DNA from: Clostridiales bacterium
GTDB lineage: Bacteria; Bacillota; Clostridia; Peptostreptococcales; Acidaminobacteraceae
Direction of reading: 5' to 3'
Assembly (NCBI GenBank): GCA_016933835.1
Contig: JAFGAC010000194.1
Location: forward strand, 124,001 to 188,000
Length of the DNA: 64,000 nucleotides
The position numbers were made by a program, and so were the translations under genes. Position 1 is the stretch's first letter. Each line of letters starts with the position of its first letter. The notes beneath the pieces were generated by a model that saw only the letters and a list, made by a program, of their open reading frames with translations, searched no databases and was not told where the DNA came from. Shown piece by piece: positions 1-64,000 of the stretch.

Positions 1-46
1 TTCTGCCACCTAAATTCATTTCAAATGTTTTTGAAATATAACTCAT
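1..46 (-). CDS. pnp: Polynucleotide phosphorylase, N-terminal fragment (runs off window)
   Basis: Only 15 codons are present, beginning MSYISKTFEMNLGGR, behind a strong GGAGGT ribosome binding site at about 51-56. The start resembles the N-terminus of PNPase (a short lead, then a F-x-hydrophobic-x-L-x-G-R strand). The position directly downstream of rpsO is the conserved place for pnp. PNPase is a 3'-to-5' phosphorolytic exoribonuclease of the RNA degradosome. The call rests mainly on synteny plus this short match. Confidence 0.75.
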   Translation of the reverse strand, partial: MSYISKTFEMNLGGR

Positions 47-67
47 AAATACCTCCTATTAATTTTT

Positions 68-158
68 AGAGCATTTTAGAATTTATCCTACTTGAAGTAA
101 GCATAATTATTATTTTGTCCACTTCAAGTAGGACAAAAGCAATAAATTCTAAAACTCT
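68..158 (-). promoter_or_regulatory. Long stem-loop in the rpsO-pnp spacer (pnp leader)
   Basis: Two perfect arm pairs nest here. The inner 13-bp pair is 86-98 with 121-133, and the outer 12-bp pair is 74-85 with 143-154, extended by AGAG at 68-71 with CTCT at 155-158. The loop is 22 nt, with a 9-nt bulge on one side. The RNA ends about 20 nt before the pnp ribosome binding site. By analogy with Escherichia coli, a long stem here could be an RNase III site used in PNPase autoregulation; that function is inferred. Confidence 0.6.
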
Positions 159-168
159 TATTATAAGA

Positions 169-191
169 AATAGCGGGATCTCCCCGCTATT
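169..191 (-). terminator. Hairpin after rpsO
   Basis: A perfect 9-bp stem (169-177 with 183-191, sequence AATAGCGGG) has a 5-nt loop and starts a few bases past the rpsO stop. On the minus strand it is followed by TTCTTATAATAAG, a poor U-tract, so termination is probably partial and some transcription may continue into pnp. Confidence 0.6.
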
Positions 192-194
192 GAC

Positions 195-461
195 TTATTT
201 TCTTAAGTTTAATTTTACAAGGATTGCACGATATCTTTCGATATCCAATTTCTTAAGATAGTTTAACAATCTTCTTCTTTGACCAACCATTTTAAGAAGA
301 CCTCTTCTTGAATGGTGATCTTTTTTATGCATTTTAAGATGATCATTCAAATAATTTATTCTGAAAGTCAATAATGCAATTTGAACTTCTGGTGAACCTG
401 TGTCACCATCATGAGTTTTAAACTCACCAATTATTTGTTGCTTTTTTTCTTTTGTAATCAT
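195..461 (-). CDS. rpsO: 30S ribosomal protein S15
   Basis: 88 aa, the usual S15 length. S15 is a primary binder of the central domain of 16S rRNA in the small subunit. The sequence shows the family core [14 protein letters not shown] near residues 19-32, DHHSRRGLL near 48-56 and the basic C-terminal helix with QRRRLLNYL. The start has GGAGG seven bases upstream. It sits between ribF and pnp, the standard bacterial order. A 103-nt leader upstream could carry S15 autoregulation. Confidence 0.98.
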
Positions 462-564
462 GTGTAACCTCCATAATTTTATTTATATCCCTTAAAGCCC
501 TGTAATTCGTTGGAGAATCGAAAAACTGAGTATTAAGTTTAACAATTAATTTTAACATAATATT
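462..564 (-). promoter_or_regulatory. rpsO leader/spacer, possible S15 autoregulatory region
   Basis: This 103-nt spacer between ribF and rpsO shows a small stem (TTCG with CGAA around a 9-nt loop), and its CTCC loop could pair with the GGAGG ribosome binding site, giving a pseudoknot-like arrangement. S15 commonly represses its own mRNA through such structures. I see no convincing -35/-10 pair. The assignment is a guess from position and pairing. Confidence 0.3.
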
Positions 565-1497
565 TTACTTAAGTAAACTATTGAATACAAATTTAGCTTT
601 TTCAACATCATTTTCAATCCATTTAATCAGTTCTTCTTTAGAATGAAATTTCATTTCATCTCTTATTCGACTGATAAATTCAACAACAATTTCCTTTTCA
701 TAAAGATCACCATTGAAATTGAAAATGAATGTTTCAAAATTTAATTCATTTTGATTGAAAGTAGGATTAAATCCAATATTTGTTATCGAATTATATCTTA
801 TGTTTTTCGATAATACTTGTGTAATATAAACGCCAGGTTTTAAAGTATGCATGCTTTGGTCAATTTTAAGATTCGCTGTGGGAAATCCAATTTCAGTACC
901 GATTTTTTTACCAGGCATTACAATACTTCTATAATAATGTCTGCGCCCCAAAAACTTATTGACTTCTTCAATATTTCCTTCAGACAATAATTCTCTAATC
1001 AAAGTTGAGCTCACACGCATTCCATCAACTAAAATAGGCTCAATAACATCTAATTCGTATTTGAATTCATTTTGTAAACGCAATAGCAATTCATAATTTC
1101 CTTGTGCTTTTTTACCAAAACGAAAATCATGTCCGATTACTAAATGTTTTACATTTAAATGATTTAAAAGTATTTCTCTGATGAATTTTTCTGCTGAAAT
1201 ATTCATGTGATTTTCATTGAACTCTATCAATATCAGATAATCAACATGCAATTGACTAATCAATCTCACTTTTTCATCTAAAGTAATAATATTTTTTACT
1301 TTTCCGCCTGTTGTTACTTCCTTAGGAATATTAGAAAAAGTATAGACAACAGATTTTAAACCATCTTCTTTACATTTTTTTACAACCGTCTCTATTACTT
1401 CTTTATGTCCAATATGAAGTCCATCAAAAGTTCCTATTGTCACTCCGACTTGATCATTAATGCTATTTATATCATCTATGTCAAAAAAAACCTTCAT
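565..1497 (-). CDS. ribF: Bifunctional riboflavin kinase / FAD synthetase
   Basis: 310 aa, normal for RibF. It phosphorylates riboflavin to FMN and then adenylates FMN to FAD in the cytoplasm. The N-terminal nucleotidyltransferase domain shows GTFDGLHIGH at 22-31 and GHDFRFGKKAQGN near 122-134. The C-terminal flavokinase domain shows GFPTANL at 204-210 followed by a GVY segment. AGAGGTT precedes the ATG. It lies three bases after truB, at the end of the rimP-nusA-infB-truB transcription unit. Confidence 0.97.
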   Translation of the reverse strand: MKVFFDIDDINSINDQVGVTIGTFDGLHIGHKEVIETVVKKCKEDGLKSVVYTFSNIPKEVTTGGKVKNIITLDEKVRLISQLHVDYLILIEFNENHMNISAEKFIREILLNHLNVKHLVIGHDFRFGKKAQGNYELLLRLQNEFKYELDVIEPILVDGMRVSSTLIRELLSEGNIEEVNKFLGRRHYYRSIVMPGKKIGTEIGFPTANLKIDQSMHTLKPGVYITQVLSKNIRYNSITNIGFNPTFNQNELNFETFIFNFNGDLYEKEIVVEFISRIRDEMKFHSKEELIKWIENDVEKAKFVFNSLLK

Positions 1498-1499
1498 AT

Positions 1500-2378
1500 T
1501 TAAACCTCTCTCAAAAATCTCTTTTTAATGATAATCTCATTTTTTTCACACACTGCGATTCCTACAAGATTTTTCTTGTACATTAATTTTATCAATGAAT
1601 TATCTTGTTGAGGAATTTTAACAGGAATGCCATTGCTAAATTGAATAAAATCATCTGATGGCAATTCATACGTGCTTGCATTTCTTAATATATCTTTCAT
1701 GCTTATTAAGAACTCATTGTTATTAGACTTCACCATCTGATGCAATTCTTCCAAAGTATATGATTCTTCAACGGAGAATGATTCGTTTTCTAGTCTTATC
1801 AAATTAGACATCAAAGCTTTTGTACCAAGTTTATCACCAATATCATTGATTAAGCTTCTCACATAAGTACCTCTAGTACAAACTATGTCAAAAATCACTT
1901 TTTTTTCATTGAAATCAATTAATTCCAGCGATTTTATTTCAATATCTCTGGCTTCTCTTTCAATTTCAATTCCTTTTCGCGCTAATTCGTACATTTTTTT
2001 ACCATTGACTTTTAAAGCTGAATACATTGGCGGAACCTGTTTTGATTTACCAAGAAATGTGTTAAGTACATCAATCAGCATTATTTCATCAATTCTGAAA
2101 TTCATTTCTTTTTCTTCAATTTTTCCCCAAATATCCAAGGTATCACTTGTCATTCCAAAAATCATTTCAGCTCTATATTTTTTATAGGGGCTGTTCATAA
2201 AAGAAATCAGTTTTGTTGCATCCCCGATAAAAATATTTAGAACACCAGTCGCCATTGGATCAAGTGTACCGCTATGCCCTATTTTTTTTTGATTGAAAAG
2301 TTTTCTCAATACTCCAACAACATTATGAGAAGTCATTTGAGATGGTTTTATTACATTAACCAATCCTTGCATAGACAT
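1500..2378 (-). CDS. truB: tRNA pseudouridine(55) synthase
   Basis: 292 aa. It converts U55 to pseudouridine in the T-loop of tRNAs. The catalytic motif GHSGTLDPMATGVL lies at about 34-47 with Asp40 as the expected nucleophile. RGTYVRSLINDIG further on is the second conserved block, and the C-terminal part resembles a PUA domain. The start overlaps the 3' end of the DHH phosphoesterase gene by 23 bases, implying coupled translation. Met3 is an alternative start. Confidence 0.97.
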   Translation of the reverse strand: MSMQGLVNVIKPSQMTSHNVVGVLRKLFNQKKIGHSGTLDPMATGVLNIFIGDATKLISFMNSPYKKYRAEMIFGMTSDTLDIWGKIEEKEMNFRIDEIMLIDVLNTFLGKSKQVPPMYSALKVNGKKMYELARKGIEIEREARDIEIKSLELIDFNEKKVIFDIVCTRGTYVRSLINDIGDKLGTKALMSNLIRLENESFSVEESYTLEELHQMVKSNNNEFLISMKDILRNASTYELPSDDFIQFSNGIPVKIPQQDNSLIKLMYKKNLVGIAVCEKNEIIIKKRFLREV

Positions 2379-3300
2379 TATCCAACTCTTCCAAAATTAG
2401 TTTTTTTGCAGCTTCAAGTGTAGTAGCCATTCCAAAACCAGCCGCATTTTTATGACCGCCCCCACCATGATTCACTGCAATTTCAGCAACATCAAAGTCA
2501 GATTTCGATCTCATTGATATCTTCACTTCATTCTCTTTTTCAACAATAACGACTGAAATTTCTACACCTTCTATGTTCCTTATAGCTTCAACAATATTAT
2601 CTGTGTTTTTACATCCATAAGTATTTCTTATTTCATGAGAAATTGTAACTATACCCACTTGATTGTTGTTATAAAATTCAACTTGATCAAGTACTTTTGC
2701 ATCGAAAATAAATTTTTTAAGCGGAATATTTTGAAATAGATTGCGACTTATTTCAGTTACATCAATATTATTCTTCATTAGTTTCGCAATAATCTCATGT
2801 GTTATTGATGTTGTATTACTGTACATGAAATTTCCTGTATCAGTAGCTATTGCTGTGTATAAATCTTCAGAAATTTCTGTATCGAAATCAACATTCATTT
2901 CAATAAGCAAGTTATAAATTATTTCGCCTGTAGCACTCGCTTCACTATCAACAAAATTTAATTCTCCAAAAAAAGTATTTGTTTTATGATGATCAATATT
3001 TATGATGGGTTTCACTAGAAATTCAATTCTGTCTTTAAGTCTATCAATATCACTTGAATCAAGTGATATGATCAAATCATATTCGTCGATATTTAGTGAA
3101 CTTACCCAAAAATCATGGAAATCAAGAAATTTCAATTCATATGATATTTCATCCAAACTGATTATTTTCACTTTCTTATTCAGCTTTAATAATCCCTTTG
3201 CCAAAGCCAGTGAAGAACCAACAGCATCCCCATCTGGCTTTAGATGGGGCATTATCACTATTGATTTACTGGCATTAATTCTATTGATTATCTTTTTCAT
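2356..3300 (-). CDS. nrnA: DHH/DHHA1 phosphoesterase (nanoRNase/pAp phosphatase, NrnA-like)
   Basis: About 314 aa. The family degrades short oligoribonucleotides and dephosphorylates 3'-phosphoadenosine 5'-phosphate. Visible signatures are MPHLKPDGDAVGSS near the N-terminus, an Asp pair in SLDSSDIDRL, the DHH motif in NIDHHKTN, and the C-terminal DHHA1 motif GGGGHKNAAGF. Several in-frame ATGs cluster at the start; I chose the one before KKIINR, but 3303 or 3306 fit a GAGAG ribosome binding site equally well. It overlaps the end of rbfA and sits in the usual rbfA-nrnA-truB order. Confidence 0.93.
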   Translation of the reverse strand: MKKIINRINASKSIVIMPHLKPDGDAVGSSLALAKGLLKLNKKVKIISLDEISYELKFLDFHDFWVSSLNIDEYDLIISLDSSDIDRLKDRIEFLVKPIINIDHHKTNTFFGELNFVDSEASATGEIIYNLLIEMNVDFDTEISEDLYTAIATDTGNFMYSNTTSITHEIIAKLMKNNIDVTEISRNLFQNIPLKKFIFDAKVLDQVEFYNNNQVGIVTISHEIRNTYGCKNTDNIVEAIRNIEGVEISVVIVEKENEVKISMRSKSDFDVAEIAVNHGGGGHKNAAGFGMATTLEAAKKLILEELDNVYARIG

Positions 3301-3661
3301 CATCATCACTCTCATGATCAATATCCAAACCTTTTATGATTTTCTCTAAATGCATGGCATTTTTAATAGATTCATCTAATTTGAAAATCGGTTCAGGCGT
3401 AAAATGCATTTTTATTTCTTTTCCTATTTCTCTTCTAATATAACCTTTTGCCTTGTTAAGTCCTTTCATTGCTTCAACGATATCAACATTATCTTCAAGA
3501 AAACTGATATAAATATTCACAAATCTAAGGTCTTTTGTTGTATCAACATGTGTGATACTTGTAAAATGTGGAACTCTTGGATCTTTCAACTCATACATAA
3601 TCATATGGCTGACTATTTTTTTAATCTCTTCAGAGATTCTTTTATTTCTATCGAATTTCAT
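3281..3661 (-). CDS. rbfA: 30S ribosome-binding factor A
   Basis: 126 aa. RbfA binds free 30S subunits and helps maturation of the 5' end of 16S rRNA. The KH-like fold sequence is recognisable: RISEEIKKIVSHMI at the N-terminus, then ELKDPRV, and FTPEPIFKLDESI near residue 87. The C-terminus is an acidic tail (DHESDDDEKD). The start has AGGAG upstream. It lies 14 bases after infB, as in most bacteria. Confidence 0.96.
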   Translation of the reverse strand: MKFDRNKRISEEIKKIVSHMIMYELKDPRVPHFTSITHVDTTKDLRFVNIYISFLEDNVDIVEAMKGLNKAKGYIRREIGKEIKMHFTPEPIFKLDESIKNAMHLEKIIKGLDIDHESDDDEKDNQ

Positions 3662-3675
3662 AATTGTTCTCCTAA

Positions 3676-5907
3676 CTAATCAAGAGTTCTCTCAATTTCT
3701 TTAATATAGAAGGTTTCTATAATATCGCCTTCTTTTAAGTCATTGAAATTTTCTAGGCCGATACCACATTCGTATCCAGTGTTAACTTCTTTAACATCAT
3801 CTTTAAAACGCTTCAATGACGAAATTTTACCTTCAAATATGACAATACCTTCTCGTATCAAGCGAACTTTTGAATTTCTAGATGCCTTTCCTTCTAATAC
3901 ATATGCACCTGCAATCGTTCCGATATTCGGAACTTTAAAAGTAGTTCTTACTTCAATCTTTCCTTCAATCATCTCTCTGTATTCAGGTTCCAACAGACCA
4001 GATAATGCGTCTTTAACATCTTTGATTGCTTCATATATAATTCGATAGGTTCTTAATTCAACTTTTTCAATATCTGCAAGTGATGCAACGTTTGTACTAG
4101 GACGAACATTAAATCCTATAATGATTGCCTTAGAAGCAGAAGCCAGAAGCACATCTGATTCAGTTATCGCACCTATTTGAGAGTGGATGATATTAACTCT
4201 TACTTCTTCATTAGATAGTTTTGCCAAAGATTGTTTTATCGCTTCCATTGAACCGTGAACATCTGCTTTAAGAACGATATTGAGTTCTTTTATTTCACCA
4301 TCTTTAATTTGCTCAAACAGTTCTTCCAACGTAACACCTTTTTTATTTGATCTCATTGCTTGTTCTTTTCCAATATTGATATTTCTCTCAGCATGGAGTC
4401 TAGCTCTTTTATCTTCAGTTGTCACATAGAATTTCTCTCCGGCAACAGGTACTTCATTTAAACCTAAAACTTCAACTGAAGTTGATGGTTTTGCACTTTT
4501 TACATTCTTGCCTTTGTCATTGAACATGGCTCTGACTTTACCATATGTTCTGCCTACGAAAATCGGATCTCCAATTTTCAATGTGCCATTTTGAACAAGT
4601 ACAGTGGCAACTGGCCCGCGGCCCTTGTCAAGATTTGCTTCAATTACAGTACCGATTGCAGGTCTTTTTGGATTTGCTTTCAATTCTTCAATTTCAGCTA
4701 CAAGAAGGATCATTTCTAGCAAAGTATCAATTCCTTCTCCTTTTAAAGCAGACAATTCAACAGAGATAATATCCCCACCCCAATCTTCAACTAGAAGATC
4801 ATGATCAGCCAACTCTTTTTTAACGCGATCAGGATTTGCATTATCTTTGTCTATCTTATTGATAGCAACAATGATTGGTACTCCAGCTGCTTTTGCATGG
4901 TCAATCGCTTCAATTGTCTGAGGCATAACACCATCATCAGCGGCAACAACCAGTACAGCTATATCCGTCACTTTTGCACCCCTAGCTCTGAGTGTTGTAA
5001 ATGCCTCATGACCAGGTGTATCTAAAAATACGATTTTTTTATTGTTGATATATACTTCAGAAGCTCCAATATGCTGTGTTATCCCACCAGCTTCGCCTTT
5101 AGTCACTGATGTTTTTCTAATTGCATCCAATAAAGATGTTTTACCATGATCGACATGACCCATTACAGTTACTACTGGTGCTCTAAATACCAGATCTTTT
5201 TCATTGTCGTCATATTCGAATTCCAATTCATTAAGTTCAACTTCAGTTTTTTCTTTTTCAACTTCAAAACCATATTCCAAAGCTAAAAGTTCAGCAATTT
5301 CCAAATCAAGTGATGCATTTATTGCCATCATCTTATTATATTCTGTCATCAATTTGATAATTATATCATTTGCTTGCACATCAATTAAATCTGCAAATTC
5401 ACCAATCGTCAATTCATTTGGAAGAATTACTGATTTGTTATCAGAAGTTGATTCTTCTTTAGGCAATTGCTTATAATAAGCTCTTGATTTTTTTGTCTTT
5501 TTAGAATAATCCCTTGGTCCTTTTCTTACATCCTTAACAATATTTTCCGTCTCTTTTTTGGGATGTTTTTTAATTTTCTCTACAGGTATTATTGCATCTT
5601 CATTAACTTTGTCAGGAGTTATTTTTTTAGGCAAAGGCTTATTCTTATGTGTTTTTTCTTTAGGTAATACTACTTGATCTTTAGTTGCTTTTGTTTCAGG
5701 TTGATTTGATTTTTTTACGGTTTCTACCACTTTTTCCTTCTTTTCTGCATCATGTAGATGCTTTTTTCTGATTTTCAATGCATCTAAGTCTTCAATCGCA
5801 CTCATATGATTTTTGACCTCGATTCCAAGTTCTGTCAATTCATCAATAATGTCTTTAGTTGATAAATCTAATTCTTTTGATAATTGATATATCCTGATCT
5901 TTGTCAA
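3676..5907 (-). CDS. infB: Translation initiation factor IF-2
   Basis: 743 aa from a TTG start. IF-2 is the GTPase that places fMet-tRNA on the 30S subunit and promotes subunit joining. The N-terminal IF2_N helix region ([15 protein letters not shown]) is followed by a lysine-rich linker, a second IF2_N domain, the G domain with [20 protein letters not shown] and NKIDK, then the C-terminal beta-barrels and the fMet-tRNA-binding domain. TTG at 5907 is preferred over the upstream ATG (5964) because GGAGGTGA sits just before it, and because the ATG would overlap ylxQ by 44 bases. Confidence 0.98.
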
Positions 5908-5920
5908 AAGATCACCTCCG

Positions 5921-6232
5921 TTATTCGTTTTCCTCAGAGTAATATGCCAGTATTTGCTTTGCAAAATTTTTATCTTTGATTCCTAGAATTGATTTGTTTG
6001 ATTCTCCAATCGCTCTAGATAATTCCTCAGTCGTTGATAGTTTTATGCATTTTATTTGGTGCATTGCAGCTGCTTTCACAACTTTCTTCTCAGTATTTCC
6101 AGACACTTCATCAGAAAAGATAATTAATTCAATATTCCCTAATACAGCAGCTCTCGAAACTTGCTGAAAACCGAACAATACATTATTTGATTTTCTTGCG
6201 AATCCCAAGAGAGTTAAAATTTTACTGTTCAT
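5921..6232 (-). CDS. ylxQ: L7Ae-family RNA-binding protein YlxQ
   Basis: 103 aa, the usual size. L7Ae-type proteins bind kink-turn RNA; the bacterial YlxQ member is ribosome-associated by genomic context. The fold is suggested by [16 protein letters not shown] at 8-23, [11 protein letters not shown] near 38-48, and a hydrophobic helix-strand alternation to the C-terminus ([12 protein letters not shown]). It overlaps the end of ylxR by 11 bases and precedes infB, the conserved nusA-ylxR-ylxQ-infB order of Firmicutes. Its exact role is not established. Confidence 0.9.
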
Positions 6233-6491
6233 CAGTAAATTCCTTTTTCAATTGTTCATATATTTCATCAGGCACTTTCATTCCAAAAGCTCTACTTAAA
6301 GCATTTTTCTTGAGAGCAGTTTCAAAACATGCTGTATTCTTACAGATATAAGCTCCCCTTCCATTTGCTTTTCCTGTAAAATCAACAAATAATTGATCTT
6401 CTTTAGTTTTAACGATTCGAAGCATCGTTCTTTTGTCGAATTGCTCATTACAACCTATACATTTTCGTAAAGGAATTTTCTTATTTTTCAA
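6222..6491 (-). CDS. ylxR: YlxR family RNA-binding protein (DUF448)
   Basis: 89 aa from a TTG start at 6491. AGGAG lies nine bases upstream of this TTG, whereas the next upstream TTG (6500) would have no spacing at all. Family signatures are PLRKCIGCNEQFDKRTMLRI at the N-terminus and GRGAYICKNTACFETA in the middle, with four cysteines. YlxR proteins bind RNA and have been linked to transcription control and to RNase P, but the role is unsettled. The gene sits between nusA and ylxQ. Confidence 0.92.
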   Translation of the reverse strand: MKNKKIPLRKCIGCNEQFDKRTMLRIVKTKEDQLFVDFTGKANGRGAYICKNTACFETALKKNALSRAFGMKVPDEIYEQLKKEFTDEQ

Positions 6492-6503
6492 ACCAATCAA
6501 CTC

Positions 6504-7571
6504 CTATGCTTCAACTTTCTCGTTTATCTTAATCATTTCTTCATATTGAGCAACACTTTTTATATCAATTTTCCAATTTGTCAACTTTGCAGCAAGTCTA
6601 GCATTTTGACCTTCTTTACCAATAGCTAGTGATAATTGATAATCCGGCACCACTACCAAAGCACTATGTCTATCATCATTGATAATGACTTTTTCAACTT
6701 TTGATGGATTTAAAGCATTTGTAATGTAGACAATTGGATCTTCACTCCATTCAATGATATCAATCTTTTCACCGCTTAATTCATCCACAACACTTTGAAC
6801 TCGAGATCCCTTTTGTCCTACACATGAGCCTACAGGATCGATATTTGTTTCTTTTGAAAATACCGCAATCTTAGATCTTGAGCCAGCTTCTCGTGAAATA
6901 CTTCTGATTTCCACTTGCCCATCATGTATTTCAGGTACTTCCAATTCAAAAAGTCTTTTTACTAATCCAACATGGGTTCTTGAAACAATGATTTGAGGGG
7001 CTTTATTTGTTTTCTTGACTTCAGTAATGTATGTTTTTATGCGATCTCCCGGCTTATAGTGCTCTGTTGCAATTTGTTCTCCAGGTAAAAGAAGCGCTTC
7101 AGTTTTACCTAAATCAATATATATGATTCCTTTTGAAACTCTCTGTATTATTCCAGTCACAATTTCTGATTCTCTTGTAATAAAAGAATCATATATAACA
7201 TTTCTTTCAGCTTCTCTAATACGTTGTACAACAACCTGTTTTGCCGCTAATGCCGCAATTCTTCCAAAGTTCTTTGGAGTGACTTCTTTTTCAATCAAAT
7301 CCCCAACTGAGTAATTAACATCAATTTTTTTTGCATCTTCCAATGAAATTTGCTCATAAATATTTTCTACAACTTCTACCACGTGAAACAATTCTAAAAC
7401 TTTGAATTTACCTGTATCCCTGTCTATTTCAACAGTTACATTATGCGAGCTTCCAAAATTCTTTTTGAAAGCAGTGATCAATGCAGCTTCAACTGAGTCA
7501 ATCAACGTTTCAGCTGATATACCTTTATCTCTTTCAATTTGATAAATAGCATCAAATAACTCATTCTTCAT
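6504..7571 (-). CDS. nusA: Transcription termination/antitermination protein NusA
   Basis: 355 aa, normal for the Firmicutes form without the C-terminal acidic repeats. NusA binds RNA polymerase and nascent RNA, controlling pausing and termination. Domains in order are the N-terminal polymerase-binding domain (1-125), the S1 domain (from about EIVTGIIQRVSKGIIYIDLG), KH1 (DPVGSCVGQKGSRVQSV) and KH2 (LAIGKEGQNARLAAKLT). GGAGG precedes the ATG. The rimP leader upstream carries a terminator-like hairpin that may let NusA control its own operon. Confidence 0.98.
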   Translation of the reverse strand: MKNELFDAIYQIERDKGISAETLIDSVEAALITAFKKNFGSSHNVTVEIDRDTGKFKVLELFHVVEVVENIYEQISLEDAKKIDVNYSVGDLIEKEVTPKNFGRIAALAAKQVVVQRIREAERNVIYDSFITRESEIVTGIIQRVSKGIIYIDLGKTEALLLPGEQIATEHYKPGDRIKTYITEVKKTNKAPQIIVSRTHVGLVKRLFELEVPEIHDGQVEIRSISREAGSRSKIAVFSKETNIDPVGSCVGQKGSRVQSVVDELSGEKIDIIEWSEDPIVYITNALNPSKVEKVIINDDRHSALVVVPDYQLSLAIGKEGQNARLAAKLTNWKIDIKSVAQYEEMIKINEKVEA

Positions 7572-7582
7572 CTATATCCTCC

Positions 7583-8053
7583 TTATTCAAACTCAGCAAC
7601 TAATCTTACTGAGGCAGTTTTGTCTTTATTGATAACTATTTTTTCGCCTGAAATTTCGTTTTCAATAATAAGTTGTTGATCTATATAATCTAACAGTATT
7701 CCATTGATTATTTTTTGACCGTTAAGTGTTTGATATAACTTCACTTGAATTTTACTGCCTTTAAATTTAATGAAATCATTTTCATTTTTTAATGGTCTAT
7801 CAATTCCAGGAGATGACACTTCAAGAAAGTAATTTTCCTCAATAGGGTCCAATCTGTCTAACTCTTGATTCAGATAAGTGCTGACAATTTGGCAATCATC
7901 AAGTGACACACCGCCATCTTTATCAATATATACTCTCAAGTACCTATGTGGCCCTTCTTTTACAAATTCAACATCCACTAATTCATAATTATTTTCATCT
8001 AAAAAGGGTGAAATAACATCTGTAACAATTCTAGCAACTTTTCCTTTGCTCAT
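7583..8053 (-). CDS. rimP: Ribosome maturation factor RimP
   Basis: 156 aa from the ATG at 8053, which has GAGGAGG eight bases upstream; a longer open frame to 8101 would run into the hairpin. RimP acts in maturation of the 30S subunit. Recognisable segments are LVDVEFVKEGPHRYLRVYID, VSLDDCQIVS and YFLEVSSPGIDRPL, all family hallmarks, followed by an SH3-like C-terminal part. It is the first gene of the rimP-nusA-infB unit. Confidence 0.97.
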   Translation of the reverse strand: MSKGKVARIVTDVISPFLDENNYELVDVEFVKEGPHRYLRVYIDKDGGVSLDDCQIVSTYLNQELDRLDPIEENYFLEVSSPGIDRPLKNENDFIKFKGSKIQVKLYQTLNGQKIINGILLDYIDQQLIIENEISGEKIVINKDKTASVRLVAEFE

Positions 8054-8080
8054 TTTAACAACCTCCTCTATTACAGAAAC

Positions 8081-8106
8081 AAAGAGTGGGAAAAACCCCA
8101 CTCTTT
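8081..8106. terminator. Intrinsic-terminator-like hairpin between polC and rimP (possible leader attenuator)
   Basis: A perfect 10-bp stem, AAAGAGTGGG (8081-8090) with 8097-8106, and a 6-nt loop. On the minus strand the tail reads TTTGTTTCTG, a U-tract broken by G and C. It can end the polC transcript. It also lies downstream of the best promoter candidate for rimP, so it may attenuate the rimP-nusA operon. Confidence 0.7.
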
Positions 8107-8131
8107 TGTCTTTGTATAATACGTTTAATTC

Positions 8132-8160
8132 ATTTTAACATACTATTAAAAATTATGCAA
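8132..8160 (-). promoter_or_regulatory. Candidate promoter for the rimP-nusA-infB operon
   Basis: An extended -10, TGTTAAAAT (hexamer at 8132-8137), lies 17 bases from a weak -35, TTGCAT (8155-8160). The expected transcript start is near 8125, upstream of the hairpin at 8081-8106. The -35 overlaps the last codons of polC. Predicted by eye. Confidence 0.45.
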
Positions 8161-11100
8161 ATCCATAAATTGCAATTGATTCGTATCTGGCAGCTTTTTT
8201 AAACAACCGTGTATTTCTAGAGCTTCTATCACAGTTTTTGAACTTTTGGTTCTCACGCGCAAATCTTCTTTAGAGATGAACACTTCATTTTGTCTTTCAT
8301 TAAAAATATTTCTAGCAACGGTTTCTCCTACACCACCTAATGCTTGAAGTGGAGGCAATATTTTACCATCTATTACTCTGAATTCATTATAATGTGATTC
8401 ATACAAGTCCACTTTTAAAAATTCAAAACCTCGAGCATACATTTCATAGACAACTTCCAAAACAACTGCCATATCTTGATCTTTTTTACTTGTTTGCTCG
8501 CTGGCATTAATTTCATTCATTTTCATCAAAACAAAGTTTTTTCCTTGTGAGACTAATTCAGCATCAAAATCAGCTACTTTTGAAGAAAAATATGTTGCAT
8601 AAAAAGCAAGTGGTTGATGGACTTTAAAATATGCGATTCTAAAAGACATCATTACATAGGCTACAGCATGTGCTTTTGGAAACATGTATTTTATCTTATT
8701 GCATGAATCAATGTACCATTTTGGTATTTTGTGTTTAACCATCAAATTATCTTGATCTTGTGTTATTCCTTTTCCTTTTCTGACTCGTTCCATTATATTG
8801 AAAGCATCTTTATGCGGCAGATTGTTTTGTATCAAATAATTCATTATGTCATCTCGAGTTGAAATGACATCTTTCAATTGAGCCGTATTTGTCCTGACTA
8901 ATTCCTGAGCATTATTGATCCACACATCCGTTCCGTGACTGAGTCCCGAAATTCTCACAAGTTCTGCGAAAGTAGTCGGTTGCGTGTCTTTTAACATCTG
9001 TCTTACAAATTTAGTTCCAAATTCAGGAATACCCAGACTGCCAATAGTTTCTTTATAATTTTCATCTAAAATTTTCAATGCTTTTGTTGAAGTGAAAATC
9101 GAAATAGTTTCACGATCATCCAATGCGACATCCTGAATGTCTAAATGAGTAATTTCTTCCAATTGTCTGATGATCGTAGGAACATCATGCCCTAAAATAT
9201 CAAGTTTCAAAATACGACCACTGATTGAATGATAGTCAAAATGAGTTGTTATTACACCCGAGCTCGAATCATTTGCAGGATACTGAATTGGCGTAAAATC
9301 ATGAATATCTTTGTAATTAGGTACGACCATAATTCCACCAGGATGTTGCCCTGTTGTTTTTCTGATTCCTGTACAACCTTTTATCAATCGATTTATTTCT
9401 CTTTGACTGACTTTTATATTATTGTCTTCAAAATAATTTTTTACATAACCATAAGCTGTTTTATCAGCAATCGTACCGATAGTACCTGCCTTATAAACAT
9501 ACCCTTTACCAAATAATACTTCAGTATATTTATGTGAATTTGCTTGATAGACACCAGCGAAGTTTAAATCAATATCAGGTTCTTTATCCCCTTCAAAACC
9601 TAAGAACACTTCAAAAGGTATATCATGTCCATCTTTTTTTAAATCAGAAGCACATTTTGGACATTTTTTATCTGGTAAATCGGCACCGCTTCCAATTGAA
9701 TCAGATGTAATAAACTCAGAATAATGACACTTTTTACAAACATAATGTGGCGGTAAAGGATTCACTTCTGTTATATCACTCATTGTCGCAGCAAAAGATG
9801 AACCGACTGAACCTCTTGAACCAACTAAGTAGCCATCTTCAAGAGATTTTGCAACCAATTTTTGTGCGATGATATACATAACGGCGTAACCATTGGAAAT
9901 AATTGAATTCAATTCTCTTTGAAGTCTTTTTTCAACAATTTCGGGTAAATCTTCTCCATAGATTTTTCTTGCTTTTTTAAAGCACATATCACGAAGGTCA
10001 TCATCTGATCCTTCTATTTTGGGAGGAAAAGTTCCTTTTGGTATTGGTAAAATTGACTCATCAATCATATCTGCTATATAATTTGTGTTGCTGATAACTA
10101 CTTTATTTCTTAAATCAGCATCTAAAAAAGAAAAATCATCTAACAATTCATCTGTAGTTTTAAAATGTAATGGTGGTTGATCAGTATCTCTGTATTTTTG
10201 ACCTGCCATCAATATTTTTCTATAGATAGCATCATCCGGTTCAAGAAAATGCACATCACCCGTTGCTACAACAGGCTTATTTGTTAGTTTTCCCAATTCG
10301 ATAATTTTAAAAACGATGTCTTTCAATTGTTCTTCACTTTTAAATTTTCCATTTTTAATCAAATGATAGCTGTTTGCAATCGGTTGTATTTCAAGATAAT
10401 CATAAAATTCTGCAGTTTCTATCATTTCTTCCGGCTGGAGCCCTCGTACAAAGCCTTGATAAATCTCACCAGAATCGCATGCACTCCCAATTATCAAACC
10501 ATCTCGAAACTCATTTATCAGTGATTTTGATAAACGTGGTTTTTTGTAATAATATCTTAAATGAGATTCGCTGACCAATCGATAGAGATTTTTCAAGCCG
10601 CTTTGCGTCTTGGCTAAAACAGTAAAATGAAAGAATTCTCTGGAACTCATGTCTTTTTTGTCTATCTCAATTTGGTTAATCTGTGACAATGTAAAAACTT
10701 CTCTGTTTTCAAGCTCTTGAAGCTGAAAAATAAATATTTTAGCAGTAGCGATAGCGTCATCAACTGCTCTATGATGATTTTCCAATGTAATTCCATAATA
10801 TTTTACTAAACTACTCAACCTATGTCTCTTTAGGTTCGTCAATAATATTCTACTGAGTTTTAAAGTATCAATAATAATATTATCAAATTTCAAATTATTT
10901 TTTTTACAATTAAAAATTATAAAACTTGTATCAAACACAGCATTATGTGCCACAACCGGCAGGTCTCCAATAAAATCCAAAAAAGAAGGCAATTCTTTGT
11001 CGATTGTATTCTTGCCTTTAAGATCATCATCTGTAATTCCAGTTAATTCTATTATTTCAGAAGGCAAAGACACTTCAGGATTTATTAAAACACTAAATGT

Positions 11101-12399
11101 CTCAATAATCTCTTTGTTTTTTATTTTAACAGCACCGATTTCAATAATATGATCCATAGTATACGAAAACCCAGTCGTTTCTATGTCAAAAATAACAAAC
11201 TCTTGATTAAAATCTAAATCATTTACTTTTTCAATTATTTTGCTAGTGTCATCAAACAAATAACCTTCCATACCATAAATCACTTTGATCTCATTGTCTT
11301 TAGCTGCATCCATCGCTTCAGGAAAAGCTTGAATAACGCCATGATCTGTAATAGCAATAGCCTTATGACCCCATTCTTTTGCTCTGGAAATCAGTGCTTT
11401 TGCTGGGGTAGTACCATCCATTTCACTCATGTTTGTATGTAAATGCAGTTCAACTCTTTTCTCTGTGGACTGATCTTTTCTTATTACTTCTTTTATATCC
11501 AGTTGGTTGATTGCATTTGGAAATAAAATCAGTTCATTCCCAAATGTATCATATCTGATATTACCCTCAAAAGCATAATATTGATTAATATTAATTTTAT
11601 CATCAATAGATTGAAAATCTTTTTTATTCAAGAACATTTTAATGCCGATTGAATCTGTATAGTCTGTAACTGAAAGCGTAAAAAGAATTTTACCACCTTT
11701 TAGTTCGCGATTTTCTTTTGCAAAAACTGTCGCATGAATCAGCGCTGTTGTTTCTTCTTCAACTATTTCCCTTATTTTTTCAACATTGCCCTTTGTCAAT
11801 CTTTTATAAACTATCGTATCATCCTTATTGCCACTTGATTGTTTGCTTTCCTTTATGACAGATTGTTTCGTTGCTTCTTTGACCATCTCATGTGCTTTGC
11901 TCTCTTGATCAGTGTTGAACTCTTCTAAAGAATCTTCATCATTGATATGCCATACAATATCAATAGTTGAATCAAATTGTTCATCATAGGCATTTTTAAT
12001 CATAATATCCAATTTTTTATTTCTAACTAGATCAAGTGAAATTTGACTATCTAAAGTCAATATAATTTCCTGTCTATTTCCTCTTCTTTTAGATTCCAAT
12101 AGCATTTGCTGAAGTACTGGCATTCCCTTCGTAATACGTCTCACAATATCTTCCCATAAATCCAACGGAACTTTTGGCTTCGAATACTGCATATTAGGCA
12201 TGCTAAAACTTATATTATCGATAAAAGGCAATGCTTTTTTTATATCTTCAACCAATATCTGAATAGTTTCTTCGTTTATCTGAGAACCTTTTTTTAATAG
12301 AAATTTTAAAGTATTCTTATGTTGATCAAAGACAATCTGCTCAAAAACCTTGTGTTCAGACTCCAATTTATCAAGTATTTGTTTGAAATTATTAGACAT
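8146..12399 (-). CDS. polC: DNA polymerase III alpha subunit, PolC type
   Basis: 1417 aa, the usual PolC length. It is the main replicative polymerase of low-GC Gram-positives, with built-in proofreading. Domains in order: N-terminal region, OB fold (about 200-310), PHP domain (VELHLHTNMSEMDG), an inserted DEDD exonuclease (FVIFDIETTGFS near residue 400, with HNAVFDTSFI and HHRAVDDA), a zinc-binding loop (CKKC and CPKC), and the catalytic palm with EPDIDLNFAG. AGGGGAA precedes the ATG. It follows ispG by nine bases and ends at a terminator-like hairpin. Confidence 0.98.
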   Translation of the reverse strand: MSNNFKQILDKLESEHKVFEQIVFDQHKNTLKFLLKKGSQINEETIQILVEDIKKALPFIDNISFSMPNMQYSKPKVPLDLWEDIVRRITKGMPVLQQMLLESKRRGNRQEIILTLDSQISLDLVRNKKLDIMIKNAYDEQFDSTIDIVWHINDEDSLEEFNTDQESKAHEMVKEATKQSVIKESKQSSGNKDDTIVYKRLTKGNVEKIREIVEEETTALIHATVFAKENRELKGGKILFTLSVTDYTDSIGIKMFLNKKDFQSIDDKININQYYAFEGNIRYDTFGNELILFPNAINQLDIKEVIRKDQSTEKRVELHLHTNMSEMDGTTPAKALISRAKEWGHKAIAITDHGVIQAFPEAMDAAKDNEIKVIYGMEGYLFDDTSKIIEKVNDLDFNQEFVIFDIETTGFSYTMDHIIEIGAVKIKNKEIIETFSVLINPEVSLPSEIIELTGITDDDLKGKNTIDKELPSFLDFIGDLPVVAHNAVFDTSFIIFNCKKNNLKFDNIIIDTLKLSRILLTNLKRHRLSSLVKYYGITLENHHRAVDDAIATAKIFIFQLQELENREVFTLSQINQIEIDKKDMSSREFFHFTVLAKTQSGLKNLYRLVSESHLRYYYKKPRLSKSLINEFRDGLIIGSACDSGEIYQGFVRGLQPEEMIETAEFYDYLEIQPIANSYHLIKNGKFKSEEQLKDIVFKIIELGKLTNKPVVATGDVHFLEPDDAIYRKILMAGQKYRDTDQPPLHFKTTDELLDDFSFLDADLRNKVVISNTNYIADMIDESILPIPKGTFPPKIEGSDDDLRDMCFKKARKIYGEDLPEIVEKRLQRELNSIISNGYAVMYIIAQKLVAKSLEDGYLVGSRGSVGSSFAATMSDITEVNPLPPHYVCKKCHYSEFITSDSIGSGADLPDKKCPKCASDLKKDGHDIPFEVFLGFEGDKEPDIDLNFAGVYQANSHKYTEVLFGKGYVYKAGTIGTIADKTAYGYVKNYFEDNNIKVSQREINRLIKGCTGIRKTTGQHPGGIMVVPNYKDIHDFTPIQYPANDSSSGVITTHFDYHSISGRILKLDILGHDVPTIIRQLEEITHLDIQDVALDDRETISIFTSTKALKILDENYKETIGSLGIPEFGTKFVRQMLKDTQPTTFAELVRISGLSHGTDVWINNAQELVRTNTAQLKDVISTRDDIMNYLIQNNLPHKDAFNIMERVRKGKGITQDQDNLMVKHKIPKWYIDSCNKIKYMFPKAHAVAYVMMSFRIAYFKVHQPLAFYATYFSSKVADFDAELVSQGKNFVLMKMNEINASEQTSKKDQDMAVVLEVVYEMYARGFEFLKVDLYESHYNEFRVIDGKILPPLQALGGVGETVARNIFNERQNEVFISKEDLRVRTKSSKTVIEALEIHGCLKKLPDTNQLQFMDLHNF

Positions 12400-12408
12400 A
12401 TTATTCCC

Positions 12409-13455
12409 CTATAGTTTATCTATTTCCATCAGCAGTTCACTGATGATATTTTCTTCTTTTATTTTTCTTATTGCTTTCCCTTTTTTAAATAAAAGTGCTT
12501 CACCTATCCCGCCTGCAATTCCAATATCCGCTTCTCTCGCTTCACCTGGACCATTGACGATACATCCCATGACAGCGACAGTAATTGGTTTTTTTACATC
12601 CTCAAGTGCTGATTCTATCTTATTGGCAATGTCAATGATATTTACATTGGTTCTTCCACATGTTGGACACGATATAAGCTTTACTCCAAACAATCTCATA
12701 TCCAAGTCTTGCAATATCATCTTCGCAACTTTTATTTCTTCTACTGGATCAGCAGATAAAGAAACTCTTAAGGTATCCCCAATGCCATTCAACAATAAAT
12801 GTCCGATTCCAAGTGCAGATTTAACTGTTCCACCAATCAATGTTCCAGCTTCAGTCACACCCAGATGGAGTGGATAATTTGATTTTTCATGCATCAATTC
12901 ATATGCCCTTATTGTTTTTAAAACATCTGATGATTTCAATGAGAGAACTATTTTATCATAGTTCAAATCCTCTAAAATATTGATATGATTAATTGCACTT
13001 TCAACCATGGCTTCTGGAGTAGGTCCTTTATATTTGTCAATTAGATAGGTTTCAACACTTCCCGAATTGACGCCTATTCTTATCGGGATATTTTTATCCC
13101 TGATACGATCGACAATTTCCTTTACTTTCCATCTTTCTCCAATATTACCCGGATTTATTCTGATTTTATCAATACCACCATTTATCGCTTCTATCGCAAG
13201 CCGATAATCAAAATGAATATCAGCCACAAGAGGTATATGTATTTCTTTTTTAATTTCTTTTATAGCTAACGCTGATGCCATATCCGGCACTGCTACTCTT
13301 ACAATTTCACAACCCGATTTTTCGAGTGCTAAGATTTGATTGACTGTCGCTTTTATATCCTGGGTTTTAGTTGTAGTCATTGATTGAATTGCAACTGGAT
13401 TTAAACCTCCAATTTCCAAATTTCCGACACGAACAATTTTTTTTATTTTTTTCAT
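12409..13455 (-). CDS. ispG: 4-hydroxy-3-methylbut-2-en-1-yl diphosphate synthase (GcpE)
   Basis: 348 aa. It is the iron-sulfur enzyme for the sixth step of the MEP isoprenoid pathway, converting MEcPP to HMBPP. The N-terminal TIM barrel shows [13 protein letters not shown] and [12 protein letters not shown]. The C-terminal cluster domain carries [11 protein letters not shown] and [15 protein letters not shown], giving the three cluster cysteines. AGGAG lies upstream of the start. Together with dxr in the same unit it gives two MEP enzymes around rseP. Confidence 0.98.
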
Positions 13456-13464
13456 TTCAAACTC

Positions 13465-14466
13465 CTAAAATAATTTTATCAGGTCTTTAAAAAGCACAAA
13501 AACCATCAACGCCATCAAAATGGCAAAACCGATAAAGTGCACAAATCCTTCTCTCTCTGGAGAAACAGGTTTCCCTCTCACTAATTCAATTAAGATGAAA
13601 ATCAATCTTCCTCCATCAAGCGCTGGAAAAGGAAGCAAATTGATAATGCCTAAATTTATTGATAAATACGCGGCTATAAATAATAAAGACAAAATGCCAG
13701 CATCAGCGGCTTGTCCAACTACTCCTATAATTCCAATCGGGCCAATAACCTCACCTTGCACTTCATTTCCTACTATTAAATCTTTTAGGAAGCTGAATAT
13801 GCTCGTAAAGATAAAAATCATTTGATTCCATCCCGCTGCTATTGATTTAAAAAAAGATTTTTCTATTGTTGGAATAATCCCAACAATTTTCCTATCCGTA
13901 TTTTCTTCTAAAGTAGGTGTGACTGAAACAGTTAACTTTTCACCATTTCTATCCAATAAAATCTCAATATCACCTGAAGAATCACCAATTGCACTAGAAA
14001 CATCTTGCCAAACATTTATCTCCATACCATCAATTTCAATAATTTTATCACCCGTCTGAATGCCAGCAGTATATGCAGGCATGTATTCATCAACAATATC
14101 AATCGTCGTTGTTGGCATACCGATATTAAATGCAATGATGCTCAAAAGAATTACTGCTAGAATAAAATTCATGAGTGGTCCTGCTATTATGACAGAAAGT
14201 CTTCTCAAAGGTGTCTGATTGGTAAACCCTCTCGGATTTTCAGATTCTTCATCTTCACCTTCCATTTTTACGAATCCGCCTAATGGAAATGCTCTTACTG
14301 AATATTCCGTCTCACCTTTTTGTTTTTTATATATTTTAGGTCCAATTCCTATACTGAACTCATTTACTTTAATTCCGTTCAGTTTTGCCAGAGTAAAATG
14401 CCCTGACTCGTGAAAAATAACAAGTAAGCCAAAAACTAATATAAAACTTATAATTGTAGTAAACAT
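13465..14466 (-). CDS. rseP: Site-2 intramembrane metalloprotease (RseP family)
   Basis: 333 aa. Site-2 proteases cut transmembrane segments of regulatory proteins such as anti-sigma factors. The zinc motif HESGH lies in the first membrane helix (LLVIFHESGHFTLAKLNG). A PDZ domain occupies roughly 110-190, and the third-metal-ligand motif appears in NLLPFPALDGGR, followed by C-terminal membrane helices. AGGAG precedes the start. Placement between dxr and ispG is the typical clostridial order. The substrate is unknown. Confidence 0.95.
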   Translation of the reverse strand: MFTTIISFILVFGLLVIFHESGHFTLAKLNGIKVNEFSIGIGPKIYKKQKGETEYSVRAFPLGGFVKMEGEDEESENPRGFTNQTPLRRLSVIIAGPLMNFILAVILLSIIAFNIGMPTTTIDIVDEYMPAYTAGIQTGDKIIEIDGMEINVWQDVSSAIGDSSGDIEILLDRNGEKLTVSVTPTLEENTDRKIVGIIPTIEKSFFKSIAAGWNQMIFIFTSIFSFLKDLIVGNEVQGEVIGPIGIIGVVGQAADAGILSLLFIAAYLSINLGIINLLPFPALDGGRLIFILIELVRGKPVSPEREGFVHFIGFAILMALMVFVLFKDLIKLF

Positions 14467-14476
14467 ATTAAAACTC

Positions 14477-15607
14477 CTATCTTAATCTCATTCTTATTTC
14501 TTTGTCTAATGCTATGATTTCTTCAATCGATGGATTAATTATCATTTTGTGATTATTCATTTCCAATTCAATTCTATCGCTTATATCATAAAATTTAACT
14601 TGATCCATTAAAAACTTGTTTACCATGACTTCATTGACTGTATTATAAACCGTTGGCATAGAATTGCCTTTTTCAATTGCTGTATATCCCAAAGAAAGTC
14701 CTGGAAATACTTTATGATCTGGTGATTCAAAAGTCAGTTGATTGTATTTCATAAAATCAAATCGTTCGATATCAAAATTTATTCTCTCTGGATAATTCAA
14801 TGCATAGTGAATTGGCACTCGCATATCAGGTCTTCCCATTTGGGCAATTATAGATGAATCATTGTATTGAACCAATGAGTGGATAATACTTTGTGGATGA
14901 ACAACAACATCTATTTTGCTTGCTGGTATGTCGAACAGCCATTTTGCTTCTATTACTTCTAAACCTTTATTGACCAAAGTTGCAGAATCTATACTGATTT
15001 TTCTTCCCATCGTCCAATTCGGATGTTTAAGCGCTTGAAATGCTTTTTTATTGTAAATTTCCTCATAACTCAAAGATCTGAATGGACCACCAGATGCCGT
15101 CAAAATAAGTTTTTCGACATTTTTCATCTTGTTGCCTTGTAAACTTTGAAAAATTGCACTGTGCTCAGAATCAACCGGTAAGATGATACTCTTATTAGCA
15201 TACACTTCTTTCATGATAATATGACCTGCAGTTACCAATGATTCCTTATTGGCAAGCGCCAACGGCACTTTATTTTTGACAGCTGTATACGTTGGAATCA
15301 ATCCTACATGTCCCACAAGTGCATTAAGAAGTATATCGATTGTCTCAACATTAATCAACTCAACAAGTTCATTCATCCCGAATAATATTTTACACGTAAA
15401 ATTCATTTTTTTCGCTTCGTTAAATGCATCCAAATCTGTTATTAAAACAAATTGAGGATTTAACTCATCAGCTTGTTCTTTCAATAATTTTATGTTTTTA
15501 TGACCACTTATAAAAATCAAATCGAAACGGTCTTTACTCTTCTTTATTATATCAATTGACTGGGTCCCAATAGATCCTGTAGAACCAAGTATTCCTATTT
15601 TTTTCAT
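14477..15607 (-). CDS. dxr: 1-deoxy-D-xylulose-5-phosphate reductoisomerase
   Basis: 376 aa from ATG 15607; AGGTGG lies five bases upstream, while a GTG at 15616 would overlap that site. The enzyme converts DXP to MEP with NADPH, the first committed MEP-pathway step. Visible motifs are the NADPH loop GSTGSIGTQ, ALANKESLV, and the substrate-binding PVDSEHSAIFQ and ASGGPFR segments. It heads the dxr-rseP-ispG-polC unit behind an extended -10 promoter. Confidence 0.98.
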   Translation of the reverse strand: MKKIGILGSTGSIGTQSIDIIKKSKDRFDLIFISGHKNIKLLKEQADELNPQFVLITDLDAFNEAKKMNFTCKILFGMNELVELINVETIDILLNALVGHVGLIPTYTAVKNKVPLALANKESLVTAGHIIMKEVYANKSIILPVDSEHSAIFQSLQGNKMKNVEKLILTASGGPFRSLSYEEIYNKKAFQALKHPNWTMGRKISIDSATLVNKGLEVIEAKWLFDIPASKIDVVVHPQSIIHSLVQYNDSSIIAQMGRPDMRVPIHYALNYPERINFDIERFDFMKYNQLTFESPDHKVFPGLSLGYTAIEKGNSMPTVYNTVNEVMVNKFLMDQVKFYDISDRIELEMNNHKMIINPSIEEIIALDKEIRMRLR

Positions 15608-15638
15608 CTCTTCCACCTACTTTTTAAAGTCATTTCAT

Positions 15639-15647
15639 ATTATAACA
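15639..15647 (-). promoter_or_regulatory. Extended -10 promoter for dxr-rseP-ispG-polC
   Basis: The minus strand reads TGTTATAAT, a perfect extended -10 (TGn plus consensus hexamer), about 30 bases before the dxr start. There is no recognisable -35, which extended -10 promoters tolerate. It lies immediately after the cdsA terminator. Confidence 0.6.
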
Positions 15648-15648
15648 T

Positions 15649-15680
15649 AAAAAACTCTTATAGCGCATGCCATAAGAGTT
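15649..15680 (-). terminator. Intrinsic terminator after cdsA
   Basis: A perfect 9-bp stem (15653-15661 with 15672-15680, AACTCTTAT on the + strand), a 10-nt loop, and six U's on the minus strand. The stem begins inside the cdsA stop codon. It separates the rpsB...cdsA genes from dxr. Confidence 0.85.
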
Positions 15681-16446
15681 AAATGAATTTAATAAATATA
15701 TAAACAAGTGGAATAATAATCAACACACTGTCGAAACGGTCAAGAATACCACCGTGCCCTGGCATTATTTTTCCAAAGTCTTTAATGTTGAAAATCCTTT
15801 TTATTTTTGATGCAACTAAATCTCCTAATTGGGATATCACAGTTGTTATTATTATGAAACCAGCAAATACTGTTAAAGATGACAACTCCCTTAAATCAAA
15901 ATAATAATAAAATATCATACTTGACAAAGTTGCTCCAATAATACCACCTACTGATCCCTCTATTGTTTTTTTAGGGCTGATTGTCGGTGCCAATTTATGT
16001 TTTCCTATCAATCTTCCAGTAAAATAAGCGAAGGTATCCGATCCCCAGGCAATAATAAAAACAAGCCATACCATAACTGGAAAATCTGAAGAGGAAATGC
16101 CATTAAGTAAATAAATCGGTACAATGATATAAAAGATAGAAATTTGGAACAATCCGATTTTATCTATTTTCATAGTTTCTGTAAACAATCCTGTCAATAA
16201 AAACAAGAACATCATTAAAGTCAAAAATAATTCAAAATACTCAAAACCGAATAAGTACAAATACATCGTTGTAACAATACCCCCGATGAAAGTAAATAAA
16301 TTTAATATCTTAGTTGACAAGTAATACTCATACAATGCTATTCCAATAACTATAAATGACGAGATTTTTAAAACCATTCCTCCATGTATCAGCACATACA
16401 ACAATATTGGAAGAGCAACTATTGAACTGACCAGTCTTTTAATCAT
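15679..16446 (-). CDS. cdsA: Phosphatidate cytidylyltransferase (CDP-diglyceride synthase)
   Basis: 255 aa from ATG 16446, which has GGAGG eight bases upstream inside the end of uppS. This integral membrane enzyme makes CDP-diacylglycerol from phosphatidate and CTP for phospholipid synthesis. Several hydrophobic helices are evident (for example IVALPILLYVLIHGG). The family signature near the C-terminus reads SKIKRIFNIKDFGKIMPGHG followed by GILDRFDS. Translationally coupled to uppS, the conserved uppS-cdsA-dxr order. Confidence 0.97.
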   Translation of the reverse strand: MIKRLVSSIVALPILLYVLIHGGMVLKISSFIVIGIALYEYYLSTKILNLFTFIGGIVTTMYLYLFGFEYFELFLTLMMFLFLLTGLFTETMKIDKIGLFQISIFYIIVPIYLLNGISSSDFPVMVWLVFIIAWGSDTFAYFTGRLIGKHKLAPTISPKKTIEGSVGGIIGATLSSMIFYYYFDLRELSSLTVFAGFIIITTVISQLGDLVASKIKRIFNIKDFGKIMPGHGGILDRFDSVLIIIPLVYIFIKFI

Positions 16447-17143
16447 CTTTAAGTCCTCCAAACCGTCTATCTCTTTGTGTAAAGTTTTTCAATGCTTTTT
16501 CAAATTCTTTCTCATTGAAATCAGGCCAAAGTACATCAGTAAAATATAATTCAGAATATGCCAACTGCCATAGAAAAAAATTACTTATACGTAATTCACC
16601 ACTTGTTCTAATCAACAAATCTGGTTCAGGCATGTCTTTTGTATATAAATACTTGCTGAAATCATTTTCTGTTATTGATTCTACTGTACCATTTTTCAAC
16701 ATTTCATTTATACCATGAATGATATCGCTTCTACCACTGTAATTAAGAGCTATGTTAACAATGATTCTATCACAGTTTTTAGTCAATTGAACGGAATTGT
16801 TTATTTCATTTTGAAATTCCTCAGCAAAATCACTTAAGTCACCTAATATGTTTAACCGTGCGCCTTCTTTTACAAAATTCTTTGTTTCAGCACGCAAATA
16901 AGTCAATAAAATATCCATTAAAGCACTAATCTCTTCTGCAGGCCTTTTCCAATTTTCTGTAGAAAAAGCATAAAAAGTTACATATGAAATTCCTATATCT
17001 TTGGCATAGGTAATAATTTTTCTTAAATTTTCAGTACCCGCTTTATGACCTAATGTTCGAGGTAAAAATCTTTTTTTTGCCCATCGACCATTGCCATCCA
17101 TAATAAACGCAACATGCTGTGGTATTTTCATTTGTGTATCCAT
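16439..17143 (-). CDS. uppS: Undecaprenyl diphosphate synthase (isoprenyl transferase)
   Basis: 234 aa. It condenses isopentenyl diphosphate onto farnesyl diphosphate to make the C55 lipid carrier for cell-wall synthesis. The catalytic motif HVAFIMDGNGRWAKKR lies at about 10-25, with RTSGELRISNFFLWQLAYSE and DVLWPDF near the C-terminus, all family hallmarks. The start has GGAGGT at good spacing. It lies directly downstream of a small PASTA-like gene. Confidence 0.98.
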   Translation of the reverse strand: MDTQMKIPQHVAFIMDGNGRWAKKRFLPRTLGHKAGTENLRKIITYAKDIGISYVTFYAFSTENWKRPAEEISALMDILLTYLRAETKNFVKEGARLNILGDLSDFAEEFQNEINNSVQLTKNCDRIIVNIALNYSGRSDIIHGINEMLKNGTVESITENDFSKYLYTKDMPEPDLLIRTSGELRISNFFLWQLAYSELYFTDVLWPDFNEKEFEKALKNFTQRDRRFGGLKDD

Positions 17144-17166
17144 TTTACCTCCAAGAAAACACCCTC

Positions 17167-17379
17167 CTATAATTGGAGGGTTGTATAGGCTACAATCAGT
17201 TCCACTTCATCATCAATCACTCTTTGTGCAATGACAATAGTATCTTTAATTGAATAATTGAAATATCTCAAATCTTTTCTGTTGATTGTTTCTTTAATAA
17301 CTATATTCAAATTTTTATCAAAGGCATAAATCTTCTGACGTGCTTGATCTATAGTTAATGATCTAACATCAGGTATCAC
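17167..17379 (-). CDS. Small stand-alone PASTA-like domain protein
   Basis: 70 aa from a GTG start with GGAGGT five bases upstream, inside the last codons of frr. The whole product resembles one PASTA repeat: MIPDVRSLTIDQARQKI matches the PxVxGxxxxxAxxxL entry, and DTIVIAQRVIDDEVELIVAY matches the xxVxxQxPxxGxxVxxxxS exit strand. PASTA modules usually repeat outside the membrane in PrkC-type kinases and class B penicillin-binding proteins. This one has no signal peptide, membrane helix or partner domain, so it should be cytosolic. It sits between frr and uppS. Function unknown; domain call by eye. Confidence 0.75.
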   Translation of the reverse strand: MIPDVRSLTIDQARQKIYAFDKNLNIVIKETINRKDLRYFNYSIKDTIVIAQRVIDDEVELIVAYTTLQL

Positions 17380-17937
17380 TTAGACCTCCATTATTTCTTC
17401 TTCTTTTTGCTTAATCAAGTCATCAATAATCGCTACATATCTATCGGTCATTTTCTGAACTTCATCTTCTGCTGACTTCAATTCATCTTCAGTGATCTCA
17501 TGTGCTTTTTGAGATTTTTTCAATTTATCATTTGCTTCTCTTCTCTCATTCCTTAAGGCTACCTTGCTTGCCTCTCCAACTTTTTTAACCGACTTAGCTA
17601 GTTCTTTTCTTCTCTCTTCAGTTAAAATCGGCAATGTCAATCTAATTACTTTACTGTCGTTTGATGGATTAAGTCCTAAATCTGAAACAAGTATCGCTTT
17701 TTCAATACTTGAAATTGAAGTTGGATCGTAAGGCTGAATAAGTAATACTCTTGCCTCAGGGACAGAAATATTAGCCATTTGCTTAAGAGGTGTGCTTGTA
17801 CCATAATAATCCAAAAGGATGTGATCCAAAAGTGCTGGATTTGCTCTCCCAGCTCTAATGCTATGTAAGTCATCTTTCAATACATGAATTGTCTTCTCCA
17901 TTTTTTCATTTAATAAATCATGAACAAAATTCTTCAT
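17380..17937 (-). CDS. frr: Ribosome recycling factor
   Basis: 185 aa, the standard length. RRF splits post-termination ribosomes with EF-G. The sequence shows the family blocks [35 protein letters not shown] and a long C-terminal helix. ATG 17937 is chosen because GGAGG lies eight bases upstream; its A is shared with the TGA stop of pyrH. The standard rpsB-tsf-pyrH-frr order holds. Confidence 0.98.
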
Positions 17938-18653
17938 CAAAAACTCCTCCTTATTTCTGTACCAATGCTTTCACCATTAAGTATTCTAATGATATTACTA
18001 GGTTCATTCAATCCAAAAATATTAATTGGAATATCATTATCATTTAAAAGTGTAGCAGCAGTCAAATCGATTACCTGTAATTCTTTTTCGATAATCTCCT
18101 TATATGTTAGTTTATCAAATTTTTTCGCATCTTTAAATAGTTTTGGATCTTTATCATACACAGCATCAATATTTTTTGCAAAAAGAATTTTTGAAGCATC
18201 AATTTCAGCAGCACGCAAAGCTGCAGTAGTATCTGTTGAAAAAAATGGGTTCCCAGTTCCAGCAGAAAAAATAACAACTCTTTTCTTTTCCAAATGTCTA
18301 ACTGCTTTTCTCTTTATATATGGCTCTGCAATTTTATTCATTTCTATAGCAGACATAACACGTGTCGGTATTCCCAGATTTTCTATTGTGCTTTGAAGAG
18401 CAAGAGAATTAATTACAGTTGCAAGCATTCCCATATAGTCTGCAGTTGACCTGTCCATATCTTTAGAGCTTCGACCTCTCCAAAAATTTCCACCGCCAAT
18501 AACTATCGCAATTTCAAATCCAAGATCGACAGCATTTTTTATTTCTTTTGCTATTTCTTCTAGGGTATCAAAATCGATGCCTGTTCCATGCTCTTTAGCA
18601 ATAGCTTCTCCACTCAATTTTAATAAAATTCTTTTAGGATTTTTTATATTCAA
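17937..18653 (-). CDS. pyrH: Uridylate kinase (UMP kinase)
   Basis: 238 aa from a TTG start with GGAGG seven bases upstream. It phosphorylates UMP to UDP for pyrimidine nucleotide supply, as a hexameric amino-acid-kinase-fold enzyme. Motifs: [38 protein letters not shown] and [17 protein letters not shown]. It lies between tsf and frr. A weak terminator hairpin separates it from tsf. Confidence 0.98.
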
Positions 18654-18690
18654 CTTATTCCCTCCAGTTTTTATAGTTATTTAAAAAAAA

Positions 18691-18707
18691 AGAACACATT
18701 GTGTCCT
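18691..18707 (-). terminator. Weak intrinsic terminator after tsf
   Basis: A short stem (GGACACA with TGTGTTC on the minus strand, one G-U pair, tiny loop) is followed by nine U's. It begins three bases past the tsf stop, so it probably lets some transcription into pyrH. Confidence 0.6.
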
Positions 18708-18709
18708 CT

Positions 18710-19357
18710 TTATTGTAATTGTTTTGCAACTTCTTCAGCAAAATTTTCTTGTTTCTTTTCAATTCCCTCGCCCAACTCATATCTCATAAATCTTCTGATT
18801 GAAATATTTTCACCAATTTTAGCAATTTTCTCAGTCAATAATTCTTGAATAGTGACATCAGGATTTTTAACGAAAGGTTGCTCTAACAAGCAAATTTCTT
18901 TAAGATATTTAGATACTCTGCCTTCAACCATTTTATCAACGATTTTTTCAGGTTTGCCTTCATTCAAAGCTTGTGTTCTTAAAATTTCTCTTTCATTATC
19001 AATCAATTCCTGAGGAACTTCACTTGCACTTACAAACATTGGATTTGAAGCCGCAATATGCATTGCTACATCTTTAGTAAATTCAATAAATTCTTCATTT
19101 TTGGAAACGAAATCAGTCTCAGAATTAATTTCAACTAACACACCAATTCTTCCTCCATGAATATAAGATGTCACCAATCCTTCAGCTGCTATTCTTCCTG
19201 CTTTTTTAGCTGCTTTAGCAATTCCTTTTTCTCTTAATAATTTTACCGCTTCTTCGATGTCGCCATTTTTTTCTACTAATGCATTTTTACAATCAAGCAT
19301 ACCTGCGCCTGTGATTTCTCTAATTTCTTTTACCATACTTGCAGTAATAGTTGCCAT
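18710..19357 (-). CDS. tsf: Translation elongation factor Ts
   Basis: 215 aa, a short form of EF-Ts lacking part of the C-terminal core seen in the roughly 280-aa proteins; similar short forms occur in Clostridia. It exchanges GDP for GTP on EF-Tu. The N-terminal UBA-like domain shows [19 protein letters not shown] and the next block shows [16 protein letters not shown], followed by [30 protein letters not shown] at the start is nearly identical to the rpsB start region. Confidence 0.97.
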
Positions 19358-19381
19358 TTTATTTCCTCCTTGTATATGATT

Positions 19382-19409
19382 AAGGGTAAGAATAATTATC
19401 CTTACCCTT
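19382..19409. other. Perfect hairpin in the rpsB-tsf spacer
   Basis: The arms AAGGGTAAG and CTTACCCTT pair around AATAATTAT with further A-T pairing. On the minus strand it lacks a U-tract (followed by AATCATAT), so it is more likely an RNA-processing or attenuation element setting the rpsB to tsf ratio than a full terminator. Confidence 0.6.
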
Positions 19410-19415
19410 TTATTC

Positions 19416-20165
19416 TTAGTTTACAGTTTCTTCTTTTACTGGTGATTCTTTAGCTGCTTTAGCTAATTCAGCTTTTGAATCCGCTCCTTGCATTCCTTCA
19501 ATTACAGCATTTGCCATTGTTTCTGCAATCAATTTTACAGCACGAATTGCATCGTCGTTACCTGGAATTGGATAATCAACATCTTCAGGATCACAGTTTG
19601 TATCAACGATACCTACTACTGGAATACCTAATAATCTTGCTTCATGAATTGCAATTTTCTCTTTTTTTGGATCTACAATAAATAAAACATCAGGTAATTT
19701 CTTCATATCTTTTATTCCACCTAAAAATTTCTCAAGTCTTTCTTTTTTAAGTTTCAACTTGATAACTTCTTTTTTAGGTAAAGATTCGAACGTTCCATCT
19801 TTTTCCATTTTTTCGATTTTGTAAAGTAAATTGATTCTGTTTTTGATTGTCTTATAGTTGGTCAACATTCCGCCTAACCATCTTTGACTTACAAAATATT
19901 GGCCAGATCTTCTTGCTTCAATTTCAATTGACTCTTGCGCTTGTTTTTTAGTTCCTACAAATAAAACAGTGCCACCGTCTTCAACGATTTCACGCACTAC
20001 ATTATATGCTTCTTCAATCTTTTTAACTGTTTTTTGTAAATCAATGATATAGATACCATTTCTTTCTGTAAATATATACGGAGCCATTTTTGGATTCCAT
20101 CTTCTTGTTTGATGTCCGAAGTGAACACCAGCTTCTAATAATTGTTTCATACTAACTACTGCCAT
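19416..20165 (-). CDS. rpsB: 30S ribosomal protein S2
   Basis: 249 aa. S2 joins late to the head/body junction of the small subunit and is needed for S1 binding. Motifs: [19 protein letters not shown] at the N-terminus, [25 protein letters not shown] and [12 protein letters not shown]. The C-terminal tail is a short acidic/basic extension. GGAGG is well placed. It follows a leader of roughly 97 nt, probably an S2-binding autoregulatory RNA. Confidence 0.98.
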
Positions 20166-20262
20166 TTTATTTCCTCCTTAGTTTTTCTTCCGAGCTTATC
20201 ATCCCTTTATGCAACCCAATAGGCACACCGCATTCCAGTTAAAACTCGTGTATTTTTAAACC
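20166..20262 (-). ncRNA. Probable rpsB leader RNA (S2 autoregulatory leader)
   Basis: The predicted transcript start is near 20262, leaving about 97 nt before rpsB. The minus strand contains CGAG pairing with CTCG near the two ends, enclosing ATGC pairing with GCAT around GGTGTGCC and GGGTT. Firmicutes S2 mRNAs commonly carry structured leaders of this kind. A covariance-model scan would settle it. Confidence 0.5.
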
Positions 20263-20268
20263 CATAAC

Positions 20269-20297
20269 ATATTATCACAGGTTTATAATTAATTCAA
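20269..20297 (-). promoter_or_regulatory. Promoter for rpsB-tsf
   Basis: -35 TTGAAT (20292-20297) and -10 TAATAT (20269-20274) are separated by 17 bases. An overlapping extended -10 (TGTGATAAT) is an alternative. The -35 lies inside one arm of the inverted repeat at 20286-20314. Confidence 0.65.
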
Positions 20298-20314
20298 TAG
20301 CATGGAATTAATTA
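20286..20314. other. Inverted repeat spanning the codY stop and rpsB -35
   Basis: A perfect 10-bp inverted repeat (TAATTAATTC with GAATTAATTA) and a 9-nt loop. There is no U-tract, so it is a poor terminator on its own. One arm holds the codY stop codon and the other the rpsB -35. Confidence 0.55.
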
Positions 20315-21091
20315 TTTATCATATTTGTATAATTCATCAATCAAATATTCATTTAGAATTTTAATATGTGTTCCTTTCATTCCAAGTGAACGCGAATTTA
20401 TTACACCTGCACTTTCTAATTTTCTGAGTGCATTTACTATTACTGAACGTGTTATACCAACACGATCTGCAACTTTTGAAGCAACAAGTAAACCTTCTTG
20501 CCCATCAAGTTCTTTAAAAATATGAATAACCGCTTCCAATTCTGAGTAAGACAAAGTTTCAATCGAAATTTGAACAATTGCTTTATCTCTAGCATTTTTT
20601 TCAAGAATCAATCTATCAGAACGAATAATTTCCATACCAACAACAGTTGACGCATATTCAACAAGCACTAAATCGTCATCGTTGAACATTACTTCACTTC
20701 TAGCCAACAACAGTGTACCCAAGCGATTGCCACTTCCTAAAATAGGAACTATTGTTGCAAACTTTGAGTAGCTGTCAATTTCATTTTCAAATAATTTAAT
20801 TAAATCTTCTTGTGTAATATTATACAGCGTATCGGTAATTTCCAATAAAGATTTATTATATTTTGGTGGGAAGTACTGCTCATTTGTCTTGTCGTCAGTA
20901 ATAACAGGGCTTCCTGAAACATCAAAATAACTTGTACCAAGAACTTTTCCCTTTGTACTTATAATATAGACATTTGATTCTAATACATCCATCAGCAAAT
21001 CACATAATTCATTGAAAACAACTGGTGTATCACCAGTTCGCTGCAAAATTTTATTCAATTTTCTTGTTCTATTCAGTAAGCTTGTTGACAT
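20312..21091 (-). CDS. codY: GTP- and branched-chain-amino-acid-sensing repressor CodY
   Basis: 259 aa from ATG 21091 (AGGTGA five bases upstream), the same length as Bacillus CodY. It is the global nutritional repressor, binding DNA when GTP and isoleucine/valine are plentiful. The N-terminal GAF ligand domain begins LNRTRKLNKILQ and contains NVYIISTKGKVLG. The C-terminal winged helix shows ASKVADRVGITRSVIVNALR followed by KLESAGVINSRSLGMKGTHI. It overlaps the end of topA by 23 bases, so the two are co-transcribed. Confidence 0.98.
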   Translation of the reverse strand: MSTSLLNRTRKLNKILQRTGDTPVVFNELCDLLMDVLESNVYIISTKGKVLGTSYFDVSGSPVITDDKTNEQYFPPKYNKSLLEITDTLYNITQEDLIKLFENEIDSYSKFATIVPILGSGNRLGTLLLARSEVMFNDDDLVLVEYASTVVGMEIIRSDRLILEKNARDKAIVQISIETLSYSELEAVIHIFKELDGQEGLLVASKVADRVGITRSVIVNALRKLESAGVINSRSLGMKGTHIKILNEYLIDELYKYDK

Positions 21092-23150
21092 CTTCATCAC
21101 CTTTACTTTCCTTGTATTTGCACTCTTTATTTGAACAGATTAAATAATCTTTCTGTTTTCCCTTCCCTTCAAGCAAAATCGAATGGCATTCAGGACAGTA
21201 TTTATCAACAGGTTTGTCCCATGATACAAAATGGCAATCTGGAAAAGTATTACAGCCATAAAAAACTTTAAATTTCTTAGTACGTCTTTCTACAATCTGT
21301 CCTGTTTCACATTTAGGGCATTTTACACCAATCTCTTTTAGAATAGGTTTTGTATTTTTACATTCTGGATAATTTGAACAAGCTAGAAATTTTCCAAAAC
21401 GACCATGCTTGATGACCATTTTCGAACCACAAACTTCACAATCGATATCTGTAGGTTCAGTTAAATCCACTTTTTCAATATCATTTTCAGCTTGAGAAAT
21501 CATTTCTTTGAAGGGAAGATAAAAATCTCTTATAATATTTTTCCATGGTGTTTCTCCTCTTTCAATCTGATCAAATCGCTGCTCCATATTCGCAGTAAAA
21601 TCAACTGCAACTATCTTATTGAAATAATTCTCCATAATATCATTTATAATAAAGCCTAATTCAGTTGGTACAAGCATTTTTTTCTGTTTTTCAACATAAC
21701 CTCTACTAAGAATTGTAGATATTGTAGGTGCATATGTACTCGGTCTACCTATACCCTTTTCTTCCATCTCTTTAACAAGTGTTGCTTCAGTAAAGCGATT
21801 TGGCGGTTGCGTAAATTTCTGTTCCTTAATGAGTTTATCAAATTCCAATATTTCATCAATCGCTAACTTAGGAAGCAATTTATCTTTTTGTGAATTATTC
21901 ATAACTTTTAAAAAACCCTCGAATATCAATTGTGATCCATTTGACTTGAATAGATAATCGCCATTTTTGATTTGAACTGATAAATTATTGAATTTCGCTG
22001 GTGACATTTGACTTGCCATAAATCTTTGCCAAATCAATTCATATAATTTATATTGATCATTCGACAGAATACCTTTTAAACTTAATGGTGTTCTATACAC
22101 AGAGGATGGTCTAATGGCTTCATGGGCATCTTGAGAATTTTTAGTTTTTTTAACTTTATCACTTGTTGAAACAAATTCTTCACCATATTCATCTAAAATA
22201 AACGCTTTGGCTTGTTCTCTTGCTTCATCAGAAATTCTTGTTGAGTCAGTACGCATATAAGTGATTAGTCCAACAAATCCTTCAGGCAATTTGATACCTT
22301 CATAAAGTTGCTGTGCAATAATCATCGTCTTTTTCGTAGAAAAATTGTATTTATTGGATGCTTCCTGTTGCATGGAACTTGTAGTAAAACTAAAATTCGG
22401 ATTTCTCATTTTTATTTTTTCTTCAATATTTTCAACCTTATACTCTGAGCCATGTAAATCTTTCTCAATTTCATTAGCTGTTATTACACTTTCAATATCA
22501 AGTTCTTTATTTAAGTGTTGAACGAGCCTCGCATTAAAAACTTCACCATCACTTGATTTTAAATCAGCTGAAATATTCCAATACTCTTTCGATACAAATT
22601 TATCAATTTCCTTTTCTCTATCACAAATTATCTTTGTAGCCACTGATTGAACTCTTCCGGCACTTAATCCTTTTTTTACTTTTCTCCATAAAATAGGACT
22701 GATTGAATAGCCGACCAATCTGTCCAATACTCTTCTTGCCTGTTGAGCATCTATCAAATCGATATCCAGTTTTCTAGGCATCTTGACAGCACTCTTTACA
22801 GCTTCTTTTGTGATTTCATTAAAAGCAATTCTTGAAGCCTCATTTTCGTTTAAAGCTAATATATGAGCTAAATGCCATGCAATTGCTTCTCCTTCACGAT
22901 CCGGGTCAGTAGCCAAATAAACATGATCACTTTTTTTTGCCAGTGATTTTATTTCTTTTATTACTGGTCCTTTACCTCTGATATTGATATACTGGGGCTC
23001 AAAATCATTTTCTATATCAATTCCCATTTTGCTTTTTGGTAAATCTCTAATATGTCCAATCGAAGCAACAACTTTATAGTTCTTGCCTAGAAATTTTTCT
23101 ATCGTTTTAGCCTTTGCTGGTGATTCAACTATCACAAGATTTTTTGGCAT
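21069..23150 (-). CDS. topA: DNA topoisomerase I
   Basis: 693 aa from ATG 23150, with GGAGG six bases upstream; an in-frame ATG at 23177 lacks this. It relaxes negative supercoils by single-strand passage. The Toprim domain shows VIVESPAKAKTIEKFLG and DPDREGEAIAWHLA. The catalytic tyrosine lies in GLITYMRTDSTRIS near residue 300. The C-terminus carries three four-cysteine zinc ribbons (CEVCGSKM, CPKCETG, CPECHSI, each with a second CxxxxxC-type pair). Own promoter at 23205-23232. Confidence 0.98.
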   Translation of the reverse strand: MPKNLVIVESPAKAKTIEKFLGKNYKVVASIGHIRDLPKSKMGIDIENDFEPQYINIRGKGPVIKEIKSLAKKSDHVYLATDPDREGEAIAWHLAHILALNENEASRIAFNEITKEAVKSAVKMPRKLDIDLIDAQQARRVLDRLVGYSISPILWRKVKKGLSAGRVQSVATKIICDREKEIDKFVSKEYWNISADLKSSDGEVFNARLVQHLNKELDIESVITANEIEKDLHGSEYKVENIEEKIKMRNPNFSFTTSSMQQEASNKYNFSTKKTMIIAQQLYEGIKLPEGFVGLITYMRTDSTRISDEAREQAKAFILDEYGEEFVSTSDKVKKTKNSQDAHEAIRPSSVYRTPLSLKGILSNDQYKLYELIWQRFMASQMSPAKFNNLSVQIKNGDYLFKSNGSQLIFEGFLKVMNNSQKDKLLPKLAIDEILEFDKLIKEQKFTQPPNRFTEATLVKEMEEKGIGRPSTYAPTISTILSRGYVEKQKKMLVPTELGFIINDIMENYFNKIVAVDFTANMEQRFDQIERGETPWKNIIRDFYLPFKEMISQAENDIEKVDLTEPTDIDCEVCGSKMVIKHGRFGKFLACSNYPECKNTKPILKEIGVKCPKCETGQIVERRTKKFKVFYGCNTFPDCHFVSWDKPVDKYCPECHSILLEGKGKQKDYLICSNKECKYKESKGDEDVNKLTE

Positions 23151-23204
23151 ATAAACCTCCAAATTCTGAATTTTCAATTATTGTTTATAAGATAACTAAT
23201 ACTT

Positions 23205-23232
23205 AGTATATAACAAGAAAGTAAAAAATCAA
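23205..23232 (-). promoter_or_regulatory. Promoter for topA-codY
   Basis: -35 TTGATT (23227-23232) and -10 TATACT (23205-23210) with a 16-base spacer. An 8-bp inverted repeat (AAGAAAGT with ACTTTCTT) brackets the -35 and spacer. The rest of the 201-base spacer to dprA is very AT-rich and holds no gene. Confidence 0.65.
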
Positions 23233-23351
23233 TAAAAAAATCACTTTCTTTATTGACATCTCAAGAAATTATGATAGCGAAGTAGAAAAAGAGTCTTACA
23301 AAATCTATAATTCCAGAAATTCATTTTTTAAATATTTAATTATAAATTTTA

Positions 23352-24002
23352 TTATTTATTATTGAATATTTGATAGTAATCCAAAATATCATTTACCGAT
23401 GTCACTGGTATTGCACCACACTTCAACAGATAATTATTGCCTTCACTGAGAGGATTATATATTGAACCCGGTATCACAAAAACTGGTTTCCCTTGATTTA
23501 AAGCATGATTGACTGTTGTCAATGTTCCACTTTTGATTCTTGATTCTATAACCAGAATACCTTTTGAAAGACCACTTATTATTCTATTTCTATATGGATA
23601 ATGATATCCTTTAGGCGTAACATTAGATTCATATTCAGTGACTATCAGATGATTGCTTCGGATATTTTCCTTCAATTTCAGGTTCGATCTAGGATAATTG
23701 ATTTCGATTCCACAACCCAGCACCGCTATTGTTGACCCATTCGCGTCAAGAGCTCCCTTATGCGCATATGTATCAACTCCTATAGCCATGCCGCTAATAA
23801 CTTCAAATCCGTTTTTTGCCAGTGATTTGGAAAACTCATAAGCACTTTTTTTGCCTTCGTCACTTGGATATCTCGAACCGACAATTCCAATCATATTCTT
23901 TTTAAACATTAACTCGACAATACCATAAACAAATAATTTTGATGGTGAATCATCAATGTCTTTTAATCCGCTTGGAAAGTCTTCATTGTATAATACAGTC
24001 AA
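23352..24002 (-). CDS. dprA: DNA-processing protein DprA/Smf, short form
   Basis: About 216 aa from TTG 24002; AAGGGG lies eight bases upstream, whereas a GTG at 24011 overlaps that site. DprA binds single-stranded DNA and loads RecA in transformation and recombination. The Rossmann core is intact: IGIVGSRYPSDEGK, VISGMAIGVDTYAHKGAL, TIAVLGCGIEINYP, ESRIKSGTLTTVNHALNQGK and FVIPGSIYNPLSEGNNYLL. It lacks the N-terminal SAM-like domain and most of the C-terminal winged helix found in longer homologues (about 290-370 aa). Confidence 0.92.
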   Translation of the reverse strand: MTVLYNEDFPSGLKDIDDSPSKLFVYGIVELMFKKNMIGIVGSRYPSDEGKKSAYEFSKSLAKNGFEVISGMAIGVDTYAHKGALDANGSTIAVLGCGIEINYPRSNLKLKENIRSNHLIVTEYESNVTPKGYHYPYRNRIISGLSKGILVIESRIKSGTLTTVNHALNQGKPVFVIPGSIYNPLSEGNNYLLKCGAIPVTSVNDILDYYQIFNNK

Positions 24003-24007
24003 AAATA

Positions 24008-24038
24008 CCACCCCTTCTGATTATTTCATAAGGAGTGG
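24008..24038 (-). promoter_or_regulatory. Hairpin enclosing the dprA ribosome binding site
   Basis: On the minus strand CCACTCCTT (24030-24038) pairs with AAGGGGTGG (24008-24016), nine pairs with one G-U and a 13-nt loop. The right arm is the dprA Shine-Dalgarno sequence. It is followed by TATTTTTG, so it may also act as a terminator. Either reading would lower dprA expression. Confidence 0.55.
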
Positions 24039-24075
24039 CATTTGCATCATTTCAGATGTGAATTTCCATTTTGAA

Positions 24076-24495
24076 TCAATATTTTTTTAAGATTGTCTTT
24101 ACTCTCTCATCAATATAAATATCCTTGTTTCCTTTTGATTTCGAGATGATATAATTCACAAGTTTTTCTCTGTTTTCTATAGAATTCCTGATAAAAACAT
24201 AATTTGTATCATATCCAACAGCAATATATTTTTTATATTTTCGACTGACTGTTATTGCCTCAATTTTCTTATATGGAAAATAATTTTCTTTATTCCCTTT
24301 CATTTCATAAAAACCATTTTCACTTGTCTTTAAAAGATAGTTTCTATTTACTATTTGATCTTTAAGCAACAATAACATGACGACTATCAATATTCCTCTA
24401 AAAAGCCAATTTGATGGTAAAAATGTAAAAGATATCATAAATACAATTCCTAAATTCTCAATAAGAAGTGCTGACTTTTTCTTTCTAAACTCCAC
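24076..24495 (-). CDS. Hypothetical membrane protein with two N-terminal helices
   Basis: 139 aa from a GTG start, GGTGAAG upstream. I do not recognise the family. Residues 12-27 (ENLGIVFMISFTFLP) and 31-45 (LFRGILIVVMLLLL) are hydrophobic and probably form a hairpin of two membrane helices. The rest is a lysine- and tyrosine-rich soluble domain with a beta pattern (NGFYEMKGNKENYFPYKKIE, KYIAVGYDTNYVFIR) and a C-terminal helix, reminiscent of YcxB-type PH-like domains. It sits six bases after rnhB, where many bacteria carry yraN. Function unknown. Confidence 0.75.
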   Translation of the reverse strand: MEFRKKKSALLIENLGIVFMISFTFLPSNWLFRGILIVVMLLLLKDQIVNRNYLLKTSENGFYEMKGNKENYFPYKKIEAITVSRKYKKYIAVGYDTNYVFIRNSIENREKLVNYIISKSKGNKDIYIDERVKTILKKY

Positions 24496-24500
24496 TTACT

Positions 24501-25265
24501 TCACCAACCTTTTAAATTTTTTAAAAATGATTTCCTGTGTATCTTTGAAATTCCAAAGCTTTGAATCGCTTCATAATGAGCCTTTGTTCCATACCCCTTA
24601 TGTTTTTCAAATCCATATTGCGGATATTTCTTGCTCATTTCAATCATGATTAAATCTCTAGTTACTTTTGCAATAATAGATGCAGCTGCTATTGAATTAC
24701 TTATTTGATCACCTTTAATTAAGTTTTCCTGCTTAATAGGCAAATCTAATTTTACAGCATCAATCAATAACACATCTGGTTTAATATCCAATGAATTAAC
24801 TGCTAAAATCATCGCTTCTTTCGATGCGTTTAAAATATTGATTTCATCTATTTTTTCATGCTGAACAACGCCAATACCTATCGCTAATGCTTTTTCTTTA
24901 ATGATGAGAAAAAGTTCATCACGTTTTTTAACTGTCAACTTTTTAGAATCATCCAAACCTAATATTGTATCATTATCAGGCAATATAACTGCAGCGGCGA
25001 CAACAGGACCTGCCAAGGGACCTCTGCCTGCCTCATCAATTCCAGCAATAAATATAGCATCATTGTTTTTATATAGAGATTCATAATGATTCATTCGCGC
25101 ATACTTTTCTAAAAGCAATTCATTCGCTATTATTTTTTTCTTGATTTGTGCTGCCAGTTTTACAACTGATTGCCTTTCATCAAGCAGTAAACTATCATAA
25201 ATTTCATCAAGTTTTTCAGAATTCTCAATAATTTCTTTTATTTCAGCAACAGATAATTTTTTCAT
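24501..25265 (-). CDS. rnhB: Ribonuclease HII
   Basis: 254 aa from ATG 25265; a GTG at 25277 is possible, and neither has a strong ribosome binding site. RNase HII nicks RNA-DNA hybrids and removes misincorporated ribonucleotides. The catalytic motif AGIDEAGRGPLAGPVVAAAV is clear, with DSKKLT, LLIDAVKLD and SIAAASIIAKVTRD following. The N-terminal helical extension of about 70 residues is typical of the Bacillus-type enzyme. It overlaps or abuts the end of rbgA. Confidence 0.96.
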   Translation of the reverse strand: MKKLSVAEIKEIIENSEKLDEIYDSLLLDERQSVVKLAAQIKKKIIANELLLEKYARMNHYESLYKNNDAIFIAGIDEAGRGPLAGPVVAAAVILPDNDTILGLDDSKKLTVKKRDELFLIIKEKALAIGIGVVQHEKIDEINILNASKEAMILAVNSLDIKPDVLLIDAVKLDLPIKQENLIKGDQISNSIAAASIIAKVTRDLIMIEMSKKYPQYGFEKHKGYGTKAHYEAIQSFGISKIHRKSFLKNLKGW

Positions 25266-25266
25266 A

Positions 25267-26118
25267 TTAATCAACACTTGGCCACTCTAAAGAAATTTTG
25301 CCTAATTTACCATTTCTATACTCATCAAGCAATATGTTGCTTATTTTAAAGTAATCAATTTCATTGGCTTTTAAAATACACCCGCGTTTTATAGCCATTT
25401 CATCCATTACTTCAATAGGTTCTTTATTTTCAAGCTCAACCTGATAACGCTTTTTTAAAAGTTCAGGATAGTTTTTCATTAAAAATTCTATGAATGAAAT
25501 TGCTATTTCTTCAATATCCAATATTTCATCTCTAATTGAACCGACATATGCTAAATTTTGTCCAACATGTGCACTTTCTATTTTAGGCCATAAAATACCG
25601 GGTGTGTCAAAAAGTTCTAGATCTTTTCTAATTCTAATCCATTGCTTTCCTCGTGTTACTCCTGGTTTGTTCCCTATTTTAGCAGCCTTCTTACCAGCCA
25701 GTTTATTTATCAACGATGATTTCCCAACATTTGGTATACCGACGATCATTACTCTGATAGCTCTATCTTTTAAGCCTTTGGCTTGCATTTTTTCAAACTT
25801 GGGTTGTGCTGTCATTCTTATTTCATGAACAAGTCTATTGACGCCTTCCCCAGTCAAGCAATTAATAGGAATCGATTTTATTCCTCTATTCTTATAGTAT
25901 TTTATCCAACTTTCCAATACTATGGGATCAGCTAAATCAAATTTATTGAATACGATTATTTTTTCTTTTCCTTTTACCAAATCATCAATTTGAGGATTCT
26001 TACTGCTTTCAGGAATACGTGCATCTAGCAGTTCGACTACTACATCCACCAATTTTAGATTTTCTTGTATCAATTCTTTTGTTTTTTTCATATGTCCAGG
26101 ATACCAATTGATTGACAT
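25267..26118 (-). CDS. rbgA: Ribosome biogenesis GTPase RbgA (YlqF)
   Basis: 283 aa. RbgA is a circularly permuted GTPase needed for late assembly of the 50S subunit. The N-terminal signature INWYPGHMKKTKELI is diagnostic. The G4 motif (NKFDLAD) precedes the P-loop (GIPNVGKSSLINKL), showing the permutation, then DTPGILWP. It starts a small operon with rnhB, the hypothetical membrane protein and dprA, behind a good promoter at 26144-26171. Confidence 0.97.
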   Translation of the reverse strand: MSINWYPGHMKKTKELIQENLKLVDVVVELLDARIPESSKNPQIDDLVKGKEKIIVFNKFDLADPIVLESWIKYYKNRGIKSIPINCLTGEGVNRLVHEIRMTAQPKFEKMQAKGLKDRAIRVMIVGIPNVGKSSLINKLAGKKAAKIGNKPGVTRGKQWIRIRKDLELFDTPGILWPKIESAHVGQNLAYVGSIRDEILDIEEIAISFIEFLMKNYPELLKKRYQVELENKEPIEVMDEMAIKRGCILKANEIDYFKISNILLDEYRNGKLGKISLEWPSVD

Positions 26119-26143
26119 ATCATCACCACCTATCTTCTTCTAT

Positions 26144-26171
26144 ATTATATATTAAAACAAAAAGTAAACAA
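26144..26171 (-). promoter_or_regulatory. Promoter for rbgA operon
   Basis: -10 TATAAT (26144-26149) and -35 TTGTTT (26166-26171) with a 16-base spacer. The -35 overlaps the foot of the rplS terminator. Confidence 0.65.
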
Positions 26172-26192
26172 ACTGGCAAATAGCCAGTTTGT
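26168..26192 (-). terminator. Intrinsic terminator after rplS
   Basis: A perfect 10-bp stem (ACAAACTGGC, 26168-26177, with 26183-26192), a 5-nt loop, then TTACTTTTTGTTTT on the minus strand. It lies one base past the rplS stop. Confidence 0.85.
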
Positions 26193-26193
26193 G

Positions 26194-26541
26194 TTATCTT
26201 TTCTCTTTAACTTTTGCTTTTTTACCGACTCTGTCTCTAATGTAGTATAATTTCGCGCGTCTTACTTTACCTCTTCTAACAACTTCAATTAATTCAATCT
26301 TTGGAGAATGAATTGGTAAAGTTTTTTCAACTCCAACCCCTGAAGAAATTTTTCTAACAGTAAAATTTTCTGCAACACCACCATTTTGCTTCTTAATAAC
26401 TAGTCCTTCGAAAATTTGAACTCTCTCTCTTTTTCCCTCGACAACTTTAATGTGTACTTTAACTGTATCACCAACATTGAAAGGTGTAAGATCTGTTCTC
26501 AATTGTTCGCTTTGTATTTCTTTAATAATATTTAAATTCAT
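26194..26541 (-). CDS. rplS: 50S ribosomal protein L19
   Basis: 115 aa, normal L19. It lies at the 30S/50S interface. Family sequence: [54 protein letters not shown] and [28 protein letters not shown] precedes the start. It has its own promoter inside the end of trmD and a structured leader, which suggests separate control from the trmD operon. Confidence 0.99.
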
Positions 26542-26609
26542 TTGGTATGCCTCCTTTCTTCCTAGCCGTTCTTAACTTGAAATATGTCAGTGGAACGTCC
26601 GTGCTACCG
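26542..26609 (-). ncRNA. Probable L19 leader RNA upstream of rplS
   Basis: The predicted leader contains TAGC-ACGGA-CGTTC pairing with GAACG-GCTA around a 21-nt loop: two helices with a 5-nt internal bulge, just upstream of GGAGG. Firmicutes rplS genes commonly carry such a leader (L19_leader family). The call is by structure and position. Confidence 0.55.
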
Positions 26610-26615
26610 CAAATT

Positions 26616-26644
26616 ATTATACCACAGCGTAAAGTCTATAACAA
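26616..26644 (-). promoter_or_regulatory. Promoter for rplS
   Basis: -35 TTGTTA (26639-26644) and consensus -10 TATAAT (26616-26621), spacer exactly 17. The -35 lies in the last codons of trmD. Confidence 0.8.
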
Positions 26645-27373
26645 GCGGTTTTTAATTTCTTTTATCAACTTCAAGATGCGTTCATCAAACACTTTATTCC
26701 TAATGCCCTTCTGTATTAAATCTGGTCTATTTTGAAGTGTCAATCTTATTGATTCCATCAATCTATATTCTTCAATCTTTTGATGATTGCCAGAAAGTAA
26801 AATTTCAGGCACTTCGTAATCCTTAAATACTCTGGGCCTTGTATACTGAGGATATTCTAGAAGACAATTAGAAAAACTTTCTTCATCTAAGGACGACTCA
26901 GCAAGTGCACCAGGCAAAAGCCGTGTTACAGCGTCGATAATGACTAATGCTCCAATTTCACCGCCACTCAGAACATAATCTCCAATAGAAATTTCCAAAT
27001 CAACATAATTGTCGATAATTCTTTGATCCAAACCTTCATAATGCCCACAAATTAAAATCAAATCTTTTCCAACAGATAGTTCATTCGCCATTTTTTGGTT
27101 GAAAGTTTTACCTTTTGGTGTCAGATAAACAACTTTTTTCTGATTATAATTCAATTTCTTCAATGCACTGGCAATGGGTTGAGGAGATAATACCATCCCG
27201 GCTCCGCCACCAAAAGGTGCATCATCGACAGAGTGATGTTTACTGTCAGAAAAGTCACGAAAATTAACTGCTTGAATATTTACAATACCATTTTCTTTCG
27301 CTCTTTTGATGATACTTGTGTTTGAATAATTATCAATAATTTCTGGAAACAATGTCAGTACTTCAATATTCAT
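26636..27373 (-). CDS. trmD: tRNA (guanine-37-N1)-methyltransferase
   Basis: 245 aa. TrmD methylates G37 next to the anticodon to prevent frameshifting. The SPOUT trefoil knot is visible: LILICGHYEGLDQRI and LEISIGDYVLSGGEIGALV. N-terminal MNIEVLTLFPEII is typical, and the C-terminal helical domain contains NHQKIEEYRL. The start overlaps the rimM stop (TAATG). Conserved rimM-trmD-rplS order. Confidence 0.98.
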   Translation of the reverse strand: MNIEVLTLFPEIIDNYSNTSIIKRAKENGIVNIQAVNFRDFSDSKHHSVDDAPFGGGAGMVLSPQPIASALKKLNYNQKKVVYLTPKGKTFNQKMANELSVGKDLILICGHYEGLDQRIIDNYVDLEISIGDYVLSGGEIGALVIIDAVTRLLPGALAESSLDEESFSNCLLEYPQYTRPRVFKDYEVPEILLSGNHQKIEEYRLMESIRLTLQNRPDLIQKGIRNKVFDERILKLIKEIKNRLL

Positions 27374-27855
27374 TATAATCCCTCAACAAGATTGACGACA
27401 ATATAGTGATCATTGATATTGATTTCTTTTATGAATTCAGAGACAGCCGGCAACAAGATATCTCTGTCTTGAGTCTTGATGACATAAATATGTTGTGCAG
27501 TATTGGTTAAAACATCTGATAATATTCCTATTTTTTCACCATTGCTCATTACGTCAAGTCCGATTAAATCTATGATTAAATATTCGTCCTCATCTAACTT
27601 TTTGAGATTTTCTCTGTCAATAAACAAATATTCATTCTTCAATTTCAAGGCATCTTCAATTGTATTAATTCGTTCAATTTGTAAAATCGGCATTTTTTTA
27701 TTATAAGTTACTTTCAATATTTTATACTTTTCTTCTTTTATATATACATATGCCATTTCTTCAAATCTTTCAGGATAATCAGTATAAGGATAAATTTTAA
27801 CTTCACCTTTGATTCCTTTGGTATTGACAATCTGTCCAACTTTTATTTTTTCCAT
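27373..27855 (-). CDS. rimM: 16S rRNA processing protein RimM
   Basis: 160 aa. RimM binds S19 and aids maturation of the 30S head. The N-terminal domain shows KVGQIVNTKGIKGEVKIYPY and YPERF. The C-terminal PRC barrel shows DLIGLDVMSNGEKIGILSDV and ILLPAVSEFIKEIN. GGAGTGA precedes the start. A short palindromic hairpin separates it from khpA. Confidence 0.97.
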   Translation of the reverse strand: MEKIKVGQIVNTKGIKGEVKIYPYTDYPERFEEMAYVYIKEEKYKILKVTYNKKMPILQIERINTIEDALKLKNEYLFIDRENLKKLDEDEYLIIDLIGLDVMSNGEKIGILSDVLTNTAQHIYVIKTQDRDILLPAVSEFIKEININDHYIVVNLVEGL

Positions 27856-27879
27856 AACTATTCACTCCATAAAAAGTAA

Positions 27880-27897
27880 ACCCAATTATAATTGGGT
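27880..27897 (-). terminator. Weak terminator or pause hairpin between khpA and rimM
   Basis: A perfect palindrome, ACCCAATTATAATTGGGT, directly after the khpA stop, followed on the minus strand by TTACTTTTTATGG. Probably partial termination, lowering rimM-trmD relative to rpsP. Confidence 0.55.
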
Positions 27898-28128
27898 CTA
27901 CTGAATTATTTCTACTATGACTCTTTTATTTTCTTTCATAGCTGCTGCTTTGACAACAGTTCTAATTGCCTTGGCAATTCGTCCTTGCTTGCCAATTACT
28001 TTTCCCATATCATCAGGAGCGACTCTTAATTCAATGATTACTGATTGATTGCTTTCAGTTTCATTAATTTCAACGAGTTCTGGGAAATCAACTAACGATT
28101 TTGCTATATACTTTACAAGTTCTCCCAT
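27898..28128 (-). CDS. khpA: KH-domain RNA-binding protein KhpA (YlqC)
   Basis: 76 aa, a single KH domain. KhpA binds RNA, in streptococci as a dimer with KhpB, affecting cell division and translation. The GxxG loop and surroundings read VAPDDMGKVIGKQGRIAKAI, followed by RTVVKAAAMKENKRVIVEII. GGAGGTG precedes the start. The rpsP-khpA-rimM-trmD order is standard in Firmicutes. Confidence 0.96.
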   Translation of the reverse strand: MGELVKYIAKSLVDFPELVEINETESNQSVIIELRVAPDDMGKVIGKQGRIAKAIRTVVKAAAMKENKRVIVEIIQ

Positions 28129-28153
28129 TATAACACCTCCGGATTACTAGTTG

Positions 28154-28417
28154 TTATTTTGACTCTTCAAATTTTGCCATGATACCAGTTCTTTTGAAGA
28201 TATCTCTAACAGTATCAGTAGGTTGAGCACCATCTTTCAACCATTTGATAGCACTTTCTTCATTGATCTTTAATTCAACGGGATTTGAAACTGGATTGTA
28301 GTAGCCAATTTCTTCAATAAATCTTCCGTCTCTTGGAGATCTTGAGTCAGCAACTACCAATCTATAAAAAGGTTTTTTATTAGCACCCATTCTTTTTAAT
28401 CTAATTTTTACAGCCAT
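28154..28417 (-). CDS. rpsP: 30S ribosomal protein S16
   Basis: 87 aa. S16 is an assembly protein of the 16S 5' domain. Family sequence: [40 protein letters not shown] and [26 protein letters not shown] precedes the start. It follows ffh in the ylxM-ffh-rpsP operon. Confidence 0.99.
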
Positions 28418-28469
28418 TCTTTCACCTCCTTAAATATTATTATATCTCATCACATTAAGTGTGATTAGC

Positions 28470-29810
28470 TTACATGAACGGCATTTTCATGCCTCCCATT
28501 TTATTGCCTTTTGTCATTTGTGTCATTTGCTTCATCATTTTTTTAGTTTGTTCAAATTGCTTAATTAATCTGTTGACATCCGAAACATTAGTACCGCTTC
28601 CTGCCGCAATTCGTTTTTTCCTTGAAGCATTCAATAGGTTGGGATCTTTTCTTTCTTTTTTTGTCATGGACTGAATGACAGCTTCCACTTTGACTAATTC
28701 TTTATCATCAACATTTATATTTTTCATTGCCTTGCTATTCATTCCAGGAATCATATTCATCAATTCACTGAGAGGTCCCATATTTTTCATTTGTTGCATC
28801 TGTTCAAGAAAATCATCTAAATCAAGTTCTTGATTTTTGATTTTCTTTTGAAGTTTCATTGCCTTTTCTTCATCAAAGTTTTCTTGAGCCTTTTCAATTA
28901 AAGACATTATGTCTCCCATCCCAAGAATTCTTGATGCCATTCTATCAGGGTAAAATTCTTCGAAATCTTTGAATTTTTCACCAACACCAATAAATTTAAT
29001 TGGTTTACCAGTCACAGCTCTGACAGATAAAGCAGCTCCACCACGGGCATCACCATCTAATTTAGTTAAAATCACACCTGTTAAACCTAATTTTTCATCA
29101 AAAGCTACTGCAACATTTACAGCATCTTGACCGGTCATTGAGTCAACAACCAATAATATTTCATCAGGATTTACCGCATTTTTAATTTGGCTTAATTCAT
29201 CCATTAAATTATCATCAATATGCAAGCGTCCAGCAGTGTCGATAATTACTAAATCTTGTCCATTTTTATTAGCTTGATTGATCGATGCTTTAGCGATATC
29301 AACTGGATTTATTTGATCACCCATAGTATAAACAGGTATTTCAAGAGATTCTCCAACAACTTGCAATTGTTTGATAGCAGCAGGTCTGTATATATCACCT
29401 GCAACCAACAATGGTTTTTTACCTTGTTTCTTCAACAAATTTCCAAGCTTTCCGCCTGTAGTTGTCTTACCTGCTCCTTGTAAACCTACAAGCATAATTA
29501 CTGTTGGCGGTTTTGAAGAAATCTTAATTTTAACGTTTGTTTCTCCCATCAATTTAGTCAACTCTTCATTGACTATTTTAATGACTTGCTGTCCAGGAGT
29601 CAAACTCCCCATTACATCAGTTCCATTTGCACGTTCACTGACATCTGAAATAAATTGCTTTACTATTTTGAAATTGACATCTGCTTCAAGAAGCGCTAAT
29701 TTAACTTCTCTCATCGCTTCTTTAATATCTTTTTCATTTAATTTGCCTCTACCTGTTAAATTCTTAAAGGTATTTTGGAGTTTTTCTGATAAACCTTCAA
29801 ATACTGCCAA
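28470..29810 (-). CDS. ffh: Signal recognition particle protein Ffh
   Basis: 446 aa from TTG 29810, which has GGAGG seven bases upstream; the ATG at 29828 overlaps ylxM and lacks a site. Ffh binds signal sequences and SRP RNA and targets ribosomes to the membrane through FtsY. The N domain begins AVFEGLSEKLQNTF. The G domain has GLQGAGKTTTGGKLG, DTAGRLHIDD and TKLDGDARGGAALS. The C-terminal M domain is methionine-rich (MMKQMTQMTKGNKMGGMKM). Confidence 0.98.
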   Translation of the reverse strand: MAVFEGLSEKLQNTFKNLTGRGKLNEKDIKEAMREVKLALLEADVNFKIVKQFISDVSERANGTDVMGSLTPGQQVIKIVNEELTKLMGETNVKIKISSKPPTVIMLVGLQGAGKTTTGGKLGNLLKKQGKKPLLVAGDIYRPAAIKQLQVVGESLEIPVYTMGDQINPVDIAKASINQANKNGQDLVIIDTAGRLHIDDNLMDELSQIKNAVNPDEILLVVDSMTGQDAVNVAVAFDEKLGLTGVILTKLDGDARGGAALSVRAVTGKPIKFIGVGEKFKDFEEFYPDRMASRILGMGDIMSLIEKAQENFDEEKAMKLQKKIKNQELDLDDFLEQMQQMKNMGPLSELMNMIPGMNSKAMKNINVDDKELVKVEAVIQSMTKKERKDPNLLNASRKKRIAAGSGTNVSDVNRLIKQFEQTKKMMKQMTQMTKGNKMGGMKMPFM

Positions 29811-29824
29811 TGTCCATCCTCCAT

Positions 29825-30181
29825 TCAATCAATTATCAATTGATTCATTCTTTCAATAATATTGTCTAAAAATTGATCGTGATTTTTATCAATCAATTTT
29901 GTTTTCAACAATTCAATTTCTAAACTCATTTCTCGTAATTCTTTTTTATGAGTCTCAAATTTCTGAATTAAAGATAATTTTTCTTCAAAATTTTGTAAAG
30001 TTTTTTCACTTCTTTTAACCGAATCATATACAGCTTGACGGCTGATATTAAGATTTTGACTAATTTCTCCCAAAGATAAATCTTCATATATATAAAGTTC
30101 TATCATTTGCCTTTGATTTTCAGTCAGCAATTTACCATAAAAAGCGTATAAGTTGCCTATTTCCATTTTTTTTTCTATCAT
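29825..30181 (-). CDS. ylxM: YlxM family DNA-binding protein (SRP-associated)
   Basis: 118 aa. YlxM has a sigma-70 region-4-like helix-turn-helix: LLTENQRQMIELYIYEDLSL then GEISQNLNISRQAVYDSVKR. It is always found beside ffh or ftsY and is thought to act with the signal recognition particle. The C-terminus is a charged coiled-coil helix. AGGTGA precedes ATG 30181. It opens the ylxM-ffh-rpsP-khpA-rimM-trmD operon behind a near-consensus promoter. Confidence 0.93.
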   Translation of the reverse strand: MIEKKMEIGNLYAFYGKLLTENQRQMIELYIYEDLSLGEISQNLNISRQAVYDSVKRSEKTLQNFEEKLSLIQKFETHKKELREMSLEIELLKTKLIDKNHDQFLDNIIERMNQLIID

Positions 30182-30189
30182 TTCATCAC

Positions 30190-30213
30190 CTGTAAAGGTT
30201 ATTTGCTTTACAG
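30190..30213. other. Perfect inverted repeat at the ylxM transcript start
   Basis: CTGTAAAG (30190-30197) and CTTTACAG (30206-30213) around 8 bases, at the predicted +1. Its lower arm touches the ylxM ribosome binding site. Could be an operator or a 5' stem-loop. Confidence 0.5.
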
Positions 30214-30217
30214 TGTT

Positions 30218-30246
30218 ATTCTAATAGCTAGTGCTTCAATTGTCAA
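30218..30246 (-). promoter_or_regulatory. Strong promoter for ylxM-ffh operon
   Basis: Consensus -35 TTGACA (30241-30246), 17-base spacer, -10 TAGAAT (30218-30223). It lies between the ftsY stop and ylxM. Confidence 0.85.
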
Positions 30247-30264
30247 CAGAAAAATATAAAAACA

Positions 30265-31182
30265 TTAGTCAATTAATGCTTTTATAAAGGTTTCTCCATC
30301 AAAATCTTCAAGATCTTCAATTTTTTCCCCTAAACCTACTAATTTAACAGGAATACCGACTTCATCTTTAACAGCTAAAATCGCACCGCCTTTTGCTGTA
30401 CCATCCAATTTTGTAAGAATTATTCCCGTTATATCAGCTACTTCTTTAAAGGTTTTTGCTTGAATAATGGCATTCTGACCAGTAGTTGCATCAAGAACAA
30501 GTAAAACCTCTCTTTTAGCTTCAGGATACTCTCTCTCGACAATTCTGAATACTTTATTGAGCTCCATGACAAGATTTTTTTTATTGTGAAGTCTTCCAGC
30601 CGTGTCACATATCAATACATCTGTACCCCTTGATTTAGCAGCCTGAATGCCATCATAGATGACTGATGCGGGATCAGAACCTTCTTGTTGAGAGATAACT
30701 TCTACATCTACTCTGTGTCCCCATACTTTCAATTGGTCAATAGCTGCAGCTCTAAATGTATCTCCCGCTACTAAAAGTACAGATTTATTTTTGTCTTTAT
30801 ATTTTTTAGCCATTTTACCAATGCTAGTCGTTTTCCCTGCACCATTTACTCCAATGACAAGAATAATTTGAGGTGTAGTTGTATAGTCAATTTTACTTTC
30901 CTCTTCAAGAGCTACGTGAGAAATCAGTACATCCTTCAACACGCTTTTTATCTCACTGCTCTCATTTATTTTTCTTTCTTTCAAAGAAGTTCTCAATTCA
31001 CTAATGATTTTAAGGGTTGTATTCATACCAACATCTGCAGTAATCAATATTTCTTCGATTTCTTCTAAAAGTTCCTCATCTATTTTTCCATAATTAAAAA
31101 TCAAATCATCTATTCGATCGGTAATATTATGTTTGGTTTTATTTAATCCTTCTGATAATTTTGCAAATATAATTTTAAGCAT
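30265..31182 (-). CDS. ftsY: Signal recognition particle receptor FtsY
   Basis: 305 aa from ATG 31182, with AGGAGG six bases upstream inside the end of smc. FtsY receives SRP-ribosome complexes at the membrane. It is an NG-domain GTPase without the long acidic N-terminal A domain of enteric FtsY. Motifs: GVNGAGKTTSIGKMAKKYKD, DTFRAAAIDQL, DTAGRLHNKKNL, TKLDGTAKGG and VGLGEKIEDLEDF. Coupled to smc. In many Firmicutes ylxM-ffh follow in the same operon; here a strong promoter intervenes. Confidence 0.98.
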   Translation of the reverse strand: MLKIIFAKLSEGLNKTKHNITDRIDDLIFNYGKIDEELLEEIEEILITADVGMNTTLKIISELRTSLKERKINESSEIKSVLKDVLISHVALEEESKIDYTTTPQIILVIGVNGAGKTTSIGKMAKKYKDKNKSVLLVAGDTFRAAAIDQLKVWGHRVDVEVISQQEGSDPASVIYDGIQAAKSRGTDVLICDTAGRLHNKKNLVMELNKVFRIVEREYPEAKREVLLVLDATTGQNAIIQAKTFKEVADITGIILTKLDGTAKGGAILAVKDEVGIPVKLVGLGEKIEDLEDFDGETFIKALID

Positions 31183-34100
31183 CCAATTCCTCCTGAAAAT
31201 CAAAATCTGACAGTTTTAATGATATGACTTTAGATATACCGTATTCTTCCATCGAAACACCATATAAAGCATCTGCATATTCCATAGTACCTTTACGATG
31301 AGTAATCAATATAAATTGGGATTCAGTTGAAAATTCTCTTAAAAAATGTCCGAATTTATATACATTTGAATCATCTAATGCCGCCTCAATTTCATCCAAC
31401 ACACAGAAAGGAGTCGGCTTAGCCTTTAAAACTGAAAACAACAATGCGATAGCTGTCAATGCTTTTTCTCCACCTGACAACAAATTGATGTTTTGCATTT
31501 TTTTCCCTGGCGGTGATGCCATTATATTGATATCTGTTCCCAAAACGTCAGTCGGATCCGTCAATACAATTTCACCATGTCCACCACCAAATAATTCAGC
31601 AAAAACTATTTTAAACGACTCATTGATTTGATTGAAAGTATCTTTAAAACTCTTTACAATCTTAAGTTCCATCTGTTTTATAAATTTAGTCAGCTCTGAT
31701 TTTGACGAAACTAAATCTTCCAATTGAGTCGACAGAAATTCATATCTTTCTTGAACCATTTGATATTCCTGAATTGAATCCAAATTGACATGTTCAATCT
31801 CTTTCATTCTTTTTTTCAATTTATTCAATTCATTTTTGGAGATGAAGTCAATTGTGTTTTCAATTATTATTCTCGCTTCTACAATTGAAATTTCCCTTTG
31901 ATTCCATAGATTATTAGATAGATTGCTAACTTTGACATCCAGTTTTGCCATTTCCAATTCAATTTCATGTATTAATTGCCTGATATCATTAGTTGAATTT
32001 TCAACTTCTGTCAATTTATTGCTACTATCTTCCAATTCACTTTCAATATCATTGATCTTTCGCTTGTAGTTTGAACGTTTTAATTCAAAATGATTGATTG
32101 CTTCATTCAAGTTTCCAAGCTCGTTTCTTTTATTGTCCAATAGATCCAGATCATCATAAAGCTGATTGTTTTCAGTTTCTAAATTGTGACTCCATTCGTC
32201 GATTTTCAATGCTGTTTTTCTTTGTTGAATTTCATAATCATCTAATGTATTGGAAATATTCCTTATATTTTCATCAATTTTTGCATACTCAATTTTTAAC
32301 TGTGTCATTTGTTCTTCCATTGATTTCAATTTTTTTTCATCAACAGATGAATGCGTTGTATGATGAAGAATTCCTTCTATCTTACTTATTTCAGCACTCA
32401 ATTCTTTAATAGTATCATCCAATGAAGCACAATGATTTTCCTCAGTTTCAATTTCTTCTAAATCGCCTTTTCTTTCATTTTTAAGACGTTCATGGACTTT
32501 ATTGTCATTTTCAAGTTGTCTCACAAGTACCAGATTATCAGTTTCAACACTTATTTTTAAATTTTTTGTCTCAATCAGCTGATTTTTCAGTACTCTTATT
32601 TCATCATCAAATAAAATTATCTTAGATTCAAATATATTGCGTTGGTTTTCAATCTCATCCAATTGTTTTTTATATGAATCAACTTTAGTCTTAAGAACAT
32701 CCAATTCTTGTTTTCTTTTAAAAATATTATCATTTTTATTGCCTTTGCTTCCGCCTGTAATCGGACCATTTGTAATAATCACATCACCATCTAAAGTGAC
32801 AATCTTATAGTACCCTGTCAACTTTTTAGAAAGAAAAATACCATTGTCAATATTATCAACAATAATAGTCTTTCCTAAAAGATAATCAACTAAAGCATCA
32901 TATTTTGAATCGAAACTGATTATGTCTCTTGCAAATCCTAAAAATCCACGTTCATTTAATTTTATACTTTGTGATTTAACTTTCAAAAAACTTAAAGGTA
33001 AAAAGGTAGCTCTTCCTATACGGTCATTTTTCAACTGCTTAATGATTTCTTTTGCCTGTTCCTCATTATCTGTTACAATTTGTGTCGCACTTTTACCAAG
33101 GGCAGTTGCAATGGCTTCCTCGTAACCTTCTGGAATTTTTATCAAATCCGCTACAATACCTATAATTTTTTTATTTAGATTTTTCCTATCTATATATTGA
33201 AGAATTTTTTTTACATTATAGTTTAATCCTTCATAATTTTTTTCCATATTCTCAAAAAGTTCAATTTCAGATTCTGATCTATATTTCAGTCGACTCATTT
33301 CTTCTTGACTAGATTTGAGTTGATATAGTTTTTCATCAAGTTGATCTCTTTCAGTTACCTTAATTTTCAAGATTGTTTCATTGTTCTCAATTTGTTCATT
33401 GTAATTTTTTAGTTTCAGGTTATTTTCTTTGAATAACATTGTACTGTTCTCAATGTTTTTATTGGCTTCATCTTCTAACAACAATGCTTCTTTAGCTTTA
33501 TTATGCAATTTTTCAACATATTCATGGCTGGACTTTTTTTCGGCATTGTAAATATTCACATCAGATCTGAGCTCAATCAATTTACTCATCAATTCATTTT
33601 TATCAGAATTATTCAATCTGAACGCTTCTAAATTTTCAGTATACAGCCCCTCGAGATCAGCAATTTCTTTTTCATAAACTTCTTGTTGATTTTCGAGTAC
33701 TTCTTTCTCTTTGAATTTTTGAGAGATATTATTCTGTAAATTAGTAAGGTTATTCGTTTCACTTTTTATAGTTTCTTCAAGATATTTAATTTCTTTTTTC
33801 TTATTTGCTATTTTTTCTTCTCTTACTTTTACATCAATCGTCAAGCCATCTTTTTCTTTTGATAGGATATCGTATTGCTGATTGCTTTTTTCATTGTCAC
33901 TTTTTAATGTTTTTAAAATTTCATGTGAATTTTGCTGCTGAAAAACAATAACTTTTTTCTCTTCTACTAATTCATTGAGTATTTTTTCGCTTTCTAATTT
34001 TTCAAATTCTTTTTCATCATTCTTTTTCTTATATGCATCATACTCATCTAAAAGATATTTTATCTCGCTTTCTTTGACTTTCTTTTCTATTTCCAAAAAT

Positions 34101-34741
34101 TCTTGTGCCTTTTCACTCTCTTCTTTCAAAGGTTCTATGCGTGAACTGACTTCACCTATTATGTCATTGATTCTATCGATATTATCATCGACTTTTAAAA
34201 GCCTTTTTTCTGATTCTGTTTTTTTACTATTGAATTTTACAATTCCAGCTGCTTCTTCAAATATAAGCCTGCGATCAAATTTATTGTCGCTAAGAATATT
34301 GTCAATATTCCCCTGTCCTATTATGGAATATCCATCTGTACCAATACCCGTGTCCATAATCAATTCTTTGACATCTTTTAACCGACATGGTGCTTCATTA
34401 AGAAAATACTCACTTTCACCTGAACGATGAAGCCTTCTTCTAACACTTATTTCTAAAAAATCAGAATTAAAAAAATTAGTGCTATTATCAAAATATAGTG
34501 CAACTTCAGCAAAATTCAATGGTTTTCTATGATTTGTGCCATTGAAGATAATATCTTGCATCTGTGCGCCTCTTAATATTCTTGCCTTCTGCTCACCTAG
34601 CACCCATCTGATTGCATCAGTTATATTGCTTTTTCCTGAACCATTAGGTCCAACAATACAGGTGATACCACTAATAAAATCTATCTCTATTCTATCTGCA
34701 AAGGATTTAAATCCTTTCATTTCAATCTTATTTAAAAACAA
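31175..34741 (-). CDS. smc: Chromosome segregation protein SMC
   Basis: 1188 aa from a TTG start (AGGTGG four bases upstream), the normal SMC length. It organises and segregates the chromosome with ScpA/ScpB. The N-terminal ATPase half shows Walker A GPNGSGKSNITDAIRWVLGE at 31-50. Two long coiled coils flank a hinge (about 510-670, IIGIVADLIKIPEGYEEAIA onward). The C-terminal half has the ABC signature LLSGGEKALTAIALLFS and Walker B FCVLDEIEAALDD. It follows the radical SAM gene by 14 bases and overlaps ftsY. Confidence 0.99.
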   Translation of the reverse strand: MFLNKIEMKGFKSFADRIEIDFISGITCIVGPNGSGKSNITDAIRWVLGEQKARILRGAQMQDIIFNGTNHRKPLNFAEVALYFDNSTNFFNSDFLEISVRRRLHRSGESEYFLNEAPCRLKDVKELIMDTGIGTDGYSIIGQGNIDNILSDNKFDRRLIFEEAAGIVKFNSKKTESEKRLLKVDDNIDRINDIIGEVSSRIEPLKEESEKAQEFLEIEKKVKESEIKYLLDEYDAYKKKNDEKEFEKLESEKILNELVEEKKVIVFQQQNSHEILKTLKSDNEKSNQQYDILSKEKDGLTIDVKVREEKIANKKKEIKYLEETIKSETNNLTNLQNNISQKFKEKEVLENQQEVYEKEIADLEGLYTENLEAFRLNNSDKNELMSKLIELRSDVNIYNAEKKSSHEYVEKLHNKAKEALLLEDEANKNIENSTMLFKENNLKLKNYNEQIENNETILKIKVTERDQLDEKLYQLKSSQEEMSRLKYRSESEIELFENMEKNYEGLNYNVKKILQYIDRKNLNKKIIGIVADLIKIPEGYEEAIATALGKSATQIVTDNEEQAKEIIKQLKNDRIGRATFLPLSFLKVKSQSIKLNERGFLGFARDIISFDSKYDALVDYLLGKTIIVDNIDNGIFLSKKLTGYYKIVTLDGDVIITNGPITGGSKGNKNDNIFKRKQELDVLKTKVDSYKKQLDEIENQRNIFESKIILFDDEIRVLKNQLIETKNLKISVETDNLVLVRQLENDNKVHERLKNERKGDLEEIETEENHCASLDDTIKELSAEISKIEGILHHTTHSSVDEKKLKSMEEQMTQLKIEYAKIDENIRNISNTLDDYEIQQRKTALKIDEWSHNLETENNQLYDDLDLLDNKRNELGNLNEAINHFELKRSNYKRKINDIESELEDSSNKLTEVENSTNDIRQLIHEIELEMAKLDVKVSNLSNNLWNQREISIVEARIIIENTIDFISKNELNKLKKRMKEIEHVNLDSIQEYQMVQERYEFLSTQLEDLVSSKSELTKFIKQMELKIVKSFKDTFNQINESFKIVFAELFGGGHGEIVLTDPTDVLGTDINIMASPPGKKMQNINLLSGGEKALTAIALLFSVLKAKPTPFCVLDEIEAALDDSNVYKFGHFLREFSTESQFILITHRKGTMEYADALYGVSMEEYGISKVISLKLSDFDFQEELDA

Positions 34742-34755
34742 TGTGCCACCTCATA

Positions 34756-35793
34756 TCAATATATTGTATAACTTTTTCTCTCATCATCGATAATTAAATC
34801 AAACTTGTAGCGCATAATTTCTTCGCTTTCTTCAATTTTTAGATGCGTATCTGGAAATACAGTTGAAAAATAAATTAAATTTTCTTTACGATGACCTGAT
34901 AGATTTGAACGGTCTTTTTGATTTATAATAATTTTTATCTCTTTGCTCTGATTGAATCCGATAATTTCCTCAAGCGCATTTCGAAACATCCTTGCTTCCA
35001 CTAAGTTTTTAAATGATGGATGAAAAGGTCCATCTACTATATCTGTACCCATTAAAAGTTCATCTGTAGGTTGCAAACCAACTCTGATAACATTGATTTT
35101 ATGAGAATAAAAAAGCTGTAAAAGATCTGATGTGTACTCAATTGCATCTTCCATGCTTAAAGCATGATAAATTCCCTGCTCATACATATTGCACAATTCA
35201 GTTTCTTTTAAAACAAGCGTTGGATATATTCTAACACAATCAGGTTTTAAGCTTATTATTTTCTGCGCCGTTTTATAGGACAAATCATATGTATCACCGG
35301 GCAGTCCTATCATCATTTGCAAACCCAATTCAAAATTATAATATTTTATTAAATTAGAAGACCTTATTACATCTTCGATCGTATGTCCTCTTTTAGCTTT
35401 TCCTAGAACAGTGTCATCTAAAGATTGCACACCTAATTCAATTGTTGTCACACCATATTCCTTTAAAAACAAAAGGATTTTCTCATTGATATAGTCAGGG
35501 CGCGTTGAAAGTCTAATTCCGTCAATCATACCTTTCTTCAAATAAACATTGGCAATTTCCAAGTAGTCAATTTGTTGGCTCATTGGAATACCCGTAAAAC
35601 TCCCACCAAAAAAAGCAATTTCAATGTGTGTGTTATTATGGTTGATTCCTGACAAATGGGTATCAATCAATTTGATAATTTCTTCTTTTTTGAGTTCACT
35701 TTTCACACCTGTAATTGATTTTTGATTGCAAAATACGCAATCATGTGGACATCCCTTATGAGGAACAAAAATAGGTATATTAACTTTCTTCAT
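34756..35793 (-). CDS. Radical SAM protein (Elp3-like/oxygen-independent coproporphyrinogen oxidase-like)
   Basis: 345 aa. Radical SAM enzyme with CPHDCVFC near residues 15-22, the CxxxCxxC ligand set for a 4Fe-4S cluster. GGSFTGIP, STRPDYIN, VELGVQSLDD-type (TIELGVQSLDDTVLGKAKRG) and GLQMMIGLPGD blocks follow, as in the HemN/Elp3 superfamily. The C-terminal 90 residues form a small conserved domain of clostridial homologues encoded between rnc and smc. The substrate is unknown; tRNA modification is a guess. Its ATG overlaps the rnc stop. Confidence 0.88.
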   Translation of the reverse strand: MKKVNIPIFVPHKGCPHDCVFCNQKSITGVKSELKKEEIIKLIDTHLSGINHNNTHIEIAFFGGSFTGIPMSQQIDYLEIANVYLKKGMIDGIRLSTRPDYINEKILLFLKEYGVTTIELGVQSLDDTVLGKAKRGHTIEDVIRSSNLIKYYNFELGLQMMIGLPGDTYDLSYKTAQKIISLKPDCVRIYPTLVLKETELCNMYEQGIYHALSMEDAIEYTSDLLQLFYSHKINVIRVGLQPTDELLMGTDIVDGPFHPSFKNLVEARMFRNALEEIIGFNQSKEIKIIINQKDRSNLSGHRKENLIYFSTVFPDTHLKIEESEEIMRYKFDLIIDDERKSYTIY

Positions 35794-36479
35794 ATTCGTA
35801 TGCCTTTCTCAATAGCTTGTTTAGCAGCATTTTGCTCAGCTTCTTTTTTATTTTTACCTTCACCGCGACCTAAAATTTTATTATCTGCAATGACTGCTAT
35901 TGTAAAGATTTTATTATGGTCAGGTCCCTCTTCTAATACAACTTCATAACTTATTTCAACTTGTCCATTTTTTTGAAGTATTTCTTGAAGTGCTGTCTTA
36001 TAATCTAAAATTATTTCTCCTGATATAGCCATTTTGATTTTCTCATCCAATATTCTCAATATGAATTCTTTCGCATTTTCAATGTTTGAATCAAGATAAA
36101 TAGCACCTATAAGCGCCTCTAGAGCATCTGCCAATATTGATGGCCTTTCTTTTCCTCCAGTTATTACTTCCCCTTTTCCAAATCTCATGAATTCACCTAA
36201 ATTAAGCGCTTTTGCGGTCTCCGATAATGTTTCTTCGCATACAATGGTCGCGCGTGCTTTAGTAAGACCACCTTCAGGTTGATTACTCAATTTTGAAAAT
36301 AAATATTCAGTGATTACAAAACTAAGAATTGAATCACCAAAAAATTCCATTCTTTCATTATTGTTTCCTTTATATTCTCTGTTTTCATTTTTAAACGAAC
36401 TATGAGTCATAGCTTCAATCAATAATTCCCTGTTTTTAAATGCATAATCCATTGAGTTTTCTAATTTTTTGTAATTCAT
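35790..36479 (-). CDS. rnc: Ribonuclease III
   Basis: 229 aa from ATG 36479 (GGAGGAGGG just upstream). RNase III cuts double-stranded RNA in rRNA and mRNA maturation. The catalytic motif NERMEFFGDSILSFVITEYL and the later E residue (ADALEALIGAIYLDSN) are present. The C-terminal dsRNA-binding domain contains DYKTALQEILQK and GEGKNKKEAEQNAAKQAI. It starts the rnc-radical SAM-smc-ftsY unit behind a good promoter. Confidence 0.98.
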   Translation of the reverse strand: MNYKKLENSMDYAFKNRELLIEAMTHSSFKNENREYKGNNNERMEFFGDSILSFVITEYLFSKLSNQPEGGLTKARATIVCEETLSETAKALNLGEFMRFGKGEVITGGKERPSILADALEALIGAIYLDSNIENAKEFILRILDEKIKMAISGEIILDYKTALQEILQKNGQVEISYEVVLEEGPDHNKIFTIAVIADNKILGRGEGKNKKEAEQNAAKQAIEKGIRI

Positions 36480-36548
36480 ATAACCCTCCTCCAGAGGACT
36501 TTTTAACGTCATCAAGTTTTGAAAACATAAAAAAATCTTCTAACATAT

Positions 36549-36577
36549 ATTCTATTATTTAAGCCTGTAAATTACAA
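36549..36577 (-). promoter_or_regulatory. Promoter for rnc-smc-ftsY
   Basis: -35 TTGTAA (36572-36577), 17-base spacer, -10 TAGAAT (36549-36554). The leader to rnc is about 60 nt. Confidence 0.7.
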
Positions 36578-36602
36578 TAGATTGTCTTATAAAGAATAAA
36601 AA

Positions 36603-36623
36603 AAGCGAGAAATTCTCGCTTTA
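36603..36623 (-). terminator. Intrinsic terminator of the fatty-acid operon
   Basis: AAAGCGAGAA (36603-36612) pairs with 36614-36623, followed by seven U's on the minus strand. The stem starts in the fabF stop codon. Confidence 0.88.
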
Positions 36624-37859
36624 TTCATATTTTTTAAATATTAATGTGCCATTATGTCCACCAAATCCCAAAGAATTTGAAAGACCGTATTTTATATCCC
36701 GTTTTTTTCCTTCATTTGGTGTATAATCCAAATCCAGTCCATCATCAGGTGTTGTGTAATTAATTGTCGGAGGTATAAATCCTTCTTTCAATGCCATCAC
36801 AACAGCAATTGCTTCAATACTGCCAGCAGCTCCCAATAAGTGACCTGTCATGGATTTTGTGCTGTTGATCGAAATATTTTTAGCCTCATCACCAAATACC
36901 GATTTTATTGCTAATGTTTCATATTTATCATTTAGAGGTGTTGATGTGCCATGTGCATTTATATGATCAATATCGGAATTTTGTATTTTCGCATCATTTA
37001 TTGCCATTTTCATCGCTCGAGCAGCGCCTTCACCATCTGGATGTGGTGATGTTATATGATATGCATCTGCTGTATAACCATATCCTACAATTTCTGCATA
37101 AATTTTCGCATTTCTTTCAATTGCATGATCATACTCTTCCAATATCAGCATTCCAGCACCCTCACTCATAACAAATCCATCCCTGTCTTTGTCAAAAGGC
37201 CTTGACGCTTTTTCTGGATTTTCATTTCTTGTAGACAAAGCTTTCATCGCACAAAACCCTGCAATGCTCAACGGTGTTATTGCCGCTTCAGCACCACCTG
37301 CAAACATCAAATCGGCATCACCTCTTTGAATGATTTTAAATGCATCACCAATTGCGTGTGTAGAAGAAGCACATGCAGTAACAACTGTCGTATTAGGACC
37401 TTTTGCACCAGTAGCAATTGAAATATGTCCAGCACCGATATTTGTAATCATCATTGGTATAAAAAACGGACTAATCCTACCAGGACCTTTCTCAAACATC
37501 TTTCGGGCTTCACTTTCAAATGTTTCAATGCCTCCAACGCCTGAACCCAATACAACACCAAAACGATCCATATTAACTTTTTCAACATCAATTAAAGAAT
37601 CAATAAGCGCCATTTTTGCACTTCCCACAGCAAAGTGAGTAAATTTATCCATTCTTTTCAATTCTTTTTTAGTGACATACTCTGAAGCATCGAAATCTTT
37701 GACTTCTCCCGCTATATGTGCGTCAAGTTCTGAGGCATCAAACAATGTAATCTGCCCAATACCATTAGTGCCTTTCTTCAAATTCTCCCAATACTTTTCA
37801 AGTCCAGTACCAATAGGAGAAATGACACCTATTCCTGTAACAACTACTCGCTTTGTCAT
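36621..37859 (-). CDS. fabF: 3-oxoacyl-ACP synthase II (KAS II)
   Basis: 412 aa. It elongates acyl-ACP by condensation with malonyl-ACP. The Cys-His-His triad appears in [28 protein letters not shown] and [15 protein letters not shown]. The N-terminus [13 protein letters not shown] and C-terminal [14 protein letters not shown] are typical. GGAGG precedes the start. Last gene of the fapR-plsX-fabH-fabD-fabG-acpP-fabF operon. Confidence 0.98.
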
Positions 37860-37876
37860 CTTAAATCCTCCGCTTT

Positions 37877-38113
37877 TTATAATTTCGATTCTACGTATCT
37901 CGCGATATCTCCGATGCTTGTAAATTTTTCTGCATCTTCATCAGGAATCTCTATATCAAATTCATCTTCTAGAGCCATAACAACTTCAACTGCGTCCAAT
38001 GAATCTGCTTCTAAATCTCCCATCAATGATGTTGTATCTACTATTACTACATCTTCTTCCAATCCTAATTGTTCAATAATGATTTCTTTTGTTTTATCAA
38101 ATACTTTTGACAT
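37877..38113 (-). CDS. acpP: Acyl carrier protein
   Basis: 78 aa from ATG 38113 (AGGTGA five bases upstream; the GTG at 38122 is part of that site). ACP carries growing acyl chains on 4'-phosphopantetheine attached to the serine of [16 protein letters not shown], which is present. It is strongly acidic, as expected. It lies between fabG and fabF. Confidence 0.98.
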
Positions 38114-38159
38114 ATAAATCACCTTTCCTTTTCTTTTTATTTTTTTATTTTTATTTTAT

Positions 38160-38900
38160 TTACATAACCATGCCACCGTCAAGATTGATTACTTGTCCGG
38201 TAATATAGTTTGATACACTACTTGATAAGAATACGACTAAATTGGCAACATCTTCTGGTTGTCCGTAGACACCAAGTGGAATAGCCTTTGCATAACTTTC
38301 TTTCACTTCTTCTGTAAGTTCTTTTGTCATTTCAGTTTCTATGAATCCAGGTGCGACAGCATTCACATTGATATTCCTTGATGCAAACTCTTTCGCCAAA
38401 GATTTTGTAAGCCCAATAACTCCAGCTTTGGACGCTGCATAATTCGCTTGACCCGCATTCCCCATTACGCCTACAACTGATGAAATATTGATAATCTTTC
38501 CATATCTTGCCTTCATCATCAATTTTCCAAAGTGCTTGCTGCATAGAAAAGTGCCTTTTAAATTAATTTCAATGACTTTCATGAAGTCATCTTCTTTCAT
38601 TCGCATAACTAGGCCATCTTTAGTAATACCTGCATTATTTACCAATATGTCAATTCGTCCAAACTCTTTATATACAGCTTTTGCAAACTCTTCAACACTT
38701 TTTTCATTAGAAACATCCGCTTTGTAAATCATGGCTTTGCCACCCATAATTTCTATTTCACTTTTCACTTCTTTTGCTTTTTCATCACTGCTTGTGTAAT
38801 TGATTACTACATGTGCACCTTCTTTTGCAAGCATCAATGCAATTGCTTTTCCAATACCTCTTGATCCGCCTGTGACAACTGCCACTTGATCTTTTAGCAC
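38160..38900 (-). CDS. fabG: 3-oxoacyl-ACP reductase
   Basis: 246 aa from a GTG start, GGGAGG eight bases upstream. This NADPH-dependent short-chain dehydrogenase reduces 3-ketoacyl-ACP. The cofactor loop is VTGGSRGIGKAIAL; NNAGITKDG, the catalytic serine in ISSVVGVMGNAGQANYAASK and the Tyr-x-x-x-Lys of YAASKAG are intact. The C-terminus ITGQVINLDGGMVM is typical of FabG. Confidence 0.98.
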   Translation of the reverse strand: MLKDQVAVVTGGSRGIGKAIALMLAKEGAHVVINYTSSDEKAKEVKSEIEIMGGKAMIYKADVSNEKSVEEFAKAVYKEFGRIDILVNNAGITKDGLVMRMKEDDFMKVIEINLKGTFLCSKHFGKLMMKARYGKIINISSVVGVMGNAGQANYAASKAGVIGLTKSLAKEFASRNINVNAVAPGFIETEMTKELTEEVKESYAKAIPLGVYGQPEDVANLVVFLSSSVSNYITGQVINLDGGMVM

Positions 38901-38905
38901 ATTTA

Positions 38906-39841
38906 TTACCTCCCAAGCTTTTCTAAAGTTTTTTCTAAAGATTCCATATTTTCAACATTAAGTATCAAGACATCTTTTGAAATTCTTTTAATGAATTTAC
39001 CTAATGATTTATCAGGTCCAACTTCAATAAATATATCAAAACCATCATCAATAAGTTTCTGTATGGATTCTTCCCACCTTACAGCATTAGATACTTGTTT
39101 AACCAATACTTCAAATGTCTCATTGCTGTCTTTGTTATAGTCGGCATAAACATTATTTACCAGAGGAATGTCTAGAGTTTTTATTTCTATTTTTTCAAGT
39201 TCCACTTTCAGTTTTTCTCCTGCGCCAACCAACATAGAAGTATGAAAAGGTGCCGACACTGGCAACATTACAGCTTTTTTTGCGCCATTTTCTTTTGCTA
39301 TCGAAACCGCGGCTTCAACAGCCAATGTTTCACCAGCTATAACCAGCTGCCCAGGGCAATTATAATTCACAGCTTGAACAACACCAATACTAGATGCTTC
39401 TCTGCATGCTGCTTCAACTTTTTCGTTGGAAAGACCTAAAATTGCAGCCATAGTACCTTTCCCATCTGGTACTGCTTCCTGCATAAACTTACCTCTTTGA
39501 GTCACTATTTTAAGTGCATCATCAAATTTCATCGCACCTGCCACAACAAGTGCCGAATATTCACCTAAACTAAGTCCCGCAACAGCTTGAGGTATAACCC
39601 CTTTTTCTTCTAAAACTTTTGCAGCAGCATAACTCACTGTCAAAATTGAAGGCTGTGTATATTCTGTCATTCTCAATTTTTCATCATTAGAATCAAAACA
39701 AAGTTCAGCCATATTATATCCAAGTGCGTCATTTGCCTGATTAAAAATCTCTTTTACTATATCAAAATGATCATATAATTCTTTTCCCATCCCAAGATAT
39801 TGAGCACCTTGTCCAGGAAATACAAAAGCTATTTTCCCCAT
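38906..39841 (-). CDS. fabD: Malonyl-CoA:ACP transacylase
   Basis: 311 aa from ATG 39841 (GGAGG seven bases upstream; the ATG at 39859 overlaps fabH without a site). It moves malonyl from CoA to ACP. Motifs: FVFPGQGAQYLGMGKEL, catalytic serine in GLSLGEYSALV, PVSAPFHTSML, and EVGPDKSLGKFIK near the C-terminus. No fabK lies between it and fabH. Confidence 0.98.
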   Translation of the reverse strand: MGKIAFVFPGQGAQYLGMGKELYDHFDIVKEIFNQANDALGYNMAELCFDSNDEKLRMTEYTQPSILTVSYAAAKVLEEKGVIPQAVAGLSLGEYSALVVAGAMKFDDALKIVTQRGKFMQEAVPDGKGTMAAILGLSNEKVEAACREASSIGVVQAVNYNCPGQLVIAGETLAVEAAVSIAKENGAKKAVMLPVSAPFHTSMLVGAGEKLKVELEKIEIKTLDIPLVNNVYADYNKDSNETFEVLVKQVSNAVRWEESIQKLIDDGFDIFIEVGPDKSLGKFIKRISKDVLILNVENMESLEKTLEKLGR

Positions 39842-39852
39842 ATTTGCCTCCA

Positions 39853-40842
39853 TTACCATTTAATGAGTGCTGCGCCCCAAGTTAAACCGCCCCCGAAACC
39901 AACTAATACAATATGGTCTCCCTTATTTATTTTACCTTCACTCACAGCTTCATCCAATGCAATTGGAATTGAAGCGGCTGACATATTTCCATATTTATCT
40001 AGATTGACTTTCACTTTTTCCATCGGCAATTTGATTCTTTTCGCCGCAGCTTCTATGATTCTGATATTGGCTTGATGCGGCACCAGATAGTCAACATCTT
40101 CTAACTCCAATCCAGCTTTTTTTATCACAGTCTCAGCACCTTGTCCCATGATTCTAACGGCAAATTTAAAAACTTCACCGCCACCCATTTGAATGAAATG
40201 CTCTTTATTATTAACCGTTTCAATTGTTGCAGGCTTTCTTGAACCGCCTGCAGGCTGTGTCAAATATTTCCCGCCTTCGCCTTTTGCACCTAAATCTGTA
40301 CTTAAAATGCCACTTCCTTCTTCAACCTCACCTAATACAACAGCTCCAGCACCGTCTCCAAATAATACACATGTCCCACGATCTGTCCAATCAGTTATTT
40401 TCGATAAAGTCTCAGCTCCTATAACTAATACTTTTTTATACATTCCTGTTGCTATGAATTGTTGTCCTGTTGTAATTCCATAAAGAAATCCTGAACAAGC
40501 TGCTTCAAGATCAAAAGCCGCCGCATTTTTAGCACCCAGTTTATCTTGCAATATACAGGCAGTTGCAGGAAAAGCCATATCAGGTGTAACTGTAGCAACT
40601 ATGATTAAATCCAGCTCTTCTGCAGTGACTCCAGCCATTTCCATAGCCTTTAAAGCCGCTTCATATGAAAGGTCAGATGTCGCTGTATTTTCATCTGCAA
40701 TTCTTCTTTCTTTTATACCAGTTCTTGAAACAATCCATTCATCTGAAGTTTCAACCATTTTTTCCAAATCAAAATTCGTCAAAATTTTCTCTGGCAAAGC
40801 ACTTCCTGTACCCAAGATACCGACACTTTTTAAGTTATTCAA
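39853..40842 (-). CDS. fabH: 3-oxoacyl-ACP synthase III (KAS III)
   Basis: 329 aa from a TTG at 40842, giving [25 protein letters not shown] and GGAG lie just upstream inside the end of plsX. An open frame continues to 40926 without a good site. FabH starts fatty-acid synthesis by condensing acetyl-CoA with malonyl-ACP. The catalytic cysteine lies in [12 protein letters not shown], histidine in [16 protein letters not shown] and asparagine in [13 protein letters not shown]. Confidence 0.96.
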
Positions 40843-41839
40843 TTTCTCCACTCCTGTCTTGAACATAATTTTGTATTTTTTCAATAACGCCTGATTGAAT
40901 ATATTTTTCTGTATAACGCACAGCATTCATCATCGCCTTTGCATTAGAACTGCCATGAGCTTTGATTACAGCTCCTTTTACACCAAGCAAAGGTGCACCA
41001 CCATACTCTGTATAATCCATCTTCTTTTTAAAATCATCAAAACCTTTTTTGACCATCACGCCAGCCAATAAAGAGAAAACATTCTTTTTAAAGACACTCT
41101 TGATATTGTTCGAAAATGTTTTTGCAACCCCTTCAGTCAACTTAAGAATTATGTTGCCTGTAAAACCATCTGCCACGACTATATCTGCAACACCAAATGG
41201 TATGTCACGACCTTCAACATTTCCTATGAAGTTCAGATCTGATTTTTCAAGTAAATCATAAGCCTCTTGAACAACGACAGTTCCTTTACCCTTTTCTGCC
41301 CCGATATTTGCAAGACCTACCTTTGGCGACTCAATTCCGAGTACAAATTCTCCATAGTAAGAACCCATTACTGCAAACTCCAGAAGATTTCGCGACTTGA
41401 CATCGGCATTTGCACCAGCATCCGTTAAAATTCCCATTTTATTATCCATAGGGAAAACTGATGCAATCGCAGGCCTGTCTATGCCCCTAATTCTTCCTGT
41501 GCGTAAAAGTGCTCCTGCAAGTAAAGCCCCTGTGTTGCCAGCAGATATAAATCCATCTATCTCATTTTTCTTAAGCAAGTCCAATCCTCTTACCATTGAA
41601 GAATCTTTTTTTCTTTTTATAGCTACAACCGGTTTATCATCATTTGTAATCACTTCAGTTGTTGCTTCTATGATTACTCGGGATAAATCAACTTTATAAT
41701 TATCAAGTTCTTTTCTTATTTTATACTCATCACCAATAAGCATAAGATCACTTTTTACATATTTTAAAGCCTCTACTGCGCCTTTAACTGTTTCTTGTGG
41801 CGCATGGTCTCCACCCATAGCATCGATCGCTATTATCAT
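40835..41839 (-). CDS. plsX: Phosphate acyltransferase PlsX
   Basis: 334 aa. PlsX converts acyl-ACP to acyl-phosphate for PlsY in phospholipid synthesis, and also exchanges with acyl-phosphate made by fatty acid kinase. Motifs: [65 protein letters not shown] and [28 protein letters not shown] precedes the start. FakA is encoded about 13 kb upstream in the same window. Confidence 0.98.
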
Positions 41840-41850
41840 ATTCTCCCCCC

Positions 41851-42408
41851 CTATACCGCTTTCATAATAAATTTACTTCTAAAAACCTGTTCATCATGCG
41901 CATTTATAAATACATGAACATAATATTCATTTTCTTTAATTTGAGTAACTTTGGCTTTTGCTACAAGTTTTTCTCCTGCTTTTACCGGTATATTATATTT
42001 AAGATTAGCAACGCCTGTAATAGCAACCTCAGCATCAATTACAGCCAATGATAGCGATTCAGCCATCGCAAATATATGATGACCTTTCACAATTTGAGTT
42101 TTCTCAAAGACCATTGATACATCAGTGTCTAGTACAGAAATAGCACGATTATTCAGCTCAAGGTCTAAAAGTTCTCCAACAATTTCCGATTGGGAAAGTG
42201 TTCTAACTTTGTTGTAATTTTCTTTTGCGACGACTTTAATCCTAGTTCTCAATTCAGGTATTCCCAGCATCATTCTATCTAATCTGATTGTTTGAATACT
42301 CACTTTTAATTGATCACTCAATGAATCATCCGTAACAAAAGGATCATTTTCGATTATTTCAATCAATTGGTCTTGACGCGCTTGCTTTGCTGTTTTAGTT
42401 TTCAACAT
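41851..42408 (-). CDS. fapR: Malonyl-CoA-responsive repressor FapR
   Basis: 185 aa from ATG 42408 (GGAG five bases upstream). FapR represses fatty-acid and phospholipid genes until malonyl-CoA releases it. The N-terminal helix-turn-helix region contains DQLIEIIENDPFVTDDSLSD and SIQTIRLDRMMLGIPELRTR, very close to the family consensus. The C-terminal hot-dog domain binds malonyl-CoA. It heads the operon it should control and has a palindromic operator just upstream. Confidence 0.96.
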   Translation of the reverse strand: MLKTKTAKQARQDQLIEIIENDPFVTDDSLSDQLKVSIQTIRLDRMMLGIPELRTRIKVVAKENYNKVRTLSQSEIVGELLDLELNNRAISVLDTDVSMVFEKTQIVKGHHIFAMAESLSLAVIDAEVAITGVANLKYNIPVKAGEKLVAKAKVTQIKENEYYVHVFINAHDEQVFRSKFIMKAV

Positions 42409-42431
42409 CACCACTCCGTTAGTACTTAATT

Positions 42432-42448
42432 TTAGTACCTGCTACTAA
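42432..42448. promoter_or_regulatory. FapR operator
   Basis: A 17-bp palindrome, TTAGTA-CCTGC-TACTAA on the + strand, matches the FapR-box pattern of inverted TTAGTA half-sites. It lies just downstream of the -10 of the fapR promoter. An extra TTAGTAC half-site sits at 42419-42425. Autoregulation of the fap/fab operon is the natural reading. Confidence 0.82.
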
Positions 42449-42453
42449 TTGTA

Positions 42454-42482
42454 AGTATAATAGATTTACAAATCAAAATCAA
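42454..42482 (-). promoter_or_regulatory. Promoter for fapR-plsX-fab operon
   Basis: -35 TTGATT (42477-42482), 17-base spacer, -10 TATACT (42454-42459). The FapR palindrome begins six bases downstream of the -10, where bound FapR would block initiation. Confidence 0.75.
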
Positions 42483-42503
42483 TACCTTTGTCAAAAAATA
42501 AAT

Positions 42504-42526
42504 AAAGCCGGTTAAAAACCGACTTT
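42504..42526 (-). terminator. Intrinsic terminator of the oxidoreductase module
   Basis: AAAGTCGGTT pairs with AACCGGCTTT (one G-U), 3-nt loop, then ATTTATTTTTTG on the minus strand. It lies 12 bases past the MoaD-like stop and isolates this unit from fapR. Confidence 0.82.
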
Positions 42527-42537
42527 ACTTCTATTCT

Positions 42538-42762
42538 TCAACCCCCTCCAACTGGTGGAAATATCGAAATAATATCTTTGTCTTTTATAAAATCCGATAA
42601 ATTACTGTGAATGCCGTTGATCATTAAAATGGCAACATCATTCACATCAATTCCAATAATGCTTATTATATCGTTGCATGTAGATCCTTCTGCAACTTCC
42701 ATAAAATCTTTTTTAAATCGATTCAATCTCAAAGTGGCAAATAATCTCACTTCTACATTCAT
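42538..42762 (-). CDS. MoaD/ThiS-family sulfur carrier protein
   Basis: 74 aa. A ubiquitin-like fold small protein ending in GGG, the C-terminal diglycine that is adenylated and thiocarboxylated. N-terminal VEVRLFATLRL and C-terminal DIISIFPPVGGG are typical of MoaD, the small subunit of molybdopterin synthase. It starts immediately after the aldehyde ferredoxin oxidoreductase stop, consistent with supplying pterin cofactor for that enzyme. No MoaE or other cofactor genes are in the window. Confidence 0.88.
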   Translation of the reverse strand: MNVEVRLFATLRLNRFKKDFMEVAEGSTCNDIISIIGIDVNDVAILMINGIHSNLSDFIKDKDIISIFPPVGGG

Positions 42763-44556
42763 TTAATCTATTCCTAATTCTTTCAATTTTTTCTCTGTAG
42801 GAATACCAATAGAATCCCATCCTCTTTCAGAATAATATTCTGGAAGTAAGATACCCAATTCATGCACTCTCCCTTTTGAAGGACCCACTTCAATCGCATC
42901 ATTCAATAGTCTAGGCGGTAAAGTATCCTCTGAAGGAGCAATTCCAGCTTCTAAATTATACAATTTTTCAAGATTGTAAATTCTCTCTCCTGCTTTTAAA
43001 ATGCTTTCACCATCAAAATTCATACCAGTAGCAGCATTCATGAATTCAGCATAATCATCAGCACCTAATGCAAAAGAAGTAAATAAGCAAAAACCAAGCG
43101 AGTCGATAGCTGCTGTCAAATCTTGAAATATTTTTGTCCATACTGGTTTGTCTTTAGTCTCAAAACGATCAAGCGCCTGTGGCAATGACAATATTTCAGG
43201 TGAGATCATATAACCTCTTACATGGCAACCTCCGCGATTTGATGTAGCATAATTAAGTCCTTGTCCTTGGACACCTCTAGGATCATAAGCAGGCATTTCA
43301 AGTTTTTTAACACTCATCGACAAATCACTTCTACCATAACTCTCAGCCAATCGATAAGAACCAAGTGCTATTTTGTCACCAAACCCTTCTCTTAAACCTG
43401 TTTTTCGCATCCATTCGGTCATAGAAGCCGCATCACCAAATTCAAGCTTCATGCCATCGAGCTCTTCATCTTTGATATACCCTCTTTGATAAAGTTCCAT
43501 GGCGGCAGCAAGAGTAGAACCCGCTGAAATTGTGTCAATACCCATTTCATTGCACATGTGGTTTGCAAGAATAATCTCATTCAAATCATTGATTCCAAGA
43601 TCCGATCCAAATGCCCAGATAGTTTCATACTCAGGTCCACCACCTTCACCATCTCCAATTCTTACATGACGGCCACATGCAATCGGACAGCCATAGCAAG
43701 CAGTGTTTTTTATCAAAAATTTATCCGCCAATGTTTCTCCACTTATATCATCTGCATCAGCAAATTGAGATAATTGAAAATTATTCGTAGGAAGCATTCC
43801 CGCTTCATTGATGATATTGACCAATACTGCCGTTCCATAAGTTGGCAATCCTGAACCAGTAACGCCGTTTTCTTTTATTTTAACCAATGATTCTTTATAT
43901 GTTTTCATCAATGCTTCTTTATCATATACTTCAACTTTATTAGTTCCACGCACAGCTATCGCCTTTAAATTCTTTGAACCCATTACTGCCCCTACACCTG
44001 ATCGACCTGCTGCACGATCTTTTTCATTCATGACGCTTGCGATTAATGACAAGTTTTCACCGCCAGGTCCGATTGTCAATACTTTCGCTTTTGGATCTGT
44101 TGCTTCTTTGATTCTATTTGTCACATCAGTTACCAATCCACCCCAATATTCTGCCGCATCTCTTATTTCAACATGCTCATTATTAATATAGATATACACA
44201 GGTTTTTCTGATTTTCCTTCTACTATAATTAGGTCATATCCTGCAAATTTCAACTCTGGTCCCCAAAAACCGCCAGAATTTGAACTTGCAATTGTTCCAC
44301 TCAGCGGAGATTTTGTTACAACCATATATCTCGAACCTGCCGGTGCAGAAATACCAGTTACAGGACCTGTTACAAACAAAATTTTATTATCTTCACTAAA
44401 AGGTTCTATCTCAGGATCAACTTCATCCATATACATTTTAGTTCCAAGTCCCCGACCGCCAATAAAATTTTCAGCATTTTTTTCATTCAGAAGTTCTACA
44501 TTGATTTTACCTGTCGTCAAATTGATTCTCAAATATTTTCCAGTGTAACCATACAT
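42763..44556 (-). CDS. aor: Aldehyde ferredoxin oxidoreductase (tungsten/molybdopterin)
   Basis: 597 aa, the normal AOR length. AOR interconverts aldehydes and carboxylic acids with ferredoxin, using a bis-pterin tungsten (or molybdenum) site and one 4Fe-4S cluster. The cluster ligands are visible as C287, C290 and C294 (ACYGCPIACGR) plus C490 (SLGFCLFT), the same pattern as the Pyrococcus enzyme. The pterin-binding N-terminal domain includes FIGGRGLGTKM and RSGVGAVMGSKNLKAI. GAGGAGGG precedes the start. A sigma-54 promoter lies upstream, beyond which is its probable activator. Confidence 0.96.
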   Translation of the reverse strand: MYGYTGKYLRINLTTGKINVELLNEKNAENFIGGRGLGTKMYMDEVDPEIEPFSEDNKILFVTGPVTGISAPAGSRYMVVTKSPLSGTIASSNSGGFWGPELKFAGYDLIIVEGKSEKPVYIYINNEHVEIRDAAEYWGGLVTDVTNRIKEATDPKAKVLTIGPGGENLSLIASVMNEKDRAAGRSGVGAVMGSKNLKAIAVRGTNKVEVYDKEALMKTYKESLVKIKENGVTGSGLPTYGTAVLVNIINEAGMLPTNNFQLSQFADADDISGETLADKFLIKNTACYGCPIACGRHVRIGDGEGGGPEYETIWAFGSDLGINDLNEIILANHMCNEMGIDTISAGSTLAAAMELYQRGYIKDEELDGMKLEFGDAASMTEWMRKTGLREGFGDKIALGSYRLAESYGRSDLSMSVKKLEMPAYDPRGVQGQGLNYATSNRGGCHVRGYMISPEILSLPQALDRFETKDKPVWTKIFQDLTAAIDSLGFCLFTSFALGADDYAEFMNAATGMNFDGESILKAGERIYNLEKLYNLEAGIAPSEDTLPPRLLNDAIEVGPSKGRVHELGILLPEYYSERGWDSIGIPTEKKLKELGID

Positions 44557-44590
44557 ATTTATCCCTCCTCTATATTTTCACTTATAATTA

Positions 44591-44608
44591 ATGCAATTAC
44601 TATGCCAA
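44591..44608 (-). promoter_or_regulatory. Sigma-54 (-24/-12) promoter of the oxidoreductase operon
   Basis: The minus strand reads TTGGCAT-AGTAA-TTGCAT, matching TGGCAc-N5-TTGCa with the invariant GG and GC correctly spaced. The expected start is near 44582, giving a leader of about 25 nt with GAGGAGGG. The neighbouring gene encodes a sigma-54 activator. Confidence 0.87.
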
Positions 44609-44654
44609 GGTTCCTACACTCTCATTTTAAATGCTTCATATTGAAAAGAAAAAA

Positions 44655-44679
44655 GATGCGTTCTATTTTTGAACACATC
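44655..44679 (-). terminator. Intrinsic terminator of the sigma-54 activator gene
   Basis: GATGTGTTC pairs with GAACGCATC (one G-U) around AAAAATA, followed by TTTTTTCTTTT on the minus strand. It lies in the spacer between the activator gene and the oxidoreductase promoter. Confidence 0.85.
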
Positions 44680-44680
44680 C

Positions 44681-44716
44681 AACATATTTTTATGTTCTAT
44701 TTCGTAACAGTGTTAC
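44681..44716. promoter_or_regulatory. Two palindromes, candidate activator-binding sites
   Basis: AACATA-TTTT-TATGTT (44681-44696) and GTAACA-G-TGTTAC (44704-44716) are perfect inverted repeats centred about 105 and 130 bases upstream of the expected sigma-54 start. That is the usual distance for enhancer-binding-protein sites. The second overlaps the last codons of the activator gene. Function inferred. Confidence 0.5.
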
Positions 44717-46581
44717 AATTTAGAGCAGTCTATTTTATGATTTTCAATCTTTCTATATAACGTATTTCTCGCAATGCCTAACACCAGTGCAGCCAAAGTA
44801 ATATTGCAATCATATTTTTTCAATATTTTTGCAATCTGTCGTTTTTCAACTTTTACCAGCGAAAGTTCTTCTTCATACACATTATTATTTAAAGAAATCA
44901 AATTTTCTGTATGATTAAAATCAATATCCGGCAATGCTTCAGTGTTTATGATCAGTTCAACAAAATTTTGAAGTTCTCGAATATTCCCAGGCCATGGGTA
45001 TTGAATCAATTTATCGTAATATTCATCAGGTATTTCAATTTGCTTTTTATTCAATCTATTAGAAATTTTATTTTGATAATAATCAAATAGTAATGGAATA
45101 TCCTCTTTGCGTTCTCTTAGAGGTAACAGATAAATCGGCAACACATTAAGTCTATAATAAAGATCTTTCCGAAATCTTTTTTTCTCCACTTCTTCTTTCA
45201 AATCTTTGTTGCTGGCAGCAATAATCCTCACATCAATAATTTTTTCTGTACCACCTATTCTACTGACGGTCTCCTCTTCTATAACCCGCAGCAGCCTATT
45301 TTGAAGTTCATAGGGCAACTCACCTATTTCATCCAAAAAAATCGTGCCTCCATCAGCCAATTCAAATTTACCTTTCCTTCCACCTTTTGCAGCCCCAGTA
45401 AAAGCACCTTCTTCATATCCGAACAATTCAGATTCAATCAAATTTTCAGGAATAGCACCACAATTTATTGCTATGAACGGTTGATTTTTTCTCTTGCTGT
45501 AATTTTGTATTGACTGTGCAAATATTTCTTTTCCAGTTCCACTCTCACCGATTAATAGGACAGTAGATTTACTGTTGGAAATTTTCTTGGCAAATTCAAT
45601 CGTTCTCAAAAAGTGATTGTTCTCACCGATCAATTTATCGAATGTATATGTCGCTCTTGAATTATTTACATTATCTTCATTTTTTCTTTTAAGTTCAATA
45701 TCCTTGAAATAACATACATAATTCGCCTCATCAGGATTCATATTTACTCTATATACAGAAATAAATATTTTTACTCTATTTAATTTTGAGTCTATTTTAA
45801 CTTCGACATCTTCAACATTCAATCCATCTGCTAATCTTCCCTGAATTTTATGCCAATCCGAAATCAAATTATAGACATTCATTTTTTCTGGAACATATCC
45901 AAAAATCGTTCTAATCCTATCATTGTTGAATATTACAAAACCATCATGATCAATAATAAATGCAGGAATAGGAATCGTATAAAAACAGCTTGGCAGATAA
46001 TACTGATTGTTAATTGAATTTTGAAGTCTTGTAAGTTCATAGTTTTTCTCTATCGCGTAACCTGCCGCAATTAAAGTTCCAATAATATGTGTATGTATCG
46101 AATAACTATATCCAGATAAATCCAACGTTCCGATGATAACATTGCTTTCATCGTGTATCGGAACGCATGAACATGTCATATCATGAAACGCTTCAATAAA
46201 ATGTTCATCGCCATGCAGTTGAATTGGCTTGTCTTCAATTAAAGTAAGTGCAATTGCATTAGTTCCAATACTTTTTTCATCCATAAACACTCCCGGATGT
46301 ATACCCATATTGAATACTATTTCTCCAATCTGCTCATCCCCTATTATACTCAGTACACAGCCCTTTTCATCTGTCAGCACCGCTAAAAAATGGGTGTCTT
46401 TTATTTCATTGTAAAGTTTATTTATGATTTTCTCTGATGCCAAAATTAAATCTGATGATTTTTTTAATCTTTTAATCAATTCATCTTTTTCCAATATTCG
46501 ATTACTGTATTTTTGTTCAGGAGAAATTCCAAATTCAATACTTCTGTTATGTGATTCTTCAACTATTTTTCTGAGCATCAT
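44713..46581 (-). CDS. Sigma-54-dependent transcriptional activator (AcoR-like, GAF-PAS-AAA+-Fis)
   Basis: About 622 aa; ATG 46581 has AAGG eight bases upstream, the ATG at 46587 being too close. Numbering from that upstream ATG: a GAF domain (about 60-190) with [10 protein letters not shown] as in AcoR-type regulators, a PAS domain (about 200-300), an AAA+ domain (about 315-550) with Walker A GESGTGKE (347-354), the sigma-54 contact loop GAFTGA (394-399) and DEIGELP, and a C-terminal Fis helix-turn-helix ([15 protein letters not shown]). Position suggests it activates the aor promoter. The ligand is unknown. Confidence 0.94.
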
Positions 46582-46608
46582 CTTCATCCTTTACATTCGT
46601 TTAGATAC

Positions 46609-46617
46609 TTTATACCA
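46609..46617 (-). promoter_or_regulatory. Extended -10 promoter for the sigma-54 activator gene
   Basis: The minus strand reads TGGTATAAA about 28 bases before the activator start, with no clear -35. It lies past the rpmF terminator, so the activator gene has its own start. Confidence 0.4.
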
Positions 46618-46651
46618 CATATTCGAACATTTAAATTTTTTATATAAAAAA

Positions 46652-46675
46652 ACCTGATGCATATTTGCACCAGGT
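46652..46675. terminator. Intrinsic terminator after rpmF
   Basis: ACCTGGTGCA pairs with TGCATCAGGT (one G-U) around AATA, then seven U's on the minus strand. It ends the yceD-rpmF unit five bases past the stop. Confidence 0.88.
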
Positions 46676-46680
46676 ATTTT

Positions 46681-46860
46681 TTACTCTACTGATATAATCT
46701 CTTCACCTTTATAGAATCCACATGATGGACATACATGATGAGGCATCATTGGTTCATGACACTGTGGACATATTGACAAGTTTGGAGCAGTCATTTTAAT
46801 ATTAGATGCTCTTCTTTTATCTCTTCTAGACTTAGAAATTTTTCTTTTAGGTACTGCCAT
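46681..46860 (-). CDS. rpmF: 50S ribosomal protein L32
   Basis: 59 aa, read directly from the sequence. It begins MAVPKRKISKSRRDKRRASN, the diagnostic L32 N-terminus, and carries a zinc ribbon of two CxxC pairs (CPQC and CPSC). L32 lies in the large subunit near the exit tunnel. GGAGGTG precedes the start. It follows yceD by 20 bases in the standard order. In many Firmicutes plsX/fapR follow directly; here the oxidoreductase module intervenes. Confidence 0.98.
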   Translation of the reverse strand: MAVPKRKISKSRRDKRRASNIKMTAPNLSICPQCHEPMMPHHVCPSCGFYKGEEIISVE

Positions 46861-46880
46861 GGATTACACCTCCTTATCAC

Positions 46881-47375
46881 TTAACTGAAAAAGTCGTCGA
46901 GGATTTCAAATCTAGAATCAACTTTTTCATCTTCACACTGACACGTTTCATGATTCAGATTCGTTCCACATACAGGACATAATCCCTTACAATCTTCATC
47001 ACACAGTACTTGTGTTGGTAAGCTGATAATCATTTCTTCCTTTATTGTCTCGACTAAATCTAAACGATTTTCAACAATTTCTATAACGTCTAAATCATCA
47101 GATTCATTTGGTAACAACATTTTATTGAGATTTCTATTGAAGCTCAACGGTACACTATCAAGGCAACGAGAACAGCTAAAAACCATCTGGCCTTGCATAT
47201 TCAAATCAAGAAATAATTGAGATCCTCGTTTTTCAACTTTTCCAACAACATGAATTGGTGTGGATTCAAGCATTCCTGTAGCTTCAAATTGCTCCTCTAA
47301 TTCAACATTGTAATCAAATTCAAATGGAATGGCAAGAACTTCTCCACTCATCACTCTTCTTAAATCAATTTTCAT
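46881..47375 (-). CDS. yceD: YceD family protein (DUF177), L32-associated
   Basis: 164 aa. The family is nearly always encoded beside rpmF and is linked to 23S rRNA accumulation. Signatures: a beta-rich N-terminal half, VFSCSRCLDSVPL, and the C-terminal cysteine block LCDEDCKGLCPVCGTNLNHE, then CQCED. AAGAGGTG precedes the start. It opens the yceD-rpmF unit behind a perfect consensus promoter. Confidence 0.93.
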   Translation of the reverse strand: MKIDLRRVMSGEVLAIPFEFDYNVELEEQFEATGMLESTPIHVVGKVEKRGSQLFLDLNMQGQMVFSCSRCLDSVPLSFNRNLNKMLLPNESDDLDVIEIVENRLDLVETIKEEMIISLPTQVLCDEDCKGLCPVCGTNLNHETCQCEDEKVDSRFEILDDFFS

Positions 47376-47405
47376 ATTAATGCACCTCTTAATTACAACA
47401 TTATT

Positions 47406-47434
47406 ATTATATAGAGTGATTTTTTGTTTGTCAA
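47406..47434 (-). promoter_or_regulatory. Consensus promoter for yceD-rpmF
   Basis: -35 TTGACA (47429-47434), 17-base spacer, -10 TATAAT (47406-47411): a perfect sigma-A promoter, 10 bases past the ackA stop codon. Confidence 0.9.
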
Positions 47435-47443
47435 GAAATAATA

Positions 47444-48643
47444 TTAGAGCGCACTCACAATTTCCTCTGTATCTCTAGCAATCATAAGCTCCTCATTAGT
47501 TGGAACCAAAAGCACTTTGACTTTAGAATTTTCAGATGAAACAACTCTTTCTTTACCTCTTACATTATTTGCTTCAGAATCAATTTCGACGCCCATAAAT
47601 TCTAAACCTTCGCAGATTGCTTTACGGTCAGGCGGTGAATTTTCTCCCAATCCCGCAGTAAATATAATGACATCAACGCCACCCATAAGAGCAGCATATG
47701 AAGCTATGTACTCTTTGACTCTGTTTTGATAGATTGTAAGAGCCAATTTAGCTCTTTCATGTCCAGCCTCAGCAGCATTTTCAACATCTCTAAAATCACT
47801 TGAAATCCCTGAAATACCTAAAATACCAGATTTTTTATTTAATATATCATCCATTTCCTGAATTGAAAGATTTTCTTTATTCATTAAGAAAGTCAAGATT
47901 GCCGGATCAAGATCTCCTGATCTCGTACCCATTACAAGTCCTTCAAGAGGCGTAAATCCCATTGAAGTCGCGACAGATTTTCCATTTTTTACAGCTGCTA
48001 AACTTGCACCGTTTCCTAAATGGCAACTGACTATTTTCATATTATTATAATCCATACCTAGCATTTCAGCAGCTCTTGCTGAAACATAACGATGTGAAGT
48101 TCCATGAAAACCATATCTTCTAACTGCGTATTTTTCATAATATTCATAAGGAATAGGATATATATATGATTCTTTAGGCATTGTTTGATGGAATGCAGTA
48201 TCAAATACGCCTACATTCTTAATGTTTGGCAACAATTCTTGTATCGCTTTAATTCCCATTATATTTGGAGGGTTGTGTAACGGTGCCAAATCAATGCATT
48301 CTTCTAGTGCTTCCATAACTTCATCTGTGATTAGAACTGATCCACTGAATTTTTCACCAGCATGCACAACACGATGTCCAGCAGCGTCGATTTCATTCAA
48401 ATCTTTAATAGCACCATATTTTTCATTTGTCAAAGCATTTAAAACAACACTTAGTGCCTCTTTATGATCTTTCATAGGTGTTACAATCAATTCTTTACCC
48501 TTGCCTGTTGTCTCATGTTTTAATTGTGATCCTTCAATACCTATTCTCTCAACTATACCTATAGCCAAGAGTGCTTCTCCATCCATATCAAGCAATTGAT
48601 ACTTTAACGAAGAAGAGCCACAGTTTATAACGATTACCTTCAT
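47444..48643 (-). CDS. ackA: Acetate kinase
   Basis: 399 aa from ATG 48643 (AAGGAGG eight bases upstream); the longer frame to 48712 has no site. It interconverts acetyl phosphate plus ADP with acetate plus ATP, the energy-yielding last step of acetate fermentation. Motifs: [56 protein letters not shown] and [10 protein letters not shown]. The phosphotransacetylase gene often found beside it is absent here. Divergent from tmcAL. Confidence 0.98.
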
Positions 48644-48692
48644 TGAGTCCTCCTTAAAACTACTCACATATTTTGTATACAATACACCATCT

Positions 48693-48722
48693 ATTATACA
48701 CTTCATCAACAAACATTTTCAA
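48693..48722 (-). promoter_or_regulatory. Promoter for ackA
   Basis: -35 TTGAAA (48717-48722), 18-base spacer, -10 TATAAT (48693-48698). A 10-bp palindrome TTGTATACAA sits about 15 bases downstream and could be a regulatory site. Confidence 0.6.
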
Positions 48723-48736
48723 GTCCTTATATTTAC

Positions 48737-48745
48737 TGTTATAAT
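48737..48745 (+). promoter_or_regulatory. Extended -10 promoter for tmcAL
   Basis: TGTTATAAT on the + strand, ending 16 bases before the tmcAL ATG. The predicted leader is only about 10 nt, barely holding the AGGTGA site. Confidence 0.5.
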
Positions 48746-48761
48746 GTTTTTAGGTGATAAT

Positions 48762-49961
48762 ATGAAAATATTAGGTATAATTGCAGAATATAATCCATTC
48801 CATAATGGCCATGAACATCATTTAAAGCAAAGCATAAAAATTACAGAGGCTACTCACACTATCGCAATAATGAGCGGTAACTTTGTTCAGCGAGGTGAAC
48901 CAGCTTTAATGGATAAGTGGATTCGTGCCAAAACAGCCATCGACAACGGCATAAATCTTGTTGTAGAACTCCCCATTGTCAACGCAATATCAAGTGCTGA
49001 AAAATTTGCGCACGGCAGTATCCATCTACTGAATCAAATGGGTATTGTAGATGATATCGTCTTTGGTTCAGAAAGTGGTGATTTATCTTTAATTGAAAAA
49101 ACTGCAGAATTTTTATCGATTGAATCCAATTCTTATAAAGCACATCTTAAAAATCATTTGAATAATGGCGTCTCATTTCCTTCTGCAAGAGAAATGGCTT
49201 TACAAGATATCGGCTTTAGCAACAACAATCTTAAATCAAATGATATTTTAGGAATTGAGTATATTAAAGCTATCAGAAGACTGAACAGTCCCATTTCATA
49301 CCATTTGTTGAAAAGAGAATCAGTGGACTACCATTCTTTACAATTAGTGAACTCTTTTGCAAGCGCAACCGGCATCCGTCAGTGGATAAAAAACGATGAT
49401 TACCTGAGTGTTCGCTCTTCAACACCTCCATTGACATATCAAACTATATCCGAATACTCAGATTTTATCTTTTTAGAAGATTTTTATGAAATATTAAGAT
49501 ATAAAGTACTTTCTGCACCTTCAAAAGAATTATCTGAAATATATGAAATAACTGAAGGCTTGGAAAACAGAATTTTTGAAAGTATGAAAATTTCCACAAA
49601 TATGGAATCCTTCATAAATTCTGTTAAAATAAAAAGATTCACAATGACACGAATTAAAAGAGTACTTCTAAATATTCTTTTAGACCTTAAAGCTGAATCA
49701 GTTTCTTCTTCTGATTTATTATCTCCTCAATATATAAGAATTTTAGGCGCAGATGAAAAAGGATTAGAAATATTGAGAAAATTAAAAGAAAACGAAAATT
49801 TATCTGTTATAACAAATCTCAGTAAATTTAAAACTGAAAATCCTTTAATTCTTGAACAATTACGTTATGATATCTTGGCCAGTGATTTGTATTCAATCAT
49901 AAAGAAAGAAAAACTTGGACAAGATTATTACCGCAATCCATATATTAAAAAAAACAAATGA
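48762..49961 (+). CDS. tmcAL: tRNA(Met) cytidine acetate ligase TmcAL (YlbM)
   Basis: 399 aa from ATG 48762 (AGGTGA upstream). TmcAL makes N4-acetylcytidine at the wobble position of elongator tRNA-Met using acetate and ATP. The nucleotidyltransferase motif GIIAEYNPFHNGHEHHL is at the N-terminus, followed by IMSGNFVQRGEPALMDKW, ELPIVNAISSAEKFA and FGSESGD, all family blocks. It is one of two + strand genes here. Its neighbour makes or uses acetate, the substrate of this ligase. Confidence 0.95.
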   Translation: MKILGIIAEYNPFHNGHEHHLKQSIKITEATHTIAIMSGNFVQRGEPALMDKWIRAKTAIDNGINLVVELPIVNAISSAEKFAHGSIHLLNQMGIVDDIVFGSESGDLSLIEKTAEFLSIESNSYKAHLKNHLNNGVSFPSAREMALQDIGFSNNNLKSNDILGIEYIKAIRRLNSPISYHLLKRESVDYHSLQLVNSFASATGIRQWIKNDDYLSVRSSTPPLTYQTISEYSDFIFLEDFYEILRYKVLSAPSKELSEIYEITEGLENRIFESMKISTNMESFINSVKIKRFTMTRIKRVLLNILLDLKAESVSSSDLLSPQYIRILGADEKGLEILRKLKENENLSVITNLSKFKTENPLILEQLRYDILASDLYSIIKKEKLGQDYYRNPYIKKNK

Positions 49962-50103
49962 CGCTCCTGCATTATTTATATAACCAAGAAGCAGTTTGTG
50001 AATATCATCAAATTCTTCCTGATAATAATTTCTGATAATTTCATTTTTTGCAACTTTATAAATATATTTCTCTTTTCCAATTTATCAAATTTTTATGCTA
50101 AAA

Positions 50104-50147
50104 AACGCCATTCCTCCCACGACTGAAGTCACGGGTGTTCTGGCGTT
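50104..50147 (-). mobile_element. Orphan hairpin resembling an IS200/IS605-type element end
   Basis: Read on the minus strand, AACGCCA pairs with TGGCGTT and encloses a second stem, CCCGTGACT-TC-AGTCGTGGG (two G-U pairs), followed by TTTTTAGC. A CCC-n-GACTTCAGTC-n-GGGAGG core is typical of the subterminal hairpins of IS605-family elements and of the right-end RNA next to tnpB. No transposase or tnpB is present, so this would be a remnant. It could instead be a compound terminator. Confidence 0.45.
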
Positions 50148-50169
50148 AATTATAAAGTTCAATAAAATA

Positions 50170-50203
50170 CCGCAAAATATGATTTTCCAATTCATAATTG
50201 CGG
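50170..50203. terminator. Bidirectional terminator between tmcAL and the coaD operon
   Basis: CCGCAA (50170-50175) pairs with TTGCGG (50198-50203), continued by TATGA/TCATA inside. The + strand side is followed by CTTTTTT and the minus side by TATTTTATT, so it can stop both convergent transcripts. Confidence 0.7.
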
Positions 50204-50229
50204 CTTTTTTATATATTGAATCAAACCAT

Positions 50230-50730
50230 TCACTTGTTTTTTTCTTGTCCATCAATGTATTTCTTTAATTCATTTTTATTATTTTCTAATAGTTCAGTTA
50301 CATCAATCATGTTATTGTATGCTTTTGAAATAATATCATAAGAATATAAAAATGCATTTTTTTTAATTTCTTCCGCATCAGCTTTCGCTTTTGATAATAT
50401 CATATCTGATTTTTGCCTTGCCAATTCTACAACCTTATGCTCGTCAAGCAAATGATCAAATTGATCTTTTGCACCTCTTAAAATTTGAGTTTCTTTTGTT
50501 TGCGCTTCATTAACAATACGATCAGCATCTCTTTTTGCATCATCAATAATTTTATTTCTTTCATCTTTAATCCATTTAGCATGTTTAATTTCATCTGGCA
50601 AAAGGAGCTGAATTTCTTTTAGTAAATTGCTTATCTCATTTCTATCGATCAATATCTTTCCTGAAAAAGGAATAGAAGAAGATACCTCCAGCTTGCTTTC
50701 AAACTCATCCAGTAATTCTAATACTTTCAT
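50230..50730 (-). CDS. Coiled-coil protein of unknown function (downstream of coaD)
   Basis: 166 aa, mostly charged helix with heptad-like spacing (DDAKRDADRIVNEAQTKETQ onward), resembling the stalk subunits of F/V-type ATPases, which is why such clostridial proteins are often named ATPase. No nucleotide-binding motif is visible. The N-terminal 50 residues (LLDEFESKLEVSSSIPFSGK) are a separate conserved segment. It overlaps the coaD stop by four bases, so it is co-translated. Position and coils suggest a structural or envelope role, unproven. Confidence 0.85.
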   Translation of the reverse strand: MKVLELLDEFESKLEVSSSIPFSGKILIDRNEISNLLKEIQLLLPDEIKHAKWIKDERNKIIDDAKRDADRIVNEAQTKETQILRGAKDQFDHLLDEHKVVELARQKSDMILSKAKADAEEIKKNAFLYSYDIISKAYNNMIDVTELLENNKNELKKYIDGQEKNK

Positions 50731-51218
50731 TTTTCTCCCCCTTTACCAAGCTTGTTCATAATTTGATCATAAACATAATCCGTCACAAATTCATTTACTC
50801 GACCACCTAAAACAGCAACTTCTTTCACGAGGCTTGAACTTAAAAAAGAATATTCAGGACTTGTCATCATAAAAAGAGTTTCTATTTCACTGCATATACC
50901 CTTATTCATTAAAGCCATTTGAAATTCATATTCAAAATCAGTGACAGCACGCAGTCCTTTGATTATGACATTCACATTTTTACTTGTTACATAGTCAGTC
51001 AATAAACCAACGAAAGTATCAACTTTTACATTACCTAGATCCTTAATTGAATTTTCAATCATAGCAACACGTTCATGCAGCTCAAACATTGATTTTTTAT
51101 TAGGATTGTGAATGACTGCAACAATCAATTCATCACAAATTTTTGATGACCTTTTTATTACATCCAAATGACCTCTTGTAACTGGATCAAAACTCCCGGG
51201 ATAAACGGCTGTTTTCAC
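50727..51218 (-). CDS. coaD: Phosphopantetheine adenylyltransferase
   Basis: 163 aa from a GTG start with AAGGAGGAG upstream. It adenylates 4'-phosphopantetheine in coenzyme A synthesis. The nucleotidyltransferase motif AVYPGSFDPVTRGHLDVI is at the N-terminus, followed by VNVIIKGLRAVTDFEYEFQM and SPEYSFLSSSLVKEVA. It lies three bases after rsmD, the conserved recG-rsmD-coaD order. Confidence 0.98.
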   Translation of the reverse strand: MKTAVYPGSFDPVTRGHLDVIKRSSKICDELIVAVIHNPNKKSMFELHERVAMIENSIKDLGNVKVDTFVGLLTDYVTSKNVNVIIKGLRAVTDFEYEFQMALMNKGICSEIETLFMMTSPEYSFLSSSLVKEVAVLGGRVNEFVTDYVYDQIMNKLGKGGEK

Positions 51219-51220
51219 GA

Positions 51221-51778
51221 TTACTCCTCCTTTTGATGGTAAAAACTTAAAGAGGTATTACCATATTTCTTATATTTATATTTTTCCAAATTCATATACT
51301 CTTCACTGTATTCTTCATCCGGATGATGTTCTACAACAATTATACCATTTTCATTCAATAAATTGTTTTCTGCTATAATTTCCATCGCTCTTAAACCCAT
51401 GCCTTTTTTATGTGGAGGGTCCAAGAATATAATATCAAATTTCATTTCATTTCTTTTCGCATTCAGCAAGAAATTTTCAAAATCATTGTTGATTATTTCA
51501 GCTTGATCAGATAATTTTGTTTTTCCAAGATTTTCTATTATTACAGCGATGCATTTAGGATTCTTTTCAATAAAATATGCTTTTTTTGCGCCACGACTTA
51601 AACATTCAATACATAAGCTTCCCGACCCACTGAATAAATCAAGTACCACAGAATCATAAATATCATGTTGAATAATATTGAACATGTTTTCTTTAACTCG
51701 ATCTACTGTAGGTCTTGTTGTCATTTCTGGAATCGTATTCAACTTGATACCTCTGGCAGTTCCTGCAATTACCCTCAT
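51221..51778 (-). CDS. rsmD: 16S rRNA (guanine-966-N2)-methyltransferase
   Basis: 185 aa from ATG 51778 (AAGGAG upstream); the open frame upstream to 51871 lies inside recG. RsmD methylates G966 of 16S rRNA. Motifs: MRVIAGTARGIKLN, TRPTVDRVKENMFNII, SAM-binding VLDLFSGSGSLCIECLSRGA, and the catalytic DIIFLDPPHKKG. Ends three bases before coaD. Confidence 0.97.
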   Translation of the reverse strand: MRVIAGTARGIKLNTIPEMTTRPTVDRVKENMFNIIQHDIYDSVVLDLFSGSGSLCIECLSRGAKKAYFIEKNPKCIAVIIENLGKTKLSDQAEIINNDFENFLLNAKRNEMKFDIIFLDPPHKKGMGLRAMEIIAENNLLNENGIIVVEHHPDEEYSEEYMNLEKYKYKKYGNTSLSFYHQKEE

Positions 51779-51788
51779 AATTAACTCC

Positions 51789-53759
51789 TTACACAAAAAT
51801 GCTTTGATTGTATTTTTGTAGATAAATTTTAAATTTTTCTCTATTTTCAAAAAGCTCTTCAACATCTTCAACTGTTTTTTCCATTATAGTCTGATGTTTA
51901 AAAAGATCGGCTATGAGGAAATGATTTGTTCCATGCTGCTTTATGCCAAGCACTTCTCCCGGGCCCCTGATTTCCAAATCTTTTTGAGCCAAAACAAACC
52001 CATCGTTGCTATCACTCATCGCTTTTAAACGATCAGTGTTTCCATTGGATACCAAATAGCAGCAACTATCCCAAACACCTCTTCCAACTCTACCTCTCAA
52101 TTGATGTAATTGACTGAGGCCAAATCTTTCAGCATTGTATACTACAATAAAGCTTGCATTAGGAATATCAATTCCAACTTCAATGACAGTCGTAGAAACT
52201 AAAATATCATATTGATGATCTTTAAAATCCTTCAGTATTTGTTCGCGTTCTTCAAATTTCAACTGACCATGAACAACCGCCGTTCTATATTCACTAAAAT
52301 TAGCTTTGATTTCTTCATACCCATTTTGAATTGATTTAACTTGATCAAAATGCTCACTGTCTTCAATAAATGGAAATACTATGTACCCCTGCTTATTTTC
52401 ATTCAATTGATTTTTTATTGCTTCAATTAATTTATTTTGCTGATTCTCTTTCAATATCACCGTTTTAATCGGTTTCCTGCCTTTAGGCAATTCTTTAATA
52501 GTTGAAACACTAATATCTGAATATAAAACCATTGCCACTGTTCTTGGTATTGGTGTTGCACTCATCATAAGATAATTAGCTTTTTCATTCTTATCGATCA
52601 ATATTTTTCTCTGATTTACACCAAAACGATGTTGTTCATCAGTAATGATCAATCCTAATTTTTTAAAACTTACAGATTCTTGAATTAATGCATGCGTTCC
52701 TATTATAATATCAGCCTGACCATCTCTAATCAACTCATGTATTTCTTCCTTGTCTGCTACCGAACTTGTCAGCAATATAATGCGAAGTTCATCAGGCAAT
52801 ATATTTCGAAAATTATTGTAATGCTGTACCGCCAATATTTCAGTTGGTACCATCACCGCAGTTTGAAATTGATTTAAAAAACTCAAATAACTGGCTATAA
52901 TACCAACAATTGTCTTGCCGCTGCCGACATCACCCTGCAACAACCTTCGCATAGGTTTTTTATCTTCAAGATCAGCAATTATCTCATTCATGACAATCAT
53001 TTGATCATGCGTCAATTTAAAAGGCAAAGAGCTCGTTAAATTTTCAATCTGATTTTCAAAGTTTTTAAACCGATGTCCATTTTTATACGCATCCGCTTCT
53101 TTAATCAAATAATTTCCTAATATAAAATTAAAAAACTCCTCATAAATCAAACGGTATTTTGATTCTTTAAATTTTATTCTGTTTTCAGGAAAATGAATGT
53201 TTTCTAATGCATATTTCCTTGAGCAGAGTTTATTTTTTTCAATAAAAAATTCAGGAAGTATTTCCTGAATTTCAAAGGAAAGACTTTGTCTTATAAAATC
53301 CCTCATGTTTTTTTGACTCAATTCACCAGGTATTTTATATACTGGTTCAATTCCTAAAAAATTTTCCTGTACACTCTCTACCATTTCAGGGTGAATTACT
53401 TTAAAAGTTTTACCGGAAATATCAATCTTTCCAAATATATAATACTCATGTTGAAACTTGAATTTGTTTTTCAAATAATCAGCTTGAAAAAATATTGCTT
53501 CACCGATAAAACCATCGCTTTCTACCTTTAAAACTAGCATATCTTTTTTACCGTAATTTTTTCTGACTTTCAAATCAACAACGGTTCCTTTGATTACTGC
53601 AGAGTCGCCTGATTTTAACTGTGCAAGATTATACAAAACTGATTTGTCAATGTATTTTGTTGGGAAATAATAAAGCAAATCATCTGTTTCCAACAATTCC
53701 ATTTCACTCAACAACTTTTCTTTTTTGGGCCCTACCCCTTTTAGCTGTTTTACTTTCAC
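51789..53759 (-). CDS. recG: ATP-dependent DNA helicase RecG
   Basis: 656 aa from GTG 53759 (GGAG eight bases upstream); the ATG at 53792 falls in the upstream terminator. RecG remodels stalled forks and branched DNA. An N-terminal wedge/OB domain (about 50-150) precedes the helicase core with LLQGDVGSGKTIVGIIAS, ITDEQHRFGVNQR, MSATPIPRT, STTVIEVGIDIPNA and QLHQLRGRVGRG. Typical of the family in order and length. Confidence 0.97.
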   Translation of the reverse strand: MKVKQLKGVGPKKEKLLSEMELLETDDLLYYFPTKYIDKSVLYNLAQLKSGDSAVIKGTVVDLKVRKNYGKKDMLVLKVESDGFIGEAIFFQADYLKNKFKFQHEYYIFGKIDISGKTFKVIHPEMVESVQENFLGIEPVYKIPGELSQKNMRDFIRQSLSFEIQEILPEFFIEKNKLCSRKYALENIHFPENRIKFKESKYRLIYEEFFNFILGNYLIKEADAYKNGHRFKNFENQIENLTSSLPFKLTHDQMIVMNEIIADLEDKKPMRRLLQGDVGSGKTIVGIIASYLSFLNQFQTAVMVPTEILAVQHYNNFRNILPDELRIILLTSSVADKEEIHELIRDGQADIIIGTHALIQESVSFKKLGLIITDEQHRFGVNQRKILIDKNEKANYLMMSATPIPRTVAMVLYSDISVSTIKELPKGRKPIKTVILKENQQNKLIEAIKNQLNENKQGYIVFPFIEDSEHFDQVKSIQNGYEEIKANFSEYRTAVVHGQLKFEEREQILKDFKDHQYDILVSTTVIEVGIDIPNASFIVVYNAERFGLSQLHQLRGRVGRGVWDSCCYLVSNGNTDRLKAMSDSNDGFVLAQKDLEIRGPGEVLGIKQHGTNHFLIADLFKHQTIMEKTVEDVEELFENREKFKIYLQKYNQSIFV

Positions 53760-53777
53760 AAAATCAACTCCATTAGA

Positions 53778-53800
53778 AAAAGAGGGCAACACCCTCTTTT
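53778..53800 (-). terminator. Intrinsic terminator between fakA and recG
   Basis: AAAAGAGGG pairs with CCCTCTTTT around a 5-nt loop, then TTC. The stem includes the fakA stop. The short U-tract suggests incomplete termination, leaving readthrough into recG. Confidence 0.7.
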
Positions 53801-55406
53801 ACTCTACTGAAACCAAGAAATAATATAAAGGCTGTCCACCATAATAAACTTCAAAATCAATATCTGGGTACTTTTCTTCTAATTTCTCTACCCATTCATC
53901 TACCCATTCTTTTTCTACATCTTCTCCATAGTAAATAGCAATCACTTCAGAATCTTCATCTATCGCCGCTTCCATCGAATAAAGAAATCCCTTTTCAATC
54001 GAGTCTTCAACTATTTTTATTTCTCCATTGATGATTCCTAGAATATCACCTTTTTTAATTTCTTTAGAATCAAAACTCGTGTCTCTTACCGAATATGTCA
54101 AATGAACAGTTTTAACTTTTGAAATGATGTCATTCATCACATCTTCGTTTTCTTTTGGAGAAGCATCTTCACTATATCCCACCATCGCACTGATTCCTTG
54201 AGGAATTGATCGAGTAGGTAGTACAATTATATTTTTATCAGATAATTCTTTTGCTTGATTTGCAGCCATGATAATATTTGAATTATTAGGTAATACAAAT
54301 ATATTTTCTGCATAAATTTGATTGATAGCATCCATAATATCTTCTGTGCTGGGATTCATCGTCTGACCGCCAAAAATTACATGATTGACACCTAAATCTT
54401 CGAAAATCGAACGAATGCCATCCCCCATTGCGACTGCTATAAATCCATATTTTGATTTTTTCATGTCTTTCTCACTAATCAATTTGTTTTCATGCTGCAT
54501 CTTCATGTTATCTACTTTTACATTCATCAATTCACCGTATTTGAGCGCAGCTTCAAAAGCAATACCAGGGTTATTAGTATGAATATGTACTTTTACTATA
54601 TCATCATCCTGTACAAACACCATACTATCGCCAAGTTTGAGAATTTCATCCCTTAGCTTGGTGGCATCTCCAACTTGTGATTTAATAATGAATTCTGTAC
54701 AATATTGAAATCTAATTTCTTCGCGTTTTTCAAATACATGGTCGACTATAGGTTTTTGAACTTGCTCAACTAGGTTTTCTTCGATTTCAAATCCCAAAAT
54801 CGCATTATTGAAACCGTTGAGAATAGAAATAAATCCTTTCCCTCCAGCATCTACAACACCTGCTTGTTTTAAGACTTCTAATTTATTAGGTGTATCTTCT
54901 AAAGATTCATTAGCCGCTTCAATGATTATTCTAAAAAAATCATGGAAGGCCATATTTTTCATATGAATTTCCTGTGCTTTTTCCGCAGTCTCTCTGACGA
55001 CCGTCAATATGGTTCCTTCAACTGGTTTTAAAACAGCTTTGTAGGCTGTTTCAGAAGCCATTTTTAAAGCATCTGCAAACTCTATCGTATTAACAGTCGT
55101 TTTGCCCTCAAGACCTTTTGAGAAACCTCTAAAGATCTGTGACAATATTACACCAGAATTTCCTCTTGCTCCCATTAAAGAACCACGTGAAATTGCTTTG
55201 GCAACGCCCGCAACATCTTTTTCATTTCTGCTTTTCAATTTATTGACTGCTGATTGCATCGTTAAATTCATGTTTGTTCCTGTATCTCCGTCGGGAACTG
55301 GAAAAACATTGAGTGCGTTGATCTCTTCTTTTTCTTTTGCAAGACTCATCGTTCCCAGAATAAACATTTTAGTCAGCAGTTTACCATCTATCATCTTAAT
55401 ATCCAT
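53799..55406 (-). CDS. fakA: Fatty acid kinase catalytic subunit FakA-like (DAK2/YloV)
   Basis: 535 aa. FakA with a FakB lipid carrier phosphorylates exogenous fatty acids to acyl-phosphate, which PlsX/PlsY use. The N-terminal DhaL ATP-binding domain shows NVFPVPDGDTGTNMNLTMQS and GSLMGARGNSGVILSQIFRG. A middle domain and a C-terminal EDD-like domain (NSNIIMAANQAKELSDKNII, VLPTRSIPQGISAMVGY) follow. GGAGG precedes the start. It follows asp23, the usual yloU-yloV pair. No fakB is in the window. Confidence 0.93.
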   Translation of the reverse strand: MDIKMIDGKLLTKMFILGTMSLAKEKEEINALNVFPVPDGDTGTNMNLTMQSAVNKLKSRNEKDVAGVAKAISRGSLMGARGNSGVILSQIFRGFSKGLEGKTTVNTIEFADALKMASETAYKAVLKPVEGTILTVVRETAEKAQEIHMKNMAFHDFFRIIIEAANESLEDTPNKLEVLKQAGVVDAGGKGFISILNGFNNAILGFEIEENLVEQVQKPIVDHVFEKREEIRFQYCTEFIIKSQVGDATKLRDEILKLGDSMVFVQDDDIVKVHIHTNNPGIAFEAALKYGELMNVKVDNMKMQHENKLISEKDMKKSKYGFIAVAMGDGIRSIFEDLGVNHVIFGGQTMNPSTEDIMDAINQIYAENIFVLPNNSNIIMAANQAKELSDKNIIVLPTRSIPQGISAMVGYSEDASPKENEDVMNDIISKVKTVHLTYSVRDTSFDSKEIKKGDILGIINGEIKIVEDSIEKGFLYSMEAAIDEDSEVIAIYYGEDVEKEWVDEWVEKLEEKYPDIDFEVYYGGQPLYYFLVSVE

Positions 55407-55420
55407 GTCATGCCTCCTAT

Positions 55421-55777
55421 CTATTCCTGAACTTTGACGCCTTCAATATTTACATTAACTTTTTTTACTTGTAATCCTGATTGATTTTCAACATTGTAGC
55501 GCACTTTCTCAATAATATTTTCCGCTACTACAGAAATTTTAGTTCCAAATTGAATTATTACATAAAGATCTATGATCAAACCTTCGTCAGTTTCTTCTAT
55601 TTTTACACCTTTACTTAAATTTTCTTTTTTAAGTAGATTGACAATGCCGCTTGTAGTAGATCTTGTAGCCATTCCAACAAGTCCATAACATTCTACTGCG
55701 GAAGATCCTGCAATATTTGCGATGACTTCTTTATTGATATTAATTGAGCCTAAATCGTTCTCAACTTTAATAGACAT
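55421..55777 (-). CDS. yloU: Asp23/Gls24 family protein (YloU)
   Basis: 118 aa. The family are small envelope-stress-linked cytoplasmic proteins. Signature: INKEVIANIAGSSAVECYGL, then VGMA, followed by DLYVIIQFGTKISVVAENII. No signal peptide or helix for the membrane is seen. AGGAGG precedes the start. It is the first gene of the yloU-fakA-recG-rsmD-coaD unit, with a promoter at 55813-55841, and is divergent from rpmB. Confidence 0.93.
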   Translation of the reverse strand: MSIKVENDLGSININKEVIANIAGSSAVECYGLVGMATRSTTSGIVNLLKKENLSKGVKIEETDEGLIIDLYVIIQFGTKISVVAENIIEKVRYNVENQSGLQVKKVNVNIEGVKVQE

Positions 55778-55812
55778 GTCTTTTCCTCCTAATTATATTT
55801 AATGTACTTTAT

Positions 55813-55841
55813 ATTTTACTATTAAATGTTAAAATAAACAA
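55813..55841 (-). promoter_or_regulatory. Promoter for yloU-fakA-recG unit
   Basis: -35 TTGTTT (55836-55841), 17-base spacer, -10 TAAAAT (55813-55818). Confidence 0.65.
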
Positions 55842-55896
55842 GTAAATGAATAAATGACAGAGTTTAAGTCCCTTTTCAAATAATGAAACTTATGTG

Positions 55897-55925
55897 TTGT
55901 CAAAGTGAAATTTTAGTGATAAAAT
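55897..55925 (+). promoter_or_regulatory. Promoter for rpmB
   Basis: -35 TTGTCA (55897-55902), 17-base spacer, -10 TAAAAT (55920-55925) on the + strand; leader about 40 nt with GGAGGTG. Confidence 0.7.
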
Positions 55926-55971
55926 GTGAGTGTTGAATTTTGGAAAGAATCTCGAAGGAGGTGTAATAAAT

Positions 55972-56163
55972 ATGGCAAAGGTATGTAGTGTATGTGGTAA
56001 GGGTGTAATTACTGGTAATAATGTATCTCACGCAATGAATCATAATAAAAGAACGTGGAAACCAAATTTACGTAAAGTAAAAGTTAACGAAAGCGGAACT
56101 GTAAAACATGTTATGATTTGTTCAAGATGTTTGCGTTCAGGAAAAGTACAAAGAGCTGTTTAA
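55972..56163 (+). CDS. rpmB: 50S ribosomal protein L28, zinc-ribbon form
   Basis: 63 aa from ATG 55972 (GGAGGTG ten bases upstream; the in-frame ATG at 55930 lacks a site). Family sequence: [20 protein letters not shown], then [13 protein letters not shown]. Two CxxC pairs (CSVC and CSRC) make this the zinc-binding paralogue type. It is monocistronic, divergent from yloU, and ends at a strong bidirectional terminator. Confidence 0.98.
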
Positions 56164-56169
56164 TAATAA

Positions 56170-56200
56170 AAGTCTACAACCGTAATAAGTTGATAGACTT
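56170..56200. terminator. Bidirectional terminator between rpmB and thiN
   Basis: AAGTCTA-CAAC pairs with GTTG-A-TAGACTT (one bulged base), 8-nt loop; nine U's follow on the + strand, and TTATTATT on the minus. It serves the convergent rpmB and thiN ends. Confidence 0.85.
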
Positions 56201-56208
56201 TTTTTTAT

Positions 56209-56847
56209 TTACAAACCTAGTGTTGATTCTCTCGATAACATCGCAATGATATTGCCTTTTGAAAAGCTGATAGATGCTTCAGCTTCCGTTATTTCATTGC
56301 TCAAAGTCAATGAAGAAGGAAAGCTGATGTATTTATTGTCAAGAGGATATTTCACACCTTCTATTTTCAAATCTTCAATATCACTTAAAATGACAAGTGA
56401 TAAATAAAATTTCTCTCTCTTCTTGATTCTACATGTTTTTGCACAATTAAATACAATATTATTTTCATCAATCAAATACATGTTCAAATCTTTATACCGC
56501 AATAGCAATAGCATATTGCTCATGGAATGATCTAATCTACTTCCTGTAAAACCAACACAATGGACATATTGGGCTTTCATTTTTTCAACAGTATCGAACG
56601 CTATTTCTGAATCTGTTTGATTTTTTTCAGGATTGTACTTGTATATTTTTGAATTCTTATATTTGATGAGCAATTCTTCAGAAATAGAATCAAAATCTCC
56701 AATCATTAAATCAGGAATCAAATCAAGAGGACCTAAATGCTTAGCCCCCCCATCCACTGATATGACTTTATCGTATTTTTCAAAAATGTTTTCCTTTAAT
56801 TTCACATAATCATTTATTTCACCATTGCCTAAAAGTAATACTTTCAT
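56209..56847 (-). CDS. thiN: Thiamine pyrophosphokinase
   Basis: 212 aa. It transfers pyrophosphate from ATP to thiamine to form thiamine diphosphate. Motifs: VISVDGGAKHLGPLDLIPDL, MIGDFDSIS, NPEKNQTDSEIAFD and GFTGSRLDHSMSN, all conserved. It is the last gene of the fmt...rpe-thiN unit, three bases after rpe. Confidence 0.96.
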   Translation of the reverse strand: MKVLLLGNGEINDYVKLKENIFEKYDKVISVDGGAKHLGPLDLIPDLMIGDFDSISEELLIKYKNSKIYKYNPEKNQTDSEIAFDTVEKMKAQYVHCVGFTGSRLDHSMSNMLLLLRYKDLNMYLIDENNIVFNCAKTCRIKKREKFYLSLVILSDIEDLKIEGVKYPLDNKYISFPSSLTLSNEITEAEASISFSKGNIIAMLSRESTLGL

Positions 56848-56849
56848 AA

Positions 56850-57494
56850 CTATCCTCTCAATTCTCCGATTGAATTCAAGTAATTATTTGAGTTGAAAAC
56901 TGCTGATCCTGCAACAAGAACCTGGGCTCCCGCTTCTCTAATAATTTTTGCGTTTTCTCTTGTAACCCCACCGTCAATCTCAATAAGATATGAATAATTG
57001 TTTTTTTCTTTAAGCTCTTTTAAACTCTTTATTTTATCTAAAGTGTATGGAATAAATTTCTGTCCGCCAAAACCTGGATTGACCGACATAACCAATATCA
57101 AATCCAGTTGCGGCAATAAATGTTCTATTGTACTGATTGGCGTTGCTGGATTAAGCGATATCCCTGCTTTTATACCTGCAGATTTAATCAATTGAATGCT
57201 GCGATCCAAATGAACTCCTGATTCTTGATGTATTGTAATGTAATCTGCACCTGCTCTTGCAAATTCATCAATATAGCGATCCGCATTTTCTATCATTAAG
57301 TGAACATCAAAAACCATATTTGTCACTTTTCGTATACTTTTAATAATCGGTATCCCAAATGAAATATTAGGTACAAAATGACCGTCCATCACATCTATAT
57401 GAACCCAGTCTGCTCCTGCCTTTTCGATTGCAATAATTTCATCGCCTAAAATGCTGAAATCCGCTGACAGTATTGAAGGTGCTATTTTAATCAT
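56850..57494 (-). CDS. rpe: Ribulose-phosphate 3-epimerase
   Basis: 214 aa. It interconverts ribulose 5-phosphate and xylulose 5-phosphate in the pentose phosphate pathway. TIM-barrel signatures: IAPSILSADFSILGDEI, WVHIDVMDGHFVPNISFG, DVHLMIENADRYI, VMSVNPGFGGQKFIP and IEIDGGVTRENA. The start shares bases with the rsgA stop (TAATG). Confidence 0.98.
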   Translation of the reverse strand: MIKIAPSILSADFSILGDEIIAIEKAGADWVHIDVMDGHFVPNISFGIPIIKSIRKVTNMVFDVHLMIENADRYIDEFARAGADYITIHQESGVHLDRSIQLIKSAGIKAGISLNPATPISTIEHLLPQLDLILVMSVNPGFGGQKFIPYTLDKIKSLKELKEKNNYSYLIEIDGGVTRENAKIIREAGAQVLVAGSAVFNSNNYLNSIGELRG

Positions 57495-58378
57495 TAATAT
57501 CTTTCCTTTCTCTGAGACAATTCATTATATATATATAGATATGATTCATATCTCATTTTGCTTATTGTTGAATTTTCAACTTGTTTTTTAATTCCACAAC
57601 CTGGTTCATTTATGTGCTTACAATCAGCAAATTTACACAATTGTGTCACTTGATTAAATTCTCTGAATAAATTTTTCAATTCATCCAATTCAATTGTTGA
57701 AAGATCCAATGAAGTGAATCCCGGTGTATCCAACACAAATCCTCCAAAATCAAGTTCAATCAATTCTGAATGTCTAGTAGTGTGTTTCCCCCGTCCTATT
57801 TTTTCACTCACTTCTCCTACTTTTAATTCAAGACCAGGTTTAAGCTGATTTGTCAAAGAAGATTTGCCTACACCTGATGGTCCTGCAAAAACATTGATAT
57901 GGTCTTTCATCACTTCTTTGAGTTCAGCAATTCCTTGCATCAAATCAACACTAGTAACAACAACTTTATATCCTGCACTTTTATAGATGTTTTTTATCTC
58001 GTGAATATAATCTGTCAAATCCAAATCTACTTTATTGAAACATATGATTGGTTCTAAGTGATGTGATTCTGACAGCACAATAAGCTTATCAAGCAATATA
58101 AAATTAGGATTAGGGTTCATGACTGACATCGTAATGATTACTTGATCGACATTGGCCACATGTGGTCTCATCAATTCCACGCTTCTATCCATTATTTCAA
58201 CGACATGCCCTTCCAATTTTTCTTCTGAAATTATTTCAATCTTCGCAAAATCACCTACTAAAGGTGTTATATTGACATTGCGAAAAAGCCCTCGCGCTCG
58301 ACATTCGTAAATTGTTTTATCGACATCTACATAATAAAATCCACCAATTCCTTTAATAATAATTCCTTCTTTTATCAT
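57494..58378 (-). CDS. rsgA: Ribosome small-subunit-dependent GTPase RsgA
   Basis: 294 aa. RsgA checks late 30S assembly. The OB fold is N-terminal, then a circularly permuted G domain in which NKVDLD precedes the P-loop FAGPSGVGKSSLTNQL, with DTPGFTSLDLS after it. A C-terminal zinc motif has CKFADCKHINEPGCGI. Start overlaps the prkC stop by four bases. The prpC-prkC-rsgA-rpe-thiN order is the Firmicutes standard. Confidence 0.97.
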   Translation of the reverse strand: MIKEGIIIKGIGGFYYVDVDKTIYECRARGLFRNVNITPLVGDFAKIEIISEEKLEGHVVEIMDRSVELMRPHVANVDQVIITMSVMNPNPNFILLDKLIVLSESHHLEPIICFNKVDLDLTDYIHEIKNIYKSAGYKVVVTSVDLMQGIAELKEVMKDHINVFAGPSGVGKSSLTNQLKPGLELKVGEVSEKIGRGKHTTRHSELIELDFGGFVLDTPGFTSLDLSTIELDELKNLFREFNQVTQLCKFADCKHINEPGCGIKKQVENSTISKMRYESYLYIYNELSQRKERY

Positions 58379-60291
58379 TCAACAAAACTCCCTGGCAAAG
58401 AACGATAGAATTCATCGCCAAAATAGACATTGATTGTCACTTGCCCGCTAGAAGTTAGTTCTACAATAAATTCGCCTTCATCTTTTCTATGCTCAGCTTC
58501 ATAAACAACAGATGTGATTCCATCTTTAACAATTTCAATTTTAACTTTTTCAACTTCATTCACAAAATCAGCTGTAAAAAATTTTAGCGGTAGAGTAACC
58601 TGTTTTTCAGGTTCAGGTCCATTGCTTAAAACGACATCGACAGTTGTTCCAGGATATATGATGCTCCCTTGTGAAATGCTTTGCGAAACGATTAAGTCTA
58701 TAGCATAAGTTGAGTATTCATACCCTACCGGATTTAAATAAATATTTTTTCCTTCAAATCTAGCAATTGCTTCTTCATAGCTAAGGCCTATTATTGTCGG
58801 CATAATATACTCTTGTTTAGCTTTACCTTGGGAAACTACTATATCAATAACCCCACCGATTTCGATTTCTTCAGCTGCCTTTGGATTTTGACTTATTATA
58901 TATCCTGCTGGAAGATCATTAATAACATATTCAATATTGCCAATTACCAATTCTTTATTTGCCAATACGATTTCAGCTTCACTTATTTCCTTTTGAAGTA
59001 AATTTGGAACTTCAATCATATTCTTGCCTTTACTAATAATCACTTTAATAGTAAATCCTTCTTTCAATACCACACCCGGTTCTTCTGATTGCTCTATAAT
59101 CCATCCTTTTTCAATCACATTGCTGTATTGATAACTATCTTCTTCAATATAAAGACCTGTCTGATTCAAAAGAACTTTAGCTTCTTCAAAAGACATATTC
59201 ACAATATTTGGAACTTCAACTTCCTGTACAGAAAATTTATCCTGAAGTATTGTAAAGCCAATAATTCCAAAGATTATAATTGACGCAATAAATGCCATAA
59301 GTATTATAGTAACAAGAGATAAAGAACTTTTCTCTTTACCAGATTTGTTTTTCTTTTTTGCAGTGCTTTTTTTATTCTTCATTTTCATTTTTTCCAGCTC
59401 CTCGAAATCTGGTAAGAGCATCGTTGGATGATCATAATCAATATTATCTGAATATGGAAAAATTTCATTTGGGTTGTTTCGTAACCTATTGATATCTATA
59501 ATCATTTCATTGACGCTTTGATATCTTGTGTCAGGATTTTTGCTCAATGCTTTTAATATAATATTTTCCAATCCTTCAGACATATTCTTGTTTAGTGTTC
59601 GTGGATTCAAAATTTGTTCTTTCATATGCTTCAGAGCAACTGCAATAGGATTATCTCCTTCAAATGGCAATTTGCCTGTTGCCATTTCGTACATGACTAC
59701 ACCTAAAGAATATATATCAGAACGCTTATCAATAAATGACCCTTTTGTCTGTTCTGGAGAAGAGTAATGAACACTGCCAAACATTTCTTTTTTATGAACA
59801 ATCGTTGAAGAATTGATAGCTTTTGCAATTCCAAAATCAGCAACTTTTGCAGTCCCATTTTCAGAAATCATTATATTTTGAGGTTTGATATCTCTATGAA
59901 TGATATTGTTCTTATGCGCATGCTCAAGTGCACTTGCTATTTGTAAGCTGAAACGAAGTATTTCATTTTCATCCAAAGGACCATTTTTATCCCTAATATG
60001 CTTTTTTAGTGTAATGCCATTAATGTACTCCATTACAATGTATCGTGTTTTCCCTTCAACCCCCACATCAAAAATATTTACGATATTGGGATGATTCAGT
60101 TGTGCCGCAGATTTTGATTCATGATCAAATTTTTCAATAAATTCTTCATCATCATTAAATTGGCTTTTTAATATCTTAACAGCGACAAAGCGTTGCAGCA
60201 CATGGCATTTTGCTTTGTACACGTTTGCCATTCCACCTTCGCCTATTTTTTCCATCAGTTCATAACGTTGACTGAGAATTTTTCCAATCAT
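58375..60291 (-). CDS. prkC: PASTA-domain Ser/Thr protein kinase PrkC
   Basis: 638 aa. A membrane kinase sensing muropeptides or lipid II. The kinase domain (about 10-270) has GEGGMANVYKAK, catalytic IHRDIKPQNIMI and VADFGIAK. A lysine-rich linker leads to one membrane helix (about 330-352). Three PASTA repeats follow (starting VPNIVNMSFEEAKVLL, VPNLLQKEISEAEIVL and MPTIIGLSYEEAIARF), and then a C-terminal beta-sandwich-like domain of about 80 residues. Coupled to prpC upstream and rsgA downstream. Confidence 0.97.
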   Translation of the reverse strand: MIGKILSQRYELMEKIGEGGMANVYKAKCHVLQRFVAVKILKSQFNDDEEFIEKFDHESKSAAQLNHPNIVNIFDVGVEGKTRYIVMEYINGITLKKHIRDKNGPLDENEILRFSLQIASALEHAHKNNIIHRDIKPQNIMISENGTAKVADFGIAKAINSSTIVHKKEMFGSVHYSSPEQTKGSFIDKRSDIYSLGVVMYEMATGKLPFEGDNPIAVALKHMKEQILNPRTLNKNMSEGLENIILKALSKNPDTRYQSVNEMIIDINRLRNNPNEIFPYSDNIDYDHPTMLLPDFEELEKMKMKNKKSTAKKKNKSGKEKSSLSLVTIILMAFIASIIIFGIIGFTILQDKFSVQEVEVPNIVNMSFEEAKVLLNQTGLYIEEDSYQYSNVIEKGWIIEQSEEPGVVLKEGFTIKVIISKGKNMIEVPNLLQKEISEAEIVLANKELVIGNIEYVINDLPAGYIISQNPKAAEEIEIGGVIDIVVSQGKAKQEYIMPTIIGLSYEEAIARFEGKNIYLNPVGYEYSTYAIDLIVSQSISQGSIIYPGTTVDVVLSNGPEPEKQVTLPLKFFTADFVNEVEKVKIEIVKDGITSVVYEAEHRKDEGEFIVELTSSGQVTINVYFGDEFYRSLPGSFVE

Positions 60292-61016
60292 TTAAGAGAC
60301 TCCTTTTCTTGACCAAATTTAACACATATAATACTTATATTATCATTGCCGCCTTTTTCTATTGCAGTTGCGATTAAATTTTCAACAATTGATTGTGGCA
60401 CATCTATCTTGTTTACAATTTCCCTGATTTCTTCATCGTTGATCAAATCTGTCAAGCCATCACTCGTCATCAATAAAAAGCTGTCTTCTTCAAATTTCTC
60501 TGAGTACACAGATGGAAATATTGAATTTTTAGTTCCTAACGCTTTAAATAAAATATGACTATTTGGATGATTGATCATTTCTTTTTCAGTAATTTTCTTT
60601 TGTTTAAATAACTCTTGTACCAATGTATGGTCTTCTGTTATCTGTATTATTGATTCCTTTGTTATTTTATATGCTCGTGTATCACCAATGTGTATTATAT
60701 TTACAATGTTTTCATCAACATGGCATGCAGTAAAAGTCGTACCCATACCTTTATAGCTTTTATTTTTTAGTGATGCTTTATAAACTGATGTGTTACAGTA
60801 GGAAATAGCATTGAGCATCTCAATAACATTGAATTTTTCTAATTTGTTCAAAAACTCAACAAATGATTGGACCGCCATTTTACTGGCGACTTCTCCAGCA
60901 TTATGACCACCCATGCCATCTGCAATAATAAAAATATTATGCAATTCATCAAAAAAGATATAATCTTCATTGTTTTTTCTCACAAGCCCACTATCAGTTT
61001 CTAAAAAATATTGCAT
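60288..61016 (-). CDS. prpC: PP2C-family protein phosphatase PrpC
   Basis: 242 aa from ATG 61016 (GGGGGA four bases upstream; the ATG at 61028 abuts the rsmB stop and contains the site). It removes phosphates placed by PrkC. Metal-binding aspartates appear in RKNNEDYIFFD, IIADGMGGHNAGEVAS, MTSDGLTDLI and GGNDNISIICVKFG. It overlaps prkC by four bases. Confidence 0.97.
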   Translation of the reverse strand: MQYFLETDSGLVRKNNEDYIFFDELHNIFIIADGMGGHNAGEVASKMAVQSFVEFLNKLEKFNVIEMLNAISYCNTSVYKASLKNKSYKGMGTTFTACHVDENIVNIIHIGDTRAYKITKESIIQITEDHTLVQELFKQKKITEKEMINHPNSHILFKALGTKNSIFPSVYSEKFEEDSFLLMTSDGLTDLINDEEIREIVNKIDVPQSIVENLIATAIEKGGNDNISIICVKFGQEKESLK

Positions 61017-61028
61017 AAAATCCCCCAT

Positions 61029-62366
61029 TTAAACTTTCTTTAGTCGACAAGCAAAAAAACCATCCATATGATGTTTATGTGGGTAAATTTTTAAATAATT
61101 ATCATTAATTAAATCCACAGAAACTTGATTTATTTCATCCACAATAAAATCAGGATGGTCATTTAGAAAAGTCTTTATGACTTCATCGTTTTCCAATTCA
61201 TCAATAGTACATGTGCTATAGACTAGTACTCCGCCTATTTTAACATATTTAGAAGCATTATTTATCATTTTTATCTGAAGTTCATTTAAACTTTCATGAT
61301 CAGCCAATTGTCTTTGCCACTTAATATCAGGTTTTCTTCTTATAATACCTAGACCTGAACAAGGTGCATCCAGTAATACACGATCGTAACTTCCTATAGA
61401 TTCCTCATCTAATAGACTAGCATCCTTCAATTCAAATTTTATTGATTTAAATCCCAAGCGATCTGTATTCTCTTTTATTTTAAATAATTTTTCATATGAA
61501 ATATCTCTTGCAATAATTTCACCTTCATCTTCCATCAATTGTGCTAAATGAGTCACTTTTCCACCAGGAGCCGCACACATATCCAAGATTTTCTCTCCTT
61601 TAGCAGGTGATAATATATGTCCCACCAACATGCTGCTCTCATCTTGCACCGTAAAATAACCTTTGCTAAACCACTTAGTTTTAAATAATTCCAAATGATT
61701 CATGGACTCTATAATGATTCCTTCAGGAACATAAAATGAGGCTCTCACCTTAAAACCCAAATTACTCAATTCATGCATTAAATCATCTCTTGAAGTTTTC
61801 AACACATTGGTTCTAATGGACAATTCTGGTTCAAGATTGTTGCTTCTGAGCAGTTTCTCTGTTTCTTCAATTCCAAAAAAATCAACCCAACGATTGACCA
61901 TCCATTTTGGGTGAGAGTAATTTACAGATAATCTAGTTAAATCATCCATATGAGTTTGATCAAAATCAAGCATGATCTGCTCATAGTTCTCAGCAAAATT
62001 TCTCATGATTCCATTTGTGTATTTAACAAGTTGATGATTTGACTTTTTCATAAGACGTGCCATTTCATTTACCGAAGCATAGGAGGGAATACTGTCCATA
62101 TATATTATTTCATAAATTCCAAGCCGCAATATATTTTTATCGTTTTCACGCAGTTTTGAGATTTTTATCTTGGATTGGAATTGCAACAAACTGTCAATGA
62201 ACATCAGATTCTCAACTACACCATTCACAACTCGAAAAAGATAACCATGCTCTTCTCTTTTTATATTGGCAGATTCTCTGGCTAAAACTTCATTCATATA
62301 TTCTTTTTTATAGGTAATAGCCGTCAAAACATTGACGGCTAATTTTCTCACATTAATTTGATTCAT
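61029..62366 (-). CDS. rsmB: 16S rRNA (cytosine-967-C5)-methyltransferase
   Basis: 445 aa. RsmB methylates C967 of 16S rRNA. An N-terminal NusB-like RNA-binding domain (1-150) precedes the Rossmann methyltransferase with DMCAAPGGKVTHLAQL, VLLDAPCSGLGIIRRKPDIK and the second catalytic cysteine in VYSTCTIDELENDEVI. GGAGATGAA precedes the start. It lies between yugP and prpC. Confidence 0.97.
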   Translation of the reverse strand: MNQINVRKLAVNVLTAITYKKEYMNEVLARESANIKREEHGYLFRVVNGVVENLMFIDSLLQFQSKIKISKLRENDKNILRLGIYEIIYMDSIPSYASVNEMARLMKKSNHQLVKYTNGIMRNFAENYEQIMLDFDQTHMDDLTRLSVNYSHPKWMVNRWVDFFGIEETEKLLRSNNLEPELSIRTNVLKTSRDDLMHELSNLGFKVRASFYVPEGIIIESMNHLELFKTKWFSKGYFTVQDESSMLVGHILSPAKGEKILDMCAAPGGKVTHLAQLMEDEGEIIARDISYEKLFKIKENTDRLGFKSIKFELKDASLLDEESIGSYDRVLLDAPCSGLGIIRRKPDIKWQRQLADHESLNELQIKMINNASKYVKIGGVLVYSTCTIDELENDEVIKTFLNDHPDFIVDEINQVSVDLINDNYLKIYPHKHHMDGFFACRLKKV

Positions 62367-62367
62367 T

Positions 62368-63054
62368 TCATCTCCTGCTGTTTCTTATTAAAATCAATCT
62401 GAAAAGCTGACCGGCAGACACTGCTGCTGCTGCAACATATGTCATTGCTGCTGCTTTTAAAACTGTTTTTGAGCCAATTATTTCTTGATCATACACTATA
62501 CCCAAATCTGTAAGATTGGCAATTGCTCGAGTGCTTGCATTGAATTCAACTGGCAATGTGACAATCTGAAAAAGAAGTGCCAATGCATAAAAGAGAATTC
62601 CCAAGTCAATAAGTTGAAGGATATTGAAAATAAATCCCGCAAAAACCAATATCATCATATATTTCGAACCAAATGATGCCACAGGAGCCAGCAATGAACG
62701 AAAATTCAAAGGAGCATAACCTTCTGCATGCTGAATAGCATGACCTACTTCATGGGCCCCTACACTGACAGATGCAATTGAATTACCTGAATATACTGCC
62801 TCAGATAAACTTACTGTTCTTGATCTCGGATCATAGTGATCCGAAAGTTTTCCAGCAATTTTCACTATTTTTACATCATTCAATCCATGCGCATCTAAAA
62901 TTTTTCTAGCTGTTTCAGCACCAGTGATCCCTCTAGTATTTGGAACTTTAAGGTATCTATTAAAAGTTTTTGTCACCATGCTTTGTGCATACATCGCGTA
63001 AGCAATTAATGGCAACAAAATGATGAATCCTAAACTTGATCCGTAAAAAAACAT
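62368..63054 (-). CDS. yugP: Zinc-dependent membrane protease, YugP type
   Basis: 228 aa. Family of neutral zinc metallopeptidases anchored in the membrane. The first 20 residues form a hydrophobic helix, HEVGH in SVGAHEVGHAIQHAEGYAPL is the zinc site, and two or three more hydrophobic helices follow. GGAGAG precedes the start. In Clostridia it commonly sits between fmt and rsmB. The substrate is unknown. Confidence 0.93.
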   Translation of the reverse strand: MFFYGSSLGFIILLPLIAYAMYAQSMVTKTFNRYLKVPNTRGITGAETARKILDAHGLNDVKIVKIAGKLSDHYDPRSRTVSLSEAVYSGNSIASVSVGAHEVGHAIQHAEGYAPLNFRSLLAPVASFGSKYMMILVFAGFIFNILQLIDLGILFYALALLFQIVTLPVEFNASTRAIANLTDLGIVYDQEIIGSKTVLKAAAMTYVAAAAVSAGQLFRLILIRNSRR

Positions 63055-63058
63055 AAAA

Positions 63059-63985
63059 TCACTCTCCTAATTTTAATCCTATTTCAAAATGATAACCTAG
63101 AGCAAATTGCTCGATAGACATTCTTTTACCACCAGGCAATTGCAATTCCATAATATTGATTATTTCATCTCCTGTTTGAACCCAGAAACCATTTTTATCA
63201 AATTTTACAATTGTTCCAGGCAGTTCATTCGTCTTATCTTTAATTATTTTACACCTATATACTTTGATTCTTTTTCCATCAGCAGTTGTATACGCTACTG
63301 GCCAAGGATTATAACCTTTAACTGAATTGTAAATAGTTTCAGCTGTCATAGTCCAATTAATCATCGCCATTTCTTTTTTTATAATAGGTGCATAAGTAGC
63401 TAAAGGATGATTTTGTGGAATTGGCTTAATATTTCCATAAGTCTCCAATGTTTCTTTCAATACTTCCATACCAAGCAACATTAATTGATCATGCAATTCT
63501 CCAGCATTCATTTCATCTTCAATATGAATTGATTTTTTTAAAAGAATATCTCCAGAATCAAGACCAATATCCATTTTCATCGTTGTCACACCTGTTTCTT
63601 TATACCCTCTTACAATCGCTGTATTTATAGGTGATGCACCTCTGAGTTCAGGAAGCAAACTGGCATGAACATTTATACATGCTAATTTAGGAATATCCAG
63701 AATTTCTTTGTTCAAAATCTGGCCATAAGCAATAACAATAATCATATCAGGTTTTAAATTTTTTAGAATTATTTCATATTCTTCAGTTTTTATTTTTTCT
63801 GGCTGATAGATTGGTATTTCTGGATACTTCAAAGCATATTCCTTTACAGGTGGAGGAGACAAATGTTTCCCTCTGCCTTTAGGACGATCTGGTTGAGTAA
63901 ATAAGCCAACTACTTCATGTTCTTGAATAAGAAACGCCAATGAGGGAATAGCAAATTCCGGTGTTCCCATAAAGACTATTCTCAT
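63059..63985 (-). CDS. fmt: Methionyl-tRNA formyltransferase
   Basis: 308 aa. It formylates Met-tRNA(fMet) for initiation. Motifs: IVFMGTPEFAIPSLAFL at the N-terminus, DMIIVIAYGQILNKEIL, catalytic NVHASLLPELRGASPINTAI and GLDSGDIL. The C-terminal OB-like domain follows (about 205-308). Its ATG overlaps the stop of the preceding gene, as expected for def-fmt. Confidence 0.98.
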   Translation of the reverse strand: MRIVFMGTPEFAIPSLAFLIQEHEVVGLFTQPDRPKGRGKHLSPPPVKEYALKYPEIPIYQPEKIKTEEYEIILKNLKPDMIIVIAYGQILNKEILDIPKLACINVHASLLPELRGASPINTAIVRGYKETGVTTMKMDIGLDSGDILLKKSIHIEDEMNAGELHDQLMLLGMEVLKETLETYGNIKPIPQNHPLATYAPIIKKEMAMINWTMTAETIYNSVKGYNPWPVAYTTADGKRIKVYRCKIIKDKTNELPGTIVKFDKNGFWVQTGDEIINIMELQLPGGKRMSIEQFALGYHFEIGLKLGE

Positions 63986-64000
63986 TCTATCTCTTCCTCA
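63982..64000 (-). CDS. def: Last codons of an upstream gene, probably peptide deformylase
   Basis: Only EEEIE and a TGA stop are visible; the stop overlaps the fmt start (ATGA). def is the usual neighbour and often ends in an acidic tail, but five residues cannot prove it. Confidence 0.4.

Follow-up and report, generated by a model that had tools for sequence, protein, structure and literature searches.

The window, a 64,000-nucleotide stretch of a Clostridiales bacterium genome, carries on its minus strand rpsB, tsf, pyrH, frr, a small open reading frame (ORF), uppS, cdsA, dxr, rseP and ispG, in the usual Firmicutes order. The features that concern us are the following.

17379→17167, minus strand: 70-codon gene for a predicted cytosolic, single-domain PASTA-like protein, GTG start, TAG stop (ORF list, orthologues, dN/dS, family profile and fold)
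17385..17389, minus strand: Shine-Dalgarno sequence GGAGG of the small gene, within the last frr codons (sequence)
17380..17940, minus strand: frr, ribosome recycling factor (RRF) (ORF list; tblastn to relatives)
16439..17143, minus strand: uppS, undecaprenyl diphosphate synthase, with its own GGAGG at 17148-17152 (ORF list, sequence)
17937..18653, minus strand: pyrH, upstream in the rpsB-tsf-pyrH-frr unit (ORF list; order kept in relatives)
17161..17181, minus strand: terminator-like hairpin ACCCTCC-AATTATA-GGAGGGT followed by the tail GTTTTCTT, its 5' arm formed by the last codons of the small gene (pattern scan)
58621..59220, minus strand: three canonical PASTA repeats of a PrkC-type kinase, used for comparison (PF03793, E 2.3e-12, 1.5e-10 and 2.9e-9)

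The GTG is the very next codon after the frr stop TAA (17380-17382) and lies in the same frame as frr, while uppS starts at 17143, 23 nt past the stop codon of the small gene. The first-pass annotation had described a GTG start served by a strong site inside frr, and the GGAGG at 17385-17389 in the 3' end of frr bears this out. It named no strand for the ORF, which lies on the minus strand. It had also placed PrkC in the window, where a frame of 638 codons indeed carries the three PASTA repeats.

Orthologues in the same place in two relatives (L010 and L011) are 66% identical to the window protein over all 70 codons without insertions or deletions, and a protein search found more distant orthologues elsewhere in the order. 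These again lie between frr and uppS, flanked by pyrH and cdsA where the contig extends that far. Pairwise NG86 estimates gave dN 0.218 and dS 1.267 for the window against L010, with 33 of 58 differences at third positions, and dN 0.126 and dS 0.867 for L010 against L011 (25 of 41), a dN/dS of about 0.14-0.17. Because of this excess of synonymous changes, the codon comparisons indicate that the small gene is under purifying selection at the protein level. The claim that the 70-aa ORF between frr and uppS is a real gene therefore stands.

A profile of six members retrieved many more from the order, and a profile of 52 did so from the class and phylum, with loci checked by tblastn using pyrH, frr, uppS and cdsA of the window. 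Across class and phylum we obtained 217 distinct orthologous loci, every one directly downstream of frr. The gene lies between frr and uppS at all loci of the order, at 30 of 30 in the class, and throughout the phylum set save for one hit (L274), a PASTA protein whose frame exceeds 600 codons and which we rejected as an orthologue. Further hits, 80 out of 80, directly follow frr. Named carriers include Thermotalea metallivorans, Marinisporobacter, Alkalithermobacter paradoxus, Peptacetobacter hominis and Romboutsia maritimum, among others. In the Bacilli seen (Salinicoccus and Lacicoccus) there are only short frr-uppS spacers without the small gene. Within the window's own GTDB family, five of the 30 frr loci examined have the gene, and in nearly all the rest -4 to 173 nt separate frr from uppS. 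The gene has thus been lost in most genomes of this family, which makes it dispensable. The survey of frr-uppS spacers proposed in the first-pass annotation yielded both a wide distribution and absence from most genomes of the window's own family. We consider it probable that the loci represent an ancient family of small cytosolic proteins of about 60-75 aa, with one PASTA-derived domain each.

Several other candidates were set aside. Two apparent frr-PASTA fusions of 252 and 259 codons (G1016 and G1067) are long frames overlapping frr in GC-rich DNA, where the gene is separate. A match in another contig of the window's genome (C123) contains five internal stops, has neither frr nor uppS nearby and is a chance match; weak matches from the search of the order that lack the operon genes nearby (for example, L094) were likewise taken as chance. 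Weak matches in frames of at least 600 codons, several of which we read, are canonical PASTA kinases and penicillin-binding proteins (PBPs) and served as a comparison set. SpoIVA occurs in 60 of 70 carriers versus 217 of 321 other genomes (Fisher p 0.002, relatedness ignored), a weak link with sporulation. The window's own genome has the small gene without SpoIVA, so SpoIVA is not required for it, and we rejected a sporulation requirement.

Searched alone against Pfam, the window protein did not match PASTA (PF03793). The family does: 59 of 110 aligned members match PF03793 at E<=0.1 (best 4.6e-7), the next Pfam family being matched by four members, and two of ten members tested singly exceed the curated PF03793 cut-off (25.0 and 24.9 versus 23.2 bits). 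The HMM search that had been suggested for the window protein thus finds PASTA in about half of the family members and not in the window sequence. Among solved structures, a profile of the 110 members found the three-PASTA structure of Staphylococcus aureus PrkC (E 1.2e-9), with those of PknB and PonA2 ranking next. Alignment with hhalign to 13 PASTA repeats of kinases and PBPs, four of them from the window's genome, gave 96% probability and P 1.1e-9 in the N-terminal half, where the homology signal mainly resides. Apart from PASTA, no Pfam or NCBIfam family covers these proteins. Three other matches were rejected. DUF4467 (PF14729), a family with a cystatin-like fold, scored 17.5 bits against a cut-off of 25 with the window member only, of the 110, and the fold matches are to PASTA; a type II restriction endonuclease match of the window protein was below cut-off and not common to the family; and a dTor designed-repeat protein from the PDB search was the sum of six weak repeats, none significant singly.

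The N-terminal motif [IV]P[DN][VL].G....A...L is present in the family, with Ser in place of Gly7 and Ile in place of Leu10 and Leu17 in the window protein, and an Arg before strand 2 is conserved in 97 of 110 members. The C-terminal QxPxxGxxVxxGxxV is not found: its Gln alone is kept, in 67 of 110, and a turn only a few residues long takes the place of the loop. Without the QxPxxGxxVxxG loop that joins strands 2 and 3 in PASTA, the family is a PASTA-derived domain and not an entire standard repeat. Of the earlier description of the product as one entire PASTA repeat with nothing else, the single PASTA-like domain survives at the family level but the completeness does not.

The predicted structures point the same way. 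AlphaFold modelled the window protein at pLDDT 85 with a helix at residues 10-20, strands at 25-30, 43-55 and 58-69 and an extra short helix, and the Thermotalea protein, a typical member, at pLDDT 86 with a helix at 11-19 and strands at 24-30, 42-50 and 53-60. Both models thus have one helix on three strands, as in PASTA. When the Thermotalea model was used in a fold search, ranks 1-12 were all PASTA domains (PrkC, PBP2x, PknB and PonA2) with a Foldseek probability of up to 0.99, at E-values above 0.05 as expected for 61 residues. For the window model the PonA2 PASTA domain ranked first with low confidence, and the PASTA matches were weak (TM 0.46-0.49). Structure prediction, another check put forward in the first-pass annotation, therefore favours PASTA for the typical member but only feebly for the window protein.

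The highest 19-residue hydropathy among the 110 members is 1.31 and a membrane segment occurs in none of them (0/110); neither a signal peptide nor a fusion to other domains was found. The small protein is accordingly predicted, as had been proposed, to be cytosolic, and probably is so. The window protein is an atypical family member. At the two positions that the family conserves best, its clade has changed, Gly7 being replaced by Ser or Ala and Arg48 by Ile or Met, and because of this loss the clade may have drifted in function; the rest of the protein stays under selection. The comparison with L010 and L011 further shows that the ORF has been lengthened by four codons, which reach into the hairpin.

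At most loci the small gene starts 0-6 nt from the frr stop, and in most orthologues its Shine-Dalgarno sequence lies within frr; to judge from this arrangement, its translation is coupled to that of frr. Towards uppS, a hairpin begins between -16 and +9 nt of the stop codon at 119 of 217 loci (stem score at least 16). At a stem score of at least 19, hairpins occur at 108 of 217 loci, whereas 9 of 651 dinucleotide shuffles reach that score and, at the frr stop, 4 of 217 loci do. Stem sequences vary between families while the pairing stays complementary, and Rfam found nothing in the region. About half of the stems lack a T-rich tail, unlike ordinary terminators.

The next gene is uppS at 213 of 217 loci. 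In three genomes uppS lies elsewhere, 5.6 kb off (G709), about 71 kb off (G579) or on another contig (G492); in all three the small gene stays after frr, and uppS is not preceded by anything like it. One more locus lacks uppS (L321), but there the contig breaks off, which makes it uninformative. In G709 (L371), the genes just before uppS look, judged by their sequence alone, like those for an RtcB-type ligase and a protein resembling release factors. The converse, a small gene with uppS but away from frr, was not seen, and the tight frr spacing makes such a break unlikely. The small gene had previously been regarded as coupled to uppS. It does adjoin uppS, but a hairpin separates the two, uppS can be elsewhere, and the coupling is to frr instead. 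Since it is coupled to frr, is followed by a hairpin before uppS and stays with frr where uppS is elsewhere, the small gene is best seen as the cistron that ends the rpsB-tsf-pyrH-frr unit.

Outside class Clostridia, many lineages have a gene for a 2[4Fe-4S] ferredoxin of 54-60 aa between the PASTA-like gene and uppS. We observed this insertion at loci L242-L246, L248, L251, L252, L254, L255, L257, L261, L267, L268, L276, L277, L283, L285 and L286, and in 22 of L330-L369; the operon elsewhere includes dxr and ispG. Ferredoxin is linked to IspG, and the inserted ferredoxin may feed electrons to this enzyme. With a ferredoxin inserted there, in an operon with dxr and ispG, the frr-uppS interval appears to collect genes of isoprenoid supply.

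Our best reading, to which we give a probability of about 0.6, is that the small gene closes the frr unit as its last cistron and encodes a PASTA-derived binding module of the cytosol. Its translation would be coupled to that of frr, with the hairpin at its own stop codon separating it from uppS, so that supply of the small protein would follow ribosome production. The PASTA-derived domain would serve for binding or as an adaptor, in the manner of extracellular PASTA domains, and might dock onto a protein partner or a cytosolic envelope precursor, either UDP-MurNAc-peptide or lipid I/II at the inner leaflet. By analogy, we tentatively suggest a role in envelope or isoprenoid precursor supply, because PASTA binds muropeptides in PknB, uppS adjoins, isoprenoid genes lie downstream and a ferredoxin is inserted. 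The PASTA domains of PknB bind cell-wall fragments, that is, muropeptides (PMC3145798). A study of essential genes in Clostridioides difficile found uppS1 essential and does not mention PASTA (PMC12548448).

The first-pass annotation had speculated that the protein could sense or handle undecaprenyl-linked intermediates. A more specific form of this idea makes the small protein a partner or regulator of UppS, binding the enzyme or the polar head of undecaprenyl phosphate at the inner membrane face and so setting the supply of lipid carrier. The adjacency of uppS at nearly all loci, the ferredoxin inserted before uppS outside the class in an operon with dxr and ispG, and the binding of cell-wall fragments by PASTA in PknB (PMC3145798) all speak for it. 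Against these stand the three genomes in which the small gene remains after frr while uppS, elsewhere, has no such gene in front, the hairpin between the two genes, and our failure to find any fusion of the small gene to uppS. We regard this partnership as possible but doubtful.

The link with frr might instead reflect a role tied to RRF or translation, the product being a helper that is synthesised alongside RRF and binds to it, to EF-G or to the ribosome. Its position directly after frr at all loci examined, with coupled translation and also in the three genomes that have uppS elsewhere, is what such a helper would predict. This linkage proves little, however, because a spacing of 0-6 nt from frr at most loci makes a separation mechanically unlikely; moreover, the PASTA homology gives no hint of ribosome binding, and the family's median pI of about 6 is unlike that of a typical RNA-binding protein. 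A translation helper is thus unlikely.

A third possibility is that the act of translating the ORF counts for more than the protein it yields. A ribosome terminating at the stop codon would cover the 5' arm of the hairpin, and recycling by RRF would then govern both the formation of the hairpin and the continuation of transcription or translation into uppS. The hairpins at the stop codon, far above the number in shuffles, the coding nature of the 5' arm in the window and the T-rich tail on about half of the stems (61 of 119) agree with such a cis-acting role. Yet the protein fold is kept across the phylum under the low dN/dS given above, and a purely cis-acting role needs neither; nearly half of the loci lack a strong hairpin, and terminators near stop codons are ordinary in Firmicutes. 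We find this explanation improbable. Finally, a chance ORF or a decaying remnant in the window's lineage would fit the loss from most genomes of its GTDB family, the missing conserved residues of its clade and the absence of any family match to the window sequence alone, but the identity to relatives over 70 codons without indels, the good start site and above all the strong synonymous excess, which largely refutes it, render it highly improbable.

Returning to the cytosolic binding module, we can extend it to a bolder proposal that we advance as a long shot. A phylum-wide cytosolic PASTA-like family might read the level of a cytosolic or inner-leaflet precursor (UDP-MurNAc-peptide, lipid I/II or undecaprenyl phosphate) and, because the small protein would be made in step with RRF, link that level to ribosome production. 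If true, it would be the inside-facing counterpart of the outward-facing PASTA kinases.

We found no description of the family in the open full-text literature, a scope that leaves subscription papers and preprints largely outside. The family is apparently undescribed, and a cytosolic single PASTA-derived domain tied to frr is apparently new. A standalone cytosolic PASTA fold, held at one chromosomal place across a phylum of anaerobes, would mean that the domain also works inside the cell. In many Clostridia the gene has the ribosome-recycling gene on one side and that for lipid-carrier synthesis on the other, and a link between translation and wall synthesis is conceivable.

Among known proteins, four members match the potato inhibitor I family, which includes chymotrypsin inhibitor 2, weakly (PF00280, best 0.017). 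CI-2/eglin appears in the fold list of the window model and not among the 50 listed fold matches of the typical member, and for the family as a whole this likeness is far weaker than that to PASTA. The single PASTA domain of Mycobacterium tuberculosis PonA2 (2mgv) is the nearest solved single domain of the same size, the top fold match of the window model and among the top matches of the typical member. Unlike our family, it is the C-terminal part of a large extracytoplasmic PBP (PMC3145798).

The closest relatives are the PASTA domains (PF03793) of PrkC/PknB/Stk1 kinases and of class B and class A PBPs. In common with these the family has the N-terminal PDVxGxxLxxAxxxL, a prediction of three strands with one helix, and the Gln conserved in strand 2, and both profile and profile-profile comparisons find significant similarity. 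Established PASTA domains serve as sensors outside the membrane, attached to kinases and PBPs, and bind muropeptides or beta-lactams. The 110 members of our family, in contrast, are predicted to be neither outside the cell nor joined to a kinase or PBP. They stand alone at 60-75 aa without a membrane anchor, replace the QxPxxGxxVxxG loop between strands 2 and 3 with a short turn, carry a family-specific Arg in RV[IV][RK]Q, and are encoded after frr.
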